The notes under the pieces are model-generated. The model did not search any database. It worked only from the letters and a program-made list of their open reading frames with translations, and was not told where the DNA came from. From contig NZ_CP066339.1 of the NCBI RefSeq assembly GCF_016406125.1, forward strand, positions 4,774,001-4,838,000: DNA of 64,000 nucleotides, in the 5' to 3' direction. Shown here piece by piece: positions 1 through 64,000 of the stretch; positions within the stretch are counted from its first letter, which is position 1; each line of letters starts with the position of its first letter. Source of the DNA: Alicyclobacillus sp. SO9. GTDB taxonomy: Bacteria; Bacillota; Bacilli; Alicyclobacillales; Alicyclobacillaceae. Made by a program: the position numbers and the translations under genes.

Positions 1-238
1 CCAGTTTAAATACATCTTCATCTACAGTGGGGGCACCGTCTGCGAACACACTCTTTGGACCGCCGCTAAAAACAATCCCCTTGAGATTTCTCTCTTTCAA
101 TTCGTTGGCTGAAACAGTGTGAGGCAACAACTCCGAGAACACACCTTGCTCACGGATGCGGCGTGCGATGAGTTGGTTATACTGTCCCCCAAAATCAAGT
201 ACAATCACGGTTTCATGTTGCGTTGGCTGCACCGTCAT
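1..238 (-). CDS. guaA: GMP synthase (glutamine-hydrolysing), N-terminal part, cut by window edge
   Basis: GMP synthase aminates XMP to GMP with glutamine as nitrogen donor, the last step of guanine nucleotide synthesis in the cytoplasm. Only the first 79 residues are here. They form the start of the class I glutamine amidotransferase domain: the strand [20 protein letters not shown] and the oxyanion-type motif [11 protein letters not shown] are typical of GuaA. The catalytic Cys and the ATP pyrophosphatase domain lie off the left edge. The ATG at 238 follows a GGAGAGGAGCATG-type ribosome site. About 180 bases upstream sits a guanine riboswitch with its own terminator, so expression should fall when guanine is plentiful. 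Confidence 0.93.
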
Positions 239-361
239 GCTCCTCTCCTTCAAAACGTTCGTTTGTAATGAAAAACCTTTGGATATACGCACTAGGATAA
301 CCGGAAACCAGACATCAATGAGAACTCAATAAGTGCATTATGAAGGTCTCCGCAAACACGT

Positions 362-399
362 AAAAACGCAAAAATACCCGCCTCTGATTCGGAGGCAGG
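362..399 (-). terminator. Riboswitch-controlled intrinsic terminator of the guaA leader
   Basis: On the minus strand a hairpin with arms CCTGCCTC and GAGGCGGG is followed by a T-rich tract (TATTTTTGCGTTTTT). It lies just after the guanine aptamer and before guaA. This is the usual layout for a riboswitch that ends transcription when guanine is bound. The switching partner strand was not modelled. Confidence 0.75.
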
Positions 400-417
400 C
401 AAACTCGTATACCTTAC

Positions 418-484
418 CTCGTAGCTAAGCGATTTGCGGTCGCTCTGTAGAAACTGTCAGGCCATATTCCTGACACTATACGAG
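418..484 (-). promoter_or_regulatory. Guanine-type purine riboswitch aptamer
   Basis: Read on the minus strand, a 6-bp P1 (CTCGTA with TACGAG) encloses two hairpins. P2 is GTCAGG/CCTGAC with loop AATATGG. P3 has the loop CCGCAAA. The junction J2/3 reads TTTCTAC, as in known purine aptamers. The nucleotide before the final pyrimidine of J3/1, the specificity position, reads as C. In this family C selects guanine and U selects adenine, and guanine fits the downstream gene guaA. Confidence 0.85.
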
Positions 485-487
485 ATA

Positions 488-551
488 GAATAGAAATGAG
501 CAAGACGACGTCTGCAGATAGTTTTTAGACCTGTTCCTGCTCATTTCATTC
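488..551. repeat. Long inverted repeat between the transglutaminase gene and the guaA riboswitch
   Basis: The arms GAAATGAGCA (493-502) and TGCTCATTTC (538-547) are a perfect 10-bp match. It extends to about 14 bp with one bulge through the flanking GAAT/ATTC. The loop is about 35 bases. No clear T-tract follows on either strand, so it may be a leader hairpin of the guaA transcript or a weak terminator for the 641-2941 gene. Confidence 0.6.
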
Positions 552-586
552 ACACATGTGATTCAATTCATCTGTAATTCGACATC

Positions 587-615
587 ATTCTACTTGCAAC
601 CTGATGTAGAGTCAA
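587..615 (-). promoter_or_regulatory. Candidate sigma-A promoter for guaA
   Basis: On the minus strand TTGACT (610-615) and TAGAAT (587-592) are separated by 17 bases, a near-consensus vegetative promoter. It lies between the stop of the transglutaminase gene at 641 and the guanine riboswitch. A start near 580 would give a leader of about 340 bases. It is a sequence match only. Confidence 0.5.
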
Positions 616-640
616 TGAGCGCCTTGGACAAGCCAACAAC

Positions 641-2941
641 CTAATGTTTTCTGTGTCGTTTGTCCTTCTTGCCAAACAGCAGTCCCCTAAACCACTGCAG
701 CCAGGTTCGGCGTGCTTGGCGAACTTCCTGGGACGTCGGAGTCTCAGGACTGTACCATGTCTTTTCGACAGTACCGACAAATCGATAAAAATCGGAAGCT
801 GCTATTCCGGCGCGTGCTGCCTCGGGCTCAAGGTCTCGAATGGTAATCGAGGTATCTCCCAAAAAGCCCTTGCGGCGCAGGTAGCGAATGAAACGAAGAA
901 CGACTCTGTTTAAGTCGTGGGTCGTGTCATTCTTCCACATCCACATGTAGGTTCGAACTAGTATTTGTTTGCGCAACACCACCCCTGCCACGATACCCGC
1001 TGCAAGCGCAGCCAACACTACTCTCCAAAACCAGGAGAAAATGGTGTGCCAAGGAATCTGCAATGCGCCGGCACTGGTGCCGGTTGTACCAGACTGCTTT
1101 GTTTTCGGCGGGGTTTGAGGCTTCTTGGGATTTGATGTCGACGCTGAACTACTCGGACTACTATTGGCCGATTGCGTATTTTGAAGGTATGGAAATGAAA
1201 ATCCAGGCGTCGGATCGAACGGAACCCAGCCAATTTTGGGGAAGTACACCTCTACCCAAGAATGTGCGTCGGATTCTTTCACCAAATACTTACTGGTAGC
1301 AGAACTACTGGAAGTTGCGGCTGCATTGCTTGTACTATGTCCGGTCCCCCCCTGGCTCGTTGACTGTGTTGTATTGGTCTCCAGTGTACCTCTTGCAAAC
1401 CCAGTCACCCAGCGCGTCGGTATACCCAACGTCCGAAGCATCACTGCCATAGACGAAGAAAAATTGTTGCAGTAACCAATCCTGCTCTGGAACAGAAACT
1501 GGCTCACGTAGTCCTGGTGAGGGCCCGGAGTTGGAACATCTTTGACCTGATAGACGAAATTGTCTTTTAGATACGAGTTTATGGTGGAGACAATATCGTA
1601 TTCAGAGTTGGACGAAGCAGCTACTTGCCGTGCTAGCTGCTTGACCTTCGCCGGAAGCTCTCCAGGCAACTGAAGGTCTTGCGAAAGACCCTTCGAATCA
1701 AACAATTTCTTGCGGGCCGAAATCGACTTCGGAAGGGAGGAGAGTCCTTGCAGGACTGTCTGCGGGTCTTGAAGAGCTTTGCTGGTTACAGTGTAGGTAT
1801 TCCCTTTCCTGTCCCAGTTGCCCGTCAGGTCACCGTTCATTAGATTCATTGACAGGCGCCCGCCCTGCCCTTGGTTCATGGAGAGTCTGGAGACACTGTA
1901 GAACCCAAACACATCATATCCAGACAACTTGTTTGTCAGAATGTGTATCTTCTGAGTGACTGTTTTCGTAGGCGCTCCCGGCTGCAGCCCTGTAGCTGGT
2001 TTCTCCACAGATTGCACATTTCCATTTGGTACAGATGTTTCCCGCTGAAGTCCTTCTTTCCAACCCTTCCCTGTGTAGTCACTGTAGACTTTTCCGCGAA
2101 GATAAACAGGTACTTTACTGCTTACTTCCATTACGGGGGTGAAGTTCATCACAAACGATCCGCCAAGGTGAGCATTTTGCTGCTGATAGCCAATCACTTG
2201 CTGTGCCTTTCCCTCACCTTTCCCAGGGCCGGCACCGGGACCAGGTACATTACCAAAGTTCTTGAATGGATCGGCCCAGACAGCAGGTGCCTTGGGCAAC
2301 AAGAAGGCCACACCGGAGGCGGCCGACAGAACGACTAATAATGGTGCGATGTAGCGCATCGCAGGCCAGCGAAACTGTTCAAAGTGAAGGCGCAGACCCG
2401 AGTACCTGGATAAGCCAAGAACGGCAAATGCAATCAGGCAGATGACGACAATGGCCGTGTTCGGATGAACCCTCGTGTTGCTGTCAATTACGGTAAGTAC
2501 AAGGATACCCAGCAGATTGTAAAAGAGCCACAGACGCGGTCTTTTGCTTGCATACGACAACAGCCAGTAAATCGCGCACAAGGACCACAGAAATAGATGA
2601 GTCTGAAACGGCTCTGTCAGTTGCCCGGAAAACAGGAGATGCTTTGCTTCCAGCAATTCCTGGTGGATTACAGGTCCAAGCCTGTGAACCATCGAAAACT
2701 GTCTATCGTAGAAATAGAGAACATAGGCTTGAGAAGCTGCCAGGCCAGCCACAACTCGGACCCAGACAAACGGGATCCATTGTGCAATTAGGAGCGCAGC
2801 CAAAAAGGGAACAAAGGTCGATGTAGCATTGACCAGTCCCAGCTGATGCATCGGTTTGAAAAACATCCAGAGCCAAATCATGGATAGGGTTGCAAAGAGC
2901 CCGCGAAGCAGATACGGAGTGTCTTCAAGCGCGTACTGCAA
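641..2941 (-). CDS. Membrane transglutaminase-like protein (TgpA/DUF3488 family)
   Basis: A 766-residue integral membrane protein. The N-terminal ~220 residues form a cluster of about six membrane segments, followed by a large outside region holding a transglutaminase-fold domain. The likely triad is Cys491 (RIGYCNNF), His560 (DAHSWVEV) and Asp576 (PFDPTPG). Between Cys and His there is an unusual Ser/Thr-rich insertion of about 30 residues. A further membrane segment and a cytoplasmic tail with charged residues follow. The TTG start at 2941 has GGAGGT seven bases upstream. It overlaps the DUF58 gene by 17 bases in a MoxR-DUF58-TgpA operon, a conserved trio whose cellular role is poorly known. 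The substrate is unknown. Confidence 0.85.
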   Translation of the reverse strand: MQYALEDTPYLLRGLFATLSMIWLWMFFKPMHQLGLVNATSTFVPFLAALLIAQWIPFVWVRVVAGLAASQAYVLYFYDRQFSMVHRLGPVIHQELLEAKHLLFSGQLTEPFQTHLFLWSLCAIYWLLSYASKRPRLWLFYNLLGILVLTVIDSNTRVHPNTAIVVICLIAFAVLGLSRYSGLRLHFEQFRWPAMRYIAPLLVVLSAASGVAFLLPKAPAVWADPFKNFGNVPGPGAGPGKGEGKAQQVIGYQQQNAHLGGSFVMNFTPVMEVSSKVPVYLRGKVYSDYTGKGWKEGLQRETSVPNGNVQSVEKPATGLQPGAPTKTVTQKIHILTNKLSGYDVFGFYSVSRLSMNQGQGGRLSMNLMNGDLTGNWDRKGNTYTVTSKALQDPQTVLQGLSSLPKSISARKKLFDSKGLSQDLQLPGELPAKVKQLARQVAASSNSEYDIVSTINSYLKDNFVYQVKDVPTPGPHQDYVSQFLFQSRIGYCNNFSSSMAVMLRTLGIPTRWVTGFARGTLETNTTQSTSQGGTGHSTSNAAATSSSSATSKYLVKESDAHSWVEVYFPKIGWVPFDPTPGFSFPYLQNTQSANSSPSSSASTSNPKKPQTPPKTKQSGTTGTSAGALQIPWHTIFSWFWRVVLAALAAGIVAGVVLRKQILVRTYMWMWKNDTTHDLNRVVLRFIRYLRRKGFLGDTSITIRDLEPEAARAGIAASDFYRFVGTVEKTWYSPETPTSQEVRQARRTWLQWFRGLLFGKKDKRHRKH

Positions 2942-4151
2942 AACGTGTACCTCCCCTTCCCAGCTGGGACAATTGTTCTCCGGAAGATATCAGGTGTACT
3001 TTCGCACCAGCTGTCTGCAACATAGACAGCACATGTTTGTCCGCATTTTCAACACTCCCCTGAGGCAAGGGAACAAACCATTCAACGCTGACTTTACGGG
3101 AGATTGTCTCCACAGCAATCGCAGACTGTTTATCCAACGACGGAGACACGACCACCAGAGTTGTACCGCGAGGAAGGTCTTGTGCGGCACGCACGAGGCT
3201 TTCACTAAATGGAATTTCGCCGTCTGCAGCGGCAATTGCGAGAGCTTCCATACAGTGAAGAAACAGCGCTTCGCTAGTTCCCACCGGATACTGTTGCAGG
3301 CTTTTCCCGTGTAGTGTAAGTCCGAACCGCCGATGTGTTTCAAATGAAAACTTGATGAGAGAAGCAGCTACGACCATCTCAAGTTCGAGAACATCGTCAT
3401 TGTGTTCCTTGTGACTGATGCTGGACAAATCCGGCATAAACACCAGTTCACTGCTGACGTGCAGTTCAAATTCCTTTGAGAGCAGGGTTCCGCTCCGTGC
3501 ACTAGCCATCCAGTGAATTCGACTTAATTTGTCTCCTGGAACATAATCCCGTACGCCCATCACGTTTGTGGACTCTTCAGAAATGTGGCTTGTGGGCTGA
3601 CGTGAACCCGTATCGTCCGGACGGCTTCCTGCCCAACCGCGGACAGGAACTACTTTTGGATAGACGATGACTTCTGACGAACCGGAAAAGTGCTTTTTTC
3701 GCTGTTGCAGACCAAATACGTCACCGGATTCCAATTCCGTAGAACCAATTCGGTATGCGCCTCGTTTCAGCGCATGTATGCGATAATTCAGTTCCAATTC
3801 CCTTGTCCACAAAGGCTGAATGACCCGCTGACTGTCCTCTGCGTGAAACACCCATTGCCGCGGCAAATCCTCTGTCACGCGCAACCACAGTGTGGGCCAC
3901 CATCCTTCTCGAAAAACCCGCACTCGGACGGTCACACTCTGCCCTGCGGACAACCTAGTTGCAGAAATCCTCCGCCGTACCGTTATACCGCGCAGATTGA
4001 AGAACCATGTCCCCGCCTCGTACAGCAGCACAATGCAATAGAAATAAAGCAAAAACCACGGTATAAAGGCACCTTCAACCCGTGCGAAGATGAATAATCC
4101 AACAAGCAGCAGGCCAGCGCCTGCCGTCCACAATGAGACACGCCAAGTCAT
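2925..4151 (-). CDS. DUF58 domain protein (MoxR partner)
   Basis: A 408-residue protein with two N-terminal membrane segments (about residues 5-45), a beta-rich region, and the DUF58 domain centred on the conserved block with RDYVPGDKLSRIHWMASAR near residue 200. DUF58 proteins have a von Willebrand A-like fold and are the usual partners of MoxR AAA+ ATPases. Its ATG overlaps the MoxR stop codon (ATGA) and its own end overlaps the transglutaminase start, so the three are probably co-translated. The exact role is unknown; assembly or quality control of a cell-envelope complex is the common proposal. Confidence 0.85.
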   Translation of the reverse strand: MTWRVSLWTAGAGLLLVGLFIFARVEGAFIPWFLLYFYCIVLLYEAGTWFFNLRGITVRRRISATRLSAGQSVTVRVRVFREGWWPTLWLRVTEDLPRQWVFHAEDSQRVIQPLWTRELELNYRIHALKRGAYRIGSTELESGDVFGLQQRKKHFSGSSEVIVYPKVVPVRGWAGSRPDDTGSRQPTSHISEESTNVMGVRDYVPGDKLSRIHWMASARSGTLLSKEFELHVSSELVFMPDLSSISHKEHNDDVLELEMVVAASLIKFSFETHRRFGLTLHGKSLQQYPVGTSEALFLHCMEALAIAAADGEIPFSESLVRAAQDLPRGTTLVVVSPSLDKQSAIAVETISRKVSVEWFVPLPQGSVENADKHVLSMLQTAGAKVHLISSGEQLSQLGRGGTRFAVRA

Positions 4152-5122
4152 CTGCGTCCGGCTCCCTGCACCATCGGCACCGCAACACTGGCCACAAGTT
4201 CAGAAACAAGCTGGCTAACATCCAGTCCTGATAAACGGGCGTCTGCCGACAATAAGACGCGGTGTTGGAGCACATATGGTGCCAAATAGCGAATATCGTC
4301 TGGAATGACATAGGAGCGACCAGAAACAAACGCGAGTGCTTGACTCGCCTTAAACAGTGCCAGACTCGCGCGGGGACTTGCACCTAAGTAAACGCTCTGA
4401 TGAGTTCTGGTGGCCTGAACAATGTTAACCAGGTAACCGCGGACTGCATCATCCACATGAACCTGTGCCGCACGCTTGCGCCAGTCCAAAATCTGTTCCG
4501 GACTCGATACGGCCCCCAATGACTCAATTGGATGACCGGATTCCTGTCTCTCGAGAATACCAAGTTCTTCCGCTACAGAGGGATACCCCATCGTAAACTT
4601 CAGCAAGAACCTGTCTAGTTGAGCCTCTGGGAGAGGAAATGTTCCCTCAAATTCAATTGGATTTTCCGTTGCCAAAACAAAGAAAGGTGTAGGCAACCTG
4701 TAAGTTTCGCCATCGGCTGAAACATTTCTCTCTTCCAAAGCTTCGAGAAGCGCGGATTGGGTTTTAGGAGACGTTCTGTTAATTTCATCTGCCAGCACAA
4801 CTTGGCCGAAAATTGGGCCCGGACGAAACCTGAATTCCTGCGATTTTTGATTGTACACAGAAACCCCTGTCACGTCTGAAGGAAGCAAGTCCGGCGTAAA
4901 TTGGATGCGTCCGAACTCGCATCCCAAGGACCTGGCGGTCGCTCGAACGAGCATCGTCTTCCCCACACCTGGAACATCCTCAATCAGGCAGTGTCCGCCT
5001 GCCAGCAGTGCGACCAACACAAGCCGAACCACATCTTCCTTACCAACAATCACCTTAGATATATTCTGTACTACAGGAATAATCTCGGAATTCCATGCAT
5101 TAAGTTCCGTTTGCTGACTCAC
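4148..5122 (-). CDS. MoxR-family AAA+ ATPase
   Basis: A 324-residue cytoplasmic ATPase. The Walker A motif is EDVPGVGKTMLVRA, Walker B is VVLADEINRTSPKTQSALLEA, and sensor 1 is in FFVLATENPIEFEGTFPLPEAQ. These blocks are characteristic of the MoxR subfamily. I chose the GTG at 5122 (protein begins MSQQTELN) because GGAGGA lies nine bases upstream. A TTG at 5152 is also possible but has no good ribosome site. It heads the operon with the DUF58 and transglutaminase genes. MoxR proteins act as chaperone-like ATPases for partner complexes; the client is not known. Confidence 0.88.
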   Translation of the reverse strand: MSQQTELNAWNSEIIPVVQNISKVIVGKEDVVRLVLVALLAGGHCLIEDVPGVGKTMLVRATARSLGCEFGRIQFTPDLLPSDVTGVSVYNQKSQEFRFRPGPIFGQVVLADEINRTSPKTQSALLEALEERNVSADGETYRLPTPFFVLATENPIEFEGTFPLPEAQLDRFLLKFTMGYPSVAEELGILERQESGHPIESLGAVSSPEQILDWRKRAAQVHVDDAVRGYLVNIVQATRTHQSVYLGASPRASLALFKASQALAFVSGRSYVIPDDIRYLAPYVLQHRVLLSADARLSGLDVSQLVSELVASVAVPMVQGAGRR

Positions 5123-5240
5123 TCCCAATTGTCCTCCATTCCCCACATTCAAATTAAACCCAGATTTAAAAATTCTACTCTACTTCGAACCCACGCTGTG
5201 TGCGCAGCCGGAATTGCATGAAACTGCATCAAAGTAAGAT

Positions 5241-5274
5241 AAATGCCAAGGGACCACCCGCATCGCGAGGTCCC
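5241..5274 (-). terminator. Intrinsic terminator after the M23 peptidase gene
   Basis: A hairpin with arms GGGACC (5250-5255) and GGTCCC (5269-5274) is followed on the minus strand by TTGGCATTTATC. It sits between the M23 peptidase stop and the moxR start. The T-tract is moderate, so some read-through is possible. Confidence 0.5.
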
Positions 5275-5406
5275 TGTAGTCAGAATCCGGTTTTGTTTGC
5301 AAGTCACTTTATGATATCTACTATAACACGAAAGCGGGCAAAGTCCTTACCGGTTTCTCTACTGAATTCTACTTGGAATTCCAATACTTTCCATCTGTTT
5401 AAAAGA

Positions 5407-6567
5407 TTATGGATGGACGAACTGCAGGGGATTTGTAGACTGACTGCTTGTCACACCGCCCCGGCCAACTTGGAAATGCAGATGCGGTCCGGTCGACAGA
5501 CCTTGAATTCCCGCTCCAATAGTGGCTAATGGTTCTCCTGTGTGAACAATTTCGCCAGCGTGAACATCAAGCCCAACAATATGCCCGTAGATCTCCATCA
5601 AATTGCCGGCGGATTCAACGACAATCCAATGACCATAACCAGAAGCCGGTCCAGCGTACAGAACTTGTCCAGATGTGGCGGCAACAACTTGTTCTCCGCC
5701 AGATGCGCCGGGAATGTCTACGCCAGGGTGGAAGTCTTTGTGCCCCCACAGCATCCTCCAGCCGTATGGTGAGCTAATACGATGTACGGTCGGGACTGGC
5801 CATGTCCAGCCTGTGGCACTGCCGTGATAGGCGCGGGCAGCAGCCTTTAAGTGGGCAATTTTGGAGGCAAGTGATGACAAAGCTTCGCTCTCTTGCTTCA
5901 GATCTGCTTGTGCCGCAAGTTTTGCACTGTTAACCTGTTTTAACAGATATGCCTGCTGCTGCTGCTTTTGCTTCTGTTCGGAACGCTTGGTCAGAAGTGC
6001 CGCATAGACGCGTTTCTGAATCGTCTGTTGCGTTTCCAACTCTTTGTTTTTGTTAGACAGGTCTTTCTTTGTCTTTTGAATCTGTTTGACTATTTTCTTG
6101 TCTTCTGCTGCAATGCTTGTCAAAAGTTCGAACCTGCTGAGCATTTCTGAAAAACTGGTGGATGAAAAAAGAACCGCCAAATACGATGCGTGTCCGTCTT
6201 CATACATGATTTTCAGACGTGATTGCAAAATGCCATACTGTGTCTGAAGTTTGGTTTGTGTCGTAGTAATTTCATCTTTTAATTGCGCAATTTGTTTCGT
6301 ACGTTTATCAATGTCTGCTTGATTCTGGCTGATTTGCTGTTGTAAGTTGGATAACTGGACTTGTAGCGTCTGAATTTGACTCTGCAACGAAGCTGCGCGA
6401 GATGTCAAAACCTGAATCTTCTTCTTTGTCTGTTGTTTTTGGTTCTTCAGTGTCTGCGATTTGTGTTCGGCTTGCGTCAACGAGTTTGCATAGGCAACGG
6501 ATGACAAAAGCATGCCCGCGGTAAGAGAGACAGAGGACAACATAACTAAAGCACCTTTAAGCGCCAC
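5407..6567 (-). CDS. Secreted coiled-coil murein hydrolase, M23 (LytM) family
   Basis: A 386-residue exported protein with a signal peptide ending near SVAYA-NS (about residue 27). A long Gln/Lys-rich coiled coil covers about residues 32-240. A C-terminal M23 zinc endopeptidase domain follows, with the metal and catalytic motifs HPGVD, YGH and HLHFQV all present. This is the EnvC/CwlO-like architecture that cuts peptide cross-links in peptidoglycan, often controlled by FtsEX. No ftsEX is adjacent. The GTG start has GAGGTG ten bases upstream. A terminator-like hairpin follows, so it looks monocistronic. Confidence 0.88.
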   Translation of the reverse strand: MALKGALVMLSSVSLTAGMLLSSVAYANSLTQAEHKSQTLKNQKQQTKKKIQVLTSRAASLQSQIQTLQVQLSNLQQQISQNQADIDKRTKQIAQLKDEITTTQTKLQTQYGILQSRLKIMYEDGHASYLAVLFSSTSFSEMLSRFELLTSIAAEDKKIVKQIQKTKKDLSNKNKELETQQTIQKRVYAALLTKRSEQKQKQQQQAYLLKQVNSAKLAAQADLKQESEALSSLASKIAHLKAAARAYHGSATGWTWPVPTVHRISSPYGWRMLWGHKDFHPGVDIPGASGGEQVVAATSGQVLYAGPASGYGHWIVVESAGNLMEIYGHIVGLDVHAGEIVHTGEPLATIGAGIQGLSTGPHLHFQVGRGGVTSSQSTNPLQFVHP

Positions 6568-6942
6568 GGACGAGATTCACCTCTTTAGTGTTTTGATACA
6601 GTCGTAGTGAGGCCGTTTGGCGGGCTGTGTTGGGGAAAACACAGCCTCATCTCGTACACGTTTCGACGAATTCGGTCATTTTCCTCCCATAACTCACCGA
6701 AAACCTTGACCTTCGAGAATTTTCCCAAGAATTCTTCGCAAAATTGTCTTCGTCGTCTGTGCTTTTAACGCGCTTAGACTTATTTGGTCTTCCAGAACAA
6801 CCAAAGCTTAGCTACACAAAAGGGAATCGCCCCGCAGTTCATTTCTGAACATGCGGGGCGGTTCCCTCAAAACCAAAACCATTTATGTCAACGTCCAACG
6901 GGACGTAGGTAGTGCGGGATAGATCCCATGCTGACGGCTGAC
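6568..6942. other. Intergenic region between groEL and the M23 peptidase gene
   Basis: This 375-base gap holds the groEL terminator (6821-6867) and a perfect 9-bp inverted repeat, GGCTGTGTT (6623-6631) with AACACAGCC (6638-6646), in the presumed 5' leader of the peptidase gene. I compared the leader with the c-di-AMP (ydaO) riboswitch that often controls wall hydrolases and did not find its conserved blocks. No gene is apparent. Confidence 0.5.
6815..6867 (-). terminator. Intrinsic terminator of the groESL operon
   Basis: A very stable hairpin has arms AGGGAATCGCCCCGCA and TGCGGGGCGGTTCCCT with one mismatch. On the minus strand it is followed by TTTTGTG. It lies about 75 bases after the groEL stop. 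Confidence 0.85.
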
Positions 6943-8583
<1,641 letters not shown>

Positions 8584-8659
8584 TTACCTCCCTTAAATAT
8601 GTAGGCGTAAGTACGCCTGAAAAAAGTTGCAGCCCTGGATGGCTGATTGTACTTGGTTG

Positions 8660-8941
8660 TTATTCCACGATTGCGAGGATATCACTTTCACGAAGAACCA
8701 GGACATCTTCGTCATCTACGGTAACTTCAGTTCCTGCGTATTTGGAGAAGATGACCTTATCGCCCACTTTTACATCGAGCGCAACTCGCTTTCCATCTTC
8801 ATAGCGGCCTTCGCCTGCCGCAATCACTTCGCCTTCTTGCGGCTTTTCTTTGGCGCTGTCAGGCAGCACAATGCCGCTGGCAGTTTTTTCTTCCTTTTGC
8901 ACAAGGCGTATTACAACCCTGTCGGCCAATGGTTTCAGCAT
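8660..8941 (-). CDS. groES: Co-chaperonin GroES (10 kDa)
   Basis: GroES caps the GroEL ring. The 93-residue protein starts [20 protein letters not shown] and carries the mobile-loop sequence [16 protein letters not shown] that docks on GroEL. I placed the start at the ATG at 8941 because GGAGGGTTTTGAC lies just upstream and the family begins this way; the reading frame is open further upstream but that part is untranslated leader. It is first in the groES-groEL operon behind CIRCE. Confidence 0.98.
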
Positions 8942-8991
8942 GTCAAAACCCTCCTCAATAGTCGTAAATTCCATGTCCTTCTGGGACCTTG

Positions 8992-9018
8992 TTAGCACTC
9001 GACCTACGCGAGTGCTAA
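8992..9018 (-). promoter_or_regulatory. CIRCE operator (HrcA binding site)
   Basis: The perfect inverted repeat TTAGCACTC-N9-GAGTGCTAA is identical to the CIRCE consensus bound by the heat-shock repressor HrcA. It lies in the groES leader between the promoter and the start codon, the usual position. Confidence 0.98.
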
Positions 9019-9029
9019 CACCAATACAT

Positions 9030-9058
9030 ATGATAATCACTGTAGACTCGGTTTGCAA
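9030..9058 (-). promoter_or_regulatory. Sigma-A promoter of groESL
   Basis: On the minus strand TTGCAA (9053-9058) and TATCAT (9030-9035) are 17 bases apart. They lie directly upstream of CIRCE, so HrcA bound there would block the start site. Confidence 0.7.
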
Positions 9059-9177
9059 GAACCTGCAGCAAATTTTTTATAGTGCATGTCCAAACCGTGC
9101 CGGGTCAATACCGTGAACGTAAAGTGTCCAAAGCCAAAAACAAAATGACTACTGCTTGAACAATGAGTACTGCGCGC

Positions 9178-9951
9178 CTATTCGTCATGCTCAGAAGACG
9201 ATGTTTCTTCCCGCTCCTTTGCTTCCTCTTTTTCCCGCTGCCGACGCTTCCTTCGACTTACCACAGCAGACAGTAAAATACTGATTTCGTAAAGCAAAAT
9301 CATTGGGGTAACAACACTCAAATGAGACACGAGTTCCGGCGGACTGATAAAGACGCCTAGGATAATAATAACCATGTAGGCATATCGACGCATTTTCCGC
9401 ATCAATCGCGGCCGAATGACATCAATCATGGTTAAGAAAATTACCACAATGGGCAGTTCAAATATGAACCCAAAGGGCAAGCAGATGTTAACCAAAAAGC
9501 CGAAGTAGTGATCAGCGCGAAGCTGCACGTTAAAGTGCATCTGACTCAGATGGACGAGGAAGTAGAAAATGGTCGGGAAAATGAAATACCACGCGAACAG
9601 CACGCCAAGGACAAACATCATCATCATGGCCGGAAGCAGCCTTCGAACATAGCGCCGTTCGGCCAAAGTCAACCCCGGGGAGACAAACTTCCACAAGTGA
9701 TAGAGAACTACCGGCAAAGAGAGACCTACGGTTACAAAGCCGGCCACCATAAAATATACGGTAATCACTTCACCCGGAGATACGACCATCAGTTTCAGGT
9801 GTTCATGCCGTACAGGACTCACTAAGTAAGAGTAAATTTTATTCACAAAAATAAGACTTGCGGCGAACATCACCACGAACGTGATCACCACGTAAATGAG
9901 ACGCTTGCGCAAGTCTGTCAGATGACCCACTAAACTCATTTTATCAAGCAT
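9178..9951 (-). CDS. tatC: Twin-arginine translocase subunit TatC
   Basis: TatC is the six-helix membrane receptor for twin-arginine signal peptides. The 257-residue protein starts MLDKMSLVGHLTDLRKRL, the conserved cytoplasmic start of the family, and includes FELPIVVIFLTMIDVIRP and the helix VIIILGVFISPPELVSH near its C-terminus. The tail is charged and acidic. The ATG at 9951 has GGAGGT five bases upstream. It follows tatA closely, and the pair ends a gene string containing molybdenum cofactor genes, which suggests that exported molybdoenzymes are an important cargo. Confidence 0.96.
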   Translation of the reverse strand: MLDKMSLVGHLTDLRKRLIYVVITFVVMFAASLIFVNKIYSYLVSPVRHEHLKLMVVSPGEVITVYFMVAGFVTVGLSLPVVLYHLWKFVSPGLTLAERRYVRRLLPAMMMMFVLGVLFAWYFIFPTIFYFLVHLSQMHFNVQLRADHYFGFLVNICLPFGFIFELPIVVIFLTMIDVIRPRLMRKMRRYAYMVIIILGVFISPPELVSHLSVVTPMILLYEISILLSAVVSRRKRRQREKEEAKEREETSSSEHDE

Positions 9952-10027
9952 GAAGACCTCCGGCACAAAAGGGCTGTCCCACATTGCTGCAACAGGGCAA
10001 CCTGTCAGAATTCAACTGTGAAGATAT

Positions 10028-10315
10028 TTACGACGTTTTTTCCTCTTTTGTCTTCTTCAACTCAATGGGCTTCACGCTAGATTGATGCGCTTGTTGAGCT
10101 GATGCCTCCGTCGATGCTTGACTGGCTTCCGTAGATGTCTGATTCACATCTGCAGCTTCTTTCACGTCGTCCACAAGGCCCTGCGTAGCACCTTTAAACT
10201 CTCGCAGAGACTTCCCAAAAGCTTTTCCAATCTCGGGCAATTTACTAGGACCAAAAACGAGTAATAACGCAACCAGTATGAGGACTAAACCAGACCAGCC
10301 CAAGTTTTGAAACAT
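10028..10315 (-). CDS. tatA: Twin-arginine translocase subunit TatA
   Basis: A 95-residue protein with a single N-terminal membrane helix, the hinge [20 protein letters not shown], an amphipathic helix and an unstructured Ser/Thr/Ala-rich tail. This is the TatA/E pattern that forms the transport pore with TatC. The ATG at 10315 has GGGGGTG six bases upstream; a GTG at 10324 is less likely. Its start nearly touches the mobB stop, so the two are probably translationally coupled. No tatB is seen, as is normal in Gram-positives. Confidence 0.94.
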
Positions 10316-10316
10316 A

Positions 10317-10871
10317 TTATTCACCCCCGTCAGGTGTTAGAAAACGTCGACACAGCAAATTTGTATCTCCTTCATGATACACCCGCCATGTGTCATGGGC
10401 AAGATGCATCACACTTTCGGACATAACAACTGCTTCCAGTAAAGGAGGCTTGTCGTGCTTCAGCCAGTTCACTTGGTCTGCTGTTCTAATCACTGCAATT
10501 TTTGGCAATAAACTGTGTTTAAAGCCTTCAACGATAACGGCATCCAGCGGACGACTGCCCGCAGCTGAAGCCTGCTGGAGCGCAGCCAACAGCTTGTTGA
10601 TGTCCTCTGTCTCACCGCTGTTTGCGTTGTATAAGAGGGATTGTCCGCCGCCTGCAAGCAGTGTATATGCGGCTCCAGCTTCTGCGAACAACTGTGTGTC
10701 ACTGCCGTGTTTCTGCCACGCAGCAGTCTCCTCTCGAACAGCATGACCATCATGTTTGACAACGCCGACGGAGAGTCCTTGAGCCGTCCACAAGCTAAGC
10801 ATCTGTCTCACCAGACGTGTCTTGCCGGAATTCTTTAATCCAATGACCGAAACAACGGCAGGCCTAGACAT
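10317..10871 (-). CDS. mobB: Molybdopterin-guanine dinucleotide biosynthesis protein MobB
   Basis: MobB is a GTP-binding P-loop protein that assists MobA in adding GMP to molybdopterin. The 184-residue protein has the Walker A motif [13 protein letters not shown] and the conserved VGVVKHDGH and [10 protein letters not shown] motifs. The ATG at 10871 overlaps the upstream moeA-like stop, and the protein start fits the family. An upstream in-frame extension exists inside the moeA-like gene but is not conserved-looking. Confidence 0.93.
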
Positions 10872-11874
10872 TAAGCCAGCCTCCTGCACCCATCCGGGCA
10901 ATATCCGCCTTTGTAAGCTTGATACCTGCCAAAACACGCGGAAGCAACAAATCCAGGGTCGTTTTCTTGTCATGCATGACAGCACCCGGCAGACCAAAAA
11001 TAACGGTTTCTCCCTTATACGCCAGCATCGTCATTGAGCCTGGCAGCACAGGAGCACCGTAGCTCACAACTTCATCGGCAGCTTTCGTGATGGCGCCGGG
11101 AGAGCGATCATCGGGATCGACGGACATCCCGCCTGTGACACAGACGATGGTTGCGCCATTTTTAACGGCCTGCTCAATGTCGGACACAATCACATCAAAT
11201 TCGTCGCCTGGGAAAGTTTGCTCACTTATCTCGAGACCAAACTTGGTGAATTTGTTGGTCAGCGCCGGACCGAAGCTGTCCTTAATACGGCCGGTGGCAA
11301 TTTCACTTCCTGTACTCACGACGGCAATCTTCTGAGGCAGATACGGGATGACGTCGATAGCACCTGCCGCCGTGCGGCCGTTTGGATGTTTGAGCGGTTG
11401 CTTGGCGGTTGCTACGACTTGATTGATCTTCTCCCGCTCAATCACGAGGGGAATGGGCCTAAGACCTGCCACTGAGGTACCAGCATCCACGTGAGAATAC
11501 AACGGGCGAACGGCGATGGAAATATCCTTGACCTGATTCATCTCAAACAGCTTTTCTTCGTCAAACCAAACCATCCCGGCTTGACGACTCTTTAAAATCA
11601 CTTTGCCTTCATGAACATCTGTCTGAACCACACCGCTGCCTGCAATGGCATCTGCCATCTGAACTGCACCGTCATTCTCATGGAGTTCTGTCTCGTCCAA
11701 ATCCAAAACGTAAATGTGGCGTTTGCCCATGTCCAAGAGCAGCGGGATGTCTTCTTCCTGAACGATGTGACCCAGCTTAAAAGCGGCGCCTTTAAATTCA
11801 CCTGGAACAATCCGAGTCATATCATGTGCGAGCCGCATTCCCACAGCATCTTCTACACGCACTTCTCGTTTCAC
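10864..11874 (-). CDS. MoeA/MogA-like molybdopterin-binding protein
   Basis: A 336-residue protein whose second half is a MoCF (molybdopterin-binding) domain: KIAVVSTGSEIATG, VTGGMSVDPDDRSPGAI and VIFGLPGAVMHDKKTTLDLL. The N-terminal half (VEDAVGMRLAHDMTRIVPGE) resembles a shortened MoeA start. Such MoeA-like proteins occur in Firmicutes beside Moco genes; true MoeA is about 400 residues. I chose the GTG at 11874 because GGAGGG lies six bases upstream and the homology starts there; an ATG at 11913 lacks a proper site. It may bind molybdopterin or help insert molybdenum, but the exact reaction is not clear. Confidence 0.82.
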   Translation of the reverse strand: MKREVRVEDAVGMRLAHDMTRIVPGEFKGAAFKLGHIVQEEDIPLLLDMGKRHIYVLDLDETELHENDGAVQMADAIAGSGVVQTDVHEGKVILKSRQAGMVWFDEEKLFEMNQVKDISIAVRPLYSHVDAGTSVAGLRPIPLVIEREKINQVVATAKQPLKHPNGRTAAGAIDVIPYLPQKIAVVSTGSEIATGRIKDSFGPALTNKFTKFGLEISEQTFPGDEFDVIVSDIEQAVKNGATIVCVTGGMSVDPDDRSPGAITKAADEVVSYGAPVLPGSMTMLAYKGETVIFGLPGAVMHDKKTTLDLLLPRVLAGIKLTKADIARMGAGGWLNV

Positions 11875-11921
11875 CGAAATCCCTCCTGGTTGCCTTTTAG
11901 TCGTTTGTGACATTCCTGTGC

Positions 11922-12584
11922 CTAAGCATCATTAAGCCAATGTTGATAGTCGTCAGGTGTATGAACGGGTCTCGTCCACCAGTCAGGCCAGCCGTTTGCA
12001 TCAGAGTCCACCAAGTCTAACTGTAAGTGCTGAAGTGCACGCATCAATCGTTGTTCCCCGCCGCTCACCAGTTCCTGCAACCGCTGCCCCGCTGCTGATT
12101 GATAAAGACCGAGAAGAGGTTGTGCAATGCCCTTGCGCCTAATCAAAACACCGTCCGGAACGGTTGAATCTGTGTCCGCCAGTGCCTCCAACTCATGAAA
12201 CCTAGCCAGACACGCTTTTAATACATCAACGCTCAGTCCAGGCAAATCGCCCGCGGCAACAACCACAAGTTTTGTTTCACTACCATTTGGCCAGGCAGCC
12301 GCCATTGCCTGAAGAGGACCGCGAAATTGGTGTAAATCAGGCACCATTGAGACTTCCACAGACCGAGGGGCAGGACGCAACACGTCCAACCACATATCAC
12401 GGTCTCGGTCCACATCAAAATCAGGCGGCACCAACACAGAGACATGCCCTGCAACTTCCCGCACCACGTTCATCACGTGCTGTAAAATCGACGCGGATGC
12501 ACCCCTGCTCACAGGCAGAGCAAGTTTGTCTTTTCCCATCCGCCTGCTGGCACCCCCTGCCAGCACCAGTCCTTCTACGTACAC
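11922..12584 (-). CDS. mobA: Molybdenum cofactor guanylyltransferase MobA
   Basis: MobA transfers GMP from GTP to molybdopterin to give the guanine dinucleotide cofactor of DMSO-reductase-type enzymes. The 220-residue protein starts with the nucleotidyltransferase motif LVLAGGASRRMGKDKLAL and has the metal-binding VVAAGDLPGL motif and LIRRKGIAQPLLGLY. The GTG start at 12584 has AAAGGAG upstream and overlaps the fthC end by ten bases. Length is at the upper end for the family. Confidence 0.93.
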   Translation of the reverse strand: MYVEGLVLAGGASRRMGKDKLALPVSRGASASILQHVMNVVREVAGHVSVLVPPDFDVDRDRDMWLDVLRPAPRSVEVSMVPDLHQFRGPLQAMAAAWPNGSETKLVVVAAGDLPGLSVDVLKACLARFHELEALADTDSTVPDGVLIRRKGIAQPLLGLYQSAAGQRLQELVSGGEQRLMRALQHLQLDLVDSDANGWPDWWTRPVHTPDDYQHWLNDA

Positions 12585-13249
12585 GACCGGACTCCTTTCT
12601 CTGTGGCCAAATACGACACTCTCTCGTCGAGCGGGCCGCAGGGAAGCCGAGCGGTAAGTTGACGGTCGTAAGCAATCCCAATTCGAGTATACGCCCGTCC
12701 ACTATGAGACAGAAATTTATCGTAAAATCCGCCTCCATAGCCCAGTCTAAGACCGTCAAGAGTATAAGCAAGTCCCGGAATCAACATGACATCGATGCTT
12801 TGTTCGTCCACATAACGGGACTCATGACCAGGCGGTTCAGGGACGCCAAAACTGCTTGGCGTGAGTTCCTCTAGAGAATTGACATTGTAAAATGACATGT
12901 TCCGCTGTGAGTAGCATTTTGGATAAGCGGTTACAATGCCCCTTGCCCGCAAAGACTGCGCTAGCGGCTGAAGGTCAACCTCGTCACCCATAGCGGCATA
13001 AAGTGCTACCGTTCGAATTGGAGTCGTCTTCGTGTTGTGCTCAAAGAGCCACGTCTCTACGTGATGGCAAATTTGCAATCCGAGTTGACCCTGATACTGT
13101 TTGCTCAACTCTGACCTGGCAGCTAAAAACTGCTTGCGAAGTACCCTTTTCTGCTGAGCCAAGCTTGCAGTCGAATTGTCCTTCGCCCGTCCATTTGCAC
13201 TTTGACCCAGATTATCTTCTGAAACGCTTGGCTTCTTCTTGCCAGTCAC
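12575..13249 (-). CDS. 5-formyltetrahydrofolate cyclo-ligase
   Basis: This enzyme converts 5-formyl-THF to 5,10-methenyl-THF using ATP. The diagnostic C-terminal motif LIPGLAYTLDGLRLGYGGGF and the early QQKRVLRKQFLAARSEL block are present. The protein is 224 residues, about 30 longer than usual because of a polar N-terminal extension (MTGKKKPSVSEDN). The GTG at 13249 has only a weak ribosome site, so the true start could lie further in. It heads the string that continues into mobA, and it is divergent from ydiF. Confidence 0.9.
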   Translation of the reverse strand: MTGKKKPSVSEDNLGQSANGRAKDNSTASLAQQKRVLRKQFLAARSELSKQYQGQLGLQICHHVETWLFEHNTKTTPIRTVALYAAMGDEVDLQPLAQSLRARGIVTAYPKCYSQRNMSFYNVNSLEELTPSSFGVPEPPGHESRYVDEQSIDVMLIPGLAYTLDGLRLGYGGGFYDKFLSHSGRAYTRIGIAYDRQLTARLPCGPLDERVSYLATEKGVRSCT

Positions 13250-13470
13250 CAGACACTCAGCCTTTCGTTTCGAGTTTATTGTTTTGTTTTACCGTTTATT
13301 GTAGCGCAAATATTCCCCAGTTGCTGTAATAGATGTCGCTTTGGTGCATTAAGTCCTCATCCCGGTTAAGATAAAAGTATAGAAAAACTTGCATAAGCGA
13401 GCTGTAAATGACCTGAGTTCAGAAATACAAATGCACTCAGAACGACAGAGAACACTCTGGAGGACATACG

Positions 13471-15477
13471 ATGATTCTTTTGCAAGCGAGCCACATTGAA
13501 AAACAATATGACGGGCATGTCGTTCTGACCGATGGAAATATAGTCGTACAAGACAAGGAACGTATTGCACTTCTCGGTCAAAACGGTACAGGCAAATCGA
13601 CGATGCTTCGCATCATTGTTGGAGAAGAACAGCCTGACAAAGGCACTGTGAGTGTTCAGCGCAGTACCGGTATCGGCTACGTTGCACAGTTTGTGGAAGC
13701 CGATAACGATTTATCTGTCTACGAATTTACTGCACAGACGTTTGAAACCATTATAAAAATGGAGAAGCAATTGAACGACTTGGAACTACAAATGGCTAAT
13801 CCGGACGTTTACAGCAATACACAGCGATTTGAGCAGATTGCTGCTTCCTACGACAAACTGCGACAGCAGTTCACTGACGCTGACGGATACGCCGTCGAAG
13901 CCAAAGTCCGCAGAGTACTCAAAGGTCTTGGGTTCGCCTCTGAAATATGGAACTCTGGCGTCAAGTCATTAAGCGGGGGTCAGAAGACACGCCTTTCACT
14001 GGCAAAGCTTTTGGCCCAAGAACCGGATTTACTGATTTTGGACGAGCCCACCAATTACCTTGATACAAAGACGCTGGTCTGGCTGGAAAGTTATCTGAAG
14101 ACATACGAGGGAGCCATTTTGCTGGTTTCACACGACAGGTATTTTCTAGATGCCATTGCGACGGGGGTTTACGAGTTGCGGGATGGCAAGACGCAGCGCT
14201 TCAACGGAAACTATACAGACTACGTAGAGCAAAAAGCAGAGATTGTGGAACTAGAGACGAAGCACTTCGAAGCTCAGCAACAAAAGATTGCGAAAATGGA
14301 GGAGTTTGTTCAGAAGAACCTGGTTAGAGCATCTACGACCAAACGCGCACAGAGCCGAAGAAAGATGCTGGAAAAAATGGAACGACTGGAAAAGCCTGAT
14401 GCGTCCGTGGACAAGCTTGCTCTGCACTTTGCATCTCATCGCACATCGGGACGAGACGTTCTGTCTGTAGAGAATCTGTCAGCCGGGTATAACGGAATAG
14501 CGCTAGGCAATCCCGTCAATTTGCTTGTGCGCCGCGGTGACCGATTGGCAATCGTAGGGCCAAATGGTATCGGTAAAACGACACTGCTGAAAACATTGGT
14601 TGGCAGACAAGTGCCTGTTTCCGGACATGTGCGATGGGGAACCAAAGTAGACCTGGGGTATTACGAGCAGGAGCAGGAAACATTGGATGCGTCGAAGACT
14701 GTATTGGAGCAGATTTACGATGAGTTTCCGCAACTTAACTTGACCACAGTGCGAACAGCTTTGGGCCGATTTCTGTTTCGCGGTGAAGACGTCGAAAAAC
14801 CGGTTTCCGCGTTGAGCGGTGGAGAACGCAGTCGTGTCGCATTGTGCCGCCTTATGCTTTCACAACCTAATGTTCTGGTGATGGATGAACCTACCAACCA
14901 CTTGGACTTGTTGGCAAAAGAAGTCTTGGAAGACGCACTCAGTGAATACGATGGCACACTCATTTTTGTCTCACACGACAGGTACTTCATGGATGCATTG
15001 GCAACGCATGTTTTGCACATCGACGAAGACGGAATAAAACTCTATCTCGGCAACTACACGGAATATATTCACAAACGCCAAGACGAAGAGCAGTGGGACA
15101 GTGACACGAACGACAAGGGGACAAGTCGCACAGAGTCAACGCAGTCTTTTGCAGAATCGGATTCGACGGCGAAGAGCCAACGCGGTGTTCTGCACGTTGA
15201 CAACACCAGTGTCCGCTCGGCAGACCTGCGCAAGGCAAGAGAGACAGTAGAAATACTGGAGAGAAAAATTTCGGAAGTGGAGCAATCCCTGGCAGATGTC
15301 TCAGGCCAGCTCGTTACTGCCTCCATGTCAGCGGACGTAGACAGTCTTCAACAATTCCAGCAACAGCTGTCTTCACTGGAGCAGCAGCATGAAGAGTTGC
15401 TGACAGCCTGGGAACAAGGTGCAGAGGAGTTGGAGCGATTGACAGAGTTGGACAGGCAGAATCGGAGACAGAAGTGA
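13471..15477 (+). CDS. ydiF: ABC-F family ribosome-associated ATPase (YdiF-like)
   Basis: A 668-residue cytoplasmic protein with two ABC ATPase domains and no membrane segments. Walker A motifs are GQNGTGKST and GPNGIGKTT. Signature and Walker B are LSGGQKTRLSLAKLLAQ...LLILDEPTNYLD in the first half and SGGERSRVALCRLML...VLVMDEPTNHLD in the second. A linker helix rich in charge separates them and a C-terminal coiled coil ends the protein. ABC-F proteins act on ribosomes, some giving antibiotic resistance. Its position beside the tsaD and tat genes matches ydiF of Bacillus subtilis, but here it is inverted relative to them. GGAGG precedes the ATG. Confidence 0.92.
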   Translation: MILLQASHIEKQYDGHVVLTDGNIVVQDKERIALLGQNGTGKSTMLRIIVGEEQPDKGTVSVQRSTGIGYVAQFVEADNDLSVYEFTAQTFETIIKMEKQLNDLELQMANPDVYSNTQRFEQIAASYDKLRQQFTDADGYAVEAKVRRVLKGLGFASEIWNSGVKSLSGGQKTRLSLAKLLAQEPDLLILDEPTNYLDTKTLVWLESYLKTYEGAILLVSHDRYFLDAIATGVYELRDGKTQRFNGNYTDYVEQKAEIVELETKHFEAQQQKIAKMEEFVQKNLVRASTTKRAQSRRKMLEKMERLEKPDASVDKLALHFASHRTSGRDVLSVENLSAGYNGIALGNPVNLLVRRGDRLAIVGPNGIGKTTLLKTLVGRQVPVSGHVRWGTKVDLGYYEQEQETLDASKTVLEQIYDEFPQLNLTTVRTALGRFLFRGEDVEKPVSALSGGERSRVALCRLMLSQPNVLVMDEPTNHLDLLAKEVLEDALSEYDGTLIFVSHDRYFMDALATHVLHIDEDGIKLYLGNYTEYIHKRQDEEQWDSDTNDKGTSRTESTQSFAESDSTAKSQRGVLHVDNTSVRSADLRKARETVEILERKISEVEQSLADVSGQLVTASMSADVDSLQQFQQQLSSLEQQHEELLTAWEQGAEELERLTELDRQNRRQK

Positions 15478-15497
15478 TGCTCCTTATCAAAACAGAA

Positions 15498-15542
15498 AGT
15501 GCTCTGCTGCGCCACACTTGCTTAAGTGCGCAGTAGAGCACT
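15498..15542. terminator. Bidirectional terminator between ydiF and opuAC
   Basis: A 15-bp stem (AGTGCTCTGCTGCGC with GCGCAGTAGAGCACT, one mismatch) separates the two convergent genes. On the minus strand it is followed by TTCTGTTTTG; the plus side has a weaker tail. Confidence 0.75.
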
Positions 15543-15603
15543 CCAATATAACCCATAATCCCAAAATGTTGAATGTACTTAGCTTCAAACTACATTTTCG
15601 GAA

Positions 15604-16545
15604 TTACTTAAACCAGCCGTCGACCAGGCTCTTGTTGTTGTTAATCCAGTCCTGAACGCCTTTTGTTTTACCATTCTTGTTGATCGACTCTTCCAATTTG
15701 CCCAATTGCATGGGTGTCAACTTGAAGTTCTTCAGATACTTGGTCATTGTGGGGTGCCCTTTGACCCACTGTTTATTTGCTTCTGTTTGAATCCAGCCGG
15801 GCTGGCCAAACTTGCCCTTTGGATCCTTCAAGTACTTCAGTTTCCATTTAGCAAATGCCCAGTGTGGACTCCACAACGTCACTACGACGTCCTTATGTGC
15901 ATTTTCTGCTTTCTTCAGCGAGGAAATCATTGCGGCAGAACTGCCGTCAACAATATTCAGCTTCAGATTGTAAGCCTTCTTAACGGGGCCCTTCAGGGTC
16001 TGCATTTCGCCAGCACCCGGTCCGATACCGATAATCTGATTGTTGAACTTGCTTGCGTTCTTGTTCAAGTCAGAAATGGACGTAATGCCCTTATTGTACA
16101 CATATTGCGGTACCACCAAGCCAATTTTGGTCTTGCCTTGATACCACTTGCCCAAGCTGGTCAAACTTTTACCGTATTTATCCATATAAGCTTTGTGCGT
16201 GTGTGGCAACCAGGTATCAAAGAAGACGTCGAGACCGCCCTGCTTGGACAGCCCCACAAACAGCGGTCCAGCATTCAACTCTTTCACTGTGACGTTGTAT
16301 CCCTTTTTCGTCAACAAGTTTTTCCACAAAAAGGTGGTAGCGACGTCTTCCGACCAGTTTACATAACCAATGGTAATGTTCTTATTAACCGACTTACTAC
16401 TGCCCGTCGTTGTGTTTCCTGCTCCAGTCGTAGCACCGCCCGAGTTGCTGGTCGCTGTGTTATTGGCTGTACCGCACCCTGCCAAGGCTACTCCTGCAAA
16501 GGCAATCGCGGAAACAAATGCACCGGTTTTCTGCCATTTTTTCAT
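15604..16545 (-). CDS. opuAC: Glycine betaine/proline-type ABC transporter substrate-binding lipoprotein
   Basis: A 313-residue lipoprotein with signal peptide and lipobox LAGC near residue 24, then an OpuAC-type binding domain. The conserved GYVNWSEDVATT, the late Gly-Tyr-X-Val block, AGPLFVGLSKQGGLDVFFDTW and LPHTHKAYMDKYGK are visible. Such proteins capture glycine betaine, proline betaine or choline outside the cell for osmoprotection. The ATG at 16545 follows GAGGGGAAAATTTTG. It is last in the opuAA-opuAB-opuAC string. The exact ligand cannot be read from sequence alone. Confidence 0.9.
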   Translation of the reverse strand: MKKWQKTGAFVSAIAFAGVALAGCGTANNTATSNSGGATTGAGNTTTGSSKSVNKNITIGYVNWSEDVATTFLWKNLLTKKGYNVTVKELNAGPLFVGLSKQGGLDVFFDTWLPHTHKAYMDKYGKSLTSLGKWYQGKTKIGLVVPQYVYNKGITSISDLNKNASKFNNQIIGIGPGAGEMQTLKGPVKKAYNLKLNIVDGSSAAMISSLKKAENAHKDVVVTLWSPHWAFAKWKLKYLKDPKGKFGQPGWIQTEANKQWVKGHPTMTKYLKNFKLTPMQLGKLEESINKNGKTKGVQDWINNNKSLVDGWFK

Positions 16546-16701
16546 CAAAATTTTCCCCTCCTCAGAAATATCTTTCAGGAAACTATCTATCTACACGGCG
16601 TACAGTCCATGTGTCTCATGCTCCAGCCCATGGTAAATCAGCCCTGTCTCTCACCACAGGTGAGCTGAGCTGTGTAGGTGCTGTGAGCCAAGACTCGACT
16701 G

Positions 16702-17547
16702 TTACGCGCGTTTCCTGCGTGCATTACCAAAATTCTGGGAGATTCTATCCAAAATAATGGCGATGATAACAATACTTAAGCCTGCTTCAAATCCCTGTCC
16801 GACGTTAATGGTTTCCAGCGCGTTTAATACGTCCGCACCTAAGCCGCCGGCACCAATCATGGCAGCGATAACAACCATGGACAGAGACAGCATGACGGTC
16901 TGGTTAATACCTGCTTTAATTGAAGGTAAAGCCAAGGGAACTTGTACTTTCCACAACAGTTGGTTATCAGCTGTGCCAAAAGCTCGTGCGGCTTCAACCA
17001 AATCTGCAGGCACTTGTAAGATGCCGAGGCGCGTCAAGCGAATCGCAGGGGGCATTGCGAATATTACTGTCGCAAAAATCGCTGGAACCTTCCCAATGTT
17101 GAAGAAAATCAGTACAGGAACCAAATACACGAAGGAAGGCATCGTCTGCATCAGGTCTAAAATCGGTGCCAGCACAGCGTACACCTTGTCACTTCTTGCA
17201 CTCCAAATACCAAGAGGCAAGCCAATAATAACAGAGATTAATGCGGACATGATGACCAGAACAATCGTGATAATCATATGGTTCCATAACTGCAGGTCGT
17301 AAATGAGTAACAAGCCAATGGCAGTCCAAATCGCCATTTTCCATTTTCCAGCGTAATACGCCAGTGCACACACAATCACAATCAGAAGCCACCACGGAAC
17401 CCATTCAAGCCCTGCAACCATTCCATTCATGGCGACACGGAGGACATGAGCGATGAAACCTGTAACAGGTTCCAAAAAACTGGACAGCCACGTCACGAAG
17501 GCATTAACCCAATGGGCTAGCGGTATCTTCGGCAACACTGTCTGCAT
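16702..17547 (-). CDS. opuAB: Glycine betaine/proline-type ABC transporter permease
   Basis: A 281-residue permease with about seven membrane segments and the binding-protein-dependent permease loop EAARAFGTADNQLLWKVQVPLALPSIKAG, here quoted in parts: the EAA start and the GT..Q.L.KVQ.PLALP pattern of the OpuAB/ProW family. The ATG at 17547 has GGAGGTG six bases upstream and overlaps the ATPase gene by 44 bases. The long overlap argues for translational coupling. Confidence 0.92.
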   Translation of the reverse strand: MQTVLPKIPLAHWVNAFVTWLSSFLEPVTGFIAHVLRVAMNGMVAGLEWVPWWLLIVIVCALAYYAGKWKMAIWTAIGLLLIYDLQLWNHMIITIVLVIMSALISVIIGLPLGIWSARSDKVYAVLAPILDLMQTMPSFVYLVPVLIFFNIGKVPAIFATVIFAMPPAIRLTRLGILQVPADLVEAARAFGTADNQLLWKVQVPLALPSIKAGINQTVMLSLSMVVIAAMIGAGGLGADVLNALETINVGQGFEAGLSIVIIAIILDRISQNFGNARRKRA

Positions 17548-18742
17548 CGGCTTCACCTCCCTCATTTGCCATCGCCTCAAGGATTGCGCTCTTGAATATG
17601 AGTCCCTTGAGGTTGTTCTCTTCGTCCACCACGGCAACAGGGAAGCGAGACTGTACGACAGACGGTACCAAGTCATCCAAGGTTGTATCCAATGGAACGC
17701 TGGCCGCTTCGTGCAGCTCACACTGCCCGACGCTAGGAACCTTATTCTTGACAGCCTGCACTAAATCGTCTGCTAGAATGACGCCAGAAAGGGTTCCACC
17801 CTTATCCACTACAAAAGCACTGGATAATCCAGCATCGCGCAATGTCCGAAGTGCAACACTCGGGCCGTCCTTGAGACGAACCAGCGGTGAAGGTCGCTTC
17901 ATTACATCTTGGGCAGTAAACACTTTCGTTACATCAACGCCCTGGACAAATCTTTTTACGTAGTCGTTCGCGGGCTGTGTAATGATTTCTTCCGGAGTAC
18001 CAATCTGGACCACTGCTCCATCTTTCATTAAAGCAATGCGATCGCCAAGTTTTAGCGCCTCATTCAGGTCATGTGTAATAAAGACGATGGTCTTCTTCAG
18101 TTTCTGCTGTAAGTTTAAGAGCTCATTCTGCATATCGTCGCGAATCAGTGGATCGAGAGCACTAAAGGCTTCGTCCATCAGCAGAATGTCAGGGTCGTTT
18201 GCGAGCGCTCTGGCAAGCCCCACGCGCTGCTGCATACCGCCGCTCAAATTGCCTGGGTACTGGTCTCCCCAGCCTTCCAAGCCAACTACTGCTAATTGTT
18301 CCTCAGCAACCTTCAGTCGCTCAGGGCGCGGAACATTCTGGATTTCTAAACCGTAAGCCACATTGTCAACAACGGTTCGGTGAGGAAACAACGCAAAGTT
18401 TTGAAAAACCATGGCGGTTTTTTGCTGCCTAAACTTTAGCAGTTGATTTTTGTCCAGGGAGATGATGTCTTGCCCTTCAATCACGAGCGACCCCTTGGTG
18501 GGTTCAATCAAGCGATTCAAGCACCGCAGCAAGGTCGACTTTCCGCTTCCCGAAAGGCCCATGATGACAAATAATTCGCCTTCATAGACATCCAGTGACA
18601 CCCGGTTCACGCCAACGTTAGCGCCCGTTTTTTCGCGGATTTCTTCCTTACCCAGTCCTTGGTCAAGAAGCTGCAAGACACGTTGCCTCTGCCCGCCAAA
18701 GACTTTCGTAATATCACGCAGTTCTATCAACGGCTTCCCCAT
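17504..18742 (-). CDS. opuAA: Glycine betaine/proline-type ABC transporter ATPase with two CBS domains
   Basis: A 412-residue ATPase: Walker A GLSGSGKST near residue 62, signature LSGGMQQRVGLARAL, Walker B ILLMDEAFSALDPLIRD. The C-terminal ~130 residues are two CBS domains that in OpuA-type systems sense ionic strength and gate the transporter. First gene of the opu operon, with GGAGG upstream of the ATG. The operon lies between tsaD and ydiF, which are neighbours in Bacillus subtilis, so it is probably an insertion into an older block. Confidence 0.93.
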   Translation of the reverse strand: MGKPLIELRDITKVFGGQRQRVLQLLDQGLGKEEIREKTGANVGVNRVSLDVYEGELFVIMGLSGSGKSTLLRCLNRLIEPTKGSLVIEGQDIISLDKNQLLKFRQQKTAMVFQNFALFPHRTVVDNVAYGLEIQNVPRPERLKVAEEQLAVVGLEGWGDQYPGNLSGGMQQRVGLARALANDPDILLMDEAFSALDPLIRDDMQNELLNLQQKLKKTIVFITHDLNEALKLGDRIALMKDGAVVQIGTPEEIITQPANDYVKRFVQGVDVTKVFTAQDVMKRPSPLVRLKDGPSVALRTLRDAGLSSAFVVDKGGTLSGVILADDLVQAVKNKVPSVGQCELHEAASVPLDTTLDDLVPSVVQSRFPVAVVDEENNLKGLIFKSAILEAMANEGGEADADSVAEDTASPLG

Positions 18743-18783
18743 ATACAGCCTCCTTTCACAAGTTAAAATCGATCCAGTTATCT

Positions 18784-18811
18784 AGTGTATCATATCTGGA
18801 CTGTTGACCAA
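18784..18811 (-). promoter_or_regulatory. Candidate promoter of the opu operon
   Basis: On the minus strand TTGGTC (18806-18811) and TACACT (18784-18789) are 16 bases apart, and the -10 is extended (TGATACACT). About 50 bases upstream a short inverted repeat TGACG-N6-CGTCA (18864-18879) could be an operator. Sequence match only. Confidence 0.4.
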
Positions 18812-19035
18812 AATCGCGCACACTTTCCATGTGTCCTTTATACCCCCCAGATTGCCGCGTTTGTGACGTTTTTGCGTCATTTTCGACCTTGCTAGACGAA
18901 GATTAGAATTAATATTCGCTGTATCTGGTTCGTCTATTCATCTAAGCGCGGACAATGAGGTGACCGGACGCCACAGACATGGCAAATACGCCCTCATCCA
19001 CGAAACAGAGGACGCAAAGCGAGAGTATACCTGAT

Positions 19036-20064
19036 TTACAACACTGCTTCAACCCTTTGCCATTTATCCAACGGCAATACTGCATAAGCGTTCAAGGATA
19101 AATCATGGACTAAACCGCGCTTGTAGGAATAGTACCCGGCGGCCGCAATCATGGCAGCGTTGTCCGAGCAGTGAGAGAGGTCTGGAAAGACAACACTAAA
19201 CCCATGCTCTTGCCCCGCCTGATAAAGTGCTGTCCGCAAACCAGTGTTGGCAGCGACACCGCCGGCAACAATCACCGTTTGGAGCCCCGTTGTCTGAACG
19301 GCCCTCACCGTCTTATGCACCAGGACATCTATCACAGCAGCCTGAAATGAGGCGCTCACGTCTTCTACCGCCGCCTCGCCGCCTTTTTGTCGGACTTTGT
19401 TTACTTCGTTGTACACAGCGGTTTTCAAGCCGCTGAAGCTAAACTGAAATGAATCCTCATCCAGCAGGGACCTCGGAAAGTGATAAGCACCGGGATTCCC
19501 GTCAACCGCAAGCTTGTCTACCATGGGACCGCCTGGATACGGAAAGCCCAACAGCCTTGCTACCTTGTCATAAGCCTCTCCAGCGGCGTCGTCGATAGTC
19601 CCTCCCATTTTCGTAAACACAAAGTTTTCGTCGACTTTCAGGAGTTCCGTGTGACCGCCTGACACAACCAAAGCCAGTACCGGCAGCGCCTGCTCTGTTT
19701 CCAAAAACGCCGCTGCAACGTGTCCCGCAATATGGTGAACACCAATTAAAGGCAAGCCCGTTGCCAACGACAGCCCCTTTGCTGCGGAAAGGCCCACCAA
19801 GAGAGAACCCAGCAAGCCCGGACCACAGGTGACCGCAATGCCGTCCATCTCCTGAAGGGATACCCCGCCCTGTCGCAGCGTTTGCTCAATCACATATGTG
19901 ATGGACTGCACGTGTTTTCTCGACGCTACTTCCGGCACCACGCCGCCAAACTGAGCGTGGACGTCGATTTGGGAGGCAACCGTTTCAGAAATGATTTTCC
20001 TGCCGTCTTCAACGACTGCTGCTGCTGTTTCATCGCAGCTTGTTTCAATACCCAAGAGTTTCAT
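19036..20064 (-). CDS. tsaD: tRNA N6-adenosine threonylcarbamoyltransferase TsaD
   Basis: TsaD moves the threonylcarbamoyl group to A37 of ANN-decoding tRNAs (t6A). The 342-residue protein starts MKLLGIETSCDETAAAVVED and has the metal-binding HHIAGH motif, the nucleotide-binding LALVVSGGHTELLK and the VVAGGVAANTGLR block. It sits at the end of thiL-tsaE-tsaB-rimI-tsaD, the same order as in Bacillus. All three TsaBDE partners are therefore together here. TsaC is not in the window. Confidence 0.98.
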   Translation of the reverse strand: MKLLGIETSCDETAAAVVEDGRKIISETVASQIDVHAQFGGVVPEVASRKHVQSITYVIEQTLRQGGVSLQEMDGIAVTCGPGLLGSLLVGLSAAKGLSLATGLPLIGVHHIAGHVAAAFLETEQALPVLALVVSGGHTELLKVDENFVFTKMGGTIDDAAGEAYDKVARLLGFPYPGGPMVDKLAVDGNPGAYHFPRSLLDEDSFQFSFSGLKTAVYNEVNKVRQKGGEAAVEDVSASFQAAVIDVLVHKTVRAVQTTGLQTVIVAGGVAANTGLRTALYQAGQEHGFSVVFPDLSHCSDNAAMIAAAGYYSYKRGLVHDLSLNAYAVLPLDKWQRVEAVL

Positions 20065-20080
20065 GTTGTCACCTATCTGT

Positions 20081-20575
20081 TCATATTCGGTCAGTCATAT
20101 CCGGCACATTTGCCCACATAATCAGGGCATCTTCTCCGTTATCCGTATAGTATCCCTTGCGAACACCCACACCTTGAAATCCGTATTTGCGGTAGAGGTT
20201 TTGAGCCACGCTGTTGGACACCCGCACTTCCAAGGTAATTCGTTGAATGTACCTGCTCACTGCCAGTACAAAAAGCTGTTTCAAGAGCCCCTCGCCCACA
20301 CGTTTGCCTTGCATGTCAGGATGTACCGCAATGTTGGTTACATGCGCCTCATCGACGATGAGCCAGACACCCGCATACCCGATGATTCTATTCGAACTCA
20401 CGGCAACCACATAGTGAGCAAATTGATTGTCAACGAGTTCTGTCAGAAACGCCTGCCTTGACCACGGTGTAGCAAAGGCCTGTCTCTCCACATCCAATAC
20501 GCCGTCAATGTCCTTTAGGGCCATCGGACGATATTCCACTTGACCAGCAGGGACACTATCCTTACTTATCGCCAT
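20081..20575 (-). CDS. rimI: Ribosomal protein S18 alanine N-acetyltransferase RimI
   Basis: A 164-residue GNAT acetyltransferase. The start YRPMALKDIDGVLDVERQAFATPWS is typical of RimI, and the acetyl-CoA loop is VHPDMQGKRVGEGLLKQL. RimI acetylates the N-terminus of S18; in Bacilli the gene sits between tsaB and tsaD as here. The ATG at 20575 follows GGAGGCCAAAGTCC and overlaps the tsaB end by 14 bases. Confidence 0.94.
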   Translation of the reverse strand: MAISKDSVPAGQVEYRPMALKDIDGVLDVERQAFATPWSRQAFLTELVDNQFAHYVVAVSSNRIIGYAGVWLIVDEAHVTNIAVHPDMQGKRVGEGLLKQLFVLAVSRYIQRITLEVRVSNSVAQNLYRKYGFQGVGVRKGYYTDNGEDALIMWANVPDMTDRI

Positions 20576-21338
20576 GGACTTTGGCCTCCTTTAACTTGAC
20601 TTCAGCTTCAACCGGAAGCGCATACCCGGGTTCAACAAGGTGAATGTCGTCCCCTGTTATCGGACGGGATTGTCCATCTGCCCACAGTTGTACAAGCCCC
20701 TGAGGCAACAGACCAGCAATTTGGGCCAAGCTCAAGCTGGAATCGGTGCGCAAGTCATTCAGATGCTCTTCCAGTCCGTATTGGGGCCGAAAGTCGTGCA
20801 CAACTACCGTACGACCTACCCCTCTAGTGTCATCAAGTCGGCCACATTCCTCGGACCACTCTGCAAGCGACTGAACTCTGTCTTCCGTAAGCCGCACCCA
20901 CGTCTTCCCCTGCTTTTCAAAGACAGCACCGAAGGCTCGTTGTCTCCGTGCATAAAGAAGACTGATAACGCGTTGTGTGACATCTGTTGGAGCGGGCAAT
21001 GCAGCGGCAGCCATAGCAAACAACGTAGAAATGGGGTACAAGGGAATCTGCAGCGCGAATGCCATTGCTTTGGCTGTACTCACCCCTAGGCGTACTCCCG
21101 TATACGATCCCGGTCCTACACCAACAACAATACCTCTCAACTCACCCGGTTCCTGATTAGCGGCCTTCAACATGCCGGACATCATCGGCTGCAGCAGCAC
21201 TGAATGCCGACGCGGCACCCTTGAGGTACTGGTTAACAGAACTGAAGGCTCACCTTGCGGCAAATCAATGGTTTGTAAGGTCTCAGTGAGACCAACAGCT
21301 AAAACCTCAGTCGCTGTATCCAGAACTAAAAGAGCCAT
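20562..21338 (-). CDS. tsaB: tRNA threonylcarbamoyladenosine biosynthesis protein TsaB
   Basis: TsaB is the inactive TsaD paralogue that forms the TsaBDE complex. The 258-residue protein starts MALLVLDTATEVLAVGL and carries VVGVGPGSYTGVRLGVSTAK, the family hallmark. I chose the ATG at 21338; an ATG 12 bases earlier is in frame. The start overlaps the tsaE end by 13 bases. Confidence 0.95.
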   Translation of the reverse strand: MALLVLDTATEVLAVGLTETLQTIDLPQGEPSVLLTSTSRVPRRHSVLLQPMMSGMLKAANQEPGELRGIVVGVGPGSYTGVRLGVSTAKAMAFALQIPLYPISTLFAMAAAALPAPTDVTQRVISLLYARRQRAFGAVFEKQGKTWVRLTEDRVQSLAEWSEECGRLDDTRGVGRTVVVHDFRPQYGLEEHLNDLRTDSSLSLAQIAGLLPQGLVQLWADGQSRPITGDDIHLVEPGYALPVEAEVKLKEAKVHGDK

Positions 21339-21859
21339 TTCTTCACCCACTCATCCAGCAATTCCCAGCTTCTGTGTCCAGTAGCTTTACACTGGAAACT
21401 TCGTTCATCTAACCGCGGGAGCGGTGCTTGCTGAATACGGATAGTAAGCGCGTCTTCAACGATGGCTTCGAGACCCTGGGGCCACTCAATCATCAACGCA
21501 CAATCGCCCTCCAGGTAGTCCTCAAGACCGATATCTGCCAACGCATCCTGGAGTTCGGCCGACGGCCTCTGGGCGCCGGGTTCCCCCGCTTCGACACTTG
21601 CCTCGCCAAGCCGATACAAATCCATGTGAACCAGGCGAACTCTGCCTTCGTATTCTGCAGACAGTGTGTATGTAGGACTCGTAACCTCTTCAGCTACACC
21701 GGCACCGGCTGCAACACCCTTACTGAAGGTAGTCTTTCCCGCCCCCAGATTCCCTGATAGTAATAGAATATGTCCGGGTTGCAGCAAAGAACCAAGCTTT
21801 TCACCCAATGTAAACGTCTCTACAGCCGATCGCGTTGTAACCGACATTTCCTCCAGCAT
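21326..21859 (-). CDS. tsaE: tRNA threonylcarbamoyladenosine biosynthesis ATPase TsaE
   Basis: TsaE is the ATPase that drives turnover of the TsaBD complex. The 177-residue protein has the Walker A motif SGNLGAGKTTFSKG, the conserved TSPTYTL switch and LVHMDLYRL. GAGGTTAGATT precedes the ATG. It is nine bases after the thiL stop and overlaps tsaB. Confidence 0.96.
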   Translation of the reverse strand: MLEEMSVTTRSAVETFTLGEKLGSLLQPGHILLLSGNLGAGKTTFSKGVAAGAGVAEEVTSPTYTLSAEYEGRVRLVHMDLYRLGEASVEAGEPGAQRPSAELQDALADIGLEDYLEGDCALMIEWPQGLEAIVEDALTIRIQQAPLPRLDERSFQCKATGHRSWELLDEWVKKWLF

Positions 21860-21868
21860 AATCTAACC

Positions 21869-22858
21869 TCATTTGGAAAAGTGATTGAATCCCTTTGCTT
21901 CAATAACATTCAATGTCCCATTTTCATCTTCTGCAACGACACCATCACCAGCTTCTACCCGGCCAATGGCAGTCAGTTTTACCCCCACACTTTCACAGCG
22001 GGCGAGTGCAACGGCAAAGCTGCGTGAAGACGCTGTTCCAATCAGTTGGTAATCTTCTCCTCCATACCATGCGTAGTCCAGCGGATTCTTGCGGACTGCC
22101 CTGGAGAAATCCCTCACAGCAGGTGAAATTGGAATTCGTGCAGAGTCGATTCGCAATCTAACTCCGCTCATAGCTGCAATCTCATTTGCCTCGCTGGCCA
22201 GTCCATCACTGATATCGTTACAAGCAGACGCACCTGCATCCAGCAGAATTTGACCAGCAGTGACTTGCGGAAGCGGGCGTTGATGAGCCTGCCTTAGCTC
22301 TAGTTGACTGTCCACTGGTACCACTGCGGTACCTACGAGTAGTTCCAAGCCAGCGGCGGACGTCCCTACCTGACCGGTGACAAATACGACATCTCCTGGT
22401 TGTGCACCGCTGCGCAGGAGGGCTCTGTCTTTGGGCACCGCACCTAAAACAGTACTCGTCAATACCAGTGGACCGGATGTTCTGGTTAAATCACCGCCTG
22501 CAAGGCTGCAGGAAAACTCTTTGCAAAGCCCTGCTACACCGTCGTATACCATTTCCAAATGCTCAAAATCCAGTTCCTCCGGGACCGCCAAAGCAAGGAC
22601 CGCAGCTATCGGTCTACCGCCCATTGCAGCTACGTCACTCACTGAAGCAGCCATGCACTTATATCCTATATCGTACCATGACATGGTAGTCGGCAAAAAA
22701 TGAACCCCTTCGACCATCGTGTCTGTAGTGACCACATGGTCTTCATCCGGCTCCGTCCCGACAACAGCCGCGTCATCTCCGATGGCAACCTTGACATGTT
22801 TGTTGACCGTTCCTTCGACTCGTTTCCTCAACCGCTCTATTCGTTCAAATTCCTGCAT
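21869..22858 (-). CDS. thiL: Thiamine-monophosphate kinase ThiL
   Basis: ThiL phosphorylates thiamine monophosphate to thiamine pyrophosphate. The 329-residue protein has the PurM-like motifs AIGDDAAVVG, CNDISDGLASEANEIA and WYGGEDYQLIGTA. I chose the ATG at 22858 (MQEFERIERL) because the family begins there and GGGGGAAAGG lies upstream; a TTG at 22897 would add 13 residues. It heads the tsa operon, as in Bacillus, although no other thiamine gene is nearby. Confidence 0.94.
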   Translation of the reverse strand: MQEFERIERLRKRVEGTVNKHVKVAIGDDAAVVGTEPDEDHVVTTDTMVEGVHFLPTTMSWYDIGYKCMAASVSDVAAMGGRPIAAVLALAVPEELDFEHLEMVYDGVAGLCKEFSCSLAGGDLTRTSGPLVLTSTVLGAVPKDRALLRSGAQPGDVVFVTGQVGTSAAGLELLVGTAVVPVDSQLELRQAHQRPLPQVTAGQILLDAGASACNDISDGLASEANEIAAMSGVRLRIDSARIPISPAVRDFSRAVRKNPLDYAWYGGEDYQLIGTASSRSFAVALARCESVGVKLTAIGRVEAGDGVVAEDENGTLNVIEAKGFNHFSK

Positions 22859-22909
22859 CACAGTGCCTTTCCCCCAGTCCATCGCAATGGGTCTCAAACT
22901 CTTGCGGCA

Positions 22910-24532
22910 TCAAGCCGTAGACCACTGGTTCTCGTGCCGGTTGCGCGAGTACGCGAACTCCCCGCCGACGATAGTATGCAATACCTGTGCGTCGCGAATG
23001 TCATTCACATCGGCAGGATGAACAATGTCCCTGTCTAACACTGTAAAATCAGCCAGTTTCCCAGGGGCAATCGTACCCTTAACTTGTTCTTTCCCCGTTG
23101 CAAATACAGCGCCATGAGAAAACAGGTGAATTGCCTCCTCCGGACTGTAGGCTTGTTCCATGGCGTAGCCGCCATCTGACGCATAAGCATCTCTGCGCGT
23201 CACCGCCGCATGGATTCCAAAAAGCGGTTGCAAGGGTTCTATTGGTGAGTCGGAACCGCCGCACAAATGCAGTCCTGCATCTTGCATTGTTCTCCACGCA
23301 CACACCGATTTAGCTCGCGCTGAACCAACCCTCTCCACTACCCAGGGAAAATCGCTGCATACAAATCGAGGCTGTATATCGAGAGCGAGCTGGCTTCCCA
23401 GAGAGCGCATGCGCTGAACTAAATCCGGCCTAATCATTTGCGCGTGAACAATTCTATCACGCCGCTTTATCCTCGGTGCCCGCTCAATGGCAGTAAGTGC
23501 CATGTCGAGAGCCGCATCGCCAATCGCGTGAATTGCTGCTGGAACACCTCTCTCGTGGGCGTACCGAACCCGTCGATAGAGCTCTTCGTCATCATACATG
23601 GCAGTACCGTACCAGTCCGGAGAATCCGTATACGGCTCTTGAAGCAGTGCAGTTCTGCCTCCGAACGCGCCGTCCGCAAACAACTTCGCAGCACCAAGCT
23701 CAAGCCAATCATCTTCCTGCGGCAAATCAGGACCGGCTGAAATTGCTTCATCGAGCAAACTCCAATCCACCAACTCGTGAATGCCCAGTCGCAGACCCTC
23801 AGTGTCCATCAAACTGCGATAGGCATGCCAAGTATCGGAGAAATTTCCGAACGATCTCGTATCATCACTATGCACACTGGTCAGACCCGATGCTAACGCC
23901 TGGTTCATTGCGATACGCAGGGCGTCTTTCCATTGGGCAGGACTCCAACTTGGGACGGCATTTTGAATCGGGATGGATGCGTTCTCATACACAACTCCAT
24001 TAAACCGGCCCGACTCGTCCCGACCGTACCTGCCGTCATTCGGATCAGCAGGATACAATGAGAGTCCTGCCCGTGACAGCGCTTGTGTGTTGGCCATATA
24101 GGCATGGTGACAAATCCGTTTGAGCAGAAGCGGGCGTCCGCCCGCGGCTTCATCCAACTGCTCCAATGTTGGCAGCCCTCGGTCAACAAACCGATTTTCG
24201 TCCCAGCCCCCGCCGATTACCCAGGCTGCAGAGGGCAGGGTAGCTGCATGTGTGCGAATGAGGTTCAGCAACTCCGCTTTGGACCGAACTGAAGACAGGT
24301 TTAATTGCATGAATTGCTTGCCAGTTTCCGCAAGGTGTGCGTGGCTGTCGACTAAGCCCGGAATCACAGTGGCACCGTCGAGATTGACCGTCTCAGCCTG
24401 CGTGCCGTACTGCAGCATCAACTCGTCCTTGGATCCAACTGCTGCAATGCGATTCCCGTCAATGAGCGCTGCCTCAAACTTCTCTTTTCCGGAGGCGAAA
24501 GTATATCCGTTGACGTTTATCATCAGCCACAC
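22910..24532 (-). CDS. Metal-dependent amidohydrolase (YtcJ/DUF amidohydrolase-3 type)
   Basis: A 540-residue cytoplasmic hydrolase of the amidohydrolase-3 family. Seen are the HxH metal motif VDSHAHLAETG near residue 65, the later metal ligand in AAIHAIGDAALDMAL, and the Asp motif in GGSDSPIEPL. The family includes N-substituted formamide deformylases and many enzymes of unknown substrate. The GTG at 24532 has GGAGGT seven bases upstream. It lies 51 bases before thiL and may be co-transcribed with it, with no obvious functional link. Confidence 0.85.
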   Translation of the reverse strand: MWLMINVNGYTFASGKEKFEAALIDGNRIAAVGSKDELMLQYGTQAETVNLDGATVIPGLVDSHAHLAETGKQFMQLNLSSVRSKAELLNLIRTHAATLPSAAWVIGGGWDENRFVDRGLPTLEQLDEAAGGRPLLLKRICHHAYMANTQALSRAGLSLYPADPNDGRYGRDESGRFNGVVYENASIPIQNAVPSWSPAQWKDALRIAMNQALASGLTSVHSDDTRSFGNFSDTWHAYRSLMDTEGLRLGIHELVDWSLLDEAISAGPDLPQEDDWLELGAAKLFADGAFGGRTALLQEPYTDSPDWYGTAMYDDEELYRRVRYAHERGVPAAIHAIGDAALDMALTAIERAPRIKRRDRIVHAQMIRPDLVQRMRSLGSQLALDIQPRFVCSDFPWVVERVGSARAKSVCAWRTMQDAGLHLCGGSDSPIEPLQPLFGIHAAVTRRDAYASDGGYAMEQAYSPEEAIHLFSHGAVFATGKEQVKGTIAPGKLADFTVLDRDIVHPADVNDIRDAQVLHTIVGGEFAYSRNRHENQWSTA

Positions 24533-24758
24533 TGTCAAGACCTCCATTCCTTATCTTCATCAGTTGTACGTATCATATCAGTTTCCACAGATTTCAGAAA
24601 TGGGTTCATGAGGACTGAAGTTTTTCCGTAAATATAAACAAGCATGAAGTCTAAACAAGCCTGGTGACGCAAAATTCCCTTGATAAGAGCATGTAAATGG
24701 AAGATGGATAAGAGCATGCAAACGGAAGAAACGGAAGATGAGGAGAGGACGATTTGAA

Positions 24759-25364
24759 ATGCTCGATTGGTTTGGACACTTGGCTGAAAGTGTGTTGGCA
24801 ATTGGATACCCAGGGATATTAATTGCTCTTGTGGTGGAAGGTCTCGGCTTACCCTTTCCCGGAGACGCCGTTATGGCGTTTTACGGAATCGCCGCAGCCA
24901 AAGGAAATTTCCCGTTCCTTGGCGTTCTCATTGTAAGCATCATTGGGTACATGATTGGGGCCATTGCAGCCTTCTACCTGAGCAGACAATTTGGCTCACG
25001 CCTGTTGGACAGAATTGCCCAGATGCCGCTCTTGAACCAGCGCAGTATGCGCAGAACAACAGACCTAATGGACAGGTATGGCCCCCTGTTGCTCATACCT
25101 GGAAGGTTCTTGCCAGGCGTTCGCTCTGTCAGTTCCTACGTTGCTGGAGCCCTGAACATGGATCTTCAACCTTTTCTCGTCTACACTGGAGTCGGTGTCT
25201 CACTGTGGTGTGCAGCATGGGTGGCAGTAGGCTACTGGTTTGGTGAAAATCTCGACACTGTCTTACACTTTGCACAGCACTCCCTTGCCTATCTGACCGG
25301 TGCAGGATTGCTGGCAGTGTTCGTCGTCTGGCTGTGGAAGCGGCAGAGGTCTCAGGCACAATAG
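24759..25364 (+). CDS. DedA family membrane protein
   Basis: A 201-residue membrane protein with the DedA (VTT) pattern: an early helix with GYPGILIALVVEGLGLPFPG, the re-entrant GAIAAFYLSRQFG, and LIPGRFLPGVRSVSSYVAG with the conserved Arg. DedA proteins act in membrane lipid homeostasis, and some flip undecaprenyl phosphate or phosphatidylethanolamine. The start at 24759 follows GAGGAGAGGACGATTTGAA. It stands alone on the plus strand, divergent from the amidohydrolase. Confidence 0.9.
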   Translation: MLDWFGHLAESVLAIGYPGILIALVVEGLGLPFPGDAVMAFYGIAAAKGNFPFLGVLIVSIIGYMIGAIAAFYLSRQFGSRLLDRIAQMPLLNQRSMRRTTDLMDRYGPLLLIPGRFLPGVRSVSSYVAGALNMDLQPFLVYTGVGVSLWCAAWVAVGYWFGENLDTVLHFAQHSLAYLTGAGLLAVFVVWLWKRQRSQAQ

Positions 25365-25447
25365 GCGTTTCAGGAAGTCAGGGTAGGAAGGTCAATCCAG
25401 AGCTGAGATTGCAAATAAATGGTGTAAAATAAAAAGCAGGGGATTCC

Positions 25448-25699
25448 ATGAATCGCGTAACAAAAATCGAAGTATGCACAAACAACCTGTTTCTGGGGAC
25501 CAAACACGTATGTAACCAAGTAGCAGACAACTACCCGGACATAGAGGTTACCGAGTGGGAGTGTTTAGGGTATTGCCACCTGTGTTATCGCCAGCCAGCG
25601 GTACTCATAAACGATACGGAATATGTGCAAACAGACAAGCCTGAAGAGTTATGGAAACTCGTTCAAGAGCAGATTGAAAAGCGTAACACCAAGCTGTAG
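25448..25699 (+). CDS. DUF1450 (YuzB-like) small protein
   Basis: An 83-residue protein with cysteines in EVCTNN, HVCNQ and WECLGYCHLCYRQPAVLIND, the DUF1450 pattern also seen in Bacillus YuzB. The fold is thought to be thioredoxin/ferredoxin-like; the function is unknown. GGGGATTCC precedes the ATG, and a clean terminator follows directly, so it is probably monocistronic or ends the dedA transcript. Confidence 0.85.
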   Translation: MNRVTKIEVCTNNLFLGTKHVCNQVADNYPDIEVTEWECLGYCHLCYRQPAVLINDTEYVQTDKPEELWKLVQEQIEKRNTKL

Positions 25700-25731
25700 G
25701 AAGCCGCTCAGCCGAGCGGCTTCCTCATTTT
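25699..25731 (+). terminator. Intrinsic terminator after the DUF1450 gene
   Basis: The perfect stem GGAAGCCGCTC/GAGCGGCTTCC with a four-base loop is followed by TCATTTT. It begins at the last base of the stop codon. Confidence 0.88.
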
Positions 25732-25844
25732 CATGTCAGAACAGCCTCAATCAACCTAAGGCCTGATTGAACTTGACCTGCTCTCGGTGCTCCTCGAGAC
25801 CCCCATGATTTGGGCTGTCGATGAGTGGTGCAACTGTTTACACC

Positions 25845-26063
25845 TTATGCAATAGACGTCGTATCCGTCTGAACCAGCTGTGCGCCGATTTTTTGTGCAA
25901 TCTTGCCCTGTGAAAAGGCAAAGATGTTTTTCTGTACAATTAAATCGAGCGCAGCACTGACTGCAGCGGCATCTACCGGCTGCTTGGGAGCCGGTATGGA
26001 AAGATGAACCTTCTTGTTTTCATCTGTCATGAACTGCAACTGGAGTACACTTTTTGTCGCCAC
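25845..26063 (-). CDS. DUF2922 small protein
   Basis: A 72-residue protein (start MATKSVLQLQFMTDENKKV) that matches the DUF2922 pattern, including KVHLSIPAPKQPVDAAAV and the late IVQKNIFAF. Function is unknown. The GTG start has GAGGAGGTG seven bases upstream. In many Bacilli a DUF2922 gene lies next to a DUF1659 gene, as here, about 130 bases apart, so the two are probably one operon. Confidence 0.8.
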   Translation of the reverse strand: MATKSVLQLQFMTDENKKVHLSIPAPKQPVDAAAVSAALDLIVQKNIFAFSQGKIAQKIGAQLVQTDTTSIA

Positions 26064-26192
26064 TGACTTTCACCTCCTCACACTTCCACATTGGTTTTCA
26101 CCTCTGGGAATTGAAATTTCCATGGATTACGTGACTCCGCTCCTGCAAGGACCGCAAGGACCTTACTCATTGAAACATCCCACAGACCAAAC

Positions 26193-26429
26193 TTAAGCGG
26201 TAGTGGACGATGTTGCGGCCAAGGCGGTTTCATCGACCCGGGTAACTTGAACCAACGGATCGTTGAAGAGCCCTGCCAAAGCTTGTCCAACAGCCAACAC
26301 ATCATCGTCTGATGCAGACGGCAGCACATGGGTGTAGTTGTGATTCCCGATTTTCGGCGTACCATCACTTTGCGTTCCCACCTGTAACTGCAGCTGCAAG
26401 TGACGAGAAAGCGGTGTAACCTGTGCCAT
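26193..26429 (-). CDS. DUF1659 small protein
   Basis: A 78-residue protein starting MAQVTPLSRHLQLQLQVG and containing GNHNYTHVLPSASDDDVLAV, the DUF1659 pattern. Its function is unknown. The ATG at 26429 has GGAGGGG five bases upstream; the frame stays open upstream through the repeat region but without a plausible start. It precedes the DUF2922 gene. Confidence 0.8.
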   Translation of the reverse strand: MAQVTPLSRHLQLQLQVGTQSDGTPKIGNHNYTHVLPSASDDDVLAVGQALAGLFNDPLVQVTRVDETALAATSSTTA

Positions 26430-26594
26430 GCTAACCCCTCCTTCCTGCGTCCTCATAACCAGTCTTACAGCGCAATGAACTGTGAATTCGCGAAGACCGG
26501 TGTCGTTTGACGCATGAAGGGAAATGCCGACTCGTTCGGGTTTAGGGGACAATGTTCGTAAGGGAAAGGGGGCTAATGTGGGCTGGGTGGCAAT

Positions 26595-26646
26595 GCGGGT
26601 GGGCAGCGCGGGTGGGCAGCGCGGGTGGGCAGCGCGGGTGGGCGGA
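26595..26646. repeat. Four 13-base G-rich direct repeats
   Basis: The unit GCGGGTGGGCAGC occurs at 26595, 26608 and 26621, and a fourth copy at 26634 ends GGA instead of AGC. Each unit has two GGG runs, so the plus strand could form G-quadruplexes. Two looser GGGTGG units lie just upstream near 26580. Confidence 0.9.
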
Positions 26647-26659
26647 AGATAGTGATCGT

Positions 26660-26754
26660 ATCTCGCACTATTTGGCGAACGTGATCGCAATAAGGATCCC
26701 ATCTCGCACTATTTGGCGAACATGACCGCAATAAGGATCCCATCTCGCACTATT
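26660..26754. repeat. 41-base tandem repeat, about 2.3 copies
   Basis: Copies begin ATCTCGCACTATTTGGCGAA at 26660 and 26701 and end AATAAGGATCCC; they differ at only two positions. A third, 13-base partial copy starts at 26742. A diverged relative (GGATCCC followed by TCACTATTTC) lies near 26829-26850. There is no spacer-repeat pattern, so it is not a CRISPR array. Confidence 0.88.
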
Positions 26755-26909
26755 GCCATACGGTCGGCGCAGGCGTTGGCAAATAGCGATCTTTCGCGAC
26801 ATAAACAACTAAGATGCGAGTCCTTTAGGGATCCCAATCGTCACTATTTCTTTAGTCCTTGCTGAATAATGCTCTTTCGGATCCCTATGAGACGCGCCTC
26901 ACATCTACT

Positions 26910-27659
26910 CTAGACCGATTGCCCTCCAGCCGCAGCGGCTGCATGAACGAATGCTTCAAACAAGCCGAAGGCTTCCTTGTGCTCTTTCCATAAGTTTTCC
27001 GGATGCCACTGCACGCCTACTACGAAAGGGTATTCTGGGTGTTCAACGGCTTCGATGAGGCCCTCATCATCCCACGCGACCGCTCTCAACTCGGGTGCTA
27101 CCTTATCCACTGCCTGGTGGTGAAACGAGTTGCAGCGCCAGTTGCGAATGCCACCCATGGCCGCAGAGACCCGACTTCCCTCTTGAATCCGAAGTTTGTG
27201 GCTCAAATAGTTCCTTGCGCCGCGTTGTTGATGAAGGATTTTGCCGGGCCAATGCAGTCGCAGGTCCTGCCACAGACTTCCGCCAAATGCGACATTTAGC
27301 AATTGAATACCCCTGCAGATCCCGAATATCGGCTTGCCGTGGGTCACCATATCATTGACTAATTGCAGTTCCAATTCGTCACGCTCTACAATCACAGTCC
27401 CAAGGCCTGCCTTGGGACTCTGCTTATACAAGGCCGGATCCGGGTCTTCTCCTCCGCCGAGAATCACGCCGTCAAGTTTGCTTCCCAATGCGGCAAGAGT
27501 GCGGCGTTCTGCCGTATAAGGAATCACAACTGGAATACCACCTGCTGCCTCAACTGCACGTGCATAATCGTCTACGGAGGAAACACCCAGCAGGTTCGGT
27601 GCCGATACTTTACTTGGAATCTGGAATCTCGATGCCGTAATTCCAATTAACGGAGCCAT
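26910..27659 (-). CDS. Class I glutamine amidotransferase, peptidase C26 (PuuD-like)
   Basis: A 249-residue cytoplasmic enzyme with the nucleophile motif PIFGICRGIQLLNVAFGG (Cys), and the His-Glu pair in VVGVQWHPENLW. This is the gamma-glutamyl-gamma-aminobutyrate hydrolase type of the family, which cuts gamma-glutamyl amides in polyamine breakdown, though many members have other roles. The ATG at 27659 has GGAGGTGTAAGAGG upstream. It follows ahcY by 55 bases. No other putrescine gene is near, so the substrate is uncertain. Confidence 0.87.
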   Translation of the reverse strand: MAPLIGITASRFQIPSKVSAPNLLGVSSVDDYARAVEAAGGIPVVIPYTAERRTLAALGSKLDGVILGGGEDPDPALYKQSPKAGLGTVIVERDELELQLVNDMVTHGKPIFGICRGIQLLNVAFGGSLWQDLRLHWPGKILHQQRGARNYLSHKLRIQEGSRVSAAMGGIRNWRCNSFHHQAVDKVAPELRAVAWDDEGLIEAVEHPEYPFVVGVQWHPENLWKEHKEAFGLFEAFVHAAAAAGGQSV

Positions 27660-27714
27660 CCTCTTACACCTCCCAACAGCGCGTTGCAAAAGGAAAGCTC
27701 TGCAGACTTCAGAC

Positions 27715-28974
27715 TTACTCGGGTTGCCAGCTTGCGAGGTATTTAAGCTGCCTCTCACTCAACTCGTCAGTCTGAATGCCCCACGCCTCCAAGCGCATCC
27801 GCGCTACCTGAAGATCAATCTCCTTAGGCAAAGTATGCAGACCCGGGCTGTAGTGTCCGCTCACGATGTCCCGCAGGCCAAGGGCCTGCAGTGCAAAAGT
27901 CATGTCCATTACCTCAACGGGATGTCCGTCTCCTGAAGCCAGGTTCACCAACCTGCCTTCAGCCAACAAGTACACTTTTCTGCCATCGTGAAGTTGAAAT
28001 TCTTCTACATTTTTTCGTACAGTTCGGACTCCGGTGCTGGCGTCCTTTAAGTCTGGTTTGGAGATTTCGACATCAAAGTGCCCGGCATTAGCCATCACCG
28101 CACCGTCTTTCATTACTTCAAAATCACTCTTTGTAATACAGTCGCGGTTACCTGTAACCGTAACGAAAAAATCGCCTTCTTTGGCAGCTTCATTCATGGG
28201 CATGACGCGAAAGCCGTCCATGACAGCTTCCAGTGCTTTAATGGGATCGACTTCGGTCACAACGACGTTCGCTCCCAATCCTTTGGCACGCATAGCAACG
28301 CCCTTGCCGCACCAACCATAACCTGCAACCACAGCGGTTTTCCCTGCTACAACCAAATTGGTAGTTCTCATAATTCCGTCCCAGACAGACTGCCCAGTGC
28401 CATAACGATTGTCAAACAGGTATTTGCAGTAAGCGTCGTTCACTGCCATCATCGGGAATTTCAGGGTTCCTTCCTTATCCATGGCACGAAGGCGAAGAAT
28501 ACCAGTAGTCGTCTCTTCACAACCGCCGAGAATCTCTTTGAGTTGGTCCGGCCGTTGACTGTGAATAGTGGAGACCAAATCTCCACCGTCATCAATGATG
28601 GCATCAGGATGGAAATCCAATAGTTGGTTCAGATGTTGATGATACTCCTCGTCTGTCGCTCCATGCCAAGCAAAAGCTTTCACACCCCGACTGACCAACC
28701 CGGCAACCACATCGTCCTGAGTAGACAAGGGATTACTGGCAGCAACAGCTACCTCTGCGCCTCCAGCCTGAATAGTCAGTGCCAAGTATGCAGTTTTCGC
28801 TTCCAAGTGGAGACAAATAGCGACCTTCTTCCCCGCGAAGGGCTGGTCCTTTTGAAACTGTTCTCGCACTTGGTTCAGCAAAGGCATATGGGCTGCAACC
28901 CAGTCTATCTTGCGATTTCCTTCCTCAGCCAACCCGATATCTCTAATCATAGACTCCTCTACAACGCTGCTCAT
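27715..28974 (-). CDS. ahcY: Adenosylhomocysteinase
   Basis: This NAD-dependent enzyme splits S-adenosylhomocysteine into adenosine and homocysteine and so removes the inhibitor left by methyltransferases. The 419-residue protein has the NAD-binding motif [20 protein letters not shown], the substrate block [20 protein letters not shown], and NAGHFDVEI. The ATG at 28974 follows GGGGAGG. Bacillus subtilis uses the MtnN/LuxS route instead, so this gene marks a different lineage. It may form an operon with the downstream amidotransferase. Confidence 0.96.
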
Positions 28975-29033
28975 CAGCCGTAACCTCCCCATACTCGTTG
29001 CTTTGTCCGTATGTACTCATAGCCGTAGTCATA

Positions 29034-29063
29034 GCCATACAAAAAAAGGTTCCACAAGACCTT
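29034..29063 (-). terminator. Candidate terminator of the alr-ndoAI-ndoA transcript
   Basis: On the minus strand AAGGTCTTGTGGAACCTT is followed by a run of T. The stem is only five or six pairs but the T-tract (29041-29047 on the plus strand as A) is strong. It lies between ndoA and ahcY. Confidence 0.55.
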
Positions 29064-29145
29064 GCACACCGTCTTCAGCAGTTATACCGTCACTGTTTGA
29101 AGTGTATGCCCTGCGGAACGCCGAACAAGTAACCTACGCAACTCC

Positions 29146-29496
29146 TCAGAAATCAACCATCCCAAGACTGATTTGTAAACCCTCATTCACCAGTCTCATC
29201 ATAGTTTCATCTAAGTGAGTAATCTTGTCAGTAAGTCTCTGCTTATCTATTGTACGAAGTTGTTCCAACAAGATGACCGAATCCCGGTCCAATCCATATT
29301 TGTCGGCCGGGATTTCCACATGAGTCGGTAGTTTTGCTTTTTGGATCTGTGCCGTAATAGCAGCCACAATTACGGTGGGGCTAAATCGATTGCCAATATC
29401 ATTCTGGATCACCAAAACCGGCCGGAATCCTCCTTGCTCCGATCCGACCACTGGCGACAAATCGGCAAAAAAAATGTCCCCTCGTTTGACATTCAA
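29146..29496 (-). CDS. ndoA: Type II toxin, MazF/EndoA family endoribonuclease
   Basis: A 116-residue MazF-fold RNase. The start [19 protein letters not shown], then [20 protein letters not shown] and [12 protein letters not shown], match EndoA of Bacillus, which cuts mRNA at UACAU. It lies five bases after the antitoxin gene. The start is a TTG with GGGGTG nine bases upstream. Downstream of alr this is the conserved Bacilli context, so it is a core-genome toxin rather than a mobile one. The cleavage site here is inferred only. Confidence 0.94.
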
Positions 29497-29500
29497 ACGG

Positions 29501-29773
29501 CTACACCCCGCTCACTAGACGTTCGACTGTACCTCCCGCTTCTTCCTCCAGTGGAAAGGCCTCCGAGGCAATTCGTAAGTTCAGTCTTGCCATCTCCACG
29601 TAACCTTGCTGCATCAAAGCCCGAATATCCTGCTTCCGTTGTTCTGACAAGTACATTTGCATGGCTTCTCGAAAAACCTCGCTCCGATTGGTGTTTTCCC
29701 GCAACGCTACTCCATCAACTTGCTCCAGTAAATTTTGCGGAACGTAGACTACAATGCGCTTGTTAGCAGACAC
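29501..29773 (-). CDS. ndoAI: Antitoxin of EndoA, ribbon-helix-helix (NdoAI/YdcD type)
   Basis: A 90-residue antitoxin. The N-terminal ribbon-helix-helix ([18 protein letters not shown] and [14 protein letters not shown]) binds DNA and the acidic C-terminal tail wraps the toxin. The GTG at 29773 has GGAGGT seven bases upstream; a GTG at 29788 would add five residues. It is 85 bases after alr and directly before ndoA, and probably autoregulates the pair. Confidence 0.9.
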
Positions 29774-29858
29774 GCGCGGCACCTCCACTGCAAATACGTG
29801 ACAGTCATACAGACCTATTATAACGATGGTAAAAAGTCGGTGTCAAAGCCAGCAAACA

Positions 29859-31106
29859 TCAAGAACCGGATATTTCATCCAATTCCGTATAGAGGTGCAA
29901 CACGCGGCTCGACAACGCACACGTCAACTCGTAAGAAATGGTACCTGCGCTCTGCGCCAGCTTGTGTACAGACACACAAGGCTCAGCATTGTTAGCGATA
30001 CGGTGCTTTTGAAATGAATGCAGCAGAAATTTCTGTTGCTCTTCTTCTGTAAGACCGTCAATTTGGGCAAATTCCCACTCATCGGGAGCACTCTTACCAT
30101 ATATAGTAACACAATCTCCCGGTTTCACGTTGTCAATGTCCGTGGTGTCTATCATCAACTGATCCATACATACATTACCCACAACCGGCGCTTTTTTTGC
30201 ATGAACCAATACATAACCTTGGTTTGAGAGATGCCTGCTGTACCCATCAGCGTAGCCAATAGGAACTGTGGCAATCCGAGTTGGACGCTTTGCCTTAAAC
30301 GTTCCTCCGTAGCCAACCGTTTCACCTGCCGGAATCTCTGCAACGCGGGAAACGAAAGTATACAGATGCAAAGCTTGTTGCAAGTCTATCGGACATTCAA
30401 AATCATCGCTTGGCGGATACCCGTAGGCACTAATGCCGAGACGCACCATATCGTAGTGCCACTCTGGCACGCGCAAAGTTGCCGCGCTGTTCGCTGCATG
30501 CACAAGTTCAGGCTGGATTCCGTGTCTTCGAAAATTGTCCAAATGCGCTTCAAACCGTTCAACTTGATGCTGTGCATGATGAAGGTCGCGTGCATCAGCA
30601 CAGGCAAAATGCGTAAACACGCCTGTGAGGTGAATATCAGAGCGATTTGAAAGCCATTGTGCGGCTGCTAGAGATTCCTCTTCTGACACAAAACCCAGCC
30701 TTGACATCCCGCTGTCAATTTTTAGATGAACCCGCAAAGGGCGTGAAAACGGGGGAACATCATAGCCGGACCAGTTATCTGTGACGGTAACATCAATTTC
30801 ATTTTCAGCCGCCACTCGTGCGGCCACATGTGAAACACTTCCCAAAACCAAAATTCGTATGGGTGAAGATGCGCTGTTGAACAGGGGGTGGTTGCGAAGT
30901 TCTAGCGCCTCTTCCAGTGTGGCAACGCCAAGATAGTCTGCTCCCCCGGCCAGGGCGGCTTTGGCAGCCTGTATCATGCCGTGACCATAACCGTCTGCCT
31001 TAACCGCAACCAGCATCTTCACCGAGTGATGAAGGCGACTGACGACAGCCCTGACATTTTCTCTAATGGCATTTTCATCAATAATGGCAAACGTACCTCT
31101 ATACAT
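29859..31106 (-). CDS. alr: Alanine racemase
   Basis: Pyridoxal-phosphate enzyme making D-alanine for peptidoglycan. The 415-residue protein has the PLP lysine motif VAVKADGYGHG near residue 34, the catalytic tyrosine region TVGYGGTFKAKRPTRIATVP, and a C-terminal beta domain with VGNVCMDQLMIDTTD. The ATG at 31106 follows GGGACGGGAGCA. The protein is somewhat longer than the usual 370-390 residues because of its C-terminal end. It precedes the ndoAI-ndoA pair as in Bacillus. Confidence 0.95.
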   Translation of the reverse strand: MYRGTFAIIDENAIRENVRAVVSRLHHSVKMLVAVKADGYGHGMIQAAKAALAGGADYLGVATLEEALELRNHPLFNSASSPIRILVLGSVSHVAARVAAENEIDVTVTDNWSGYDVPPFSRPLRVHLKIDSGMSRLGFVSEEESLAAAQWLSNRSDIHLTGVFTHFACADARDLHHAQHQVERFEAHLDNFRRHGIQPELVHAANSAATLRVPEWHYDMVRLGISAYGYPPSDDFECPIDLQQALHLYTFVSRVAEIPAGETVGYGGTFKAKRPTRIATVPIGYADGYSRHLSNQGYVLVHAKKAPVVGNVCMDQLMIDTTDIDNVKPGDCVTIYGKSAPDEWEFAQIDGLTEEEQQKFLLHSFQKHRIANNAEPCVSVHKLAQSAGTISYELTCALSSRVLHLYTELDEISGS

Positions 31107-31199
31107 TGCTCCCGTCCCTTCAAGCACACTTTCTATTGTAATAGACGTAGTGACAAATCACCATGACGTGTCTCTAGGAAAATCTAGGGTTGTCGAACA

Positions 31200-31235
31200 G
31201 AAAAAGCAAAAACCATCCGCAGCTATGCGGATGGT
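31200..31235 (-). terminator. Intrinsic terminator of the DUF1648 membrane protein gene
   Basis: The stem ACCATCCGC/GCGGATGGT with a six-base loop is followed on the minus strand by TTTTTGCTTTTT. It overlaps the last codons of the gene, so the gene appears separate from alr. Confidence 0.87.
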
Positions 31236-32116
31236 CCACGTTTATCGGCATTATATATGTAGACCTGACGCAGGAGTATAAGAAACAAGATTTGCACAGC
31301 CAAGATGATTGCGGTCACCATCCACGATAGAACACTTAGTCCGGCTCCGATAAGACCCATACTGCCAGCTAATATGGGGCCAATCCTCAGTGTGTTTTTT
31401 CTGCTCATCCAGCCGTTTGCTTGACCGTCAAGACACCAGTGCGTTGTCATTTTTTCAGGCAAAAAAGACTCGTATCGTCTGGACAACCATACCTGCAACA
31501 ATACGAAAAGAACCAACGACAATACTGATGCAATGAGAGAGCCCACAGCAATTCTAAAGCTTGTTAAACGGGTAGAAGCCGTGCTTGAGAGACTCGGTAC
31601 CATCGCCCCTACGTGATTTGCCAGTGTCTTGACATTGGGAGATGAGATGAGGGCAAGTTTCCCGTCTTGGGACAGAGCCAACCAGGGATGAGTTCCTTCA
31701 TGAAAGACGATAGCCGATTTCCCATTGTTTAGCCTGAACAGCCCTGTTTGAAATTGACCAATGCTGGTTCCGTTAAGGCGCATTGCCAATCCGTAGGAAC
31801 CGGAAGGCGACACCCACGCTCCCGTAGTTTTCGACAAAGGCAACTCAACCGTTTGGGGCCGGGTCTTCACAATGAGGGTCGTTCCCGAAAGACGCCAGCC
31901 CGTATGTAGTGATGCAAATAGAATCCAGAAGGAAATGCCGACAGGTATGAGACCAACAAAAATCAGGATTGGTCCGGCGTTAAACCGGTTCGACTGGCTT
32001 CGACTGCGACGCCACATCACGATACCAAGGACTATGGGGAGGAGACTTACGAGAAGCATAATCCAAACACCTGCATTGAGCTTCAGAGCTTGAAAGAAGG
32101 AAAGTTCATAGGACAT
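31223..32116 (-). CDS. Membrane protein with PH-like and DUF1648 regions
   Basis: A 297-residue membrane protein: two helices near residues 15-70, an outside or cytoplasmic beta-rich segment resembling the bacterial PH/DUF region (residues ~85-170), then helices and the DUF1648 pattern LPEKMTTHWCLDGQANGWMS followed by two more helices. DUF1648 occurs in SdpI-type immunity proteins and related membrane proteins, but the full SdpI helix set is not seen. Function unknown. The ATG at 32116 follows GAGAGGGAGCGCC. It is flanked by terminators on both sides. Confidence 0.6.
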   Translation of the reverse strand: MSYELSFFQALKLNAGVWIMLLVSLLPIVLGIVMWRRSRSQSNRFNAGPILIFVGLIPVGISFWILFASLHTGWRLSGTTLIVKTRPQTVELPLSKTTGAWVSPSGSYGLAMRLNGTSIGQFQTGLFRLNNGKSAIVFHEGTHPWLALSQDGKLALISSPNVKTLANHVGAMVPSLSSTASTRLTSFRIAVGSLIASVLSLVLFVLLQVWLSRRYESFLPEKMTTHWCLDGQANGWMSRKNTLRIGPILAGSMGLIGAGLSVLSWMVTAIILAVQILFLILLRQVYIYNADKRGPSA

Positions 32117-32246
32117 GGCGCTCCCTCTCTTCACAATATCTAGGACGATACAGCCTCGAACAGAGGTGTCAATTTAAACGTACTGGATTCCCAGGTAAAG
32201 TCAAGGTTGCCAGGGTGCTTGAGCGCTATTTGTTACATTTCAGACG

Positions 32247-32279
32247 TAAAAAAGCTGCTCTGCTCAGGAGCAGAACAGC
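32247..32279 (-). terminator. Intrinsic terminator of the YdcC-like lipoprotein gene
   Basis: A stem formed by GCTGTTCTGCTC and GAGCAGAGCAGC (one bulge) is followed by TTTTTTAC on the minus strand. Confidence 0.82.
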
Positions 32280-32320
32280 CGCGTCAACCAATGATTCATA
32301 GTGCAGTTCTATTAGAAGTG

Positions 32321-33325
32321 TTATTTCCCAACTGTCCCAAGTGTTGTGATCGCAATATGCTTCATCTGGTCCATCGACAGCTTGTCGCTTGTCAGCGCAA
32401 ATTCAACACCATTGTGAATCCACATGAGCTGATGCGCCTGTTCCGTCCCGTTATAAATCGCCGGAACCCCAAACATGTCGACCAATTCCCCTCCGGCAAT
32501 ACCGGCAACACCTGGTGTTGGCCGAAACTCTGACAATGTAAAAGCGTGTTGCCCTGTATAACGCAGCAGGTAATCGTCTGTGCTCACTTCCTGCATGTCG
32601 GAAAGCTTGTCACCCAGTCCTGTTATGGTCGGCTCAAGGTATCCGAACGGTTGCGACATGCTTGCCAGAGTGGTCTTTGCACCGCTGCCCTCGGCAATTT
32701 TCTGCGGGTTAAAATCTGCCGTCTGGAACTTTGCAGGGCTTTCAAATTTCTTGAAATCAATTGTTACAACCGCTTGGTTCTCGGCATCATAGAGCACCAC
32801 TTTTTTGGGATTCAGTGTTTTTGCATCTAGCTGAACGTGCTCTTTGGTAACTACGTCGTTAGCAGGTGACACGGGCATGTCGAACTGATAAAGTCCGTTT
32901 TTCTTCTTAACAGTCACCTTGTCGCCACTGGACAACTGTTGAAGAATCTGGGTATACAGATAGATGTGTCCCTGATTCTGTGCCCAGTTTCCGTTAAACC
33001 GAAATACCTTTTGGAGTGACGGACTCACAATGAACATACCATTCTTGTTTTTGACAATGACTTGGTTGATTTTGTCCGGTGATTCTCCTAATGAGATGCG
33101 ATATACATCCGGACTCTCATACCAAGTTTCAATGTAGTAGGTTTGCGAACTGTGATCCATCTGAACGGTCATGGTTGCTGTCGTCTTATAATTTTGTTTG
33201 GTCATGGCCTGTACATGGGACTGTAATTTGGGTTTCATGCTCTGGCTTGAAGGGGCACCGCAACCCGATACGAGACCAATAACAATGCCTGTTGCAACCA
33301 ACCATCCGCCAATTTTTCGCATCAT
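32321..33325 (-). CDS. ydcC: YdcC-like lipoprotein (LolA/GerS-type fold)
   Basis: A 334-residue lipoprotein with lipobox LVSGC near residue 22. The rest resembles the outer-membrane lipoprotein sorting (LolA-like) fold, with the repeating pattern of TMTVQMD, YYIETWYESPDVYRI and IVSPSLQKVFRF. It occupies the place of ydcC between acpS/nnr and alr in Bacillus. YdcC is a sporulation-controlled lipoprotein and related GerS acts in spore germination in Clostridia. The exact role here is inferred from position and fold. Confidence 0.8.
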   Translation of the reverse strand: MMRKIGGWLVATGIVIGLVSGCGAPSSQSMKPKLQSHVQAMTKQNYKTTATMTVQMDHSSQTYYIETWYESPDVYRISLGESPDKINQVIVKNKNGMFIVSPSLQKVFRFNGNWAQNQGHIYLYTQILQQLSSGDKVTVKKKNGLYQFDMPVSPANDVVTKEHVQLDAKTLNPKKVVLYDAENQAVVTIDFKKFESPAKFQTADFNPQKIAEGSGAKTTLASMSQPFGYLEPTITGLGDKLSDMQEVSTDDYLLRYTGQHAFTLSEFRPTPGVAGIAGGELVDMFGVPAIYNGTEQAHQLMWIHNGVEFALTSDKLSMDQMKHIAITTLGTVGK

Positions 33326-33352
33326 CCACCTCGCCTTTCTTCGACAAACATG

Positions 33353-34819
33353 TCAATCTTGCTGCCGTACCTGATTGAGACTGTCGAAATGAAGGCATAT
33401 TGCGCGGGAAATACTTTCGACAACATCTGACGCCATAACGCTGGTAGATGAAAACTGAGACCCCGCCAGTTCACCGGCACATCCGTGCAGCCAAGCCCCG
33501 ACGGCTGCAGCCTCACGAGGATGCAACCCCTGCGCCAAAAGACCTCCAATTACGCCTGCCAAAACATCCCCTGTCCCAGCCGTGGCCAAAGCCTCGTTTC
33601 CTGAAGAGTTAACCAACAGCGGGGCGTCCGGAGACGCAATTAGAGTGTGATAGCCCTTCAGCACCACGACTGCACCCGTTTTTTCAGCCAGTGTAACAGC
33701 AGCCTGTGCGCGGTGACTTTGAACCTCTTGCGTTGTCCAGCCAAGCAGTCTGGCGCATTCTTTGGGATGAGGTGTTAAGACGCAGTTGCGTCCAATTAAT
33801 TCACCGTGCACTGCTGGGACCAGCCCGTCCGCGTCAATGACAGCGGGCTTATCCCAATTCTTTAGAACCCTCATCCACTGCGCTGCTTTCTGACCCAGCC
33901 CTGGTCCGACCACAATGCTCTGACAGTCTGAAAAAGCATCCGTATCAGGACCCCTGCGCAGAACGAATTCAAGTGGTGCCTGCATAGGTTCTTCAGAGGA
34001 TGCCATCACAATCAAGCCTGATCCGCTTCTCGCTGCTCCTAAGCCTGCAAGAATCGGTGCTCCTTTCATTTCCCCGACAGCAATCCCTGTTTTCCCGAAC
34101 GTTCCCTTGTGGGAATCTCGTTTTCGCAGCGGCCACCGTCCCCCAACTGCTTGTCGAACCCAGTGCAAGTCAACGTATTCTGCCAGCCCTGACGCAGTTG
34201 GAATATCGATGCCAATGTCGACCACATGAACTGTTCCGGAAAAATAGCAGCCAGGTGCAACTGCCGTCCCAAGTTTCTGCGCAGCAATACACACGGTCTC
34301 ATCCGCCTCCACCGCAAGGCCCGGGACCTCACCCGTACTGGCGTTTACACCTGTGGGTACATCCACAGCCACTACTTTTCCGGCTCTCTCGTTCAGACTC
34401 TGCACCATGTCCTGCAACAAGCCCTCTAGGGGACGAGTTGTTCCTGTCCCAAGGAGCGCATCTACGTACATATCCGCTTCCGGAATCTGCGCCGCAGATG
34501 TTACCTCTGCAAAGGTTACGCCGGCCGCATGCGCCATCTCATACGCTGTCCGTGCATCACCGGACAGGTCGTTGGTACTCGCTGCTGAAATAACCTGGAC
34601 AGATACACCAAGCCTGTGAAGCAAACGAGCGGCTATCCAGCCGTCTCCGCCGTTATTCCCCTTCCCGCACAGGACACAGACATGGGTTGGATCAGATTTT
34701 CGTACAGTGTCAGCCACTGCCTTTCCCGCATGCTCCATTAAGACAATTCCGGGTACGCATCCTGAAGTAATTGTTTGTTCGTCGAACTGTCGCATTTCCT
34801 TACTAGTTACGAGAATCAC
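33353..34819 (-). CDS. nnrDE: Bifunctional NAD(P)HX epimerase/dehydratase
   Basis: Repairs hydrated NADH and NADPH. The 488-residue protein joins an N-terminal epimerase (YjeF_N; CGKGNNGGDGWIAARLL near residue 53) to a C-terminal ADP-dependent dehydratase of the ribokinase fold (VVLKGYHTLIASP and GTGDVLAGVIGGLLAQG). The GTG at 34819 has GGGGAGG eight bases upstream. It lies between acpS and ydcC, as in Bacilli. Confidence 0.95.
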   Translation of the reverse strand: MILVTSKEMRQFDEQTITSGCVPGIVLMEHAGKAVADTVRKSDPTHVCVLCGKGNNGGDGWIAARLLHRLGVSVQVISAASTNDLSGDARTAYEMAHAAGVTFAEVTSAAQIPEADMYVDALLGTGTTRPLEGLLQDMVQSLNERAGKVVAVDVPTGVNASTGEVPGLAVEADETVCIAAQKLGTAVAPGCYFSGTVHVVDIGIDIPTASGLAEYVDLHWVRQAVGGRWPLRKRDSHKGTFGKTGIAVGEMKGAPILAGLGAARSGSGLIVMASSEEPMQAPLEFVLRRGPDTDAFSDCQSIVVGPGLGQKAAQWMRVLKNWDKPAVIDADGLVPAVHGELIGRNCVLTPHPKECARLLGWTTQEVQSHRAQAAVTLAEKTGAVVVLKGYHTLIASPDAPLLVNSSGNEALATAGTGDVLAGVIGGLLAQGLHPREAAAVGAWLHGCAGELAGSQFSSTSVMASDVVESISRAICLHFDSLNQVRQQD

Positions 34820-34993
34820 TCGTGTACCCTCCCCGAGGATTGGTATACTTATATTCCGCTCGTCCCATCAATATGTGCGTGTCCAGGGGAATGCTCGTCA
34901 ATCTTTGTCCCAAATCCTTGTCAGGTCGTGGTTTCGCAAATTCGACAATTTATTGAGAGAACCTGATGGACAGCCCTACATCGTGTTGTACTT

Positions 34994-35365
34994 TTAGAAC
35001 TTTTCCCAAATCGCAAAAGCGACAGCAGAAGTATCGCTGTGTGAAATCGACACATGCCAGGAATCACCGCTGTATTCCACACTGTCTGCGTCCAACCACT
35101 CAATCTCCAGCCCATTTTGGCCCAGCATAATGCTAATTTGTTGTGGATGCAGCGAGCCAAGGCCCAGTCCGAGCGCTTTTCCCATTGCCTCTTTGGCAGC
35201 AAAACGGCCGGCCAGAAACTCTGCTCGTCTGCGTTTGCTCAATGTTTCCCAGTAACCCAATTCAGGCCCCGACAGCAGACGTTTGGGGAATCTCGTCGGC
35301 AATCTGGTCAACGCATCCTGAATTCGTTGAATTTCGACAATATCTGTTCCAATTCCGGCAATCAT
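34994..35365 (-). CDS. acpS: Holo-[acyl-carrier-protein] synthase
   Basis: Transfers 4'-phosphopantetheine from CoA to acyl carrier protein. The 123-residue protein starts MIAGIGTDIVEIQRI and has the magnesium/CoA motif FAAKEAMGKALG and HVSISHSDTSAVAFA. The ATG at 35365 follows AAGGTGCAGGA; an ATG 18 bases earlier is in frame. It heads the acpS-nnrDE-ydcC block, with about 175 non-coding bases before nnrDE. Confidence 0.96.
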   Translation of the reverse strand: MIAGIGTDIVEIQRIQDALTRLPTRFPKRLLSGPELGYWETLSKRRRAEFLAGRFAAKEAMGKALGLGLGSLHPQQISIMLGQNGLEIEWLDADSVEYSGDSWHVSISHSDTSAVAFAIWEKF

Positions 35366-35455
35366 TCCTGCACCTTCTTCCATCCCATTTGATACAATAG
35401 CGGCGGTATTGTCGACATCCTTTAAGACAGACCTGTCAACTGAGGAGGCATCATT

Positions 35456-36190
35456 TTGATAAAACAGTTTTGGCAGACAATGACTGCACTGGCTGTGCTC
35501 GTCACCGCCGTATCCGGTCTATCTCTTATGTATCTCGGATTGAGTAATATGTCATTAACACCGGCTACCAGTTACTCGGAATGGACCAACCTGCCGGTCA
35601 CATTCCCTTCAATCTGGAATATCCTGCGTCCTGCCGCCAGTGCAGGATGGTTGGTAACCATTGTTGTCCTCGTCCTTCAAATACTTTTAACGGGTGGTTT
35701 TTACGGGACACTTATTCGCACAAACACTGGACAAGCGGCGTCAGTCAACACGTTCATGTCAGACGCCCTCCGTTCCTTCGGACGATTGCTCACTTGGAAC
35801 ATCCTCTGGGCCGCCATTTTTCTGTTAATTGCTGCAGTTGCACGAAGCCTGCCACAAGCTGCGCTGCTCTTAACGATTCTGGCCATCATTGTTCGATTCG
35901 TCTTTTTGTTCGCGGAAACAGCGCTTGTTGGCGAAGGCCGTGTGCCCATGGCCAATGCTCTTCGAACGGCAGCTGTAACACTGTTAGGACGAATGATGCA
36001 AATGATCCCGTTTGGCGTAATCGTCATCGTGTTGTCCGGCCTTGCCGAGAAACTGTTTGCATCGTTTCCACTTCTGAGAATCCCAACAGTTCTTGCGTAC
36101 GCACTCGCCATGACATGGATTCTACACATGATTGTAGCGCGTTATATTTATTACTCAAACTACCAGTCAAGTCCAATCTCCAGAGATTGA
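35456..36190 (+). CDS. Polytopic membrane protein of unknown function
   Basis: A 244-residue protein with about six predicted membrane segments (residues ~10-30, 65-85, 110-130, 135-155, 180-200, 210-230) and few polar residues. I do not recognise a specific family; the layout resembles DUF/YciC-type glycerophosphoryl or permease-like membrane proteins. The TTG start has GAGGAGG upstream. It is divergent from acpS with 90 bases between them, including a short inverted repeat ACAATA-N7-TATTGT. Confidence 0.55.
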   Translation: MIKQFWQTMTALAVLVTAVSGLSLMYLGLSNMSLTPATSYSEWTNLPVTFPSIWNILRPAASAGWLVTIVVLVLQILLTGGFYGTLIRTNTGQAASVNTFMSDALRSFGRLLTWNILWAAIFLLIAAVARSLPQAALLLTILAIIVRFVFLFAETALVGEGRVPMANALRTAAVTLLGRMMQMIPFGVIVIVLSGLAEKLFASFPLLRIPTVLAYALAMTWILHMIVARYIYYSNYQSSPISRD

Positions 36191-36230
36191 CTTAAAAGCA
36201 ACTACTGAGGTAGTGCAACTCATACTGACA

Positions 36231-36275
36231 CAAGAGATTGGCGCAGTGAGCAACGGCACCCGTCTCTTGCTTTCT
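36231..36275 (+). terminator. Weak terminator-like hairpin
   Basis: CAAGAGA (36231-36237) pairs with TCTCTTG (36263-36269), followed by CTTTCTC. It lies after the plus-strand membrane protein and before a convergent gene. Short stem and long loop make this uncertain. Confidence 0.35.
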
Positions 36276-36307
36276 CATCCCCCGGTTACAGAGTAAGCAT
36301 CGCGTAC

Positions 36308-37018
36308 TCAGGGCGCATACCAGCTAACGGGTTGAACGGTCATGTGCCCGTCAAACTGCGAAATACGGCGGACCTCTTGTAGAGCCTCATTTACAACACT
36401 GCGGTTTCCAACAGCAGTCACTATCAATGGCACTTCATTCCGTTTCCAAAACCAACCAGTCTTTTTGGAACTGCGCGCCATACCAAAGCCTTCTACCGCA
36501 CGTGTCACAGAGACCCAGACCGCCCCCTTGCTACGCATGGCTTCTACAATGCGCTGATACACGGGGAGTCCATCACTCTGTCTCGATTCCATGACATAAA
36601 CCTCCACTTTCAACCCCTCGCTAAAGTCTGGATAAAGCTCTGAGTAAGTCCACGGTACACCATCAACGGATTCTTGGGCAGAGAAAACGTCTTTCAACTC
36701 ATCGCCTTTATGCACAATCATTACCCCTCTCCCTCTCAACAAACCTGTTGTATTCCTGATAAACGACCACATGTCGGAAAAATCACCGGAAAAGAGGAGC
36801 GAAAGAGCCAATTCATTTGAACCTATTTCGCTGTCCTTATGGCGTAGAAAATCTCCTCGGTAACATCCAAACGAGTGCATACAAGTCACCCCAGTCAGCG
36901 AGTACTGGTGCATCAGTTCCACAAGGTTGGCATAAAGCAACCTGCCTCCGACAGCCTCGGCTCCATTACGCAAGCCGCAAATTGCGTTTACCTTAAATGC
37001 GTCCGCTGACACTGGCAT
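36308..37018 (-). CDS. Tandem DUF190 protein
   Basis: A 236-residue cytoplasmic protein that appears to hold two DUF190 domains. The first (residues ~5-105) has LLYANLVELMHQYSLTGVTC and SFGCYRG. The second (~125-230) has LPVYQRIVEAMRSKGAVWV, VTRAVEGFG and PLIVTAVGNRSVVNEALQEV, the usual DUF190 end. DUF190 proteins are PII-like and are often single-domain partners of CrcB fluoride channels. No crcB lies nearby. GGAGGCTGACGAAT precedes the ATG. It looks monocistronic. Function unknown. Confidence 0.7.
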   Translation of the reverse strand: MPVSADAFKVNAICGLRNGAEAVGGRLLYANLVELMHQYSLTGVTCMHSFGCYRGDFLRHKDSEIGSNELALSLLFSGDFSDMWSFIRNTTGLLRGRGVMIVHKGDELKDVFSAQESVDGVPWTYSELYPDFSEGLKVEVYVMESRQSDGLPVYQRIVEAMRSKGAVWVSVTRAVEGFGMARSSKKTGWFWKRNEVPLIVTAVGNRSVVNEALQEVRRISQFDGHMTVQPVSWYAP

Positions 37019-37119
37019 ATTCGTCAGCCTCCTGGTTGCGTTTAGTGCAACCTATGCCGTGATATGGCACAATAGTGCATGTATCCAACTTAGCTGGGAA
37101 AGGTCGGGAGGATATATCC

Positions 37120-37302
37120 ATGTTGTGGGGAAAAATACTGATTTGTGTCATTGTGGCAACAATCATTACGATAGGCATTCAACTTCGTCCAGGCGCACAA
37201 AGACCCCTGTCCCTTTGGAAGCAGAGTGCCATATTTGTTATGGGGTTGATAGTTGGAGTTGTGATGTTGAGTACACGGTCATTGTATCTGGCGGGACACT
37301 AG
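37120..37302 (+). CDS. Small two-helix membrane protein
   Basis: A 60-residue protein with two hydrophobic segments, ICVIVATIITIGIQL and AIFVMGLIVGVVMLS, separated by a basic loop (RPGAQRPLSLWKQ). GGGAGGATATATCC precedes the ATG at 37120, which supports real translation. No family recognised. The next plus-strand terminator is at 37595. Confidence 0.55.
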   Translation: MLWGKILICVIVATIITIGIQLRPGAQRPLSLWKQSAIFVMGLIVGVVMLSTRSLYLAGH

Positions 37303-37335
37303 TAAGTACGTTACAGTCAAGTAAGTAACTTACAG

Positions 37336-37527
37336 TCATTCATATCTGCGGTTGTAATCTAAACTGTTTGAACCGAGATTTTGAATCATTCGGCGCTGAG
37401 TTGTGTTCTTCTCACTATCCGGCTTAACCCATTTGCTGCAATGCGGACAAACCCAGCAAGTATTATGAAAATCTTCAGTCCCAAAAGCCATGGTTTTACA
37501 ATGGGGACAGATTGCAAAATGCACCAT
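37336..37527 (-). CDS. Small zinc-ribbon protein
   Basis: A 63-residue protein with two CxxC pairs, ICPHCKTMA and WVCPHCSKWV, spaced as in a zinc ribbon, and a basic, Gln/Asn-rich tail. A GGGGGG ribosome site lies five bases before the ATG. Function unknown; such proteins often bind nucleic acid or act as metal-binding adaptors. Confidence 0.65.
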   Translation of the reverse strand: MVHFAICPHCKTMAFGTEDFHNTCWVCPHCSKWVKPDSEKNTTQRRMIQNLGSNSLDYNRRYE

Positions 37528-37594
37528 AAATCCCCCCTAAAAGGAACCCGTTTTCTTCACTTACTTAATTTAACTACTTTTGGAAGTCAGGTGC

Positions 37595-37627
37595 ATCGGT
37601 CTTAAGACCGATCTTTTGGTTTTTTTC
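37595..37627 (+). terminator. Plus-strand intrinsic terminator upstream of the S9 peptidase gene
   Basis: The perfect palindrome ATCGGTCTTAAGACCGAT is followed by CTTTTGGTTTTTTT. It ends transcription from the left on the plus strand, possibly from the 60-residue membrane gene, or acts as a leader terminator about 100 bases before the peptidase gene. Confidence 0.75.
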
Positions 37628-37727
37628 CTCCTCCGCGGATGTCATGTAAGCATAATAACGTTTGTGACAATCTGTAGTACACTGGAACTAGTAAATGTGT
37701 CTCAGTTACGATAAAGGGAGGAATTTC

Positions 37728-39536
37728 ATGATTGAGTCCCGCCAAGGGTCAATTCCAATTGACCGTTACATGCATATCCGCTCAGCCTATGGACCGTCTT
37801 TCTCTCACGACGGTAAACGCATTTATTTTCTCTCCAACATCACAGGCATTCCACAAGTCTGGAAACTCGATCGCAATGCGCCGTGGCCTGAACAAATCAG
37901 CTTTTTTCCAGACCGAGTGATGGCCATGGAACCGTCCCCAAAAAGCGACAGCGCCATCGTCATGGCTGACGTCGGCGGGAGTGAACGAGCGCAACTGTTT
38001 CTGCTCGAAAATAACGGCCTGAGCACGAAAGACTTGAGTGAAGACCCTGAACACATCTATGAATTCGGTGCTTGGGATGAATCCGGATTACAGTTTTCCT
38101 ACTCCACAAATAAACGCAACGGTAAAGACTTTGACGTGTACATATGCAACATTAAAACAGGTCAGCATGTCGCTGTTCACGAAAGCAACTATACAAATCA
38201 TGCCGGAGCTTTCTCAACGGACGGTAAAAAACTGGTCTTTAGTAGACACAGGTCCAACATGGACAACGACCTGTTCCTTCTTGATATCGAAACTGGAAAT
38301 AGCAAGTGTCTAACGCCTCATGAGAGTACTTCAGTTTACCACTCTGCTCATTTCAGCCGTGACGGCGGCAGTTTGTACTTGTTGACGAACCACGAGTCTG
38401 AATTCACAAGAGTTGCCAAGTTGAATTTAGAGACACTCAAGTGGACCTTCCTGACAGAGGATAAGTGGGATGCAGAGCTGCTTTGTCTCTCCAAGGATGG
38501 ACAGTTTCTGGCATTTGCCTTTAACGTGGAGGGATCTTCGCAACTTGCGCTGTTGCCGACCCAATCGGCAAAACCTGCGTTGGAGACAAACCTGCCTAAA
38601 TTGCCCGCTGGCGTCATTGCCGAAATGACATGGAGTCCCGCTGAGAATATCATCGCCATGACTATTAGCAGTCCGTTGTTTGCAACAGAAGTCTGGGTGG
38701 TCAATGTGACTCAGGGGCAGGTGTTCCGGATGACACATGCATCTGTCTCAGGAGTTCCAAAAGAAACATTTGTTGAACCCGAACTCATTCACTATGCGAC
38801 CTTCGACGATAAATCCATACCTGCTTTTTTGTACCGACCAAAAGATGCCAACGGTCCGCTTCCCAGTGTCATCTACGTCCATGGCGGGCCGGAATCACAG
38901 AGCAGAAACAGCTTTAACCCTGTCATCCAATACTTTGTCAACCAAGGATTTGCTGTCCTGGTTCCTAACGTCCGCGGCAGTTCAGGATATGGCAGAACCT
39001 ATGTGCATCTGGATGATGTTCGTCTACGCATGGACTCCGTGGCAGATCTGGCCGCGGCAGCCAAATGGTTGTCAGATTCCAAAACAGCCCCTGAACATAA
39101 AATCGCGGTGATGGGCGGAAGCTACGGCGGTTTTATGGTCCTTGCTGCACTGACGCATTATCCAAAACTGTGGGCCGCTGGAGTAGATATTGTGGGAATC
39201 TCCAATCTGCGCACTTTCATTGAGAACACCAGCCCGTACCGAAGACACCTGCGCGAGTCTGAATACGGAACAATTGAAGATGACGGTGAGTTTTTCGACA
39301 AGATATCCCCAATTCACCACATTGATAAAGTCTCTGCGCCACTGATTGTCTTACACGGCGCAAATGACCCGCGCGTACCCATTGCGGAAGCCGAACAAAT
39401 GGTAGCAGAATTGAGGAAACGCGGTTTGCCAGTGAAATACTTGCGTTATGAAGACGAAGGGCACGGCTTGGTAAAACTGCAGAATCGCATACACGGCTAC
39501 GGAGAAATTGCCCGGTTTTTGAATGAAAGACTGTAA
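37728..39536 (+). CDS. S9 family prolyl oligopeptidase-type peptidase
   Basis: A 602-residue cytoplasmic serine peptidase. The N-terminal ~340 residues form a beta-propeller (TolB/WD40-like repeats such as GPSFSHDGKRIYFLSN and HSAHFSRDGGSLYLL). The C-terminal alpha/beta hydrolase has nucleophile Ser in VMGGSYGGFMVLAAL, Asp in HGANDPRVPIAEAEQ and His in DEGHGLVK. It resembles acylaminoacyl-peptidases that trim short peptides. No signal peptide is seen. GGGAGGAATTTC precedes the ATG at 37728. It lies 65 bases before map, so both peptidases may share a transcript. Confidence 0.92.
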   Translation: MIESRQGSIPIDRYMHIRSAYGPSFSHDGKRIYFLSNITGIPQVWKLDRNAPWPEQISFFPDRVMAMEPSPKSDSAIVMADVGGSERAQLFLLENNGLSTKDLSEDPEHIYEFGAWDESGLQFSYSTNKRNGKDFDVYICNIKTGQHVAVHESNYTNHAGAFSTDGKKLVFSRHRSNMDNDLFLLDIETGNSKCLTPHESTSVYHSAHFSRDGGSLYLLTNHESEFTRVAKLNLETLKWTFLTEDKWDAELLCLSKDGQFLAFAFNVEGSSQLALLPTQSAKPALETNLPKLPAGVIAEMTWSPAENIIAMTISSPLFATEVWVVNVTQGQVFRMTHASVSGVPKETFVEPELIHYATFDDKSIPAFLYRPKDANGPLPSVIYVHGGPESQSRNSFNPVIQYFVNQGFAVLVPNVRGSSGYGRTYVHLDDVRLRMDSVADLAAAAKWLSDSKTAPEHKIAVMGGSYGGFMVLAALTHYPKLWAAGVDIVGISNLRTFIENTSPYRRHLRESEYGTIEDDGEFFDKISPIHHIDKVSAPLIVLHGANDPRVPIAEAEQMVAELRKRGLPVKYLRYEDEGHGLVKLQNRIHGYGEIARFLNERL

Positions 39537-39601
39537 TGGAGTAGAGTAAGAATTGGTTACGCCTTAACTGATTCGGTTTTGAAGATTGGGAGGAACTGCA
39601 C

Positions 39602-40348
39602 TTGATAGAAATACGAAGTCGCCATGAAATCAACATAATGCGGGAAGCTGGACTGGTTATCGCAGAATGCCACCAGTCGCTTAAGGACTTCATAAAACCT
39701 GGTATTACCACAATGCAGATTGACGAGTTTGTCGAAGACTTTATTCGAAAGCACAAAATGGAGCCTGCTCAAAAGGGCTATAAGGGGTATCCTTATGCCT
39801 CCTGCACCTCCGTGAACGACGTGATTTGTCATGGATTTCCGGGATCGCAGAGGTTGAAAGACGGAGACATTATTACGGTTGACATGGTTACATTGCACAA
39901 GGGGCTTCATGCTGACTCTGCATGGAGCTACGCCGTTGGTGAAATCAGCGACACGGCAAGGAAACTGATGGACGTCACAGAGACGGCTTTGTATAAGGGC
40001 ATTGAAGTCTCCGTGGCGGGAAATCGAATTTCTGACATTGGGCATGCCATTCAAACCTATGTTGAAGGAGAAGGATTTTCTGTAGTTCGAGATTTCATCG
40101 GACACGGCGTTGGGCGGAAAATGCATGAAAGCCCTGAAGTCCCCCATTTTGGTCCTCCCCATAAGGGACCCAAAATTAAAAAGGGAATGACCTTTACTAT
40201 TGAACCCATGGTTAATACAGGGACTTATAACGTGAGTGTCGACGATGACGGATGGACAGCAAGAACTGCTGATGGAGGGCTTAGCATCCAATACGAACAC
40301 ACGCTTGTAGTAACGGACAACGGCCCGGAAATACTAACGAAGCTGTAG
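39602..40348 (+). CDS. map: Type I methionine aminopeptidase
   Basis: Removes the N-terminal Met from new proteins. The 248-residue protein has the five metal ligands: Asp in ITVDMVTL, Asp in HADSAWSY (11 residues later), His in GHGVGRKMHE, Glu in FTIEPMVN and Glu in YEHTLVV. The TTG start has GGGAGGAACTGCAC upstream. It is not the map gene of the ribosomal protein cluster context, so it is likely a second copy, like Bacillus YflG. Confidence 0.94.
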   Translation: MIEIRSRHEINIMREAGLVIAECHQSLKDFIKPGITTMQIDEFVEDFIRKHKMEPAQKGYKGYPYASCTSVNDVICHGFPGSQRLKDGDIITVDMVTLHKGLHADSAWSYAVGEISDTARKLMDVTETALYKGIEVSVAGNRISDIGHAIQTYVEGEGFSVVRDFIGHGVGRKMHESPEVPHFGPPHKGPKIKKGMTFTIEPMVNTGTYNVSVDDDGWTARTADGGLSIQYEHTLVVTDNGPEILTKL

Positions 40349-40369
40349 ATGATAAACCTCAACTCAACA

Positions 40370-40407
40370 AAGGGGCAACTCAGCGGAATCCCCCTGAGTT
40401 GCCCCTT
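40370..40407. terminator. Terminator between map and the VIT1-type gene
   Basis: A 14-bp perfect stem (AAGGGGCAACTCAG with CTGAGTTGCCCCTT) lies between two convergent genes. Neither side has a strong T-tract, but the stem is very stable. Confidence 0.65.
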
Positions 40408-40436
40408 GCTGATTCTAAAAGCGGATGTCAGCTTAC

Positions 40437-41588
40437 TTAAATATGAACACCGAAAATGAGTGTTCCAAGCTCACCAAGGCCATACGATACCGCACCAACC
40501 ATAATTCCAACCAAAGTCATTTCCAAACCGCTGACCAACCAGCCGCGAACGGTGATGATACTCTTCAGAGCACCAACAACGAAGTGAGCGACAATACTGA
40601 CCGCGGCCGCTGTGACCATAGCCACCCAGCCATGCAGGAAAAAGAACGGGAGAAGCGGAACGATGGCGCCGACAAATGTCGATGCACTCCCAAACAGGGC
40701 TGAGCTCCAGGGATTGGATTTGCTGGCTTCGTGAATACCCAATTCCTCTTGAGCCATTGTGTTAAGAAAGTTCTCCTGGTCTTTGGAGACTTGGGTAGCA
40801 ATCCGATTTGATTCCTCGGGCGACAGACCCTTCAGTTCATACAGCAGTTTCAACTCTTCTACTTCATGCTCTGGGTCTTCCTGTATTTCTCGCCGCTCAT
40901 GACTGAGCTCGCTCTCGAGAATCTCATTCTCTGACTTTGCTGCCAACCACGCACCAGCACCCATAGAAAGCGTGCTGGCCAAGGCCCCAAAGAAACCAGA
41001 TATGAGAATGGTTTGGTCGTTGTGGGCAAAACCGGCAACACCGGCTATGATTCCAAAAATAGCCCCAAGACCATCGTTTACGCCGTAGATTGCGTCTCCA
41101 ACCCAGCCGCCGCTTTCTCGCTTATGCCACCGCTCTTTTCCCCACAAGCTGTTCAGCCGACGCTTTACCTGTTTAGTCTCAGGTTGCAGCATATCATCTA
41201 GCGACCCGTGTTTCTTTTCATCCTCGTTGATTTCATCAATGATACGGACAACTGCTTCGTCATCCATCACATTGCGCAGTGATTGGTACCAATTCATGTT
41301 GTTTGTCTCAACAGCTTCAATTCTCTCGAAAACTTGACCTTGAGACAGGTCTTTGATGTTAACTTCAGGAGGCTCTAGGGAGGTCAGATCCACACCCAAC
41401 TCACTCAGTTTATCCTCCCACATCTTCACATGTTTGTTCTCCAAATCCGCTAACTGTTGGAAGATGTTACTCCGCCTATCATCGCTCTCCGAGTCTGCAG
41501 ACAGCTGATACAAACGGGCAGCTTCCATTTCTTTTCGCCAATTTTCAATTAAAGTCTTTTTTAGGTACTCCGGATTGTTGCTATTCAC
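40437..41588 (-). CDS. Ferritin-like/VIT1 fusion membrane protein (MbfA-like)
   Basis: A 383-residue protein. The N-terminal ~140 residues form a rubrerythrin/ferritin-like helix bundle with carboxylate/His pairs (ENWRKEMEAARLYQL, LADLENKHVKMW, INEDEKKHGSLDD). The C-terminal part is a VIT1/CCC1 iron-manganese transporter with five helices (GDAIYGVNDGLGAIFGIIAG, GALASTLSMGAGAWLAAKSE, and KSIITVRGWLVSGLEMTLVG near the end). This fusion matches MbfA-type proteins, which export or store iron and protect against oxidative stress. The GTG start has GGAGGGGAGACACAC upstream. It is divergent from the DUF488 gene. Confidence 0.9.
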   Translation of the reverse strand: MNSNNPEYLKKTLIENWRKEMEAARLYQLSADSESDDRRSNIFQQLADLENKHVKMWEDKLSELGVDLTSLEPPEVNIKDLSQGQVFERIEAVETNNMNWYQSLRNVMDDEAVVRIIDEINEDEKKHGSLDDMLQPETKQVKRRLNSLWGKERWHKRESGGWVGDAIYGVNDGLGAIFGIIAGVAGFAHNDQTILISGFFGALASTLSMGAGAWLAAKSENEILESELSHERREIQEDPEHEVEELKLLYELKGLSPEESNRIATQVSKDQENFLNTMAQEELGIHEASKSNPWSSALFGSASTFVGAIVPLLPFFFLHGWVAMVTAAAVSIVAHFVVGALKSIITVRGWLVSGLEMTLVGIMVGAVSYGLGELGTLIFGVHI

Positions 41589-41694
41589 GTGTGTCTCCCC
41601 TCCTTGGACTCTCTGTGACAGGATTGTTACACATACTGTTAATCATGCCCTGTCGTGTTACGATAGACAAAATAGTGACAGGGGGCTGGTCCGG

Positions 41695-42060
41695 GTGCCT
41701 TCTCCGCAAAGTAAGAGAATATACGAACCCCCGGATGTCTTTGACGGAAAGCGCGTCTTGGTTGACAGATTGTGGCCGCGAGGACTTCGGAAGGATAGCG
41801 CTCAAATTGATGTGTGGTTGAAAGAAGTTGCGCCGAGTCCAGATTTAAGAAAGTGGTTCGGACATGAACCAGAGCGTTTTGATATGTTCCAAAATTTATA
41901 CATAGAGGAACTGAACAGCGGCACTAAACAACAGTCAGCCGTTGCCCAGCTGATAAATTGGTGTCTTGCTGAACAGGTTACGTTACTCTATGCAGCAAAG
42001 GATGAGACTCACAATCACGCAAAGATTCTACGTGATTTTGTCGACGCCAGACTCAAGTAA
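41695..42060 (+). CDS. DUF488 family protein (YeaO-like)
   Basis: A 121-residue cytoplasmic protein with the YeaO signature YEPPDVFDGKRVLVDRLWPR, LKEVAPSPDLRKWFGH and VTLLYAAKDETHNHA. Function unknown; the YeaO group has been linked to stress. I chose the GTG at 41695, where GGGGG lies upstream and the family starts; the frame is open back to 41575 but that part shows no homology. Confidence 0.85.
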   Translation: MPSPQSKRIYEPPDVFDGKRVLVDRLWPRGLRKDSAQIDVWLKEVAPSPDLRKWFGHEPERFDMFQNLYIEELNSGTKQQSAVAQLINWCLAEQVTLLYAAKDETHNHAKILRDFVDARLK

Positions 42061-42125
42061 TGGAAGTACACCTCTCCCGTCTGGCTGTTTCGAATGCAAA
42101 CGCGTCTCACCTGCAAATTATCTTA

Positions 42126-42395
42126 TCAACCTGAGTAATCGTAGTCGGCCATGAACTCTTCAAACAGCCGCACTACCTCGTCGTGCTCTGGAAACCGCGC
42201 CATTTCTTTCTTTGAAAATACTGGAGTCCCCTCGACAGAAACTTCAAATGCGCCATCTGATGACGGAATTAAAGCTACCTCTGACAATTCAGGATGGTGT
42301 TTTGACAAAACCTCCACCGCTGTTCTGGAGGCAATAGGAATATATCCGCAACTGGTGCAGTATTCAATCGTCATGCGAAATTTTTTTAATTCCAC
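42126..42395 (-). CDS. SelT/SelW/SelH-type redox protein
   Basis: An 89-residue thioredoxin-like protein with CxxC in IEYCTSCGY and the Rdx-family end GTPVFSKKEMARFPEHDEVV. The selenocysteine of animal SelW is Cys here. Members are thought to act in redox reactions with glutathione-like thiols. The GTG at 42395 has GGAGG seven bases upstream. Confidence 0.85.
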   Translation of the reverse strand: MELKKFRMTIEYCTSCGYIPIASRTAVEVLSKHHPELSEVALIPSSDGAFEVSVEGTPVFSKKEMARFPEHDEVVRLFEEFMADYDYSG

Positions 42396-42448
42396 CCAAA
42401 ATCCTCCCTGTCAAAGGTCCTCCCTGACCTAATGTACATAATAACAAA

Positions 42449-43060
42449 CTATGCGTTCTTCACAATAATAGAATCCAGTAAATCTGCGACATCCTCACAC
42501 CTGTCCGTTACACCCTCAAGAATCTCATAAATTTCCTTGAGTTTAATCACTGTGAGCGGGTCATGCTCGTCCCGAAACAGTTCTCTTAAGGATTCAAATA
42601 AAAGCTGGTCTCCAACTTTTTCGAGTTGATTCAATTGTGCCGTATGCGCTCTCAATTCAACTAAATTTTGTGTCTGTAAATTTGCTATGGACTGAGTGAT
42701 TTCATTGACACTGTTATTGATGTTTTCAGCGAACTCATACATGACTGGTGTCGCATCTTTGACATTATAGACGTCAAACCTCACTGTCACGGCTTCCAGC
42801 CCGTCCACAATATCGTCTAGGCGGACAGCTAACGTCAGATAATCCTCCCTGTCCAGAGGTGTAATATACGTCGCATCCAACAGAGACATGAGATTTCTCG
42901 TTAATTCATCCCCAGTGCGCTCCAAGTTTCTCATTTTGGCAGTAAGGGCCTCTGGATCTGATAAATGATTCAGTCCATCTGTAAAAGCTGCTGCCGCTGA
43001 TTCAATATTCTCTGAGATTTGTACGAGGTACTCAAATAATCGATGGCTTCTTTTCGGCAA
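42449..43060 (-). CDS. DUF47 (PhoU-like) protein
   Basis: A 203-residue helical protein of the DUF47/YkaA type with the PhoU-like metal patterns (ERTGDELTRNLM, LDREDYLTLAVRLDDIVDGLE and LKEIYEILEGVTDRCEDVADL). DUF47 proteins usually sit beside a PiT phosphate transporter gene and regulate it. No pit gene is seen here. The TTG at 43060 (MPKRSHRLFEYL) has GGGGGG upstream and fits the family start; an ATG at 43144 lacks support. Confidence 0.85.
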   Translation of the reverse strand: MPKRSHRLFEYLVQISENIESAAAAFTDGLNHLSDPEALTAKMRNLERTGDELTRNLMSLLDATYITPLDREDYLTLAVRLDDIVDGLEAVTVRFDVYNVKDATPVMYEFAENINNSVNEITQSIANLQTQNLVELRAHTAQLNQLEKVGDQLLFESLRELFRDEHDPLTVIKLKEIYEILEGVTDRCEDVADLLDSIIVKNA

Positions 43061-43400
43061 AGTGGACCCCCCTGCGTAGACAGCACCTACGCGCAAACTT
43101 TTCTGTTTTTTATGCAGAATCTTGTCTATAGACAAGCATATCATTAGCTCTTTGAGGATACCATTTTGTCGTTTCCTGTCATATAGAAAAATACAGAAAC
43201 ATTAATGACACTTTTATCCTGCGACATCCGCTTGAGTCATTTGTAAAGGCTGCAAGTGCACAGAGGGCAAAGCAGAATTATTTTAAAGTCTCGCACAGCC
43301 CATTAAAGCCTGTCCCGGGGCAGATTCAGGAGAACGGTCCACCCCTTTTAGCGCATATTCCATAGAATACTTTATGACCCGCAGAAAGGAGGTCATCGAC
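43061..43400. other. Intergenic region upstream of the glycine-rich gene
   Basis: This gap holds the divergent control regions of the DUF47 gene and the glycine-rich gene. A CATAGAATA sequence at 43361-43369 fits the sigma-K -10 consensus CATANNNTA. Nothing else recognised. Confidence 0.4.
43361..43369 (+). promoter_or_regulatory. Candidate sigma-K -10 element
   Basis: CATAGAATA fits the late-sporulation sigma-K -10 consensus CATANNNTA. An AC dinucleotide about 18 bases upstream could be the -35, slightly too far. It lies about 30 bases before the start of a glycine-rich, coat-like protein, which gives some support. Confidence 0.3.
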
Positions 43401-44057
43401 GTGAGGAAACATGTGAAACAGCAAAACAACAGACGAGGGAACAGGGGACAATCAAACACACAAGGCAAAGCCCGGACAATTAAACCAACCAACAGGGCTA
43501 AACCAGCCTTGCGTAATGGAAAGGATATAGATGCCGAAGAGAGTTTTCTTCCGTTACTCATGATGCTGGGCGGTCTGTGGGGAGCGAACCGACAACGGAA
43601 GGGCAACGGTGGCGGTGCCGGTACTCGAGGTGGATTTGGTGGATTCGGCATGCCTGGAGGCTTCGGTGGTATGGGTAGCGGCAACGCAGGAAGCAATGCA
43701 AACAATGGCCAGTCTGCGGGACCGGGTTTCCCGTTCAGCGGCGGATTCCCATTCGGAGGGGGCTCCCCATTCGGAGGCTTTGGCGGCTCAGACAACGCTG
43801 GAAATCCTGGAAATGGTGCTGACGGTGGCACAGGCCAGGGTTCCGGAGGCTTTGGTGGATTTCCAGGGATGGGAAACATTCCAGGGATGGGAAACATGCA
43901 GGATATCGCGAAAAACTGGCCAGGATGGGGAGGCGGCATGCCCGGAGGCAAAAATGGAGGTATGGGCGGATTCCCATTCGGAGGCGGATTCCCCTTTGGC
44001 AATCAGGGTCAAGGAGGCCAACAGTCGAGCGGAGGAAACTGGCCATTCTGGTTTTAA
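43401..44057 (+). CDS. Glycine-rich low-complexity protein
   Basis: A 218-residue protein. The first ~55 residues are basic (RKHVKQQNNRRGNRGQ), then a short hydrophobic stretch FLPLLMMLGGLWG, then about 145 residues of Gly-rich sequence with repeats such as GGFGGFG, PFSGGFPFGGGSPFGGFGG, FPGMGNIPGMGNM and a final WPFWF. No enzyme fold is expected. It resembles structural or spore-surface proteins. The GTG at 43401 has AAAGGAGG seven bases upstream. A terminator follows. The opposite strand is open too, but only as a mirror of this codon use. Confidence 0.7.
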   Translation: MRKHVKQQNNRRGNRGQSNTQGKARTIKPTNRAKPALRNGKDIDAEESFLPLLMMLGGLWGANRQRKGNGGGAGTRGGFGGFGMPGGFGGMGSGNAGSNANNGQSAGPGFPFSGGFPFGGGSPFGGFGGSDNAGNPGNGADGGTGQGSGGFGGFPGMGNIPGMGNMQDIAKNWPGWGGGMPGGKNGGMGGFPFGGGFPFGNQGQGGQQSSGGNWPFWF

Positions 44058-44193
44058 GACCACTAACATGGAAATGTACTAAGTGAAAGGCACCGATTGA
44101 AAGGTACTGCATGTACGCGTAAAGCTGAACTGTGAAGAGGAAGAGCACAGGTCATTCCGGATTTCCCTCCATATCAACCGTACACTCACAAAA

Positions 44194-44227
44194 AGGGCGC
44201 CGACCAGCCATCGGCGTCCTTTTATAA
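44194..44227 (+). terminator. Intrinsic terminator after the glycine-rich gene
   Basis: GGGCGCCGA pairs with TCGGCGTCC across a seven-base loop and is followed by TTTTATAA. Confidence 0.8.
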
Positions 44228-44301
44228 GTTGTATCTTACTCCCCATGTCTGAACAACCCCTGGTTTGTGGAAAAACTCTCTAGCTCTGAGCAGCAGCAAG
44301 C

Positions 44302-44421
44302 TTAATTCACCGGAGTGGTTGTACATGTGGTTGTATAACCTGGTACCAAAAGGAAGAACAGCACAAAGATAATAAGAAACACAACAGCCCACCGGGTATA
44401 ACCGCCAAAGGCACCGTACAT
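44302..44421 (-). CDS. YjcZ-like small sporulation membrane peptide
   Basis: A 39-residue peptide starting MYGAFGGYTRWAVVFLIIFV, with one hydrophobic helix and a Thr-rich tail. The MYG..GGY start followed by one helix matches the YjcZ/sporulation small peptide group of Bacilli, which are made in spores. GGGAGGTTGGTACTG precedes the ATG at 44421. The frame is open upstream but without homology. Confidence 0.6.
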   Translation of the reverse strand: MYGAFGGYTRWAVVFLIIFVLFFLLVPGYTTTCTTTPVN

Positions 44422-44608
44422 CAGTACCAACCTCCCTATTGTTCTTCTTACACAACCAACAAATGCAAGTAGACAGTGAAACGTTTGGACATTTGTCCCC
44501 GTCTCCGTGGAGCACTTCTCACCCGCCATCAAGAAGCCAGGCGAAATCTCTGCTAAAATAACCATGTAAAGATTCTAGGTGCGAATCCGCAGTGCGAGAG
44601 GTGACATG

Positions 44609-45511
44609 ATGAAAATAATGGTTGTTGGACCAGGTCGAGTAGGAACCGCACTGGCTGTGGCCATGCAACAGGCCGGGCATGACATTGTGGGAGCACTGAG
44701 TCGGCGTACAACTGGATTGCAGGCCGATTTGTTCAAACAGCTCACAAGCGCGCCAGTATACCAGTTTCCCAGTACCGACGTGAAACCTACCACCGACCTT
44801 CAACTCATCGCACCTCCTCGCATGGGTGTTCCTGATGTCTTTCTTCTAACCGTTCCAGACAAAGCTGTGACTCAAACAGCACAGACCCTGGCTGGGGCAG
44901 GTTACTTTGATAACGTTGAGGTCATCATAGCTCACTGTGCGGGTTCAATGTCCGCAAAAGCCTTGTCCCCCGCAAATCAACCTGGTGTAAGGCGCCTTTG
45001 TTGGCACCCCTTGCAATCCATAGCGGACCCCCGAATGTCGCCCGCATGCTTTGAAGGCGTTACCTTTACGCTTGATGGTGACAAAGAGGCTGTAGCAGCA
45101 GCGAAAAAATGGGTCACAGGTCTGAAGGGGCTTCCTGTTGAGATAGCGGGTGAGGACAGAACCAGATACCACGCCGCAGCCGTATTGGCCGCAAATGCCA
45201 TGACAGCTTTGGCAGCGACGGCGGCGTCTGTGTCTGGACTCGAGCACGGCATGACAGCTCTTCTTCCACTGATGCGCGGTGCAGTAGGCAATATTGAACG
45301 TTTCGGATTACCAGATGCACTCACCGGACCTGTGGAGCGAGGAGATGTGGAAACCGTAGAGGCACACCTAAAATCTTTGCAAGACAACCCCACCGCTTTC
45401 GACGTATACCGGGTATTGGGTAAAGCAACACTTGACATTGCCCGACAGAAAGGCTCACTCACGGAACAGCAACTATCGGCCTTTTTGACTTTGTTTTCGC
45501 CCGGAAAGTGA
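44609..45511 (+). CDS. Rossmann-like and DUF2520 protein
   Basis: A 300-residue cytoplasmic protein with an NAD(P)-binding start MKIMVVGPGRVGTALAVAM and a C-terminal DUF2520 helical domain. It resembles NADP-dependent reductases of the ketopantoate/F420 type. It lies 39 bases before panB and often occurs with panBC in Firmicutes, so a role near pantothenate synthesis, possibly as a ketopantoate reductase, is plausible but unproven. An ATG three bases upstream is also possible behind the GAGGTG site. Confidence 0.82.
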   Translation: MKIMVVGPGRVGTALAVAMQQAGHDIVGALSRRTTGLQADLFKQLTSAPVYQFPSTDVKPTTDLQLIAPPRMGVPDVFLLTVPDKAVTQTAQTLAGAGYFDNVEVIIAHCAGSMSAKALSPANQPGVRRLCWHPLQSIADPRMSPACFEGVTFTLDGDKEAVAAAKKWVTGLKGLPVEIAGEDRTRYHAAAVLAANAMTALAATAASVSGLEHGMTALLPLMRGAVGNIERFGLPDALTGPVERGDVETVEAHLKSLQDNPTAFDVYRVLGKATLDIARQKGSLTEQQLSAFLTLFSPGK

Positions 45512-45550
45512 AACAGGTGGCACGTCAACTACTTGGGGGGTATGTTTGAA

Positions 45551-46420
45551 ATGGAGAAATCTATCACCGTTACAACACTTCGGAAAATGAAACAGGACAA
45601 GCAGAAAATTGCAATGATGACTGCCTACGACTTTCCAACAGCACAGTTGTTGGAAGAGGCCGGTGTCCCTGTGCTTTTAGTGGGCGATTCACTGGGAATG
45701 GTCGTTCAGGGACACAGCACTACGCTTCCCGTTACACTTGAGGATATGATTTATCACACGCGCATGGTCAGCCGAGGTGTGCGGCGGTCGCTCATCGTTG
45801 CAGACCTGCCTTTTATGTCCTACCAAATAACAAAGGAACAGGCAATGGAAAGTGCCAGCAAGTTAATGAAGGAAGCCGGGGCACATGCGGTAAAACTGGA
45901 AGGCGGCAAAGAGCAAGCCGAAACCGTACGTGCACTTGTACATGCCGGAATACCGGTCATGGCACATCTGGGTCTTACCCCCCAATCCGTTCATGCAATG
46001 GGGGGATTTTCGGTACAGGGAAGGAATCTGCAACAGGCAAAAACGATTTTCGAAGATGCAAAAGCCCTTGAGGCAGCTGGAGCATTTGCACTGGTTCTGG
46101 AAATGGTCCCCGCCGAGTTGGCACAAACTCTAACAGAGAGACTTTCCATTCCAACCATCGGCATCGGTGCAGGGCCGGGCTGTGATGGTCAGGTTCTTGT
46201 TTTTCACGATATGACAGGGTATACATCCGGCTATATTCCGAAACATAATAAACGCTTTGCTAATATCGCGGACACAATTCGCTCCGCGGCTGCACAGTAC
46301 GTTCAGGAAGTGACAGAAGGACAGTTTCCTGGAGAAGAACAGACACCCAGGCTAAAGCCCGATGAATTAGCCCGGTGGAATGAATACTTGCAGACAGATA
46401 AGGATGACAGTCCGACATGA
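45551..46420 (+). CDS. panB: 3-methyl-2-oxobutanoate hydroxymethyltransferase PanB
   Basis: First committed step of pantothenate synthesis, making ketopantoate with methylene-THF. The 289-residue protein has MMTAYDFPTAQLLEEAGVPV, the metal motif VGDSLGMVVQGH, HAVKLEGG and PTIGIGAGPGCDGQVLVFHD. The ATG at 45551 is ten bases after GGGGGG; an ATG at 45542 is in frame. The stop overlaps panC by four bases. Confidence 0.96.
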   Translation: MEKSITVTTLRKMKQDKQKIAMMTAYDFPTAQLLEEAGVPVLLVGDSLGMVVQGHSTTLPVTLEDMIYHTRMVSRGVRRSLIVADLPFMSYQITKEQAMESASKLMKEAGAHAVKLEGGKEQAETVRALVHAGIPVMAHLGLTPQSVHAMGGFSVQGRNLQQAKTIFEDAKALEAAGAFALVLEMVPAELAQTLTERLSIPTIGIGAGPGCDGQVLVFHDMTGYTSGYIPKHNKRFANIADTIRSAAAQYVQEVTEGQFPGEEQTPRLKPDELARWNEYLQTDKDDSPT

Positions 46421-47352
46421 AAACTTCAACGGATAAGCAAAGACTTGACACAACGGAAACCAGCGAAGCAGGCCTTCTCACGACAATTACAAGTATTGCT
46501 GGAGTACGAGAGTTTGTTCGTTCTGCCAGACGAGATGGGAAGATGATTGCACTTGTGCCGACCATGGGCTATCTGCACGAAGGGCATGCGGCGCTGGTAG
46601 ACGCGGCTAGACGCGATAACGATATCGTCATTGCAAGCCTGTTCGTTAATCCATTGCAGTTTGGTCCCAACGAGGACTACGATGCGTATCCGCGAGACGA
46701 AGTGCGGGACAAAAAACTCCTGACGGAACACGGTTGCAACTTGTTGTTTGCACCGTCAGTCAAGGAGATGTATCCCGAACCAATGGCGACAACTGTTGAG
46801 TTGCCTGAATTGGCTCGGGTGCTCTGCGGAAAGTCCCGGCCAACACACTTTGCCGGAGTAACCACAGTAGTAAGCAAACTGTTTCACATCGTCCAACCGG
46901 ACAATGCCTATTTTGGCCAAAAAGACGGGCAACAAGCTGCAATCATTCGAAAGATGGTGCGAGACTTAAATATACCAGTGAGTGTTATCTCCGTGCCGAC
47001 TGTCAGAGAGGCCGATGGTTTAGCAAAGAGTTCCCGCAACGCTTACCTGACAGACGAACAGCGTATGCATGCACCGGTGTTATACCGCGCACTCACGGCA
47101 GCCCGCCAGCTTTTAGAGCAGGGCGAGCGAGATACCCGGAGACTCAAAGACACAATGCAGCACATCATTGCTAAAGAACCAGAGGTCAACCTTGATTATG
47201 CTGAGGTTGTAAGGCTTTCCAATCTTCAGTCGATAGGACATGCAGAAGGTGAAATAATGCTGGCCGTTGCTGCGTATGTCGGGAAGGCACGCCTGATTGA
47301 CAACTTCCAGCTAAATGTTGGAAGCAATGATGTCACAAATCTGTACAAGTAG
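46417..47352 (+). CDS. panC: Pantothenate synthetase PanC
   Basis: Joins pantoate and beta-alanine with ATP. The 311-residue protein has the HIGH-type motif VPTMGYLHEGHAALVDAA, FVNPLQFGPNEDYDAYPRD, YFGQKDGQQAAIIRKMV and the KSSRNAYL loop motif. It has an extra ~25-residue polar start compared with most PanC proteins. The usual next gene, panD, is absent, so beta-alanine must come from a panD elsewhere or another route. Confidence 0.96.
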   Translation: MKTSTDKQRLDTTETSEAGLLTTITSIAGVREFVRSARRDGKMIALVPTMGYLHEGHAALVDAARRDNDIVIASLFVNPLQFGPNEDYDAYPRDEVRDKKLLTEHGCNLLFAPSVKEMYPEPMATTVELPELARVLCGKSRPTHFAGVTTVVSKLFHIVQPDNAYFGQKDGQQAAIIRKMVRDLNIPVSVISVPTVREADGLAKSSRNAYLTDEQRMHAPVLYRALTAARQLLEQGERDTRRLKDTMQHIIAKEPEVNLDYAEVVRLSNLQSIGHAEGEIMLAVAAYVGKARLIDNFQLNVGSNDVTNLYK

Positions 47353-47362
47353 AAGATAAAGT

Positions 47363-47407
47363 AAAACAGGTGTTTTCCCGTTACTGAACCGGAAAACACC
47401 TGTTTTT
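47363..47407. terminator. Bidirectional terminator after panC
   Basis: A 16-bp perfect stem (AAAACAGGTGTTTTCC with GGAAAACACCTGTTTT) lies between two convergent genes, with a short T run on the plus side. Confidence 0.85.
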
Positions 47408-47416
47408 AGACTGCTG

Positions 47417-48370
47417 TCAATACCCCAATTCCAGATTAACCTTGGTAGGCATTGGGTCCCCATTGCACCATGCATTGTAATTGTCGACAAAAACCTGCAG
47501 CGCTCTATCATAGTAGTTTTGAGAAACGCCTGCTGTGTGCGGAGAAATAATCACCTCATTCATGCCCCAGAGCGGATGCTGAGCCGGGAGCGGTTCCTGT
47601 GCAAAAACATCCAGTCCGGCTCCGGCAATTTCATGGGTTCTGAGGGCTTGAATCAATGCTTCTTCATCCACAACTTTCCCCCTGGCGTAGTTCAAGAAGA
47701 CTGCGGAGGATTTCATTTCCCGAAATTGATTCCTGCCAAACAGGTGATACGTCTCATCTGTTAGAGGTGTCAGCAATAATACATAATCGCTCTTTGGCAG
47801 CATACCATCCAATTCTTCATGGCCAACAACTTCATCAAAATCGGGCATGTCCAACTGGTTCCGTTTAACGCCGATAACCTTCATTCCAAAGGCCTTGGCA
47901 CGCTGCGCTACAGCTTTACCAATACTGCCAGCTCCGACAATACACAAGGTCTTTCCATGCAACTCCTGCAACAGTGGATAGTCTCGGGTCCATTCTTCAT
48001 CCATCTGACTGCGCACGTTGTTATGTAGGTTCCGGCTAAACATGAGCATCATTCCCATGATTTGTTCTGACATGGGAATCCCATGGATACCGCTGCAATT
48101 GGTCAAAGTCACGCCCTGTTGACGAAACTGTGCAAGCGGAAGTGCATCCACACCTGCACTCAGCGAGTGATACCACTTTAGCTCGCTGTACTGTTGTACA
48201 TGCTGAGCCGTAAACTTACGGGACGCGGGTCCTATCACAATGGGAACAGTCCCATACTTACGAGCCGCTTCATCAAGGTTTTCTTCATACGCCACAGGTT
48301 CCGGCAATTGTTGGTTTAACCAGTCAATGTGTCTGTCTGCTTCAGGAATTTTGCCTGCGATTAGAATCAT
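47417..48370 (-). CDS. D-2-hydroxyacid dehydrogenase
   Basis: A 317-residue NAD(P)-dependent dehydrogenase. The NAD-binding motif is CIVGAGSIGKAVAQRAKAFG, followed by the catalytic Arg in FLNYARGKVVDEEAL, Glu in LDVFAQEPLP and His in VIISPHTAGVSQ. Substrate not predictable; the nearest groups act on glyoxylate, phenylpyruvate or lactate-like acids. GCGGAGGCTGCACAA precedes the ATG. Confidence 0.92.
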   Translation of the reverse strand: MILIAGKIPEADRHIDWLNQQLPEPVAYEENLDEAARKYGTVPIVIGPASRKFTAQHVQQYSELKWYHSLSAGVDALPLAQFRQQGVTLTNCSGIHGIPMSEQIMGMMLMFSRNLHNNVRSQMDEEWTRDYPLLQELHGKTLCIVGAGSIGKAVAQRAKAFGMKVIGVKRNQLDMPDFDEVVGHEELDGMLPKSDYVLLLTPLTDETYHLFGRNQFREMKSSAVFLNYARGKVVDEEALIQALRTHEIAGAGLDVFAQEPLPAQHPLWGMNEVIISPHTAGVSQNYYDRALQVFVDNYNAWCNGDPMPTKVNLELGY

Positions 48371-48519
48371 TTGTGCAGCCTCCGCATCCTTGTTTTTACA
48401 TTAGAGCCCTTCAAAACGACAGAATGGAGTCCTCATTCTTCCAGCGTGTCCGTGTATATCCGTATTCATGTTATCACAATTGACGCCTTCTTCTGCGTAT
48501 TATCGACAGAAGGAAGCAG

Positions 48520-49557
48520 ATGAGCAGAAAAGTAACTGCCAACAAAGATTTTTCTAAATTACCACTGCGAAATGTAGAAAGGATTGCTATACTGTGGGTA
48601 TTGTGCGGCTGGACCTTCATTACTAGCCGTCTTTGTTGTGTTTGTATTCGCATAACCTATGCTGATGAACCCGTTTGGTTTTATCACAGGCTGAGCAAAG
48701 TAGGTGACAGGGTCGTGGAGAAGACTGACAAGGTAATTGAAAAGCCAACTTCATTAACGGAAATTCATGCACATGTGCTGTTTGATATAGACGATGGGCC
48801 CAGTTCACTAGAGCAGAGCCTAAATCTGTTATCTGTAATGAAAGCCCAAGGTGTGCAGCGTGTATTTTGTACGTCACACTACAAGAGTCCTCACTTTTCT
48901 GTGGAGAAAAAAACTATTGAGCAGCGCTTTGAAGCGTTGTCTGAAACCATTGATGAACTCCCGGGGAGCTACCCTATCTTAAAGCCCGCTGCCGAAGTGC
49001 GGCTCAGTCCAGAGTTGATTGACGATATACGCAGTGACGATGTCCCTACATTAGGAGAAACACCCTATGTACTCATTGAGTTTCCAGGAACGAACATACC
49101 AGAAGAAAGTCTGAATATGGTCCACGAGTTGAAAGTTCGGGGCTATAAACCTATTATGGCTCATCCTGAGCGAAATCTCGAAATCCAGCATGATCCACAG
49201 TTAGTTGACACGTTGGTCAGTATGGACATCAGCTTGCAATTAACAGCCGGTTGTTTGACGAAAAAGCAGGGGAAGCTGCACCCAGCCGATGCATTAGCCT
49301 GGGAAATCCTGAAACGGGGACGAGCGGCCGTGATTGCTTCCGATTCTCACGACACCAAATCTCGTCCGCCGACTTTAGCAGCAGCTTACGAGAATATTGC
49401 ATCAGAACTTGGCAGCGAGACCGCCAACATGTTAAAAATGAATGCAAATTCAATTTGGCAGGGACAGCCAGTCGAATGCATACCAGCAATTGTTCCAAAG
49501 CGGTCGTTTCCAATACCGTTTCTCCGGAACAGGCGGGAAAAGCCATCGCGTCGATGA
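48520..49557 (+). CDS. PHP-domain tyrosine-protein phosphatase (CpsB/CapC/YwqE type)
   Basis: The PHP phosphatase domain covers residues ~80-320: TEIHAHVLFDIDDGPSSLEQ, FCTSHYKSP, the KPAAEVRL region, MAHPERNLEI and ASDSHDTKSR carry the metal ligands. Such enzymes dephosphorylate the tyrosine kinase that controls capsule or exopolysaccharide export. The protein reads 345 residues from the ATG at 48520, with an N-terminal ~65 residues containing a hydrophobic stretch that is not typical. A GTG at 48715 with AGGTGACAGGGTC upstream would give a normal-length ~280-residue enzyme. The start is therefore uncertain. No tyrosine kinase gene is adjacent. Confidence 0.82.
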   Translation: MSRKVTANKDFSKLPLRNVERIAILWVLCGWTFITSRLCCVCIRITYADEPVWFYHRLSKVGDRVVEKTDKVIEKPTSLTEIHAHVLFDIDDGPSSLEQSLNLLSVMKAQGVQRVFCTSHYKSPHFSVEKKTIEQRFEALSETIDELPGSYPILKPAAEVRLSPELIDDIRSDDVPTLGETPYVLIEFPGTNIPEESLNMVHELKVRGYKPIMAHPERNLEIQHDPQLVDTLVSMDISLQLTAGCLTKKQGKLHPADALAWEILKRGRAAVIASDSHDTKSRPPTLAAAYENIASELGSETANMLKMNANSIWQGQPVECIPAIVPKRSFPIPFLRNRREKPSRR

Positions 49558-49571
49558 GACGGCACGGCACT

Positions 49572-49595
49572 GGGCAGCTTTAAGCTAAGCTGCCC
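49572..49595. terminator. Hairpin between convergent PHP and O-antigen ligase-like genes
   Basis: GGGCAGCTT pairs perfectly with AAGCTGCCC across six bases. No T-tract follows on either side, so termination is only suggested by position. Confidence 0.4.
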
Positions 49596-49684
49596 AATGT
49601 CTCAGACAGACCAGTTTGGGCTCTATCCTGCACCACCAGCCTAGTGCTGAGCTCAAGTGTCATCCGCTGTCATCATCCGCCTTG

Positions 49685-51034
49685 TCAAGGACCGTTCTGC
49701 AAACTTGTCTCTTCATCAGTCCTTCGGTCACGGACAATTGATTTGTTGACTTTTTCCCCAGCAATGCCCGAATTGGCAACTTGGGTTCCAAGAATCAGAA
49801 ACAGCATCGCGTACATGAAGTAAGAGAGCACAAGAGGCGCATATTCAAAGACGTTTTCCGTCAGGTTGTGAAAGAGAATAGCAAGTATCCCTGTGAGCCC
49901 GCCTGCCAACAGTACCCGCTGCCGCCTCGCTACCGTACTGCGTACCTTTTGGTAGAGAGACCGAACTAAGGCAAAATGCATTGTAATAAACAGCACCAAT
50001 CCGACAATGCCTGTCTCCCCCAGGATCTTTACATAGAAGTCATCCGAATATACACTGTGCCCGTATTTAGCTGCTACTGCTCCCCCATATTGGCCTAAGC
50101 CAGCGCCGAACAAGGGGTCTTTACTCAGCTTATGAATCCCAGTCATCCATCGAGCAAAACGTCCATACTTAATGGTCTTGTGCCAATAGATAGGAGACGT
50201 CAAATCGAGAATACGGTGATGAATCGCAGGCACGAAGAATGCAACAATGGCAAAGGCAATCACGAATAACAAGAGCCGCCTGTCGACAATAATGGATAGA
50301 ATCAGCGTGGACAGCACCAATGCCATCCAGGCCCCACGGGTAAAGGTAAAGAGAAGTGCTGCAAAACAAATAACAACACCCGCAAAGTAGAAGACCTTTC
50401 TGCTTTTCAATTTTTCCGACAAAGCTAGCCCCGCCAGTATGGGAATGTTAAGCGCCATATAAGCTCCAAGCTCATTTGGGCTTTTGATTACGGAAAACAC
50501 TCTCGTACGTACATGTTCATGAGTGTCTGCCCAATGAGGTGGAATCGGAACTTTTGTAATGTATTGATAAATGGCGTGAGCGCCAATTGCCACAGCGACA
50601 ACAACTCCGAAATGGAGTAAGGGTCTCACGTCCTTCGGACCAATTAGAAACGGCAGTGGAAAGGTAAACAGCAGATAATAGACGTCAAATTGATAGCCTT
50701 CTAAAGCCTGAATTGGATGTGTTCTTAGCCCGGCTGCGACCAAAAATAGCCCGTAGATAATAAAAAGCAGCGCAAAAACGTGCCAGGAAAACCGCGGCGG
50801 ACGTTTTCCACGTATGTACCTTGAGAAAGCTGAAATAACAAGAATGGCAAAAATGACTTTGTCCCAAGCATGACCTGCAACAGGAACAAACCTACGCAAA
50901 GAATAGTCTATTACCGGGAAAGCCATGAGAGCATACACAGACCACCGGACTAGTCGGCTGTCGTCCAAGCTGGGTTGATATGTATCTGCTTCTAGATGTG
51001 CTCGTCTCAGACTCTTCATCTTTATCAGCTCCAT
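49685..51034 (-). CDS. O-antigen ligase/polymerase-like membrane protein
   Basis: A ~449-residue protein with about 11-12 membrane helices and a large outer loop around residues 290-360 containing YWHKTIKYGRFARWMTG, DPLFGAGLGQYGGAVAAKYG and YSDDFYVKILGETGIVGL. This is the Wzy/O-antigen ligase (Wzy_C) pattern. These enzymes polymerise or attach undecaprenyl-linked glycans outside the membrane. The start is not sharp: ATGs at 51034 and 51019 both fit. It sits near the SEDS, FkbM and UppP genes. Confidence 0.82.
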   Translation of the reverse strand: MELIKMKSLRRAHLEADTYQPSLDDSRLVRWSVYALMAFPVIDYSLRRFVPVAGHAWDKVIFAILVISAFSRYIRGKRPPRFSWHVFALLFIIYGLFLVAAGLRTHPIQALEGYQFDVYYLLFTFPLPFLIGPKDVRPLLHFGVVVAVAIGAHAIYQYITKVPIPPHWADTHEHVRTRVFSVIKSPNELGAYMALNIPILAGLALSEKLKSRKVFYFAGVVICFAALLFTFTRGAWMALVLSTLILSIIVDRRLLLFVIAFAIVAFFVPAIHHRILDLTSPIYWHKTIKYGRFARWMTGIHKLSKDPLFGAGLGQYGGAVAAKYGHSVYSDDFYVKILGETGIVGLVLFITMHFALVRSLYQKVRSTVARRQRVLLAGGLTGILAILFHNLTENVFEYAPLVLSYFMYAMLFLILGTQVANSGIAGEKVNKSIVRDRRTDEETSLQNGP

Positions 51035-51257
51035 TCGTACTGCCTTTCCCCGAATTCTCTCTATATGCTTCACGCATTATACCACAAGCCCCAACACGAT
51101 TTTCCACATGTGATACCTCTAGCGGAGGATTCCGTGTGGTCTGTCGAGAATACTAACGAATAGTAAATAAACGAAGCAGCCATCGCCGCAGCCATCACCT
51201 CCTGGGACACTGACTTCTGAGATTCTATTCATATGCAAAGGCAGGAGTTAAAGAGAT

Positions 51258-52421
51258 ATGAATACTTTAAGAACCAGACTGGTAAGGGCCGATTTTCCTA
51301 TTATCACAGTGGTTTTGATGTTGTCCGTGTTTAGTTGCATTGCAATATACGCCGTTGAATTGGCAAACGGCGGCTCTCACAGCGGATGGATAAAGCAAAT
51401 GATGTTGGAGTCGGTAGGTTTTGTAATAATGTTGGCAACGATGTTTTTTGATTTCCGGATAATGAGAAAAGTTGGTTGGTATATCTATGGTCTTACCATT
51501 GTACTTCTAGCCGCTGTCTTTGTCATAGGAAAAACGATTAATGGAGCTCACTCATGGATAGGATTGGGTTCCATTACATTTCAACCTTCCGAGCTAGCAA
51601 AACTGGCAATGGTTGTAGTCATCGCAAATTATATGGCGAGAGTAGAGGAATCAGATTCCCCGAGCTATGGCATGAATCATTTTCTCCCTCTTGTTTCCAT
51701 CATGTTGATGCCATTCGTATTGACCTATTTGGAACCTGCTTTAGGCCAAGCGATTGTGATATTCGCGACATTCGCTACGATGTTTGTCATGTTTATAAAA
51801 AACAGTTATTTCGTCCTTATATTTGTTTTCTTTGTCCTTTTCATCGGTGCTACCGTACTCATTGCTGTAGATTATTCTAACCAAGCGGTTCATTTTATCA
51901 ATCAGGTACTCGTTGGACACCATATTTTAAAATCGTACCAGGTTGATCGTATCATCACTTGGTTGAATCCGTCTGCACAACTGCAAGGTTCTGGATTTAA
52001 CGTCCACATGGCACGAATAGCGATTGGCTCTGGAGAAACATTCGGACGCGGGATCATGGCTTCGAGTGGTGTGTTTGTCCCCAATCAAACCTCAGATTAT
52101 GTTTTCAGCATCATCGGCCAGGATTTTGGGTTTGTCGGAAGTGCCATTTTGATATTCCTGTTTCTCATTTTGGTCTACAGACTCATTCGTATAGGCAGAC
52201 AAACCTCTGACGTCTTTGCAATGTACTACACAGTCGGAATTACGGGTATTATTGGAGTTCAGGTATTCGAGAACGTCGGTATGGATTTGTACATGAGCCC
52301 TTCGACCGGAATTACTCTGCCATTTGTAAGTGCCGGCGGTACTTCTTTGTGGGTTTTTTATTTTGCGATTGGCTTGGTTCTCAGTGCAGGAATACGGAGC
52401 AAGGAAAAAATAACCTATTAG
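51258..52421 (+). CDS. SEDS family protein (RodA/FtsW-like)
   Basis: A 387-residue membrane protein with about ten helices. Typical SEDS blocks are GAHSWIGLGSITFQPSELAK and GITLPFVSAGGTSLWVF. SEDS proteins polymerise peptidoglycan glycan strands with a partner class B PBP. The loop usually reading PE..TDFIF.VI.EE.G reads VPNQTSDYVFSIIGQDFG here: the Asp that is catalytic in RodA/FtsW is kept, but PE is PN and EE is QD. GSHS replaces the usual Arg region. No partner PBP is adjacent. It may be a specialised sporulation or accessory SEDS. Confidence 0.85.
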   Translation: MNTLRTRLVRADFPIITVVLMLSVFSCIAIYAVELANGGSHSGWIKQMMLESVGFVIMLATMFFDFRIMRKVGWYIYGLTIVLLAAVFVIGKTINGAHSWIGLGSITFQPSELAKLAMVVVIANYMARVEESDSPSYGMNHFLPLVSIMLMPFVLTYLEPALGQAIVIFATFATMFVMFIKNSYFVLIFVFFVLFIGATVLIAVDYSNQAVHFINQVLVGHHILKSYQVDRIITWLNPSAQLQGSGFNVHMARIAIGSGETFGRGIMASSGVFVPNQTSDYVFSIIGQDFGFVGSAILIFLFLILVYRLIRIGRQTSDVFAMYYTVGITGIIGVQVFENVGMDLYMSPSTGITLPFVSAGGTSLWVFYFAIGLVLSAGIRSKEKITY

Positions 52422-52565
52422 CATGAATCCCATATTGGTATTCCGTCCGAACCAATTTGTGTTGCGTCCTCTCCTATTCTAATTATCATGGGTATTCTGC
52501 TATGCTACCTAGTGTCAGGTTTTTGCTGAGGTTATTAAAATCTTGAACAAGAAAAGGGGCATGTT

Positions 52566-53360
52566 ATGAGAGGCTTTTATGTTGGACGTGACCGGATGCT
52601 TACCTTCCCTCAGTGGGGAGGACGATTGTATGCACACGCTCACGATCAAGGACTCATTATGTCACAGCTTATGCAGGACGGAGTATTTGAAGTTGGACTT
52701 ACAAACTTTTTGATTAAAAACCTGAAGCCTGGGAATACGTTCATTGACGCTGGAGCCAATATTGGTTATTTCACAGTACTGTCCGGTATACTAGTGGGAG
52801 AAAAGGGAAAAGTCATTGCGTTTGAACCAAGTGAAGAGAACTTACATGTTTTAAAAGATAATGTCGGCATGAATATGCTAAATCCTCGCACCGAGATACA
52901 TAATAAGGCTATCTATTCTGAGAATACCACCCTAAAATTTTATGTTTCAGAAAAGTGGGCTGGAACCAATTCCATCAACCAGCACGATGAAGAATACTTC
53001 AAGTATTTCGCAAATGATACCATCACTGAAGTCGAAGTGCAATCAACTACTCTGGACGAAACCGTCAAAAGGATTGGAAAGGTAGATTTCATTAAAATAG
53101 ACATTGAGGGAGCAGAATATCATGCGTTTTTAGGCATGATGGAATCCTTGATTGAGAGAAGAGTCAGCTCGATTATTTTCGAACTAAATCAGCGCATGCT
53201 CGGAGACTATTGGGATGAGTTGAAGGTTTTACTCAACGCCTTACAAGAGAAATACGGCTACACGTTCCATACGGTGGATGACGATGGCTTACTGAATCAG
53301 ATTTCCCTTCCACAACTCTTTTCAAATGCGTTTATTGACGCTGTGATTATGACAGCGTAG
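52566..53360 (+). CDS. FkbM family methyltransferase
   Basis: A 264-residue SAM-dependent methyltransferase of the FkbM type: FIDAGANIGYFTVLSGILVG (SAM site), VIAFEPSEENLHVLKDN, and VDFIKIDIEGAEYHAFLG. Such enzymes methylate sugar hydroxyls in polysaccharides or glycolipids. The position among envelope glycan genes suggests such a substrate. AAAGGGGCATGTT precedes the ATG. Confidence 0.88.
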   Translation: MRGFYVGRDRMLTFPQWGGRLYAHAHDQGLIMSQLMQDGVFEVGLTNFLIKNLKPGNTFIDAGANIGYFTVLSGILVGEKGKVIAFEPSEENLHVLKDNVGMNMLNPRTEIHNKAIYSENTTLKFYVSEKWAGTNSINQHDEEYFKYFANDTITEVEVQSTTLDETVKRIGKVDFIKIDIEGAEYHAFLGMMESLIERRVSSIIFELNQRMLGDYWDELKVLLNALQEKYGYTFHTVDDDGLLNQISLPQLFSNAFIDAVIMTA

Positions 53361-53416
53361 TTAGCGTACCAAACCACAAGTCTTTGATGGGAATCCAGAC
53401 CTGAGTCCACCTTGCT

Positions 53417-53448
53417 GCAACCCCGAGGGTACCCGTCTCCGGGGTTGC
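53417..53448. terminator. Hairpin after the FkbM gene
   Basis: GCAACCCCG pairs perfectly with CGGGGTTGC. It has no T-tract but lies between two convergent genes and next to a second hairpin. Confidence 0.4.
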
Positions 53449-53458
53449 CTGAGAACAA

Positions 53459-53496
53459 ATAAGCCGCGGCGGCTAGACTTCGCCGTCGCGGCTTAT
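53459..53496. terminator. Hairpin between fkbM-like and uppP genes
   Basis: A stem of about 14 pairs runs from ATAAGCCGCGGCGG to the matching CGCCGTCGCGGCTTAT, with one G-T pair. It is the stronger of two adjacent hairpins in a convergent gap. Confidence 0.55.
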
Positions 53497-53546
53497 CGAT
53501 ATGACCTTAGTCGCTCGCGACCTTTGGTTTCGTTATCGCATGGGTT

Positions 53547-54371
53547 CTACCAACCGAGTCCAGCAGCAACAGCAACAACGGCACCTACGACAATACAGTA
53601 GTACGCAAACGGACGAAATGCGCGAATTTCGTGCGTGTTAAAGTAGCGCATCAGGAACCATGTGCTAAGAAATGCTACAAAACCTGCAAGCAGACCTCCA
53701 ACGAGCCCGAAGTGAATCATTGCAGTGTTGTGGCTGTGCACCATTTTCGGTACCTCAACAACACCCGCGCCCAAGATGATTGGGGTTGCCAGCAGAAAGC
53801 TAAACCGTGCTGACGCCTCATAACTGAGTCCTGTCAGCATACCCGCACTCATAGTCACTCCGGACCGAGAGAAGCCGGGAATTAAAGCCAAAACTTGTAC
53901 ACACCCAATCAAAAAAGATTGAAAGTAAGTAACATCGGTGGTGTCCTTGCTGCGAGCGTGTTTTACCAGCCGGTCGACCAGAATCAGCACAAGCCCGTTT
54001 ACAACGAGGAATATACCAGCGGACGCAGGGTCTGAGAACAACCTCCGAAAGAAATGTTCAAACAGTTTCCCAATAATGGCCGCGGGAATCGTTGCAACAA
54101 CAATCAGGCCCAGCAAACGCCTTTGCTGTCTTCGACCCGACGTGAACAAAGACAACAGTAGATCCACCCAATCACGCCAAAAGAAAATCAACAGAGCAGC
54201 CGCCGTTCCCAAGTGCAACATGACAATAAACGGCAGAAAATCGTTGTTGCCCGAAATCTGAGGCCAATGCAACACAAACGGCAATATGACTCCGTGAGCT
54301 ACGCTACTAACCGGAAAAAGCTCCGTAATTCCCTGAACAAGAGCAAAAATCACAACTTGCATCCACGTCAT
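53547..54371 (-). CDS. uppP: Undecaprenyl-diphosphatase UppP (BacA family)
   Basis: Recycles the lipid carrier by cutting undecaprenyl diphosphate to the monophosphate. The 274-residue protein has about eight helices and both signature regions: ALVQGITELFPVSSVAHGVI and ALIPGFSRSGVTMSAGMLTG. The first usually reads PVSSTGH and here reads PVSSVAH, keeping Glu and His. AAAGGAGCC lies upstream of the ATG at 54371. It also can confer bacitracin resistance. Confidence 0.93.
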   Translation of the reverse strand: MTWMQVVIFALVQGITELFPVSSVAHGVILPFVLHWPQISGNNDFLPFIVMLHLGTAAALLIFFWRDWVDLLLSLFTSGRRQQRRLLGLIVVATIPAAIIGKLFEHFFRRLFSDPASAGIFLVVNGLVLILVDRLVKHARSKDTTDVTYFQSFLIGCVQVLALIPGFSRSGVTMSAGMLTGLSYEASARFSFLLATPIILGAGVVEVPKMVHSHNTAMIHFGLVGGLLAGFVAFLSTWFLMRYFNTHEIRAFRPFAYYCIVVGAVVAVAAGLGW

Positions 54372-54509
54372 TATTTCTTGGCTCCTTTTGCGGTAGAACT
54401 GGTGGTGAGATAGAGTTTTGATAGTAACCTTTACTTGTTCAACATGCAGTGGTGTTTCCCTGCCAAAAAGGACCGCATCCGACAAAGTTTTTATGAGTTA
54501 AATCCTAAC

Positions 54510-54552
54510 AAAACAAAATTCCCCGCTGACAGTAAACCATTCGTGGGGAATT
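54510..54552 (-). terminator. Intrinsic terminator of the maltodextrin operon
   Basis: ATTCCCC pairs with GGGGAAT across a 20-base loop and is followed on the minus strand by TTTTGTTTT. It lies about 30 bases after the alpha-glucosidase stop. Confidence 0.75.
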
Positions 54553-54581
54553 ATATCAAGAAACGATAAGCATTTGATGTT

Positions 54582-57158
54582 TCAGTTCTTCTGTACGACT
54601 ACAGTGATGTGCTGGTGCCCCGCAGGAAGCTTAATAATGAGCGTCTTATCATCTTCATTATACGCTGTTCCTTGAGTTCCCTGTCTCAGTTGTTCCAACG
54701 ACAATCGTTCCAACACCCGTTGTTCCACCGCTCCCTGCTTATCGTTCGCGACCCAAGTTACTGTTGCCGTGGCTGCACACCCGGTTACGACAATAGGATA
54801 CCCATTATTCCCCGAAAGTGCTTGGTGCTGTACCTCGATTTTTATAACGGCTTCCTGTGCAGAGTCCTGAACGGTTATGGCAGTCTGGTTGTAAACACCG
54901 TCCTGATACGCAAAAGTCGTTCCGTCGTCTTCGTACAGTTCAAAAACCGTCGTCCTGTTCACATCATCTTGAACTGTATCATCCATGCGAGCATCTGATT
55001 CAGCCTGTAATGCAGACTCAGACTTGTTGTCCAGATACACGTGGAGGAGCGTATTTTGGTCTAAGCCCGAAGGCTCCGCGAAAGCTGCCGGTAATGCCCC
55101 ATCAAATGTCCCATTAGCATCATCCATCGGGATGACGGCGCCGCTGCGGATATACAGTGGCATGGTATCGAGTGGTGCTTCAGCCAAAACATGCTGCCCG
55201 CCTTCATATCTCTTACCCGTCCAGTAGTTCACCCAAATCCCTTTCGGCAGATAAACGCTGCGGTGTCTTGTGTCAGGGCGATAAACAGGTGCCACAAGGA
55301 CATCCTTGCCCACCAGAAACTCATCAGACAGATTGTAAGTGTTGACATCATCGGGATACTCCAAAACCAAAGGACGCATAACCGGCACGCCTGTTTCTGA
55401 GGCCTCTTTGAACAGGCTGTAGAGATACGGCATGAATTGATAGCGCAACTGAATATACCTTCGGACAATCCCTTCTATTTCTTCCCCAAAGGACCATGGC
55501 TCTTGGCGCACAGTGTCCAAAGCACTGTGATTTCTAAAGAATGGGAAGAAAGCCCCCATCTGTGTCCAGCGTGCCAGCAGTTCTCCTGACGCGTGGTGTG
55601 CGAAGCCCCCTACATCGGGTCCGCTGAAGGTGACTCCGGACAAGCCTAGGTTTAAGACCATGGGCATCGCCATCGCCATATGCTCCCAGAAGCTGCGGTT
55701 ATCTCCGGTCCAGACAGCTGCGTACCTTTGAATGCCTGCATATCCCGATCTCGTTAGTACAAACGGCCGCTCTCCCCCGAGACCGTCTTTAAGTCCCTTG
55801 TAAGTCGCCCGTGACATGAGGGTGCCGTAGACATTGTGCAGTTCCTCGTGTGTCTTCGGGTTACCGTTGTTGTGGTGCATAATGTGCCCCGGCATCGTTT
55901 TTGACTCATTGAAGACCGCTGGTTCGTTCATGTCGTTCCAGATACCACGGACACCAAGGTCAGTGTAGAACTGCTGGTTCTCACTCCACCACTGTGCAGT
56001 TCTGTCATCCGTAAAGTCAGGAAACGCACTTGCACCCGGCCAGACGTCATCAATGTAGATGTCGCCTTCCAGTGTTCTGCAGAAGTGGTTCCCTTCTACG
56101 CCGCTGCGGTAAATTGAGTATCTGGCGTCCTGTTTTACACCGGGATCGACAATCGGAACCACTCTGACCCCCATCTCCATGAGTTCATCCATCATCGCTT
56201 TGGGATTGGGAAATCGCTGCCCGTTGAATGTAAACACGCGGTAATCCCGCATGTAATGGATGTCCAGGTAAACAGCTGACAACGGAATCCGCTTCGTCCG
56301 GAAAGTCCGAGCCAATTCCAACACTTCATCCTGACTCATATAGCTGTAGCGGGATTGATGGTAGCCCAAGGCCCATTTCGGCGGGACGGGCATCCTGCCG
56401 GTAAGTGCGGTGTAGCGACGAATGACATCCTTCAAGAGAGGGCCCGTAATGACATAAACATCCACTCCGCCTGTCTTGGTCCTGACTTCAAATGCATCCT
56501 CAAACTGACGCATGTCAAAAGTTGAGTGCCCTGTGTTATCGAGAAACAGGCCGTAGGCCTGGTTTTGGTCAAACGGGATGAGAAAGGGTATTGAAACATA
56601 CAGCGCCTCGATTTCCGGAACATGAGGGGCATAGACGTCCGAGTTCCACATGGTGTAGGACTCCCCTCGTTTGTCAAGAAAACTGGTCTTTTCCCCCAGT
56701 CCGTAGTAATGGGTTTGCGGGTGTGCTGCTGCGGATAAGCCCGCATTGCCTTCTGTTGTTTGATAAAACTGAAGGCCCTCCACGGCGCGCTGGCCTGTAT
56801 GGGTCACAACTTCACACGTACTGTCTTGTAAGTGTACGACTGCCGTCACATCCGCCCACTTAACAGTCAGCCGATTCAAATCCGCATCTTCATCAACCTC
56901 AAAATGTCTGCTTTCAAATTCCTCAATTACGGCAACTGAAGTCGACAACTCAGGGTGCGTTCCGGTAAACAGTGTAAACCGAACCAGTTCCTTGACAGGA
57001 GACGAAACCGCGATGTTTCCGTGCTCACAGTAGAGCAGCACACCTTGTTTATCTGCCTGATAGCCCAGCACACGCCCTAATGTCGCTGTTGAACCTTCCA
57101 TTGTTTGAGTCCCTGTCTCAACTGCCTTATCGGGACGAATTGATTCACTTGTTTCCAT
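54582..57158 (-). CDS. glcA: Alpha-glucosidase, glycoside hydrolase family 31
   Basis: Releases glucose from the non-reducing ends of maltooligosaccharides. The 858-residue protein has the GH31 catalytic nucleophile in GIWNDMNEPAVF and the acid region WTGDNRSFWEHMAMAMP, plus FSGPDVGGFAHHASGELLARW and an N-terminal beta-sandwich. No signal peptide, so it works on imported sugars. Last gene of malE-malF-malG-malR-cdaA-glcA, the order known in Alicyclobacillus acidocaldarius. GAGGTG precedes the ATG by five bases. Confidence 0.94.
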   Translation of the reverse strand: METSESIRPDKAVETGTQTMEGSTATLGRVLGYQADKQGVLLYCEHGNIAVSSPVKELVRFTLFTGTHPELSTSVAVIEEFESRHFEVDEDADLNRLTVKWADVTAVVHLQDSTCEVVTHTGQRAVEGLQFYQTTEGNAGLSAAAHPQTHYYGLGEKTSFLDKRGESYTMWNSDVYAPHVPEIEALYVSIPFLIPFDQNQAYGLFLDNTGHSTFDMRQFEDAFEVRTKTGGVDVYVITGPLLKDVIRRYTALTGRMPVPPKWALGYHQSRYSYMSQDEVLELARTFRTKRIPLSAVYLDIHYMRDYRVFTFNGQRFPNPKAMMDELMEMGVRVVPIVDPGVKQDARYSIYRSGVEGNHFCRTLEGDIYIDDVWPGASAFPDFTDDRTAQWWSENQQFYTDLGVRGIWNDMNEPAVFNESKTMPGHIMHHNNGNPKTHEELHNVYGTLMSRATYKGLKDGLGGERPFVLTRSGYAGIQRYAAVWTGDNRSFWEHMAMAMPMVLNLGLSGVTFSGPDVGGFAHHASGELLARWTQMGAFFPFFRNHSALDTVRQEPWSFGEEIEGIVRRYIQLRYQFMPYLYSLFKEASETGVPVMRPLVLEYPDDVNTYNLSDEFLVGKDVLVAPVYRPDTRHRSVYLPKGIWVNYWTGKRYEGGQHVLAEAPLDTMPLYIRSGAVIPMDDANGTFDGALPAAFAEPSGLDQNTLLHVYLDNKSESALQAESDARMDDTVQDDVNRTTVFELYEDDGTTFAYQDGVYNQTAITVQDSAQEAVIKIEVQHQALSGNNGYPIVVTGCAATATVTWVANDKQGAVEQRVLERLSLEQLRQGTQGTAYNEDDKTLIIKLPAGHQHITVVVQKN

Positions 57159-57270
57159 GCCTGCACCTCATCCACTCTGCAATTTATCCTGATGGTGTTT
57201 GTCTGAAAGGGGCGCAGCAGGTCTCGGAGCACCCTTTTCCTCAGCTTTCAGTTCCAATCTTTGATGTTAT

Positions 57271-59034
57271 CTATGGTTCCCATATCATGCAAGCTCCCGG
57301 ACTAAGCTTATCAGCTTCTTCTCCGGGGATGGCACCTGCGGAACGTCTAACGGATGAACTGTCGAACAAAACCTTCCCGTGGCAACTGACATGACAACTT
57401 GCATCACCGGTGTTAAAGGCCACGTGAACCGCTGTTCCGTCGTGACCTCTGCGCAGATATTCCACGTAAGTATCTGTCGCTGCGACAATTTGCAACTCAG
57501 TCGTTTGCAGCGCGGGGTGATTCCGCCTTATTTGAATCAGTTTCTGCACCGCGCCGCGAAGTTGGAGGTTCTGTTTCGTGCTGTCCCAAACCATGCCGGC
57601 TCGACAGCCTGGGTCTGTTTCTCCTTCCATCCCTATCTCATCACCATAATAAACCATGGGAATACCTGGGTAGGTGAATTGGTAAGTGAATGCCCGAAGG
57701 ACTGCGTCCTTGTCGCTTTTGGCATGTGTCAGTACCCGCTCTGTATCATGACTGCCAAGCAGGTTGAGTCCGGCCGACGCAGCTTGTACCGGGTACAAAT
57801 GCAACAGTTGCACAAGCTTCTGTGCAAATTCAGTTCCTGTCAAAGTCTTATCTACCAGGAACCCTAAGCCATAATCACGGAATAAGTAGTTCATGACGCC
57901 GTCAAACTCATCGCCTCGCAGCCACGGTAGACTATTATGCCAGACTTCGCCGAGAATCAGTGCATCAGGCTTAGCGGCTTTCACGGTGGTGCGGAACTTG
58001 CGCCAGAAAACGTGATCAATTTCGTTCGCCACATCCAAACGCCAGCCGTCAATATCGAATTCCCGAATCCAGTAGGCAGCCACATCCAGCAGGTACGACT
58101 CAACCTCAGGATGAGCTACATTTAATTTAGGCATTCCTGCCAACTGATTGGAGAACGTTTCATAGTTGACGTTCTCCGTGTCAAGACGCTCTCCATGAAT
58201 AAAGAACCAGTCCCAGTACGGGGATGCTGCACCGTTTTTCACCACATCCTGAAACGGTGCAAAACCCGCGCCGCTGTGGTTAAACACAGCATCCAGCACA
58301 ACCCGGATTCCGCGTGCATGCGCGTCCTCAACCAAGGCACGAAAATCGTCTTTTGTACCAAACTGAGGGTCAATTTCATAGTAGTCGGACGTATCATACT
58401 TGTGGTTGGACTGCGCTTTGAAAATAGGTGTAAAGTAAATCATGTTGACACCTAGGTCGGCCAGGTAATTCAGTTTTTCACGCACACCCGGAATATCTCC
58501 GCCAAGCATGTTGCTCTGGGTGGGATCAGCGTCCCAGTCGTCTGCGCCGTCCGGGGTCAAAGCGTCGTCGCCATTGGCAAATCGCTCCGGGAAGATCTGA
58601 TAGCACACGGCATTCGCTGTCCATTCGGGGACATCAAAAACATCCCGTTGGCACAGATACGGCAGTTGAAACACACCTGCACGTTCAGAGTTGTCACTGA
58701 GCCCTGACTCGCCCAACCAAAGACTTTCCATATCTTCATCTGCGGAGTCACTCTGAGGGTCCATACGAACTTCTGCGCTGTGTTTCAGTTCAAACGTGTA
58801 TTTCAATCGGCTGGTCGGAATCTCCACGTCGGCTTCGAACACATCAAATGTACCGTCTTCACCGACATACTTCATACTCTGGCATGATTGCAGTTTCATT
58901 TGGTAACGGTCTCCAGAATGGAGCTCAACATGATGAACAGCTCCCCGTCCAACCAATAGGACGATACGAGCTGTCGTTTGATTTAAAGCATATGCGAAAG
59001 GCTCATAGGGTTGATGGAGTACCCTTAGATCCAT
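57271..59034 (-). CDS. cdaA: Cyclomaltodextrinase/neopullulanase, GH13_20
   Basis: A 587-residue cytoplasmic GH13 enzyme with an N-terminal beta domain (residues ~1-120) and the TIM barrel. Catalytic residues are in GWRLDVANEID (Asp nucleophile), LILGEVWHN (Glu acid) and LLGSHDTERVL (Asp). It opens cyclodextrins and splits maltodextrins and pullulan. The ATG at 59034 has AAGGAGGAATTCAC upstream. It lies 40 bases after malR. The absence of a signal peptide fits intracellular use after uptake by MalEFG. Confidence 0.94.
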   Translation of the reverse strand: MDLRVLHQPYEPFAYALNQTTARIVLLVGRGAVHHVELHSGDRYQMKLQSCQSMKYVGEDGTFDVFEADVEIPTSRLKYTFELKHSAEVRMDPQSDSADEDMESLWLGESGLSDNSERAGVFQLPYLCQRDVFDVPEWTANAVCYQIFPERFANGDDALTPDGADDWDADPTQSNMLGGDIPGVREKLNYLADLGVNMIYFTPIFKAQSNHKYDTSDYYEIDPQFGTKDDFRALVEDAHARGIRVVLDAVFNHSGAGFAPFQDVVKNGAASPYWDWFFIHGERLDTENVNYETFSNQLAGMPKLNVAHPEVESYLLDVAAYWIREFDIDGWRLDVANEIDHVFWRKFRTTVKAAKPDALILGEVWHNSLPWLRGDEFDGVMNYLFRDYGLGFLVDKTLTGTEFAQKLVQLLHLYPVQAASAGLNLLGSHDTERVLTHAKSDKDAVLRAFTYQFTYPGIPMVYYGDEIGMEGETDPGCRAGMVWDSTKQNLQLRGAVQKLIQIRRNHPALQTTELQIVAATDTYVEYLRRGHDGTAVHVAFNTGDASCHVSCHGKVLFDSSSVRRSAGAIPGEEADKLSPGACMIWEP

Positions 59035-59074
59035 GTGAATTCCTCCTTGATTCAAGCAAACTGGCCCTGCAGTG

Positions 59075-60106
59075 TTAAGGCAGCGGTGACGACGTATTGA
59101 GATAGGAAGCACCGCACGAGTTGCGAACAACCAATTCCGTTCGGATGGTTTTGTGTTGAGGCTCCAAATCAGAGTTCTTGATGTGCTCCAACAGCATATT
59201 TGCGGCGGCCGAACCCAACTCGTGCATGTGAACTCTCACACTGGTCAAAGACGGATTAGCGATTTCAGCCATGCGAATGTCGTTAAATCCGACAATCGCC
59301 AACTCTGACGGCAAGTGGTAGCCCAACTCGGCAGATGCACGCATTGCGCCAAAAGCCAGTACGTCGTCCGAAGCCAGGACCGCTGTAGGACGATCAGACG
59401 AAGCCAAAAGCCGCATCATACCCAGATAGCCGCCCTGCTCGAGAAAAAAGCTGGAAACCTCCAATTGCGCATCAGGTTCTAGCTGATAGTCGCGTAATGC
59501 GTTCCGGTAACCTGTGACTCTGTCCAACGTGACCACCAAATCAGAGGCACCCCCGAGGAAGCCAATGCGTTTATGCCCAAGCCGGATTAAATGCTCCGTT
59601 GCTTTGTAGGCCGCTGATACGTTGTCATTGTTCACGGTAGAAACGGAAATTCCGTCGGGCGCTCTGCCAAGCAACACCGCCGGAAACTTCTGCTGCTCAA
59701 CCAACTTCAGCACAGGGTCATCTTGTTTGCTGCTGAGCAGAAAGATGCCGTCAACGCGGCGGCCGCGAATAACCCTGTCGATTGTATCTGTATCTGGCCC
59801 TGAGGTGAAAAGCACAATGTCATAGCCATTCTCATTCGCAACTTCACTGACACCGCTCATCATTTGTGCAAAGAATGGATTCTCAAAAAACTCATTGCCT
59901 CCGTACGGCATCAGAACGCCAATGGCGGAGGTTGTATTTGTCACCAAGCCCCGAGCAAGGGTGTTGGGATGGTAGTCTAGATGTTCCAATACCTCGCGGA
60001 CCCGCCGCTTTGTCGCTGCTGATATACGCGGTGAGTCAGCCAGCACCCTCGATACAGTTGACGCAGACACATTGGCCATACGCGCAACGTCTTTGATTGT
60101 AGTCAT
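59075..60106 (-). CDS. malR: LacI family transcriptional regulator of maltodextrin use
   Basis: A 343-residue repressor with the LacI helix-turn-helix start TIKDVARMANVSASTVSRVL and hinge helix HPNTLARGLVTN, followed by a periplasmic-binding-type sugar domain. Its place between malG and cdaA matches malR of Alicyclobacillus. It probably binds the palindromes at 63466 and 63509 flanking the malE promoter. GGGAGGGGTATGGA precedes the ATG. Confidence 0.94.
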   Translation of the reverse strand: MTTIKDVARMANVSASTVSRVLADSPRISAATKRRVREVLEHLDYHPNTLARGLVTNTTSAIGVLMPYGGNEFFENPFFAQMMSGVSEVANENGYDIVLFTSGPDTDTIDRVIRGRRVDGIFLLSSKQDDPVLKLVEQQKFPAVLLGRAPDGISVSTVNNDNVSAAYKATEHLIRLGHKRIGFLGGASDLVVTLDRVTGYRNALRDYQLEPDAQLEVSSFFLEQGGYLGMMRLLASSDRPTAVLASDDVLAFGAMRASAELGYHLPSELAIVGFNDIRMAEIANPSLTSVRVHMHELGSAAANMLLEHIKNSDLEPQHKTIRTELVVRNSCGASYLNTSSPLP

Positions 60107-60194
60107 TCCATACCCCTCCCCGGGACCGTACGCCTTCTTTTCTATACTCGTTACCTCTCTCGTCTCACAATTAATAATTATACTATAGCTCTAA

Positions 60195-61082
60195 TTATCC
60201 TTTGACCGATCCCGCTACCAGTCCGGATGCTACATAGCGTTGCAGCAACCCAAAGATTACCGTCAGCGGAACTGCTGACAGAAGTGCCGCTGCCGCGAAC
60301 TCTCCCCAACTTTTAGCAAATTTTTGACTGATCATCCCATACATCCCCACACCGAGTGTATAGTTGTGGGGCGATTGAAGTACAGTTCCAGCAATCATGT
60401 ATTCACTAAAGCTTCCCATGAGGGTAAACAGAAAGATTACTGTCATCATAGGTTTGGCTAAAGGCAACATAATTCGCACAAATCTCTGCCACGTATTTGC
60501 TCCGTCAATAATTGCCGCTTCGTCTAATTCCTTCGGAATCGAGTCGAAATAGCCTTTGAGCAACCAGATGTTAAATGCACTGCTGCCAAGGAGTACAAAA
60601 ATGTACGCTGCTAAGTTGTCAATGAGGTTTAACTTCGCCAACCCTGCGTAAATCGCGGCAATAGCCAGGAAGTTTGGAAACATCTGCAGGATCAAAAGTG
60701 TCATCAGACCGTACTTTCGTCCCCAGAACCGAAGTTTTGAAAATGCAAACGCAGCTGATGCCGTAAACACCAACTGGCCAATTCCAGTAGCCAGTCCAAC
60801 GAAGAGACTGTTTCGTACCCAAATCAGAAACCCACTGTCGGCAAACAGTTTCTTGTAATTTTCGAACGATGGATTCGAGGGAAACAGGGAAACAGAGAAG
60901 TATGCGTTGGACGGGTTAAACGATGCTTCCACTACAAACCACATCGGTATTAACATGACAAGAATCACAACCCAGATAATCAAGCGGGAAGACCACAGGA
61001 GAGTACGCTCACCAGGAGCCATAATATGTTGATCCTCTGCCTTTTTCCTCTTTGGCATTGCTGTTGCAATTGGATTGCCCAC
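60195..61082 (-). CDS. malG: Maltodextrin ABC transporter permease MalG
   Basis: A 295-residue permease with six helices and the EAA loop in ELDEAAIIDGANTWQRF and IMLPLAKPMMTVIFLF. The GTG at 61082 lies just after the malF stop, with GGAGG eleven bases upstream. No ATPase gene is in the operon, so a shared MsmX-type ATPase elsewhere is likely. Confidence 0.94.
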   Translation of the reverse strand: MGNPIATAMPKRKKAEDQHIMAPGERTLLWSSRLIIWVVILVMLIPMWFVVEASFNPSNAYFSVSLFPSNPSFENYKKLFADSGFLIWVRNSLFVGLATGIGQLVFTASAAFAFSKLRFWGRKYGLMTLLILQMFPNFLAIAAIYAGLAKLNLIDNLAAYIFVLLGSSAFNIWLLKGYFDSIPKELDEAAIIDGANTWQRFVRIMLPLAKPMMTVIFLFTLMGSFSEYMIAGTVLQSPHNYTLGVGMYGMISQKFAKSWGEFAAAALLSAVPLTVIFGLLQRYVASGLVAGSVKG

Positions 61083-61085
61083 GGC

Positions 61086-62042
61086 TCAATCAACCTCCTC
61101 AAAGGCCTTGGTGTACCTCATTTGAAGAAAACTCAGTATTGCAACGATAACAAACAAGATGATAGATATGGCTGACGCTAAGTCGTATCTGCTGAAATTC
61201 AACGTCATTTTATATGCAGCTGAAGCTAGGATGTCCGTGTGACCGACGAACTGGTTATTCGATCTTGCAGGGCCGCCATTGGTTAGGAGATATACCGCGT
61301 TGAAGTTGTTAAAATTGAAAGCAAATGCCGGAATAATTAATGGAAGCGTGATCTTCCAGATTTCAGGTACGGTAACGAATCGAAACTGTCTCCACCAGTT
61401 TGCTCCGTCAATAGCACTGGCTTCGTACAACTCGTGTGGGACAGCTTGTAGCGCACCAAGAGAAACCGTCATCATATACGGAAAGCCAGCCCACACATTG
61501 ACACCGAAAATCGCAACTTTGGCCCAAAATGGATTCTGAAGCCAAGGTACCCTTGGTATACCAAAAGCATGCAACAATCCGTTGATTTGACCGTATGCGT
61601 CATTTAACAGTCCCTGCCATGCAAGCATGCTGATAAGCGCGGGCACTGCCCAAGGGATAATCAAAAGAGCTCGGTAAACTGCTGCTTCTTTCATGTTTCT
61701 GTTGTTAAGAAGCAAAGCTAGAAAAAGCCCGACAAAGTAGTTCAAAATAGTGACGCCTGCCGCGTACTCAATCGTCCAAAGCAGTGTCGGAAGAAACAGA
61801 GTCGACAACGGGTTGTCGGGATTCAGGAGCTCCTTAAAGTTTTTAAGGCCCACAAAACTGTAGTGCTGGAAGTGCATTGCATCATAGTTGGTGAACCCGA
61901 TATAGATAGTGTAAAGAATAGGCAGCAAGCTTAGGATAGAAATCCCTATAAGTGCCGGCGACAAGTACGCGTATGAGATCCATTGGATCTTGCGACGCTT
62001 TTTAGGCAACTTCTTTGGCCCGCCGTTCGCAACTGCCTGCAT
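61086..62042 (-). CDS. malF: Maltodextrin ABC transporter permease MalF
   Basis: A 318-residue permease with about six helices, the start ISYAYLSPALIGISILSLLP and the EAA loop ELYEASAIDGANWWRQFRFV. It lacks the large periplasmic loop of enterobacterial MalF, as is normal in Gram-positives. GGAGGTGCAAAT precedes the ATG. A hairpin between malE and malF may lower its expression relative to malE. Confidence 0.94.
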   Translation of the reverse strand: MQAVANGGPKKLPKKRRKIQWISYAYLSPALIGISILSLLPILYTIYIGFTNYDAMHFQHYSFVGLKNFKELLNPDNPLSTLFLPTLLWTIEYAAGVTILNYFVGLFLALLLNNRNMKEAAVYRALLIIPWAVPALISMLAWQGLLNDAYGQINGLLHAFGIPRVPWLQNPFWAKVAIFGVNVWAGFPYMMTVSLGALQAVPHELYEASAIDGANWWRQFRFVTVPEIWKITLPLIIPAFAFNFNNFNAVYLLTNGGPARSNNQFVGHTDILASAAYKMTLNFSRYDLASAISIILFVIVAILSFLQMRYTKAFEEVD

Positions 62043-62061
62043 ATTTGCACCTCCTCTTTCG

Positions 62062-62097
62062 ATAAAAGAAGGGCCGGGTCATCAATCCAACCGGCCC
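62062..62097 (-). terminator. Partial terminator between malE and malF
   Basis: GGGCCGG pairs with CCGGCCC across a 13-base loop, followed by CTTCTTTTATC on the minus strand. It probably lets malE be made in excess over the permeases. Confidence 0.7.
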
Positions 62098-62112
62098 TCG
62101 CTGATTTGGAAA

Positions 62113-63372
62113 TTATGAGCCCTGTACCTGAATACCCTTTTTAATGTTTTTCACGAAGTCATTTGCACCAGTCTGTGGTGATACCTTGCCGTTAACAATG
62201 TTCTTGATAACACTCATCGCACTCCAGGCTGCTTGCATTTGCGGAATGTTCGGCATTGGAACAGCAACTTTTGTCTGGTCAGCAAATGCCTTAAACATCG
62301 GTGACTGCTGTACTACTGATGAGTTTTGTAATGATTTTAGAGCTGGAATTTGTTGAGCATCGTTAAACAATTTCTGCTGTGCAGCCTTATTTGTCAAAGC
62401 TTTTGCCAAACTCCAATCTGCAGCCTGGTGCTTGCTCTTTGCATTGACAATTGTAGTCTTGACACCCATAAACGGAGTTGCTGGTTTGCCGTTGGGAAGT
62501 GTCGGCCAAGGTGCAATCCCGAAGTTCACACCTGCTTTTTTCACATCAGGAATATCCCAAGGGCCGCTGACATACATACCGATTTTACCTGCGATAAACT
62601 TAGACTTTGCAACAGCACCCGTGACACTTGGGTTCATCCAGTGATACTTGGAGTCCATTTGACGCATCAAGGTGAATGCCTGCACTGCACCAGCATTATT
62701 CAAACCTATATCCTTGGGATCCAGCGTTCCGTTATTGCTCTTAAAGACGTAACCGCCAAATCCGCCAATTAGTGCATAGTCATCGTATAAATTCGCTTGG
62801 TCGTACATAAAGCCGTGGGCGTTCGCGTCTTTCACAAATTCAGTCCAGTTCTTTGGAGGTGTCTTTATCATTTTCTTGTTGTAGAAAATTGCTGTTGTTT
62901 CAACCTCCATTGGGATGGAGTATATTTTGCCGTTAACCGTAACGGCATGAACTACAGATGCATTGTATTTACTCGGGTCAAAATCAGCCTTTGGTACTGG
63001 AGATAGAAGACCTTCCTGTGCAAACAGTCCATTATTGTCATGCGGCATACCATATAAAACGTCCGGACCCTTACCTGTTCTCGCAGCCGTCGCATAAAAC
63101 TTAAAGCCGTTCGGATTCTTGTGCTGGTCAACAATCTTTACAGTATCGCCATGTTTCTTTGCCCAAGCATTAGCAAGCGCTGTAACGTCTTTTAGGTTCG
63201 GACCGCCTTCCCATACCCACAGTGTAATCGTTTGTCCTTTTGGAACAGACGCTGCTTTGGTTGAATTCCCGCTGCTGGAAGTGCCGTTTGCGGTACCGCA
63301 CCCAGAGACCACTCCCGCCAGAGCTAATGCTGCAAAAGTTCCTGTTGCTGCTGATTTCCACCTTTTTTTCAT
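62113..63372 (-). CDS. malE: Maltose/maltodextrin-binding lipoprotein MalE
   Basis: A 419-residue lipoprotein with lipobox VVSGC near residue 25 and an extracellular sugar-binding domain (GQTITLWVWEGGPNLKD, GPDVLYGMPHDNNGLFAQEG, MYVSGPWDIPDVKKAGVNFG). AAGGGGAAGATGTG precedes the ATG. First gene of the operon, behind a promoter with two operator-like palindromes. Confidence 0.94.
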   Translation of the reverse strand: MKKRWKSAATGTFAALALAGVVSGCGTANGTSSSGNSTKAASVPKGQTITLWVWEGGPNLKDVTALANAWAKKHGDTVKIVDQHKNPNGFKFYATAARTGKGPDVLYGMPHDNNGLFAQEGLLSPVPKADFDPSKYNASVVHAVTVNGKIYSIPMEVETTAIFYNKKMIKTPPKNWTEFVKDANAHGFMYDQANLYDDYALIGGFGGYVFKSNNGTLDPKDIGLNNAGAVQAFTLMRQMDSKYHWMNPSVTGAVAKSKFIAGKIGMYVSGPWDIPDVKKAGVNFGIAPWPTLPNGKPATPFMGVKTTIVNAKSKHQAADWSLAKALTNKAAQQKLFNDAQQIPALKSLQNSSVVQQSPMFKAFADQTKVAVPMPNIPQMQAAWSAMSVIKNIVNGKVSPQTGANDFVKNIKKGIQVQGS

Positions 63373-63465
63373 CACATCTTCCCCTTTCTGATGGTACCAT
63401 TGAAATGCTGTTTGCAGCTTGCTTATCAGGTCCCTCAAAAGCCTCGGAAGTGCTTTGCAAGTTGT

Positions 63466-63477
63466 GCAAACGTTTGT
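63466..63477 (-). promoter_or_regulatory. Operator O1 of the mal operon
   Basis: GCAAACGTTTGT is an 11-of-12 palindrome of the LacI/CcpA type. It lies six bases after the -10 element, over the expected transcription start, so bound protein would block initiation. Confidence 0.7.
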
Positions 63478-63482
63478 CTTAG

Positions 63483-63512
63483 ATTATATAGTTTTTCTAT
63501 TTAATAATGCAA
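63483..63512 (-). promoter_or_regulatory. Promoter of the maltodextrin operon
   Basis: TTGCAT (63507-63512) and TATAAT (63483-63488) on the minus strand are 18 bases apart. The -35 overlaps operator O2 and the start region overlaps O1. Confidence 0.78.
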
Positions 63513-63520
63513 GCGCTTGC
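63509..63520 (-). promoter_or_regulatory. Operator O2 of the mal operon
   Basis: GCAAGCGCTTGC is a perfect 12-base palindrome overlapping the -35 element. It fits a LacI-family site, and with its flanks also nearly fits the CcpA cre consensus, so catabolite repression may act here too. Confidence 0.75.
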
Positions 63521-63582
63521 GCGTGAACTTTTTTAAAAAATCCTGTCACAATGATATGCAGAATGTGCCAAAACAACTTGCA

Positions 63583-63609
63583 CAAGAAAGCGCCTCCAAC
63601 TGGAGGCGC
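63583..63609 (-). terminator. Intrinsic terminator of the right-edge membrane protein gene
   Basis: GCGCCTCC pairs with GGAGGCGC around a four-base loop and is followed by TTTCTTG on the minus strand. Confidence 0.8.
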
Positions 63610-63680
63610 AACAGATAACAGGAAGAACAAGTCGGACCCGAATTCCCTCAATTACATCTTGTAAAAGCATACACAAGCCA

Positions 63681-64000
63681 TTAACCAAACAGCTTTGCAA
63701 GTCCGTAAACCACCACAAATGACAGAATAAATGAGCCCACTATCATGCCTGTCCAGAACAGCCAACCGCGAGAGGCGGCATCGGATGCCGGCGCTGCTGC
63801 GGGCCGTTTCGGGGGACTGACGCGCTGACTAGGACGTGTGTGTTCTTGCGGGATAGTCCGCGCTGATTCGTTTCTCGGGTTATGTGTGTTTCTTGGACTC
63901 CTCGTGTTCCGCGGGTTTCGCTCGTACAACTCGTTTGGTTCATTTTGCATATATGCCGGCCCTGAAGCCATGTGTTCTGGTTCGATTCCGACTTCTGTGG
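63681..64000 (-). CDS. Proline-rich protein with C-terminal membrane helix, start uncertain
   Basis: The frame runs to the window edge (upstream residues TEVGIEPEH are open), so the start may lie beyond. Possible ATGs at 63971 and 63950 have no good ribosome site. The visible part is Asn/Arg/Pro-rich with repeats like RNTRSPRNTHNPRN, then a Pro/Ala-rich spacer and one C-terminal helix, WLFWTGMIVGSFILSFVVVYGL. Function unknown; perhaps a small envelope-anchored or regulatory membrane protein. Confidence 0.6.
   Translation of the reverse strand, partial: TEVGIEPEHMASGPAYMQNEPNELYERNPRNTRSPRNTHNPRNESARTIPQEHTRPSQRVSPPKRPAAAPASDAASRGWLFWTGMIVGSFILSFVVVYGLAKLFG

Follow-up and report, generated by a model that had tools for sequence, protein, structure and literature searches.

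A conserved tandem DUF190 protein with two PII-like domains encoded apart from crcB in Alicyclobacillus sp. SO9

The tandem DUF190 gene and its neighborhood

The window, that is, the whole stretch of 64,000 nucleotides of Alicyclobacillus sp. SO9 that was analyzed, contains an intact open reading frame with an ATG start, which encodes a protein with two DUF190 domains (Table 1). The gene order revealed a single gene with one convergent and one divergent neighbor. Window-like tandem genes are called type A below and are a group of positional orthologues in the family of the window; "type B" is a label of convenience for the other tandem genes of the family and denotes no clade. Loci and genomes are cited by our L and G numbers where they need to be told apart.

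Table 1. Features of the window around the tandem DUF190 gene
Feature	Position	Strand	Basis or remark
Purine riboswitch	402..503	-	79.6 bits
alr, alanine racemase	29859..31127	-	conserved neighborhood
Lipoprotein-like protein (lolA-like gene)	32321..33325	-	conserved neighborhood; weak LolA/DUF4367 similarity, below both cut-offs
nnr, NAD(P)H-hydrate epimerase/dehydratase	33353..34819	-	conserved neighborhood
acpS	34994..35383	-	conserved neighborhood
Convergent membrane protein	35456..36190	+	no Pfam match
Type A tandem DUF190 gene	36308..37018	-	ORF, Pfam, and gene order; 236 aa + stop
C-terminal DUF190 domain, residues 129-236	36311..36634	-	Pfam; structural match of the model to 2dcl
N-terminal PII-like domain, residues 7-109, diverged	36692..37000	-	type A N-half HMM; structural match of the model to 1o51; weak Pfam score
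AGGAGG, probable ribosome-binding site	37028..37033	-	sequence reading; ends 9 nt before the ATG
TATGGCACAAT, window copy of the intergenic element, upstream of the gene for the small membrane protein	37063..37073	+	
Small membrane protein, two hydrophobic stretches (by eye)	37120..37302	+	divergent neighbor
map, methionyl aminopeptidase	39602..40348	+	conserved neighborhood

The neighbors of the gene in the window served as queries in translated searches. As a result, acpS, nnr, and the lolA-like gene were detected in 18 of the 19 type A loci read, the exception being L043, where the locus is cut by a contig end. Among the same 19 loci, alr and map were each found at 13, the convergent membrane gene at 14, and VIT1 at 10, and part of the missing neighbors is accounted for by short loci and contig ends. 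The convergent membrane gene was considered as a partner of the type A protein and rejected, as it accompanies 14 of the 19 type A genes, yet relatives also lie at two of the eight loci read without type A.

Sequence and predicted fold of the two halves

The full-length window protein scored 64.6 bits against the Pfam DUF190 family (PF02641, cut-off 23.4 bits). The C half alone reached 55.6 bits (E 6.7e-15; residues 138-231 in the whole protein), and the N half alone remained below the cut-off with 12.9 bits (E 0.14). An HMM built from the 18 other type A N halves gave 41.9 bits for the window N half, which scored 9.3, 2.6, and 1.6 bits against the HMMs of type B N, type A C, and type B C halves, respectively; the window C half scored 102.3 bits against the type A C-half HMM. 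In a comparison of the 20 type A N halves, 18 passed the Pfam cut-off on their own score, the exceptions being those of the window (12.6 bits in this comparison) and G035 (17.1 bits). Judged from these profile scores, the N half of the window protein is a DUF190 homologue.

The AlphaFold2 model, computed from 19 type A sequences, showed a mean pLDDT of 77.5 and a pTM of 0.75. The confidence was low for the loops and the linker, and pLDDT values below 50 were obtained for residues 64-67 and for residues 114-122 of the linker. Both halves were modeled with the order beta-alpha-beta-beta-alpha-beta, which is the ferredoxin-like fold of PII-like proteins. In the VIA-align analysis, model residues 7-109 were superimposed on TM0021 (1o51) with Z 8.9 and an rmsd of 1.6 A over 88 residues, and residues 129-236 on PH1503 (2dcl) with Z 8.4 and 2.0 A over 96 residues, so that the best structural match of each half was a solved DUF190 structure. 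A sequence search with the C half likewise retrieved PH1503 (E 1.6e-6). CPII, SbtB, and PII came next in the list at about Z 6-7, amid engineered ferredoxin folds of similar Z, and thus the two DUF190 matches alone stand out. By model alignment, the nucleotide-binding PII-like proteins CPII and SbtB would share the fold class of the window protein, but these matches are weak (roughly 5-12% identity, with an engineered protein at Z 7.8 in the same list) and the genomic setting differs. Foldseek placed 2dcl at rank 1 and 1o51 at rank 16, with unrelated ferredoxin-fold proteins between them. The type B tandem protein of L037 was also modeled as two such domains (pLDDT 80.9).

These results bear out the original prediction of two DUF190 domains in one chain, through the Pfam match of the C half and through the predicted PII-like fold and type A HMM score of the N half. 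An N half outside the PII-like fold, which would have refuted this prediction, was thus not observed. Accordingly, the window protein has the PII-like domain of single-domain DUF190 proteins (UPF0166, COG1993; TM0021 and PH1503) in each of its halves, but differs from them in carrying two domains per chain and in having no GFG motif in the N half. The stronger divergence that had been ascribed to the first half holds with respect to the DUF190 consensus; on the columns conserved within type A, however, the two halves are equal, as the window protein keeps 20 of 29 in the N half and 19 of 27 in the C half.

The position of the GFG loop was taken from PH1503. GFG was found in none of the 19 type A and none of the 10 type B N halves, while GFG or GYG was present in all five single domains, in all ten type B C halves, and in 12 of the 19 type A C halves; the window protein reads GCY in the N half and GFG in the C half. 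Because GFG is absent from every type A and type B N half, its loss alone does not point to a new ligand at this site. R59 and E64 are invariant across all 19 type A N halves, that of the window included, and these two residues are candidates for a putative site specific to the N domains.

A protein that is drifting in this genome, with the N half under relaxed constraint and the C half alone active, would account for several of these observations: the N half has the longest end branch in the domain tree (2.54, against 1.12 for the C half and a median of 0.34) and the low Pfam score given above, and G40 and P71, which are identical in the 18 other aligned type A proteins, are replaced by S and A, respectively. 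The intact reading frame and ribosome-binding site, the predicted fold of the N half, the retained R59 and E64, and the equal conservation of both halves nevertheless speak for a maintained protein, and we regard drift as very improbable.

The tandem had also been read as a pseudo-dimer, which appears doubtful by analogy. PII-like proteins function as trimers, as stated in a passage of PMC1779786, and a tandem chain would thus more likely trimerize. The SA1388/YqfO proteins of the same source form a NIF3 hexamer capped by two lids, each a PII-like trimer, so that an assembly with six PII-like domains in two trimers has a precedent; there, however, each chain has a single PII-like domain inserted in NIF3, whereas the window protein is a tandem.

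Distribution and origin of the tandem genes

The protein search detected relatives in 26 of the 41 genomes of the window's family, a set in which the window's genus is represented by one genome; none turned up in the 18 genomes examined from the rest of the order. Type A genes were present in 20 of the 41 family genomes, of which 19 were whole and one was split over two contigs (G039, excluded from alignment A1), and 21 genomes were without type A. The open reading frame selection skipped the DUF190 genes of L047 and L049. Other tandem or split-tandem DUF190 genes occurred in 12 family genomes, and six genomes (G016, G022, G023, G031, G032, and G033) contained type A together with another tandem or split tandem; this second gene was placed as type B by the tree in G022, G023, G031, and G032, and lay outside the tree in G016 and G033. 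Apart from the window gene, no DUF190 gene of the window genome exceeded the cut-off.

DUF190 matches at E<=0.001 were obtained for 30 of the 398 genomes in the class sample, and those of 26 genomes were over the cut-off. Tandem frames outside the window's family but in the same class were found in G119 and G163, both adjoining crcB. Of the 398 genomes in the phylum sample, 71 matched, and no frame with two DUF190 matches was seen among the matches listed, where the window protein itself appears through its C half only. A contig pattern search for related loci returned 13 matching stretches and no confirmed relative. The tandem is therefore not peculiar to the window, since it is the usual form in the family and also lies by crcB in the families of G119 and G163; it is a real, conserved variant that is not confined to one genome. 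The prediction thus stood in its two PII-like domains, its diverged N half, and the lack of a nearby crcB, whereas a tandem peculiar to this site is not supported.

Profile comparisons gave scores of 81.8 between the N halves of types A and B, 104.2 between their C halves, 61.5 between the two halves of type A, and 80.8 between the two halves of type B, the last being about equal to the score between the N halves. A domain tree was calculated from 61 rows and 109 columns, in which both halves of L024 and L035 were omitted and L076 alone of the two outside tandems was included; the type B set of alignment A2 and of the tree comprised 10 proteins, with L064, L067, L071, and L072 not placed. The C halves of type A, type B, and L076 formed a starred group (96/88), and the N halves fell on one side of a branch (84/84, unstarred). 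Type B was not monophyletic, as L027 grouped with L076. The type B tandems and L076 (G163, by two crcB genes) have the same two-domain plan as the window protein, with N halves grouping with N halves and C halves with C halves. Constraining the type A N halves to group with the type A C halves cost 16 log units at a p-AU of 0.073, so that a separate duplication within type A is not rejected. One old duplication, before type A split off, is the reading favored by the tree, under which the altered N loop would be common to the crcB-linked tandems and not new at this locus.

In an Nnr tree that covered 26 loci, 18 of them with type A and 8 without (the latter from 8 of the 21 genomes without the gene; L050, which is short, and L043, which has no Nnr, were omitted), the presence of type A required three changes, in a topology with many open forks. 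One gain plus two losses would fit this pattern.

Relation to crcB and fluoride riboswitches

Four genes of the window genome scored above the crcB cut-off; they are arranged as two pairs, at C1:3283734-3284489 and at C1:5012593-5013407, and one further, weak match remained below it. The tandem gene lies at C1:4810311-4811018 and the closest pair is about 202 kb away, in agreement with the earlier statement that no crcB is nearby. A fluoride riboswitch was located directly 5' of the pair at C1:5012593-5013407 (L007); searches of the other pair (L005) and, at the gathering score, of the 64 kb of the window detected none. At the type A loci, neither a fluoride riboswitch (0/19) nor a CrcB-cluster gene (0/19) was detected.

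Of the 14 other DUF190 loci, by comparison, five had crcB (L060, L062, L063, L065, and L071), eight had a fluoride riboswitch, and nine had either or both. In L060, L062, L063, L067, and L071, the riboswitch directly precedes a co-directional unit containing the DUF190 gene or genes, in L067 through eno. Neither crcB nor the riboswitch was found in the stretch read at L059, L064, L068, L069, and L070. Two DUF190 genes are outside this count, at G033:C2:23788-24312, by crcB, and at G037:C29:29220-29948 (L132). The other tandem loci thus have crcB and/or a fluoride riboswitch in nine of 14 cases, whereas type A sits by acpS, nnr, and the lolA-like gene with neither. The separation by location is incomplete, because in L065, L069, and L070, which belong to one genus, another tandem DUF190 gene lies about 8 kb or less from alr-lolA-nnr, on the far side, with crcB in L065; in other genera, this region is the site of type A.

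Several further arrangements were recorded at the other loci. In L129:6214-7866 (G059), a Na/H exchanger (PF00999) is fused to a C-terminal DUF190 domain and followed by crcB, which gives a transporter and a PII-like regulator in one chain. In L071:6295-8757 (G023), a riboswitch, two crcB genes, two single DUF190 frames, and one tandem stand in a row, making four DUF190 domains. Enolase is a fluoride-sensitive enzyme, and its gene adjoins DUF190 in L067 (by NCBIfam), where the fluoride riboswitch lies ahead of eno, and in L066 (by cluster). The tandem DUF190 genes of L059, L064, and L068, where no riboswitch or crcB was found, adjoin genes for a complex-I/hydrogenase-like membrane complex, assigned from Proton_antipo_M, 49 kDa, and Oxidored_q6 matches in Pfam searches with the L064 and L068 proteins. 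Fluoride riboswitches occur together with a YjbE-like or YtaF-like gene or a sigma-70 factor gene in L060, L061, L063, L066, and L072, which suggests wider fluoride islands; the YjbE-like and YtaF-like proteins are below the NCBIfam cut-offs, and the families were tested on the L063 and L066 proteins and assigned by cluster in the rest.

The type A protein could still serve CrcB channels in trans from its distant locus. Two crcB pairs, one with a riboswitch, are present in the window genome along with no second DUF190 gene over the cut-off; crcB is part of five of the 14 other DUF190 loci, and the class includes two further families with tandem DUF190 genes next to crcB. All 41 family genomes have crcB, and co-occurrence with crcB was for that reason discarded as an uninformative functional test. 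On the other hand, crcB occurs without type A in 21 of these 41 genomes, type A is additional to another tandem in six genomes, and no fluoride riboswitch accompanies the 19 type A loci or occurs in the window. A service to CrcB in trans is thus considered unlikely, although it is the foremost alternative in which the link to fluoride is kept. A role of type A away from fluoride is plausible, given the type A loci with neither riboswitch nor crcB and the six genomes with a second tandem.

The divergent small membrane gene

The small membrane protein encoded divergently from the tandem gene matched no Pfam family over any cut-off. Its gene is divergently oriented and upstream of the tandem gene, both in the window and in all 18 type A loci with a flank; some DUF190 gene borders were placed by hand in this survey. 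An intergenic element, TGTGGCACAAT, was found with no more than two mismatches in 17 of these 19 places. Such an arrangement resembles a GlnK-AmtB pair, in which the type A protein would act on the small membrane protein. The small gene, however, is present in all 41 family genomes, 21 of them without type A (an in-frame stop was reported in G001, G020, and G037), and in all eight loci read without type A it adjoins acpS at the flank that type A would otherwise occupy, with the element kept in four of the seven such loci scanned. Since the small gene is family-wide and keeps its place without type A, its adjacency mostly reflects conservation of the locus; its candidacy as a specific partner is weakened accordingly, and a GlnK-AmtB-like pair appears quite improbable. 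By eye, the element was also compared with sporulation and sigma-54 promoters, a reading that was dropped because the second half of either consensus is not conserved.

Proposed role of the type A protein

In the open-access literature searched, no paper was found on tandem DUF190 proteins or on a tested function of DUF190, although solved structures exist. DUF190 was proposed to be a GlnK-related channel modulator, with predicted channels in Pelobacter, in a passage of PMC3543383, and CutA1 is labeled "formerly DUF190" in a passage of PMC8469502. PMC12435205 concerns DUF1907 and is irrelevant here.

Taken together, the type A protein probably senses something for a partner encoded elsewhere. 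We consider it reasonably likely, on balance, that the window protein is an orphan tandem PII-like regulator acting in trans on a target encoded at another locus. In favor of this reading, the association of DUF190 with transporters recurs, in the adjacency to crcB, in the fusion to a Na/H exchanger, and in the predicted channels of Pelobacter (PMC3543383); against it, type A has no neighbors specific to it. The tandem would have arisen once, before the split of type A, which would then have settled beside acpS and later been lost in some lineages. The tandem chains may trimerize into two domain trimers. PII-like proteins bind adenine nucleotides, and such a nucleotide would be the most likely small effector of the type A protein, bound by the more canonical C domains in the intersubunit clefts. 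Docking on the target, probably either a transport protein of the membrane or an enzyme of metabolism, would then occur through the loop that connects strands 2 and 3, and the N domains, in which the canonical loop motif is lost, probably act as a scaffold or form a second, differently tuned site.

More tentatively, type A might be a PII-like signaling family outside fluoride homeostasis, re-purposed from a fluoride setting to a new effector and target, with the N-domain loop of R59 and E64 forming a second, non-canonical ligand site that acts jointly with that of the C domain in one chain; we hold this to be possible but somewhat less likely than its contrary.

In summary, two kinds of tandem DUF190 genes coexist in the family, one often in a fluoride context and the other not. 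This natural contrast would give a handle on the role of DUF190 with and without CrcB, and also on whether two different sensing sites can be combined in a single PII-like chain.
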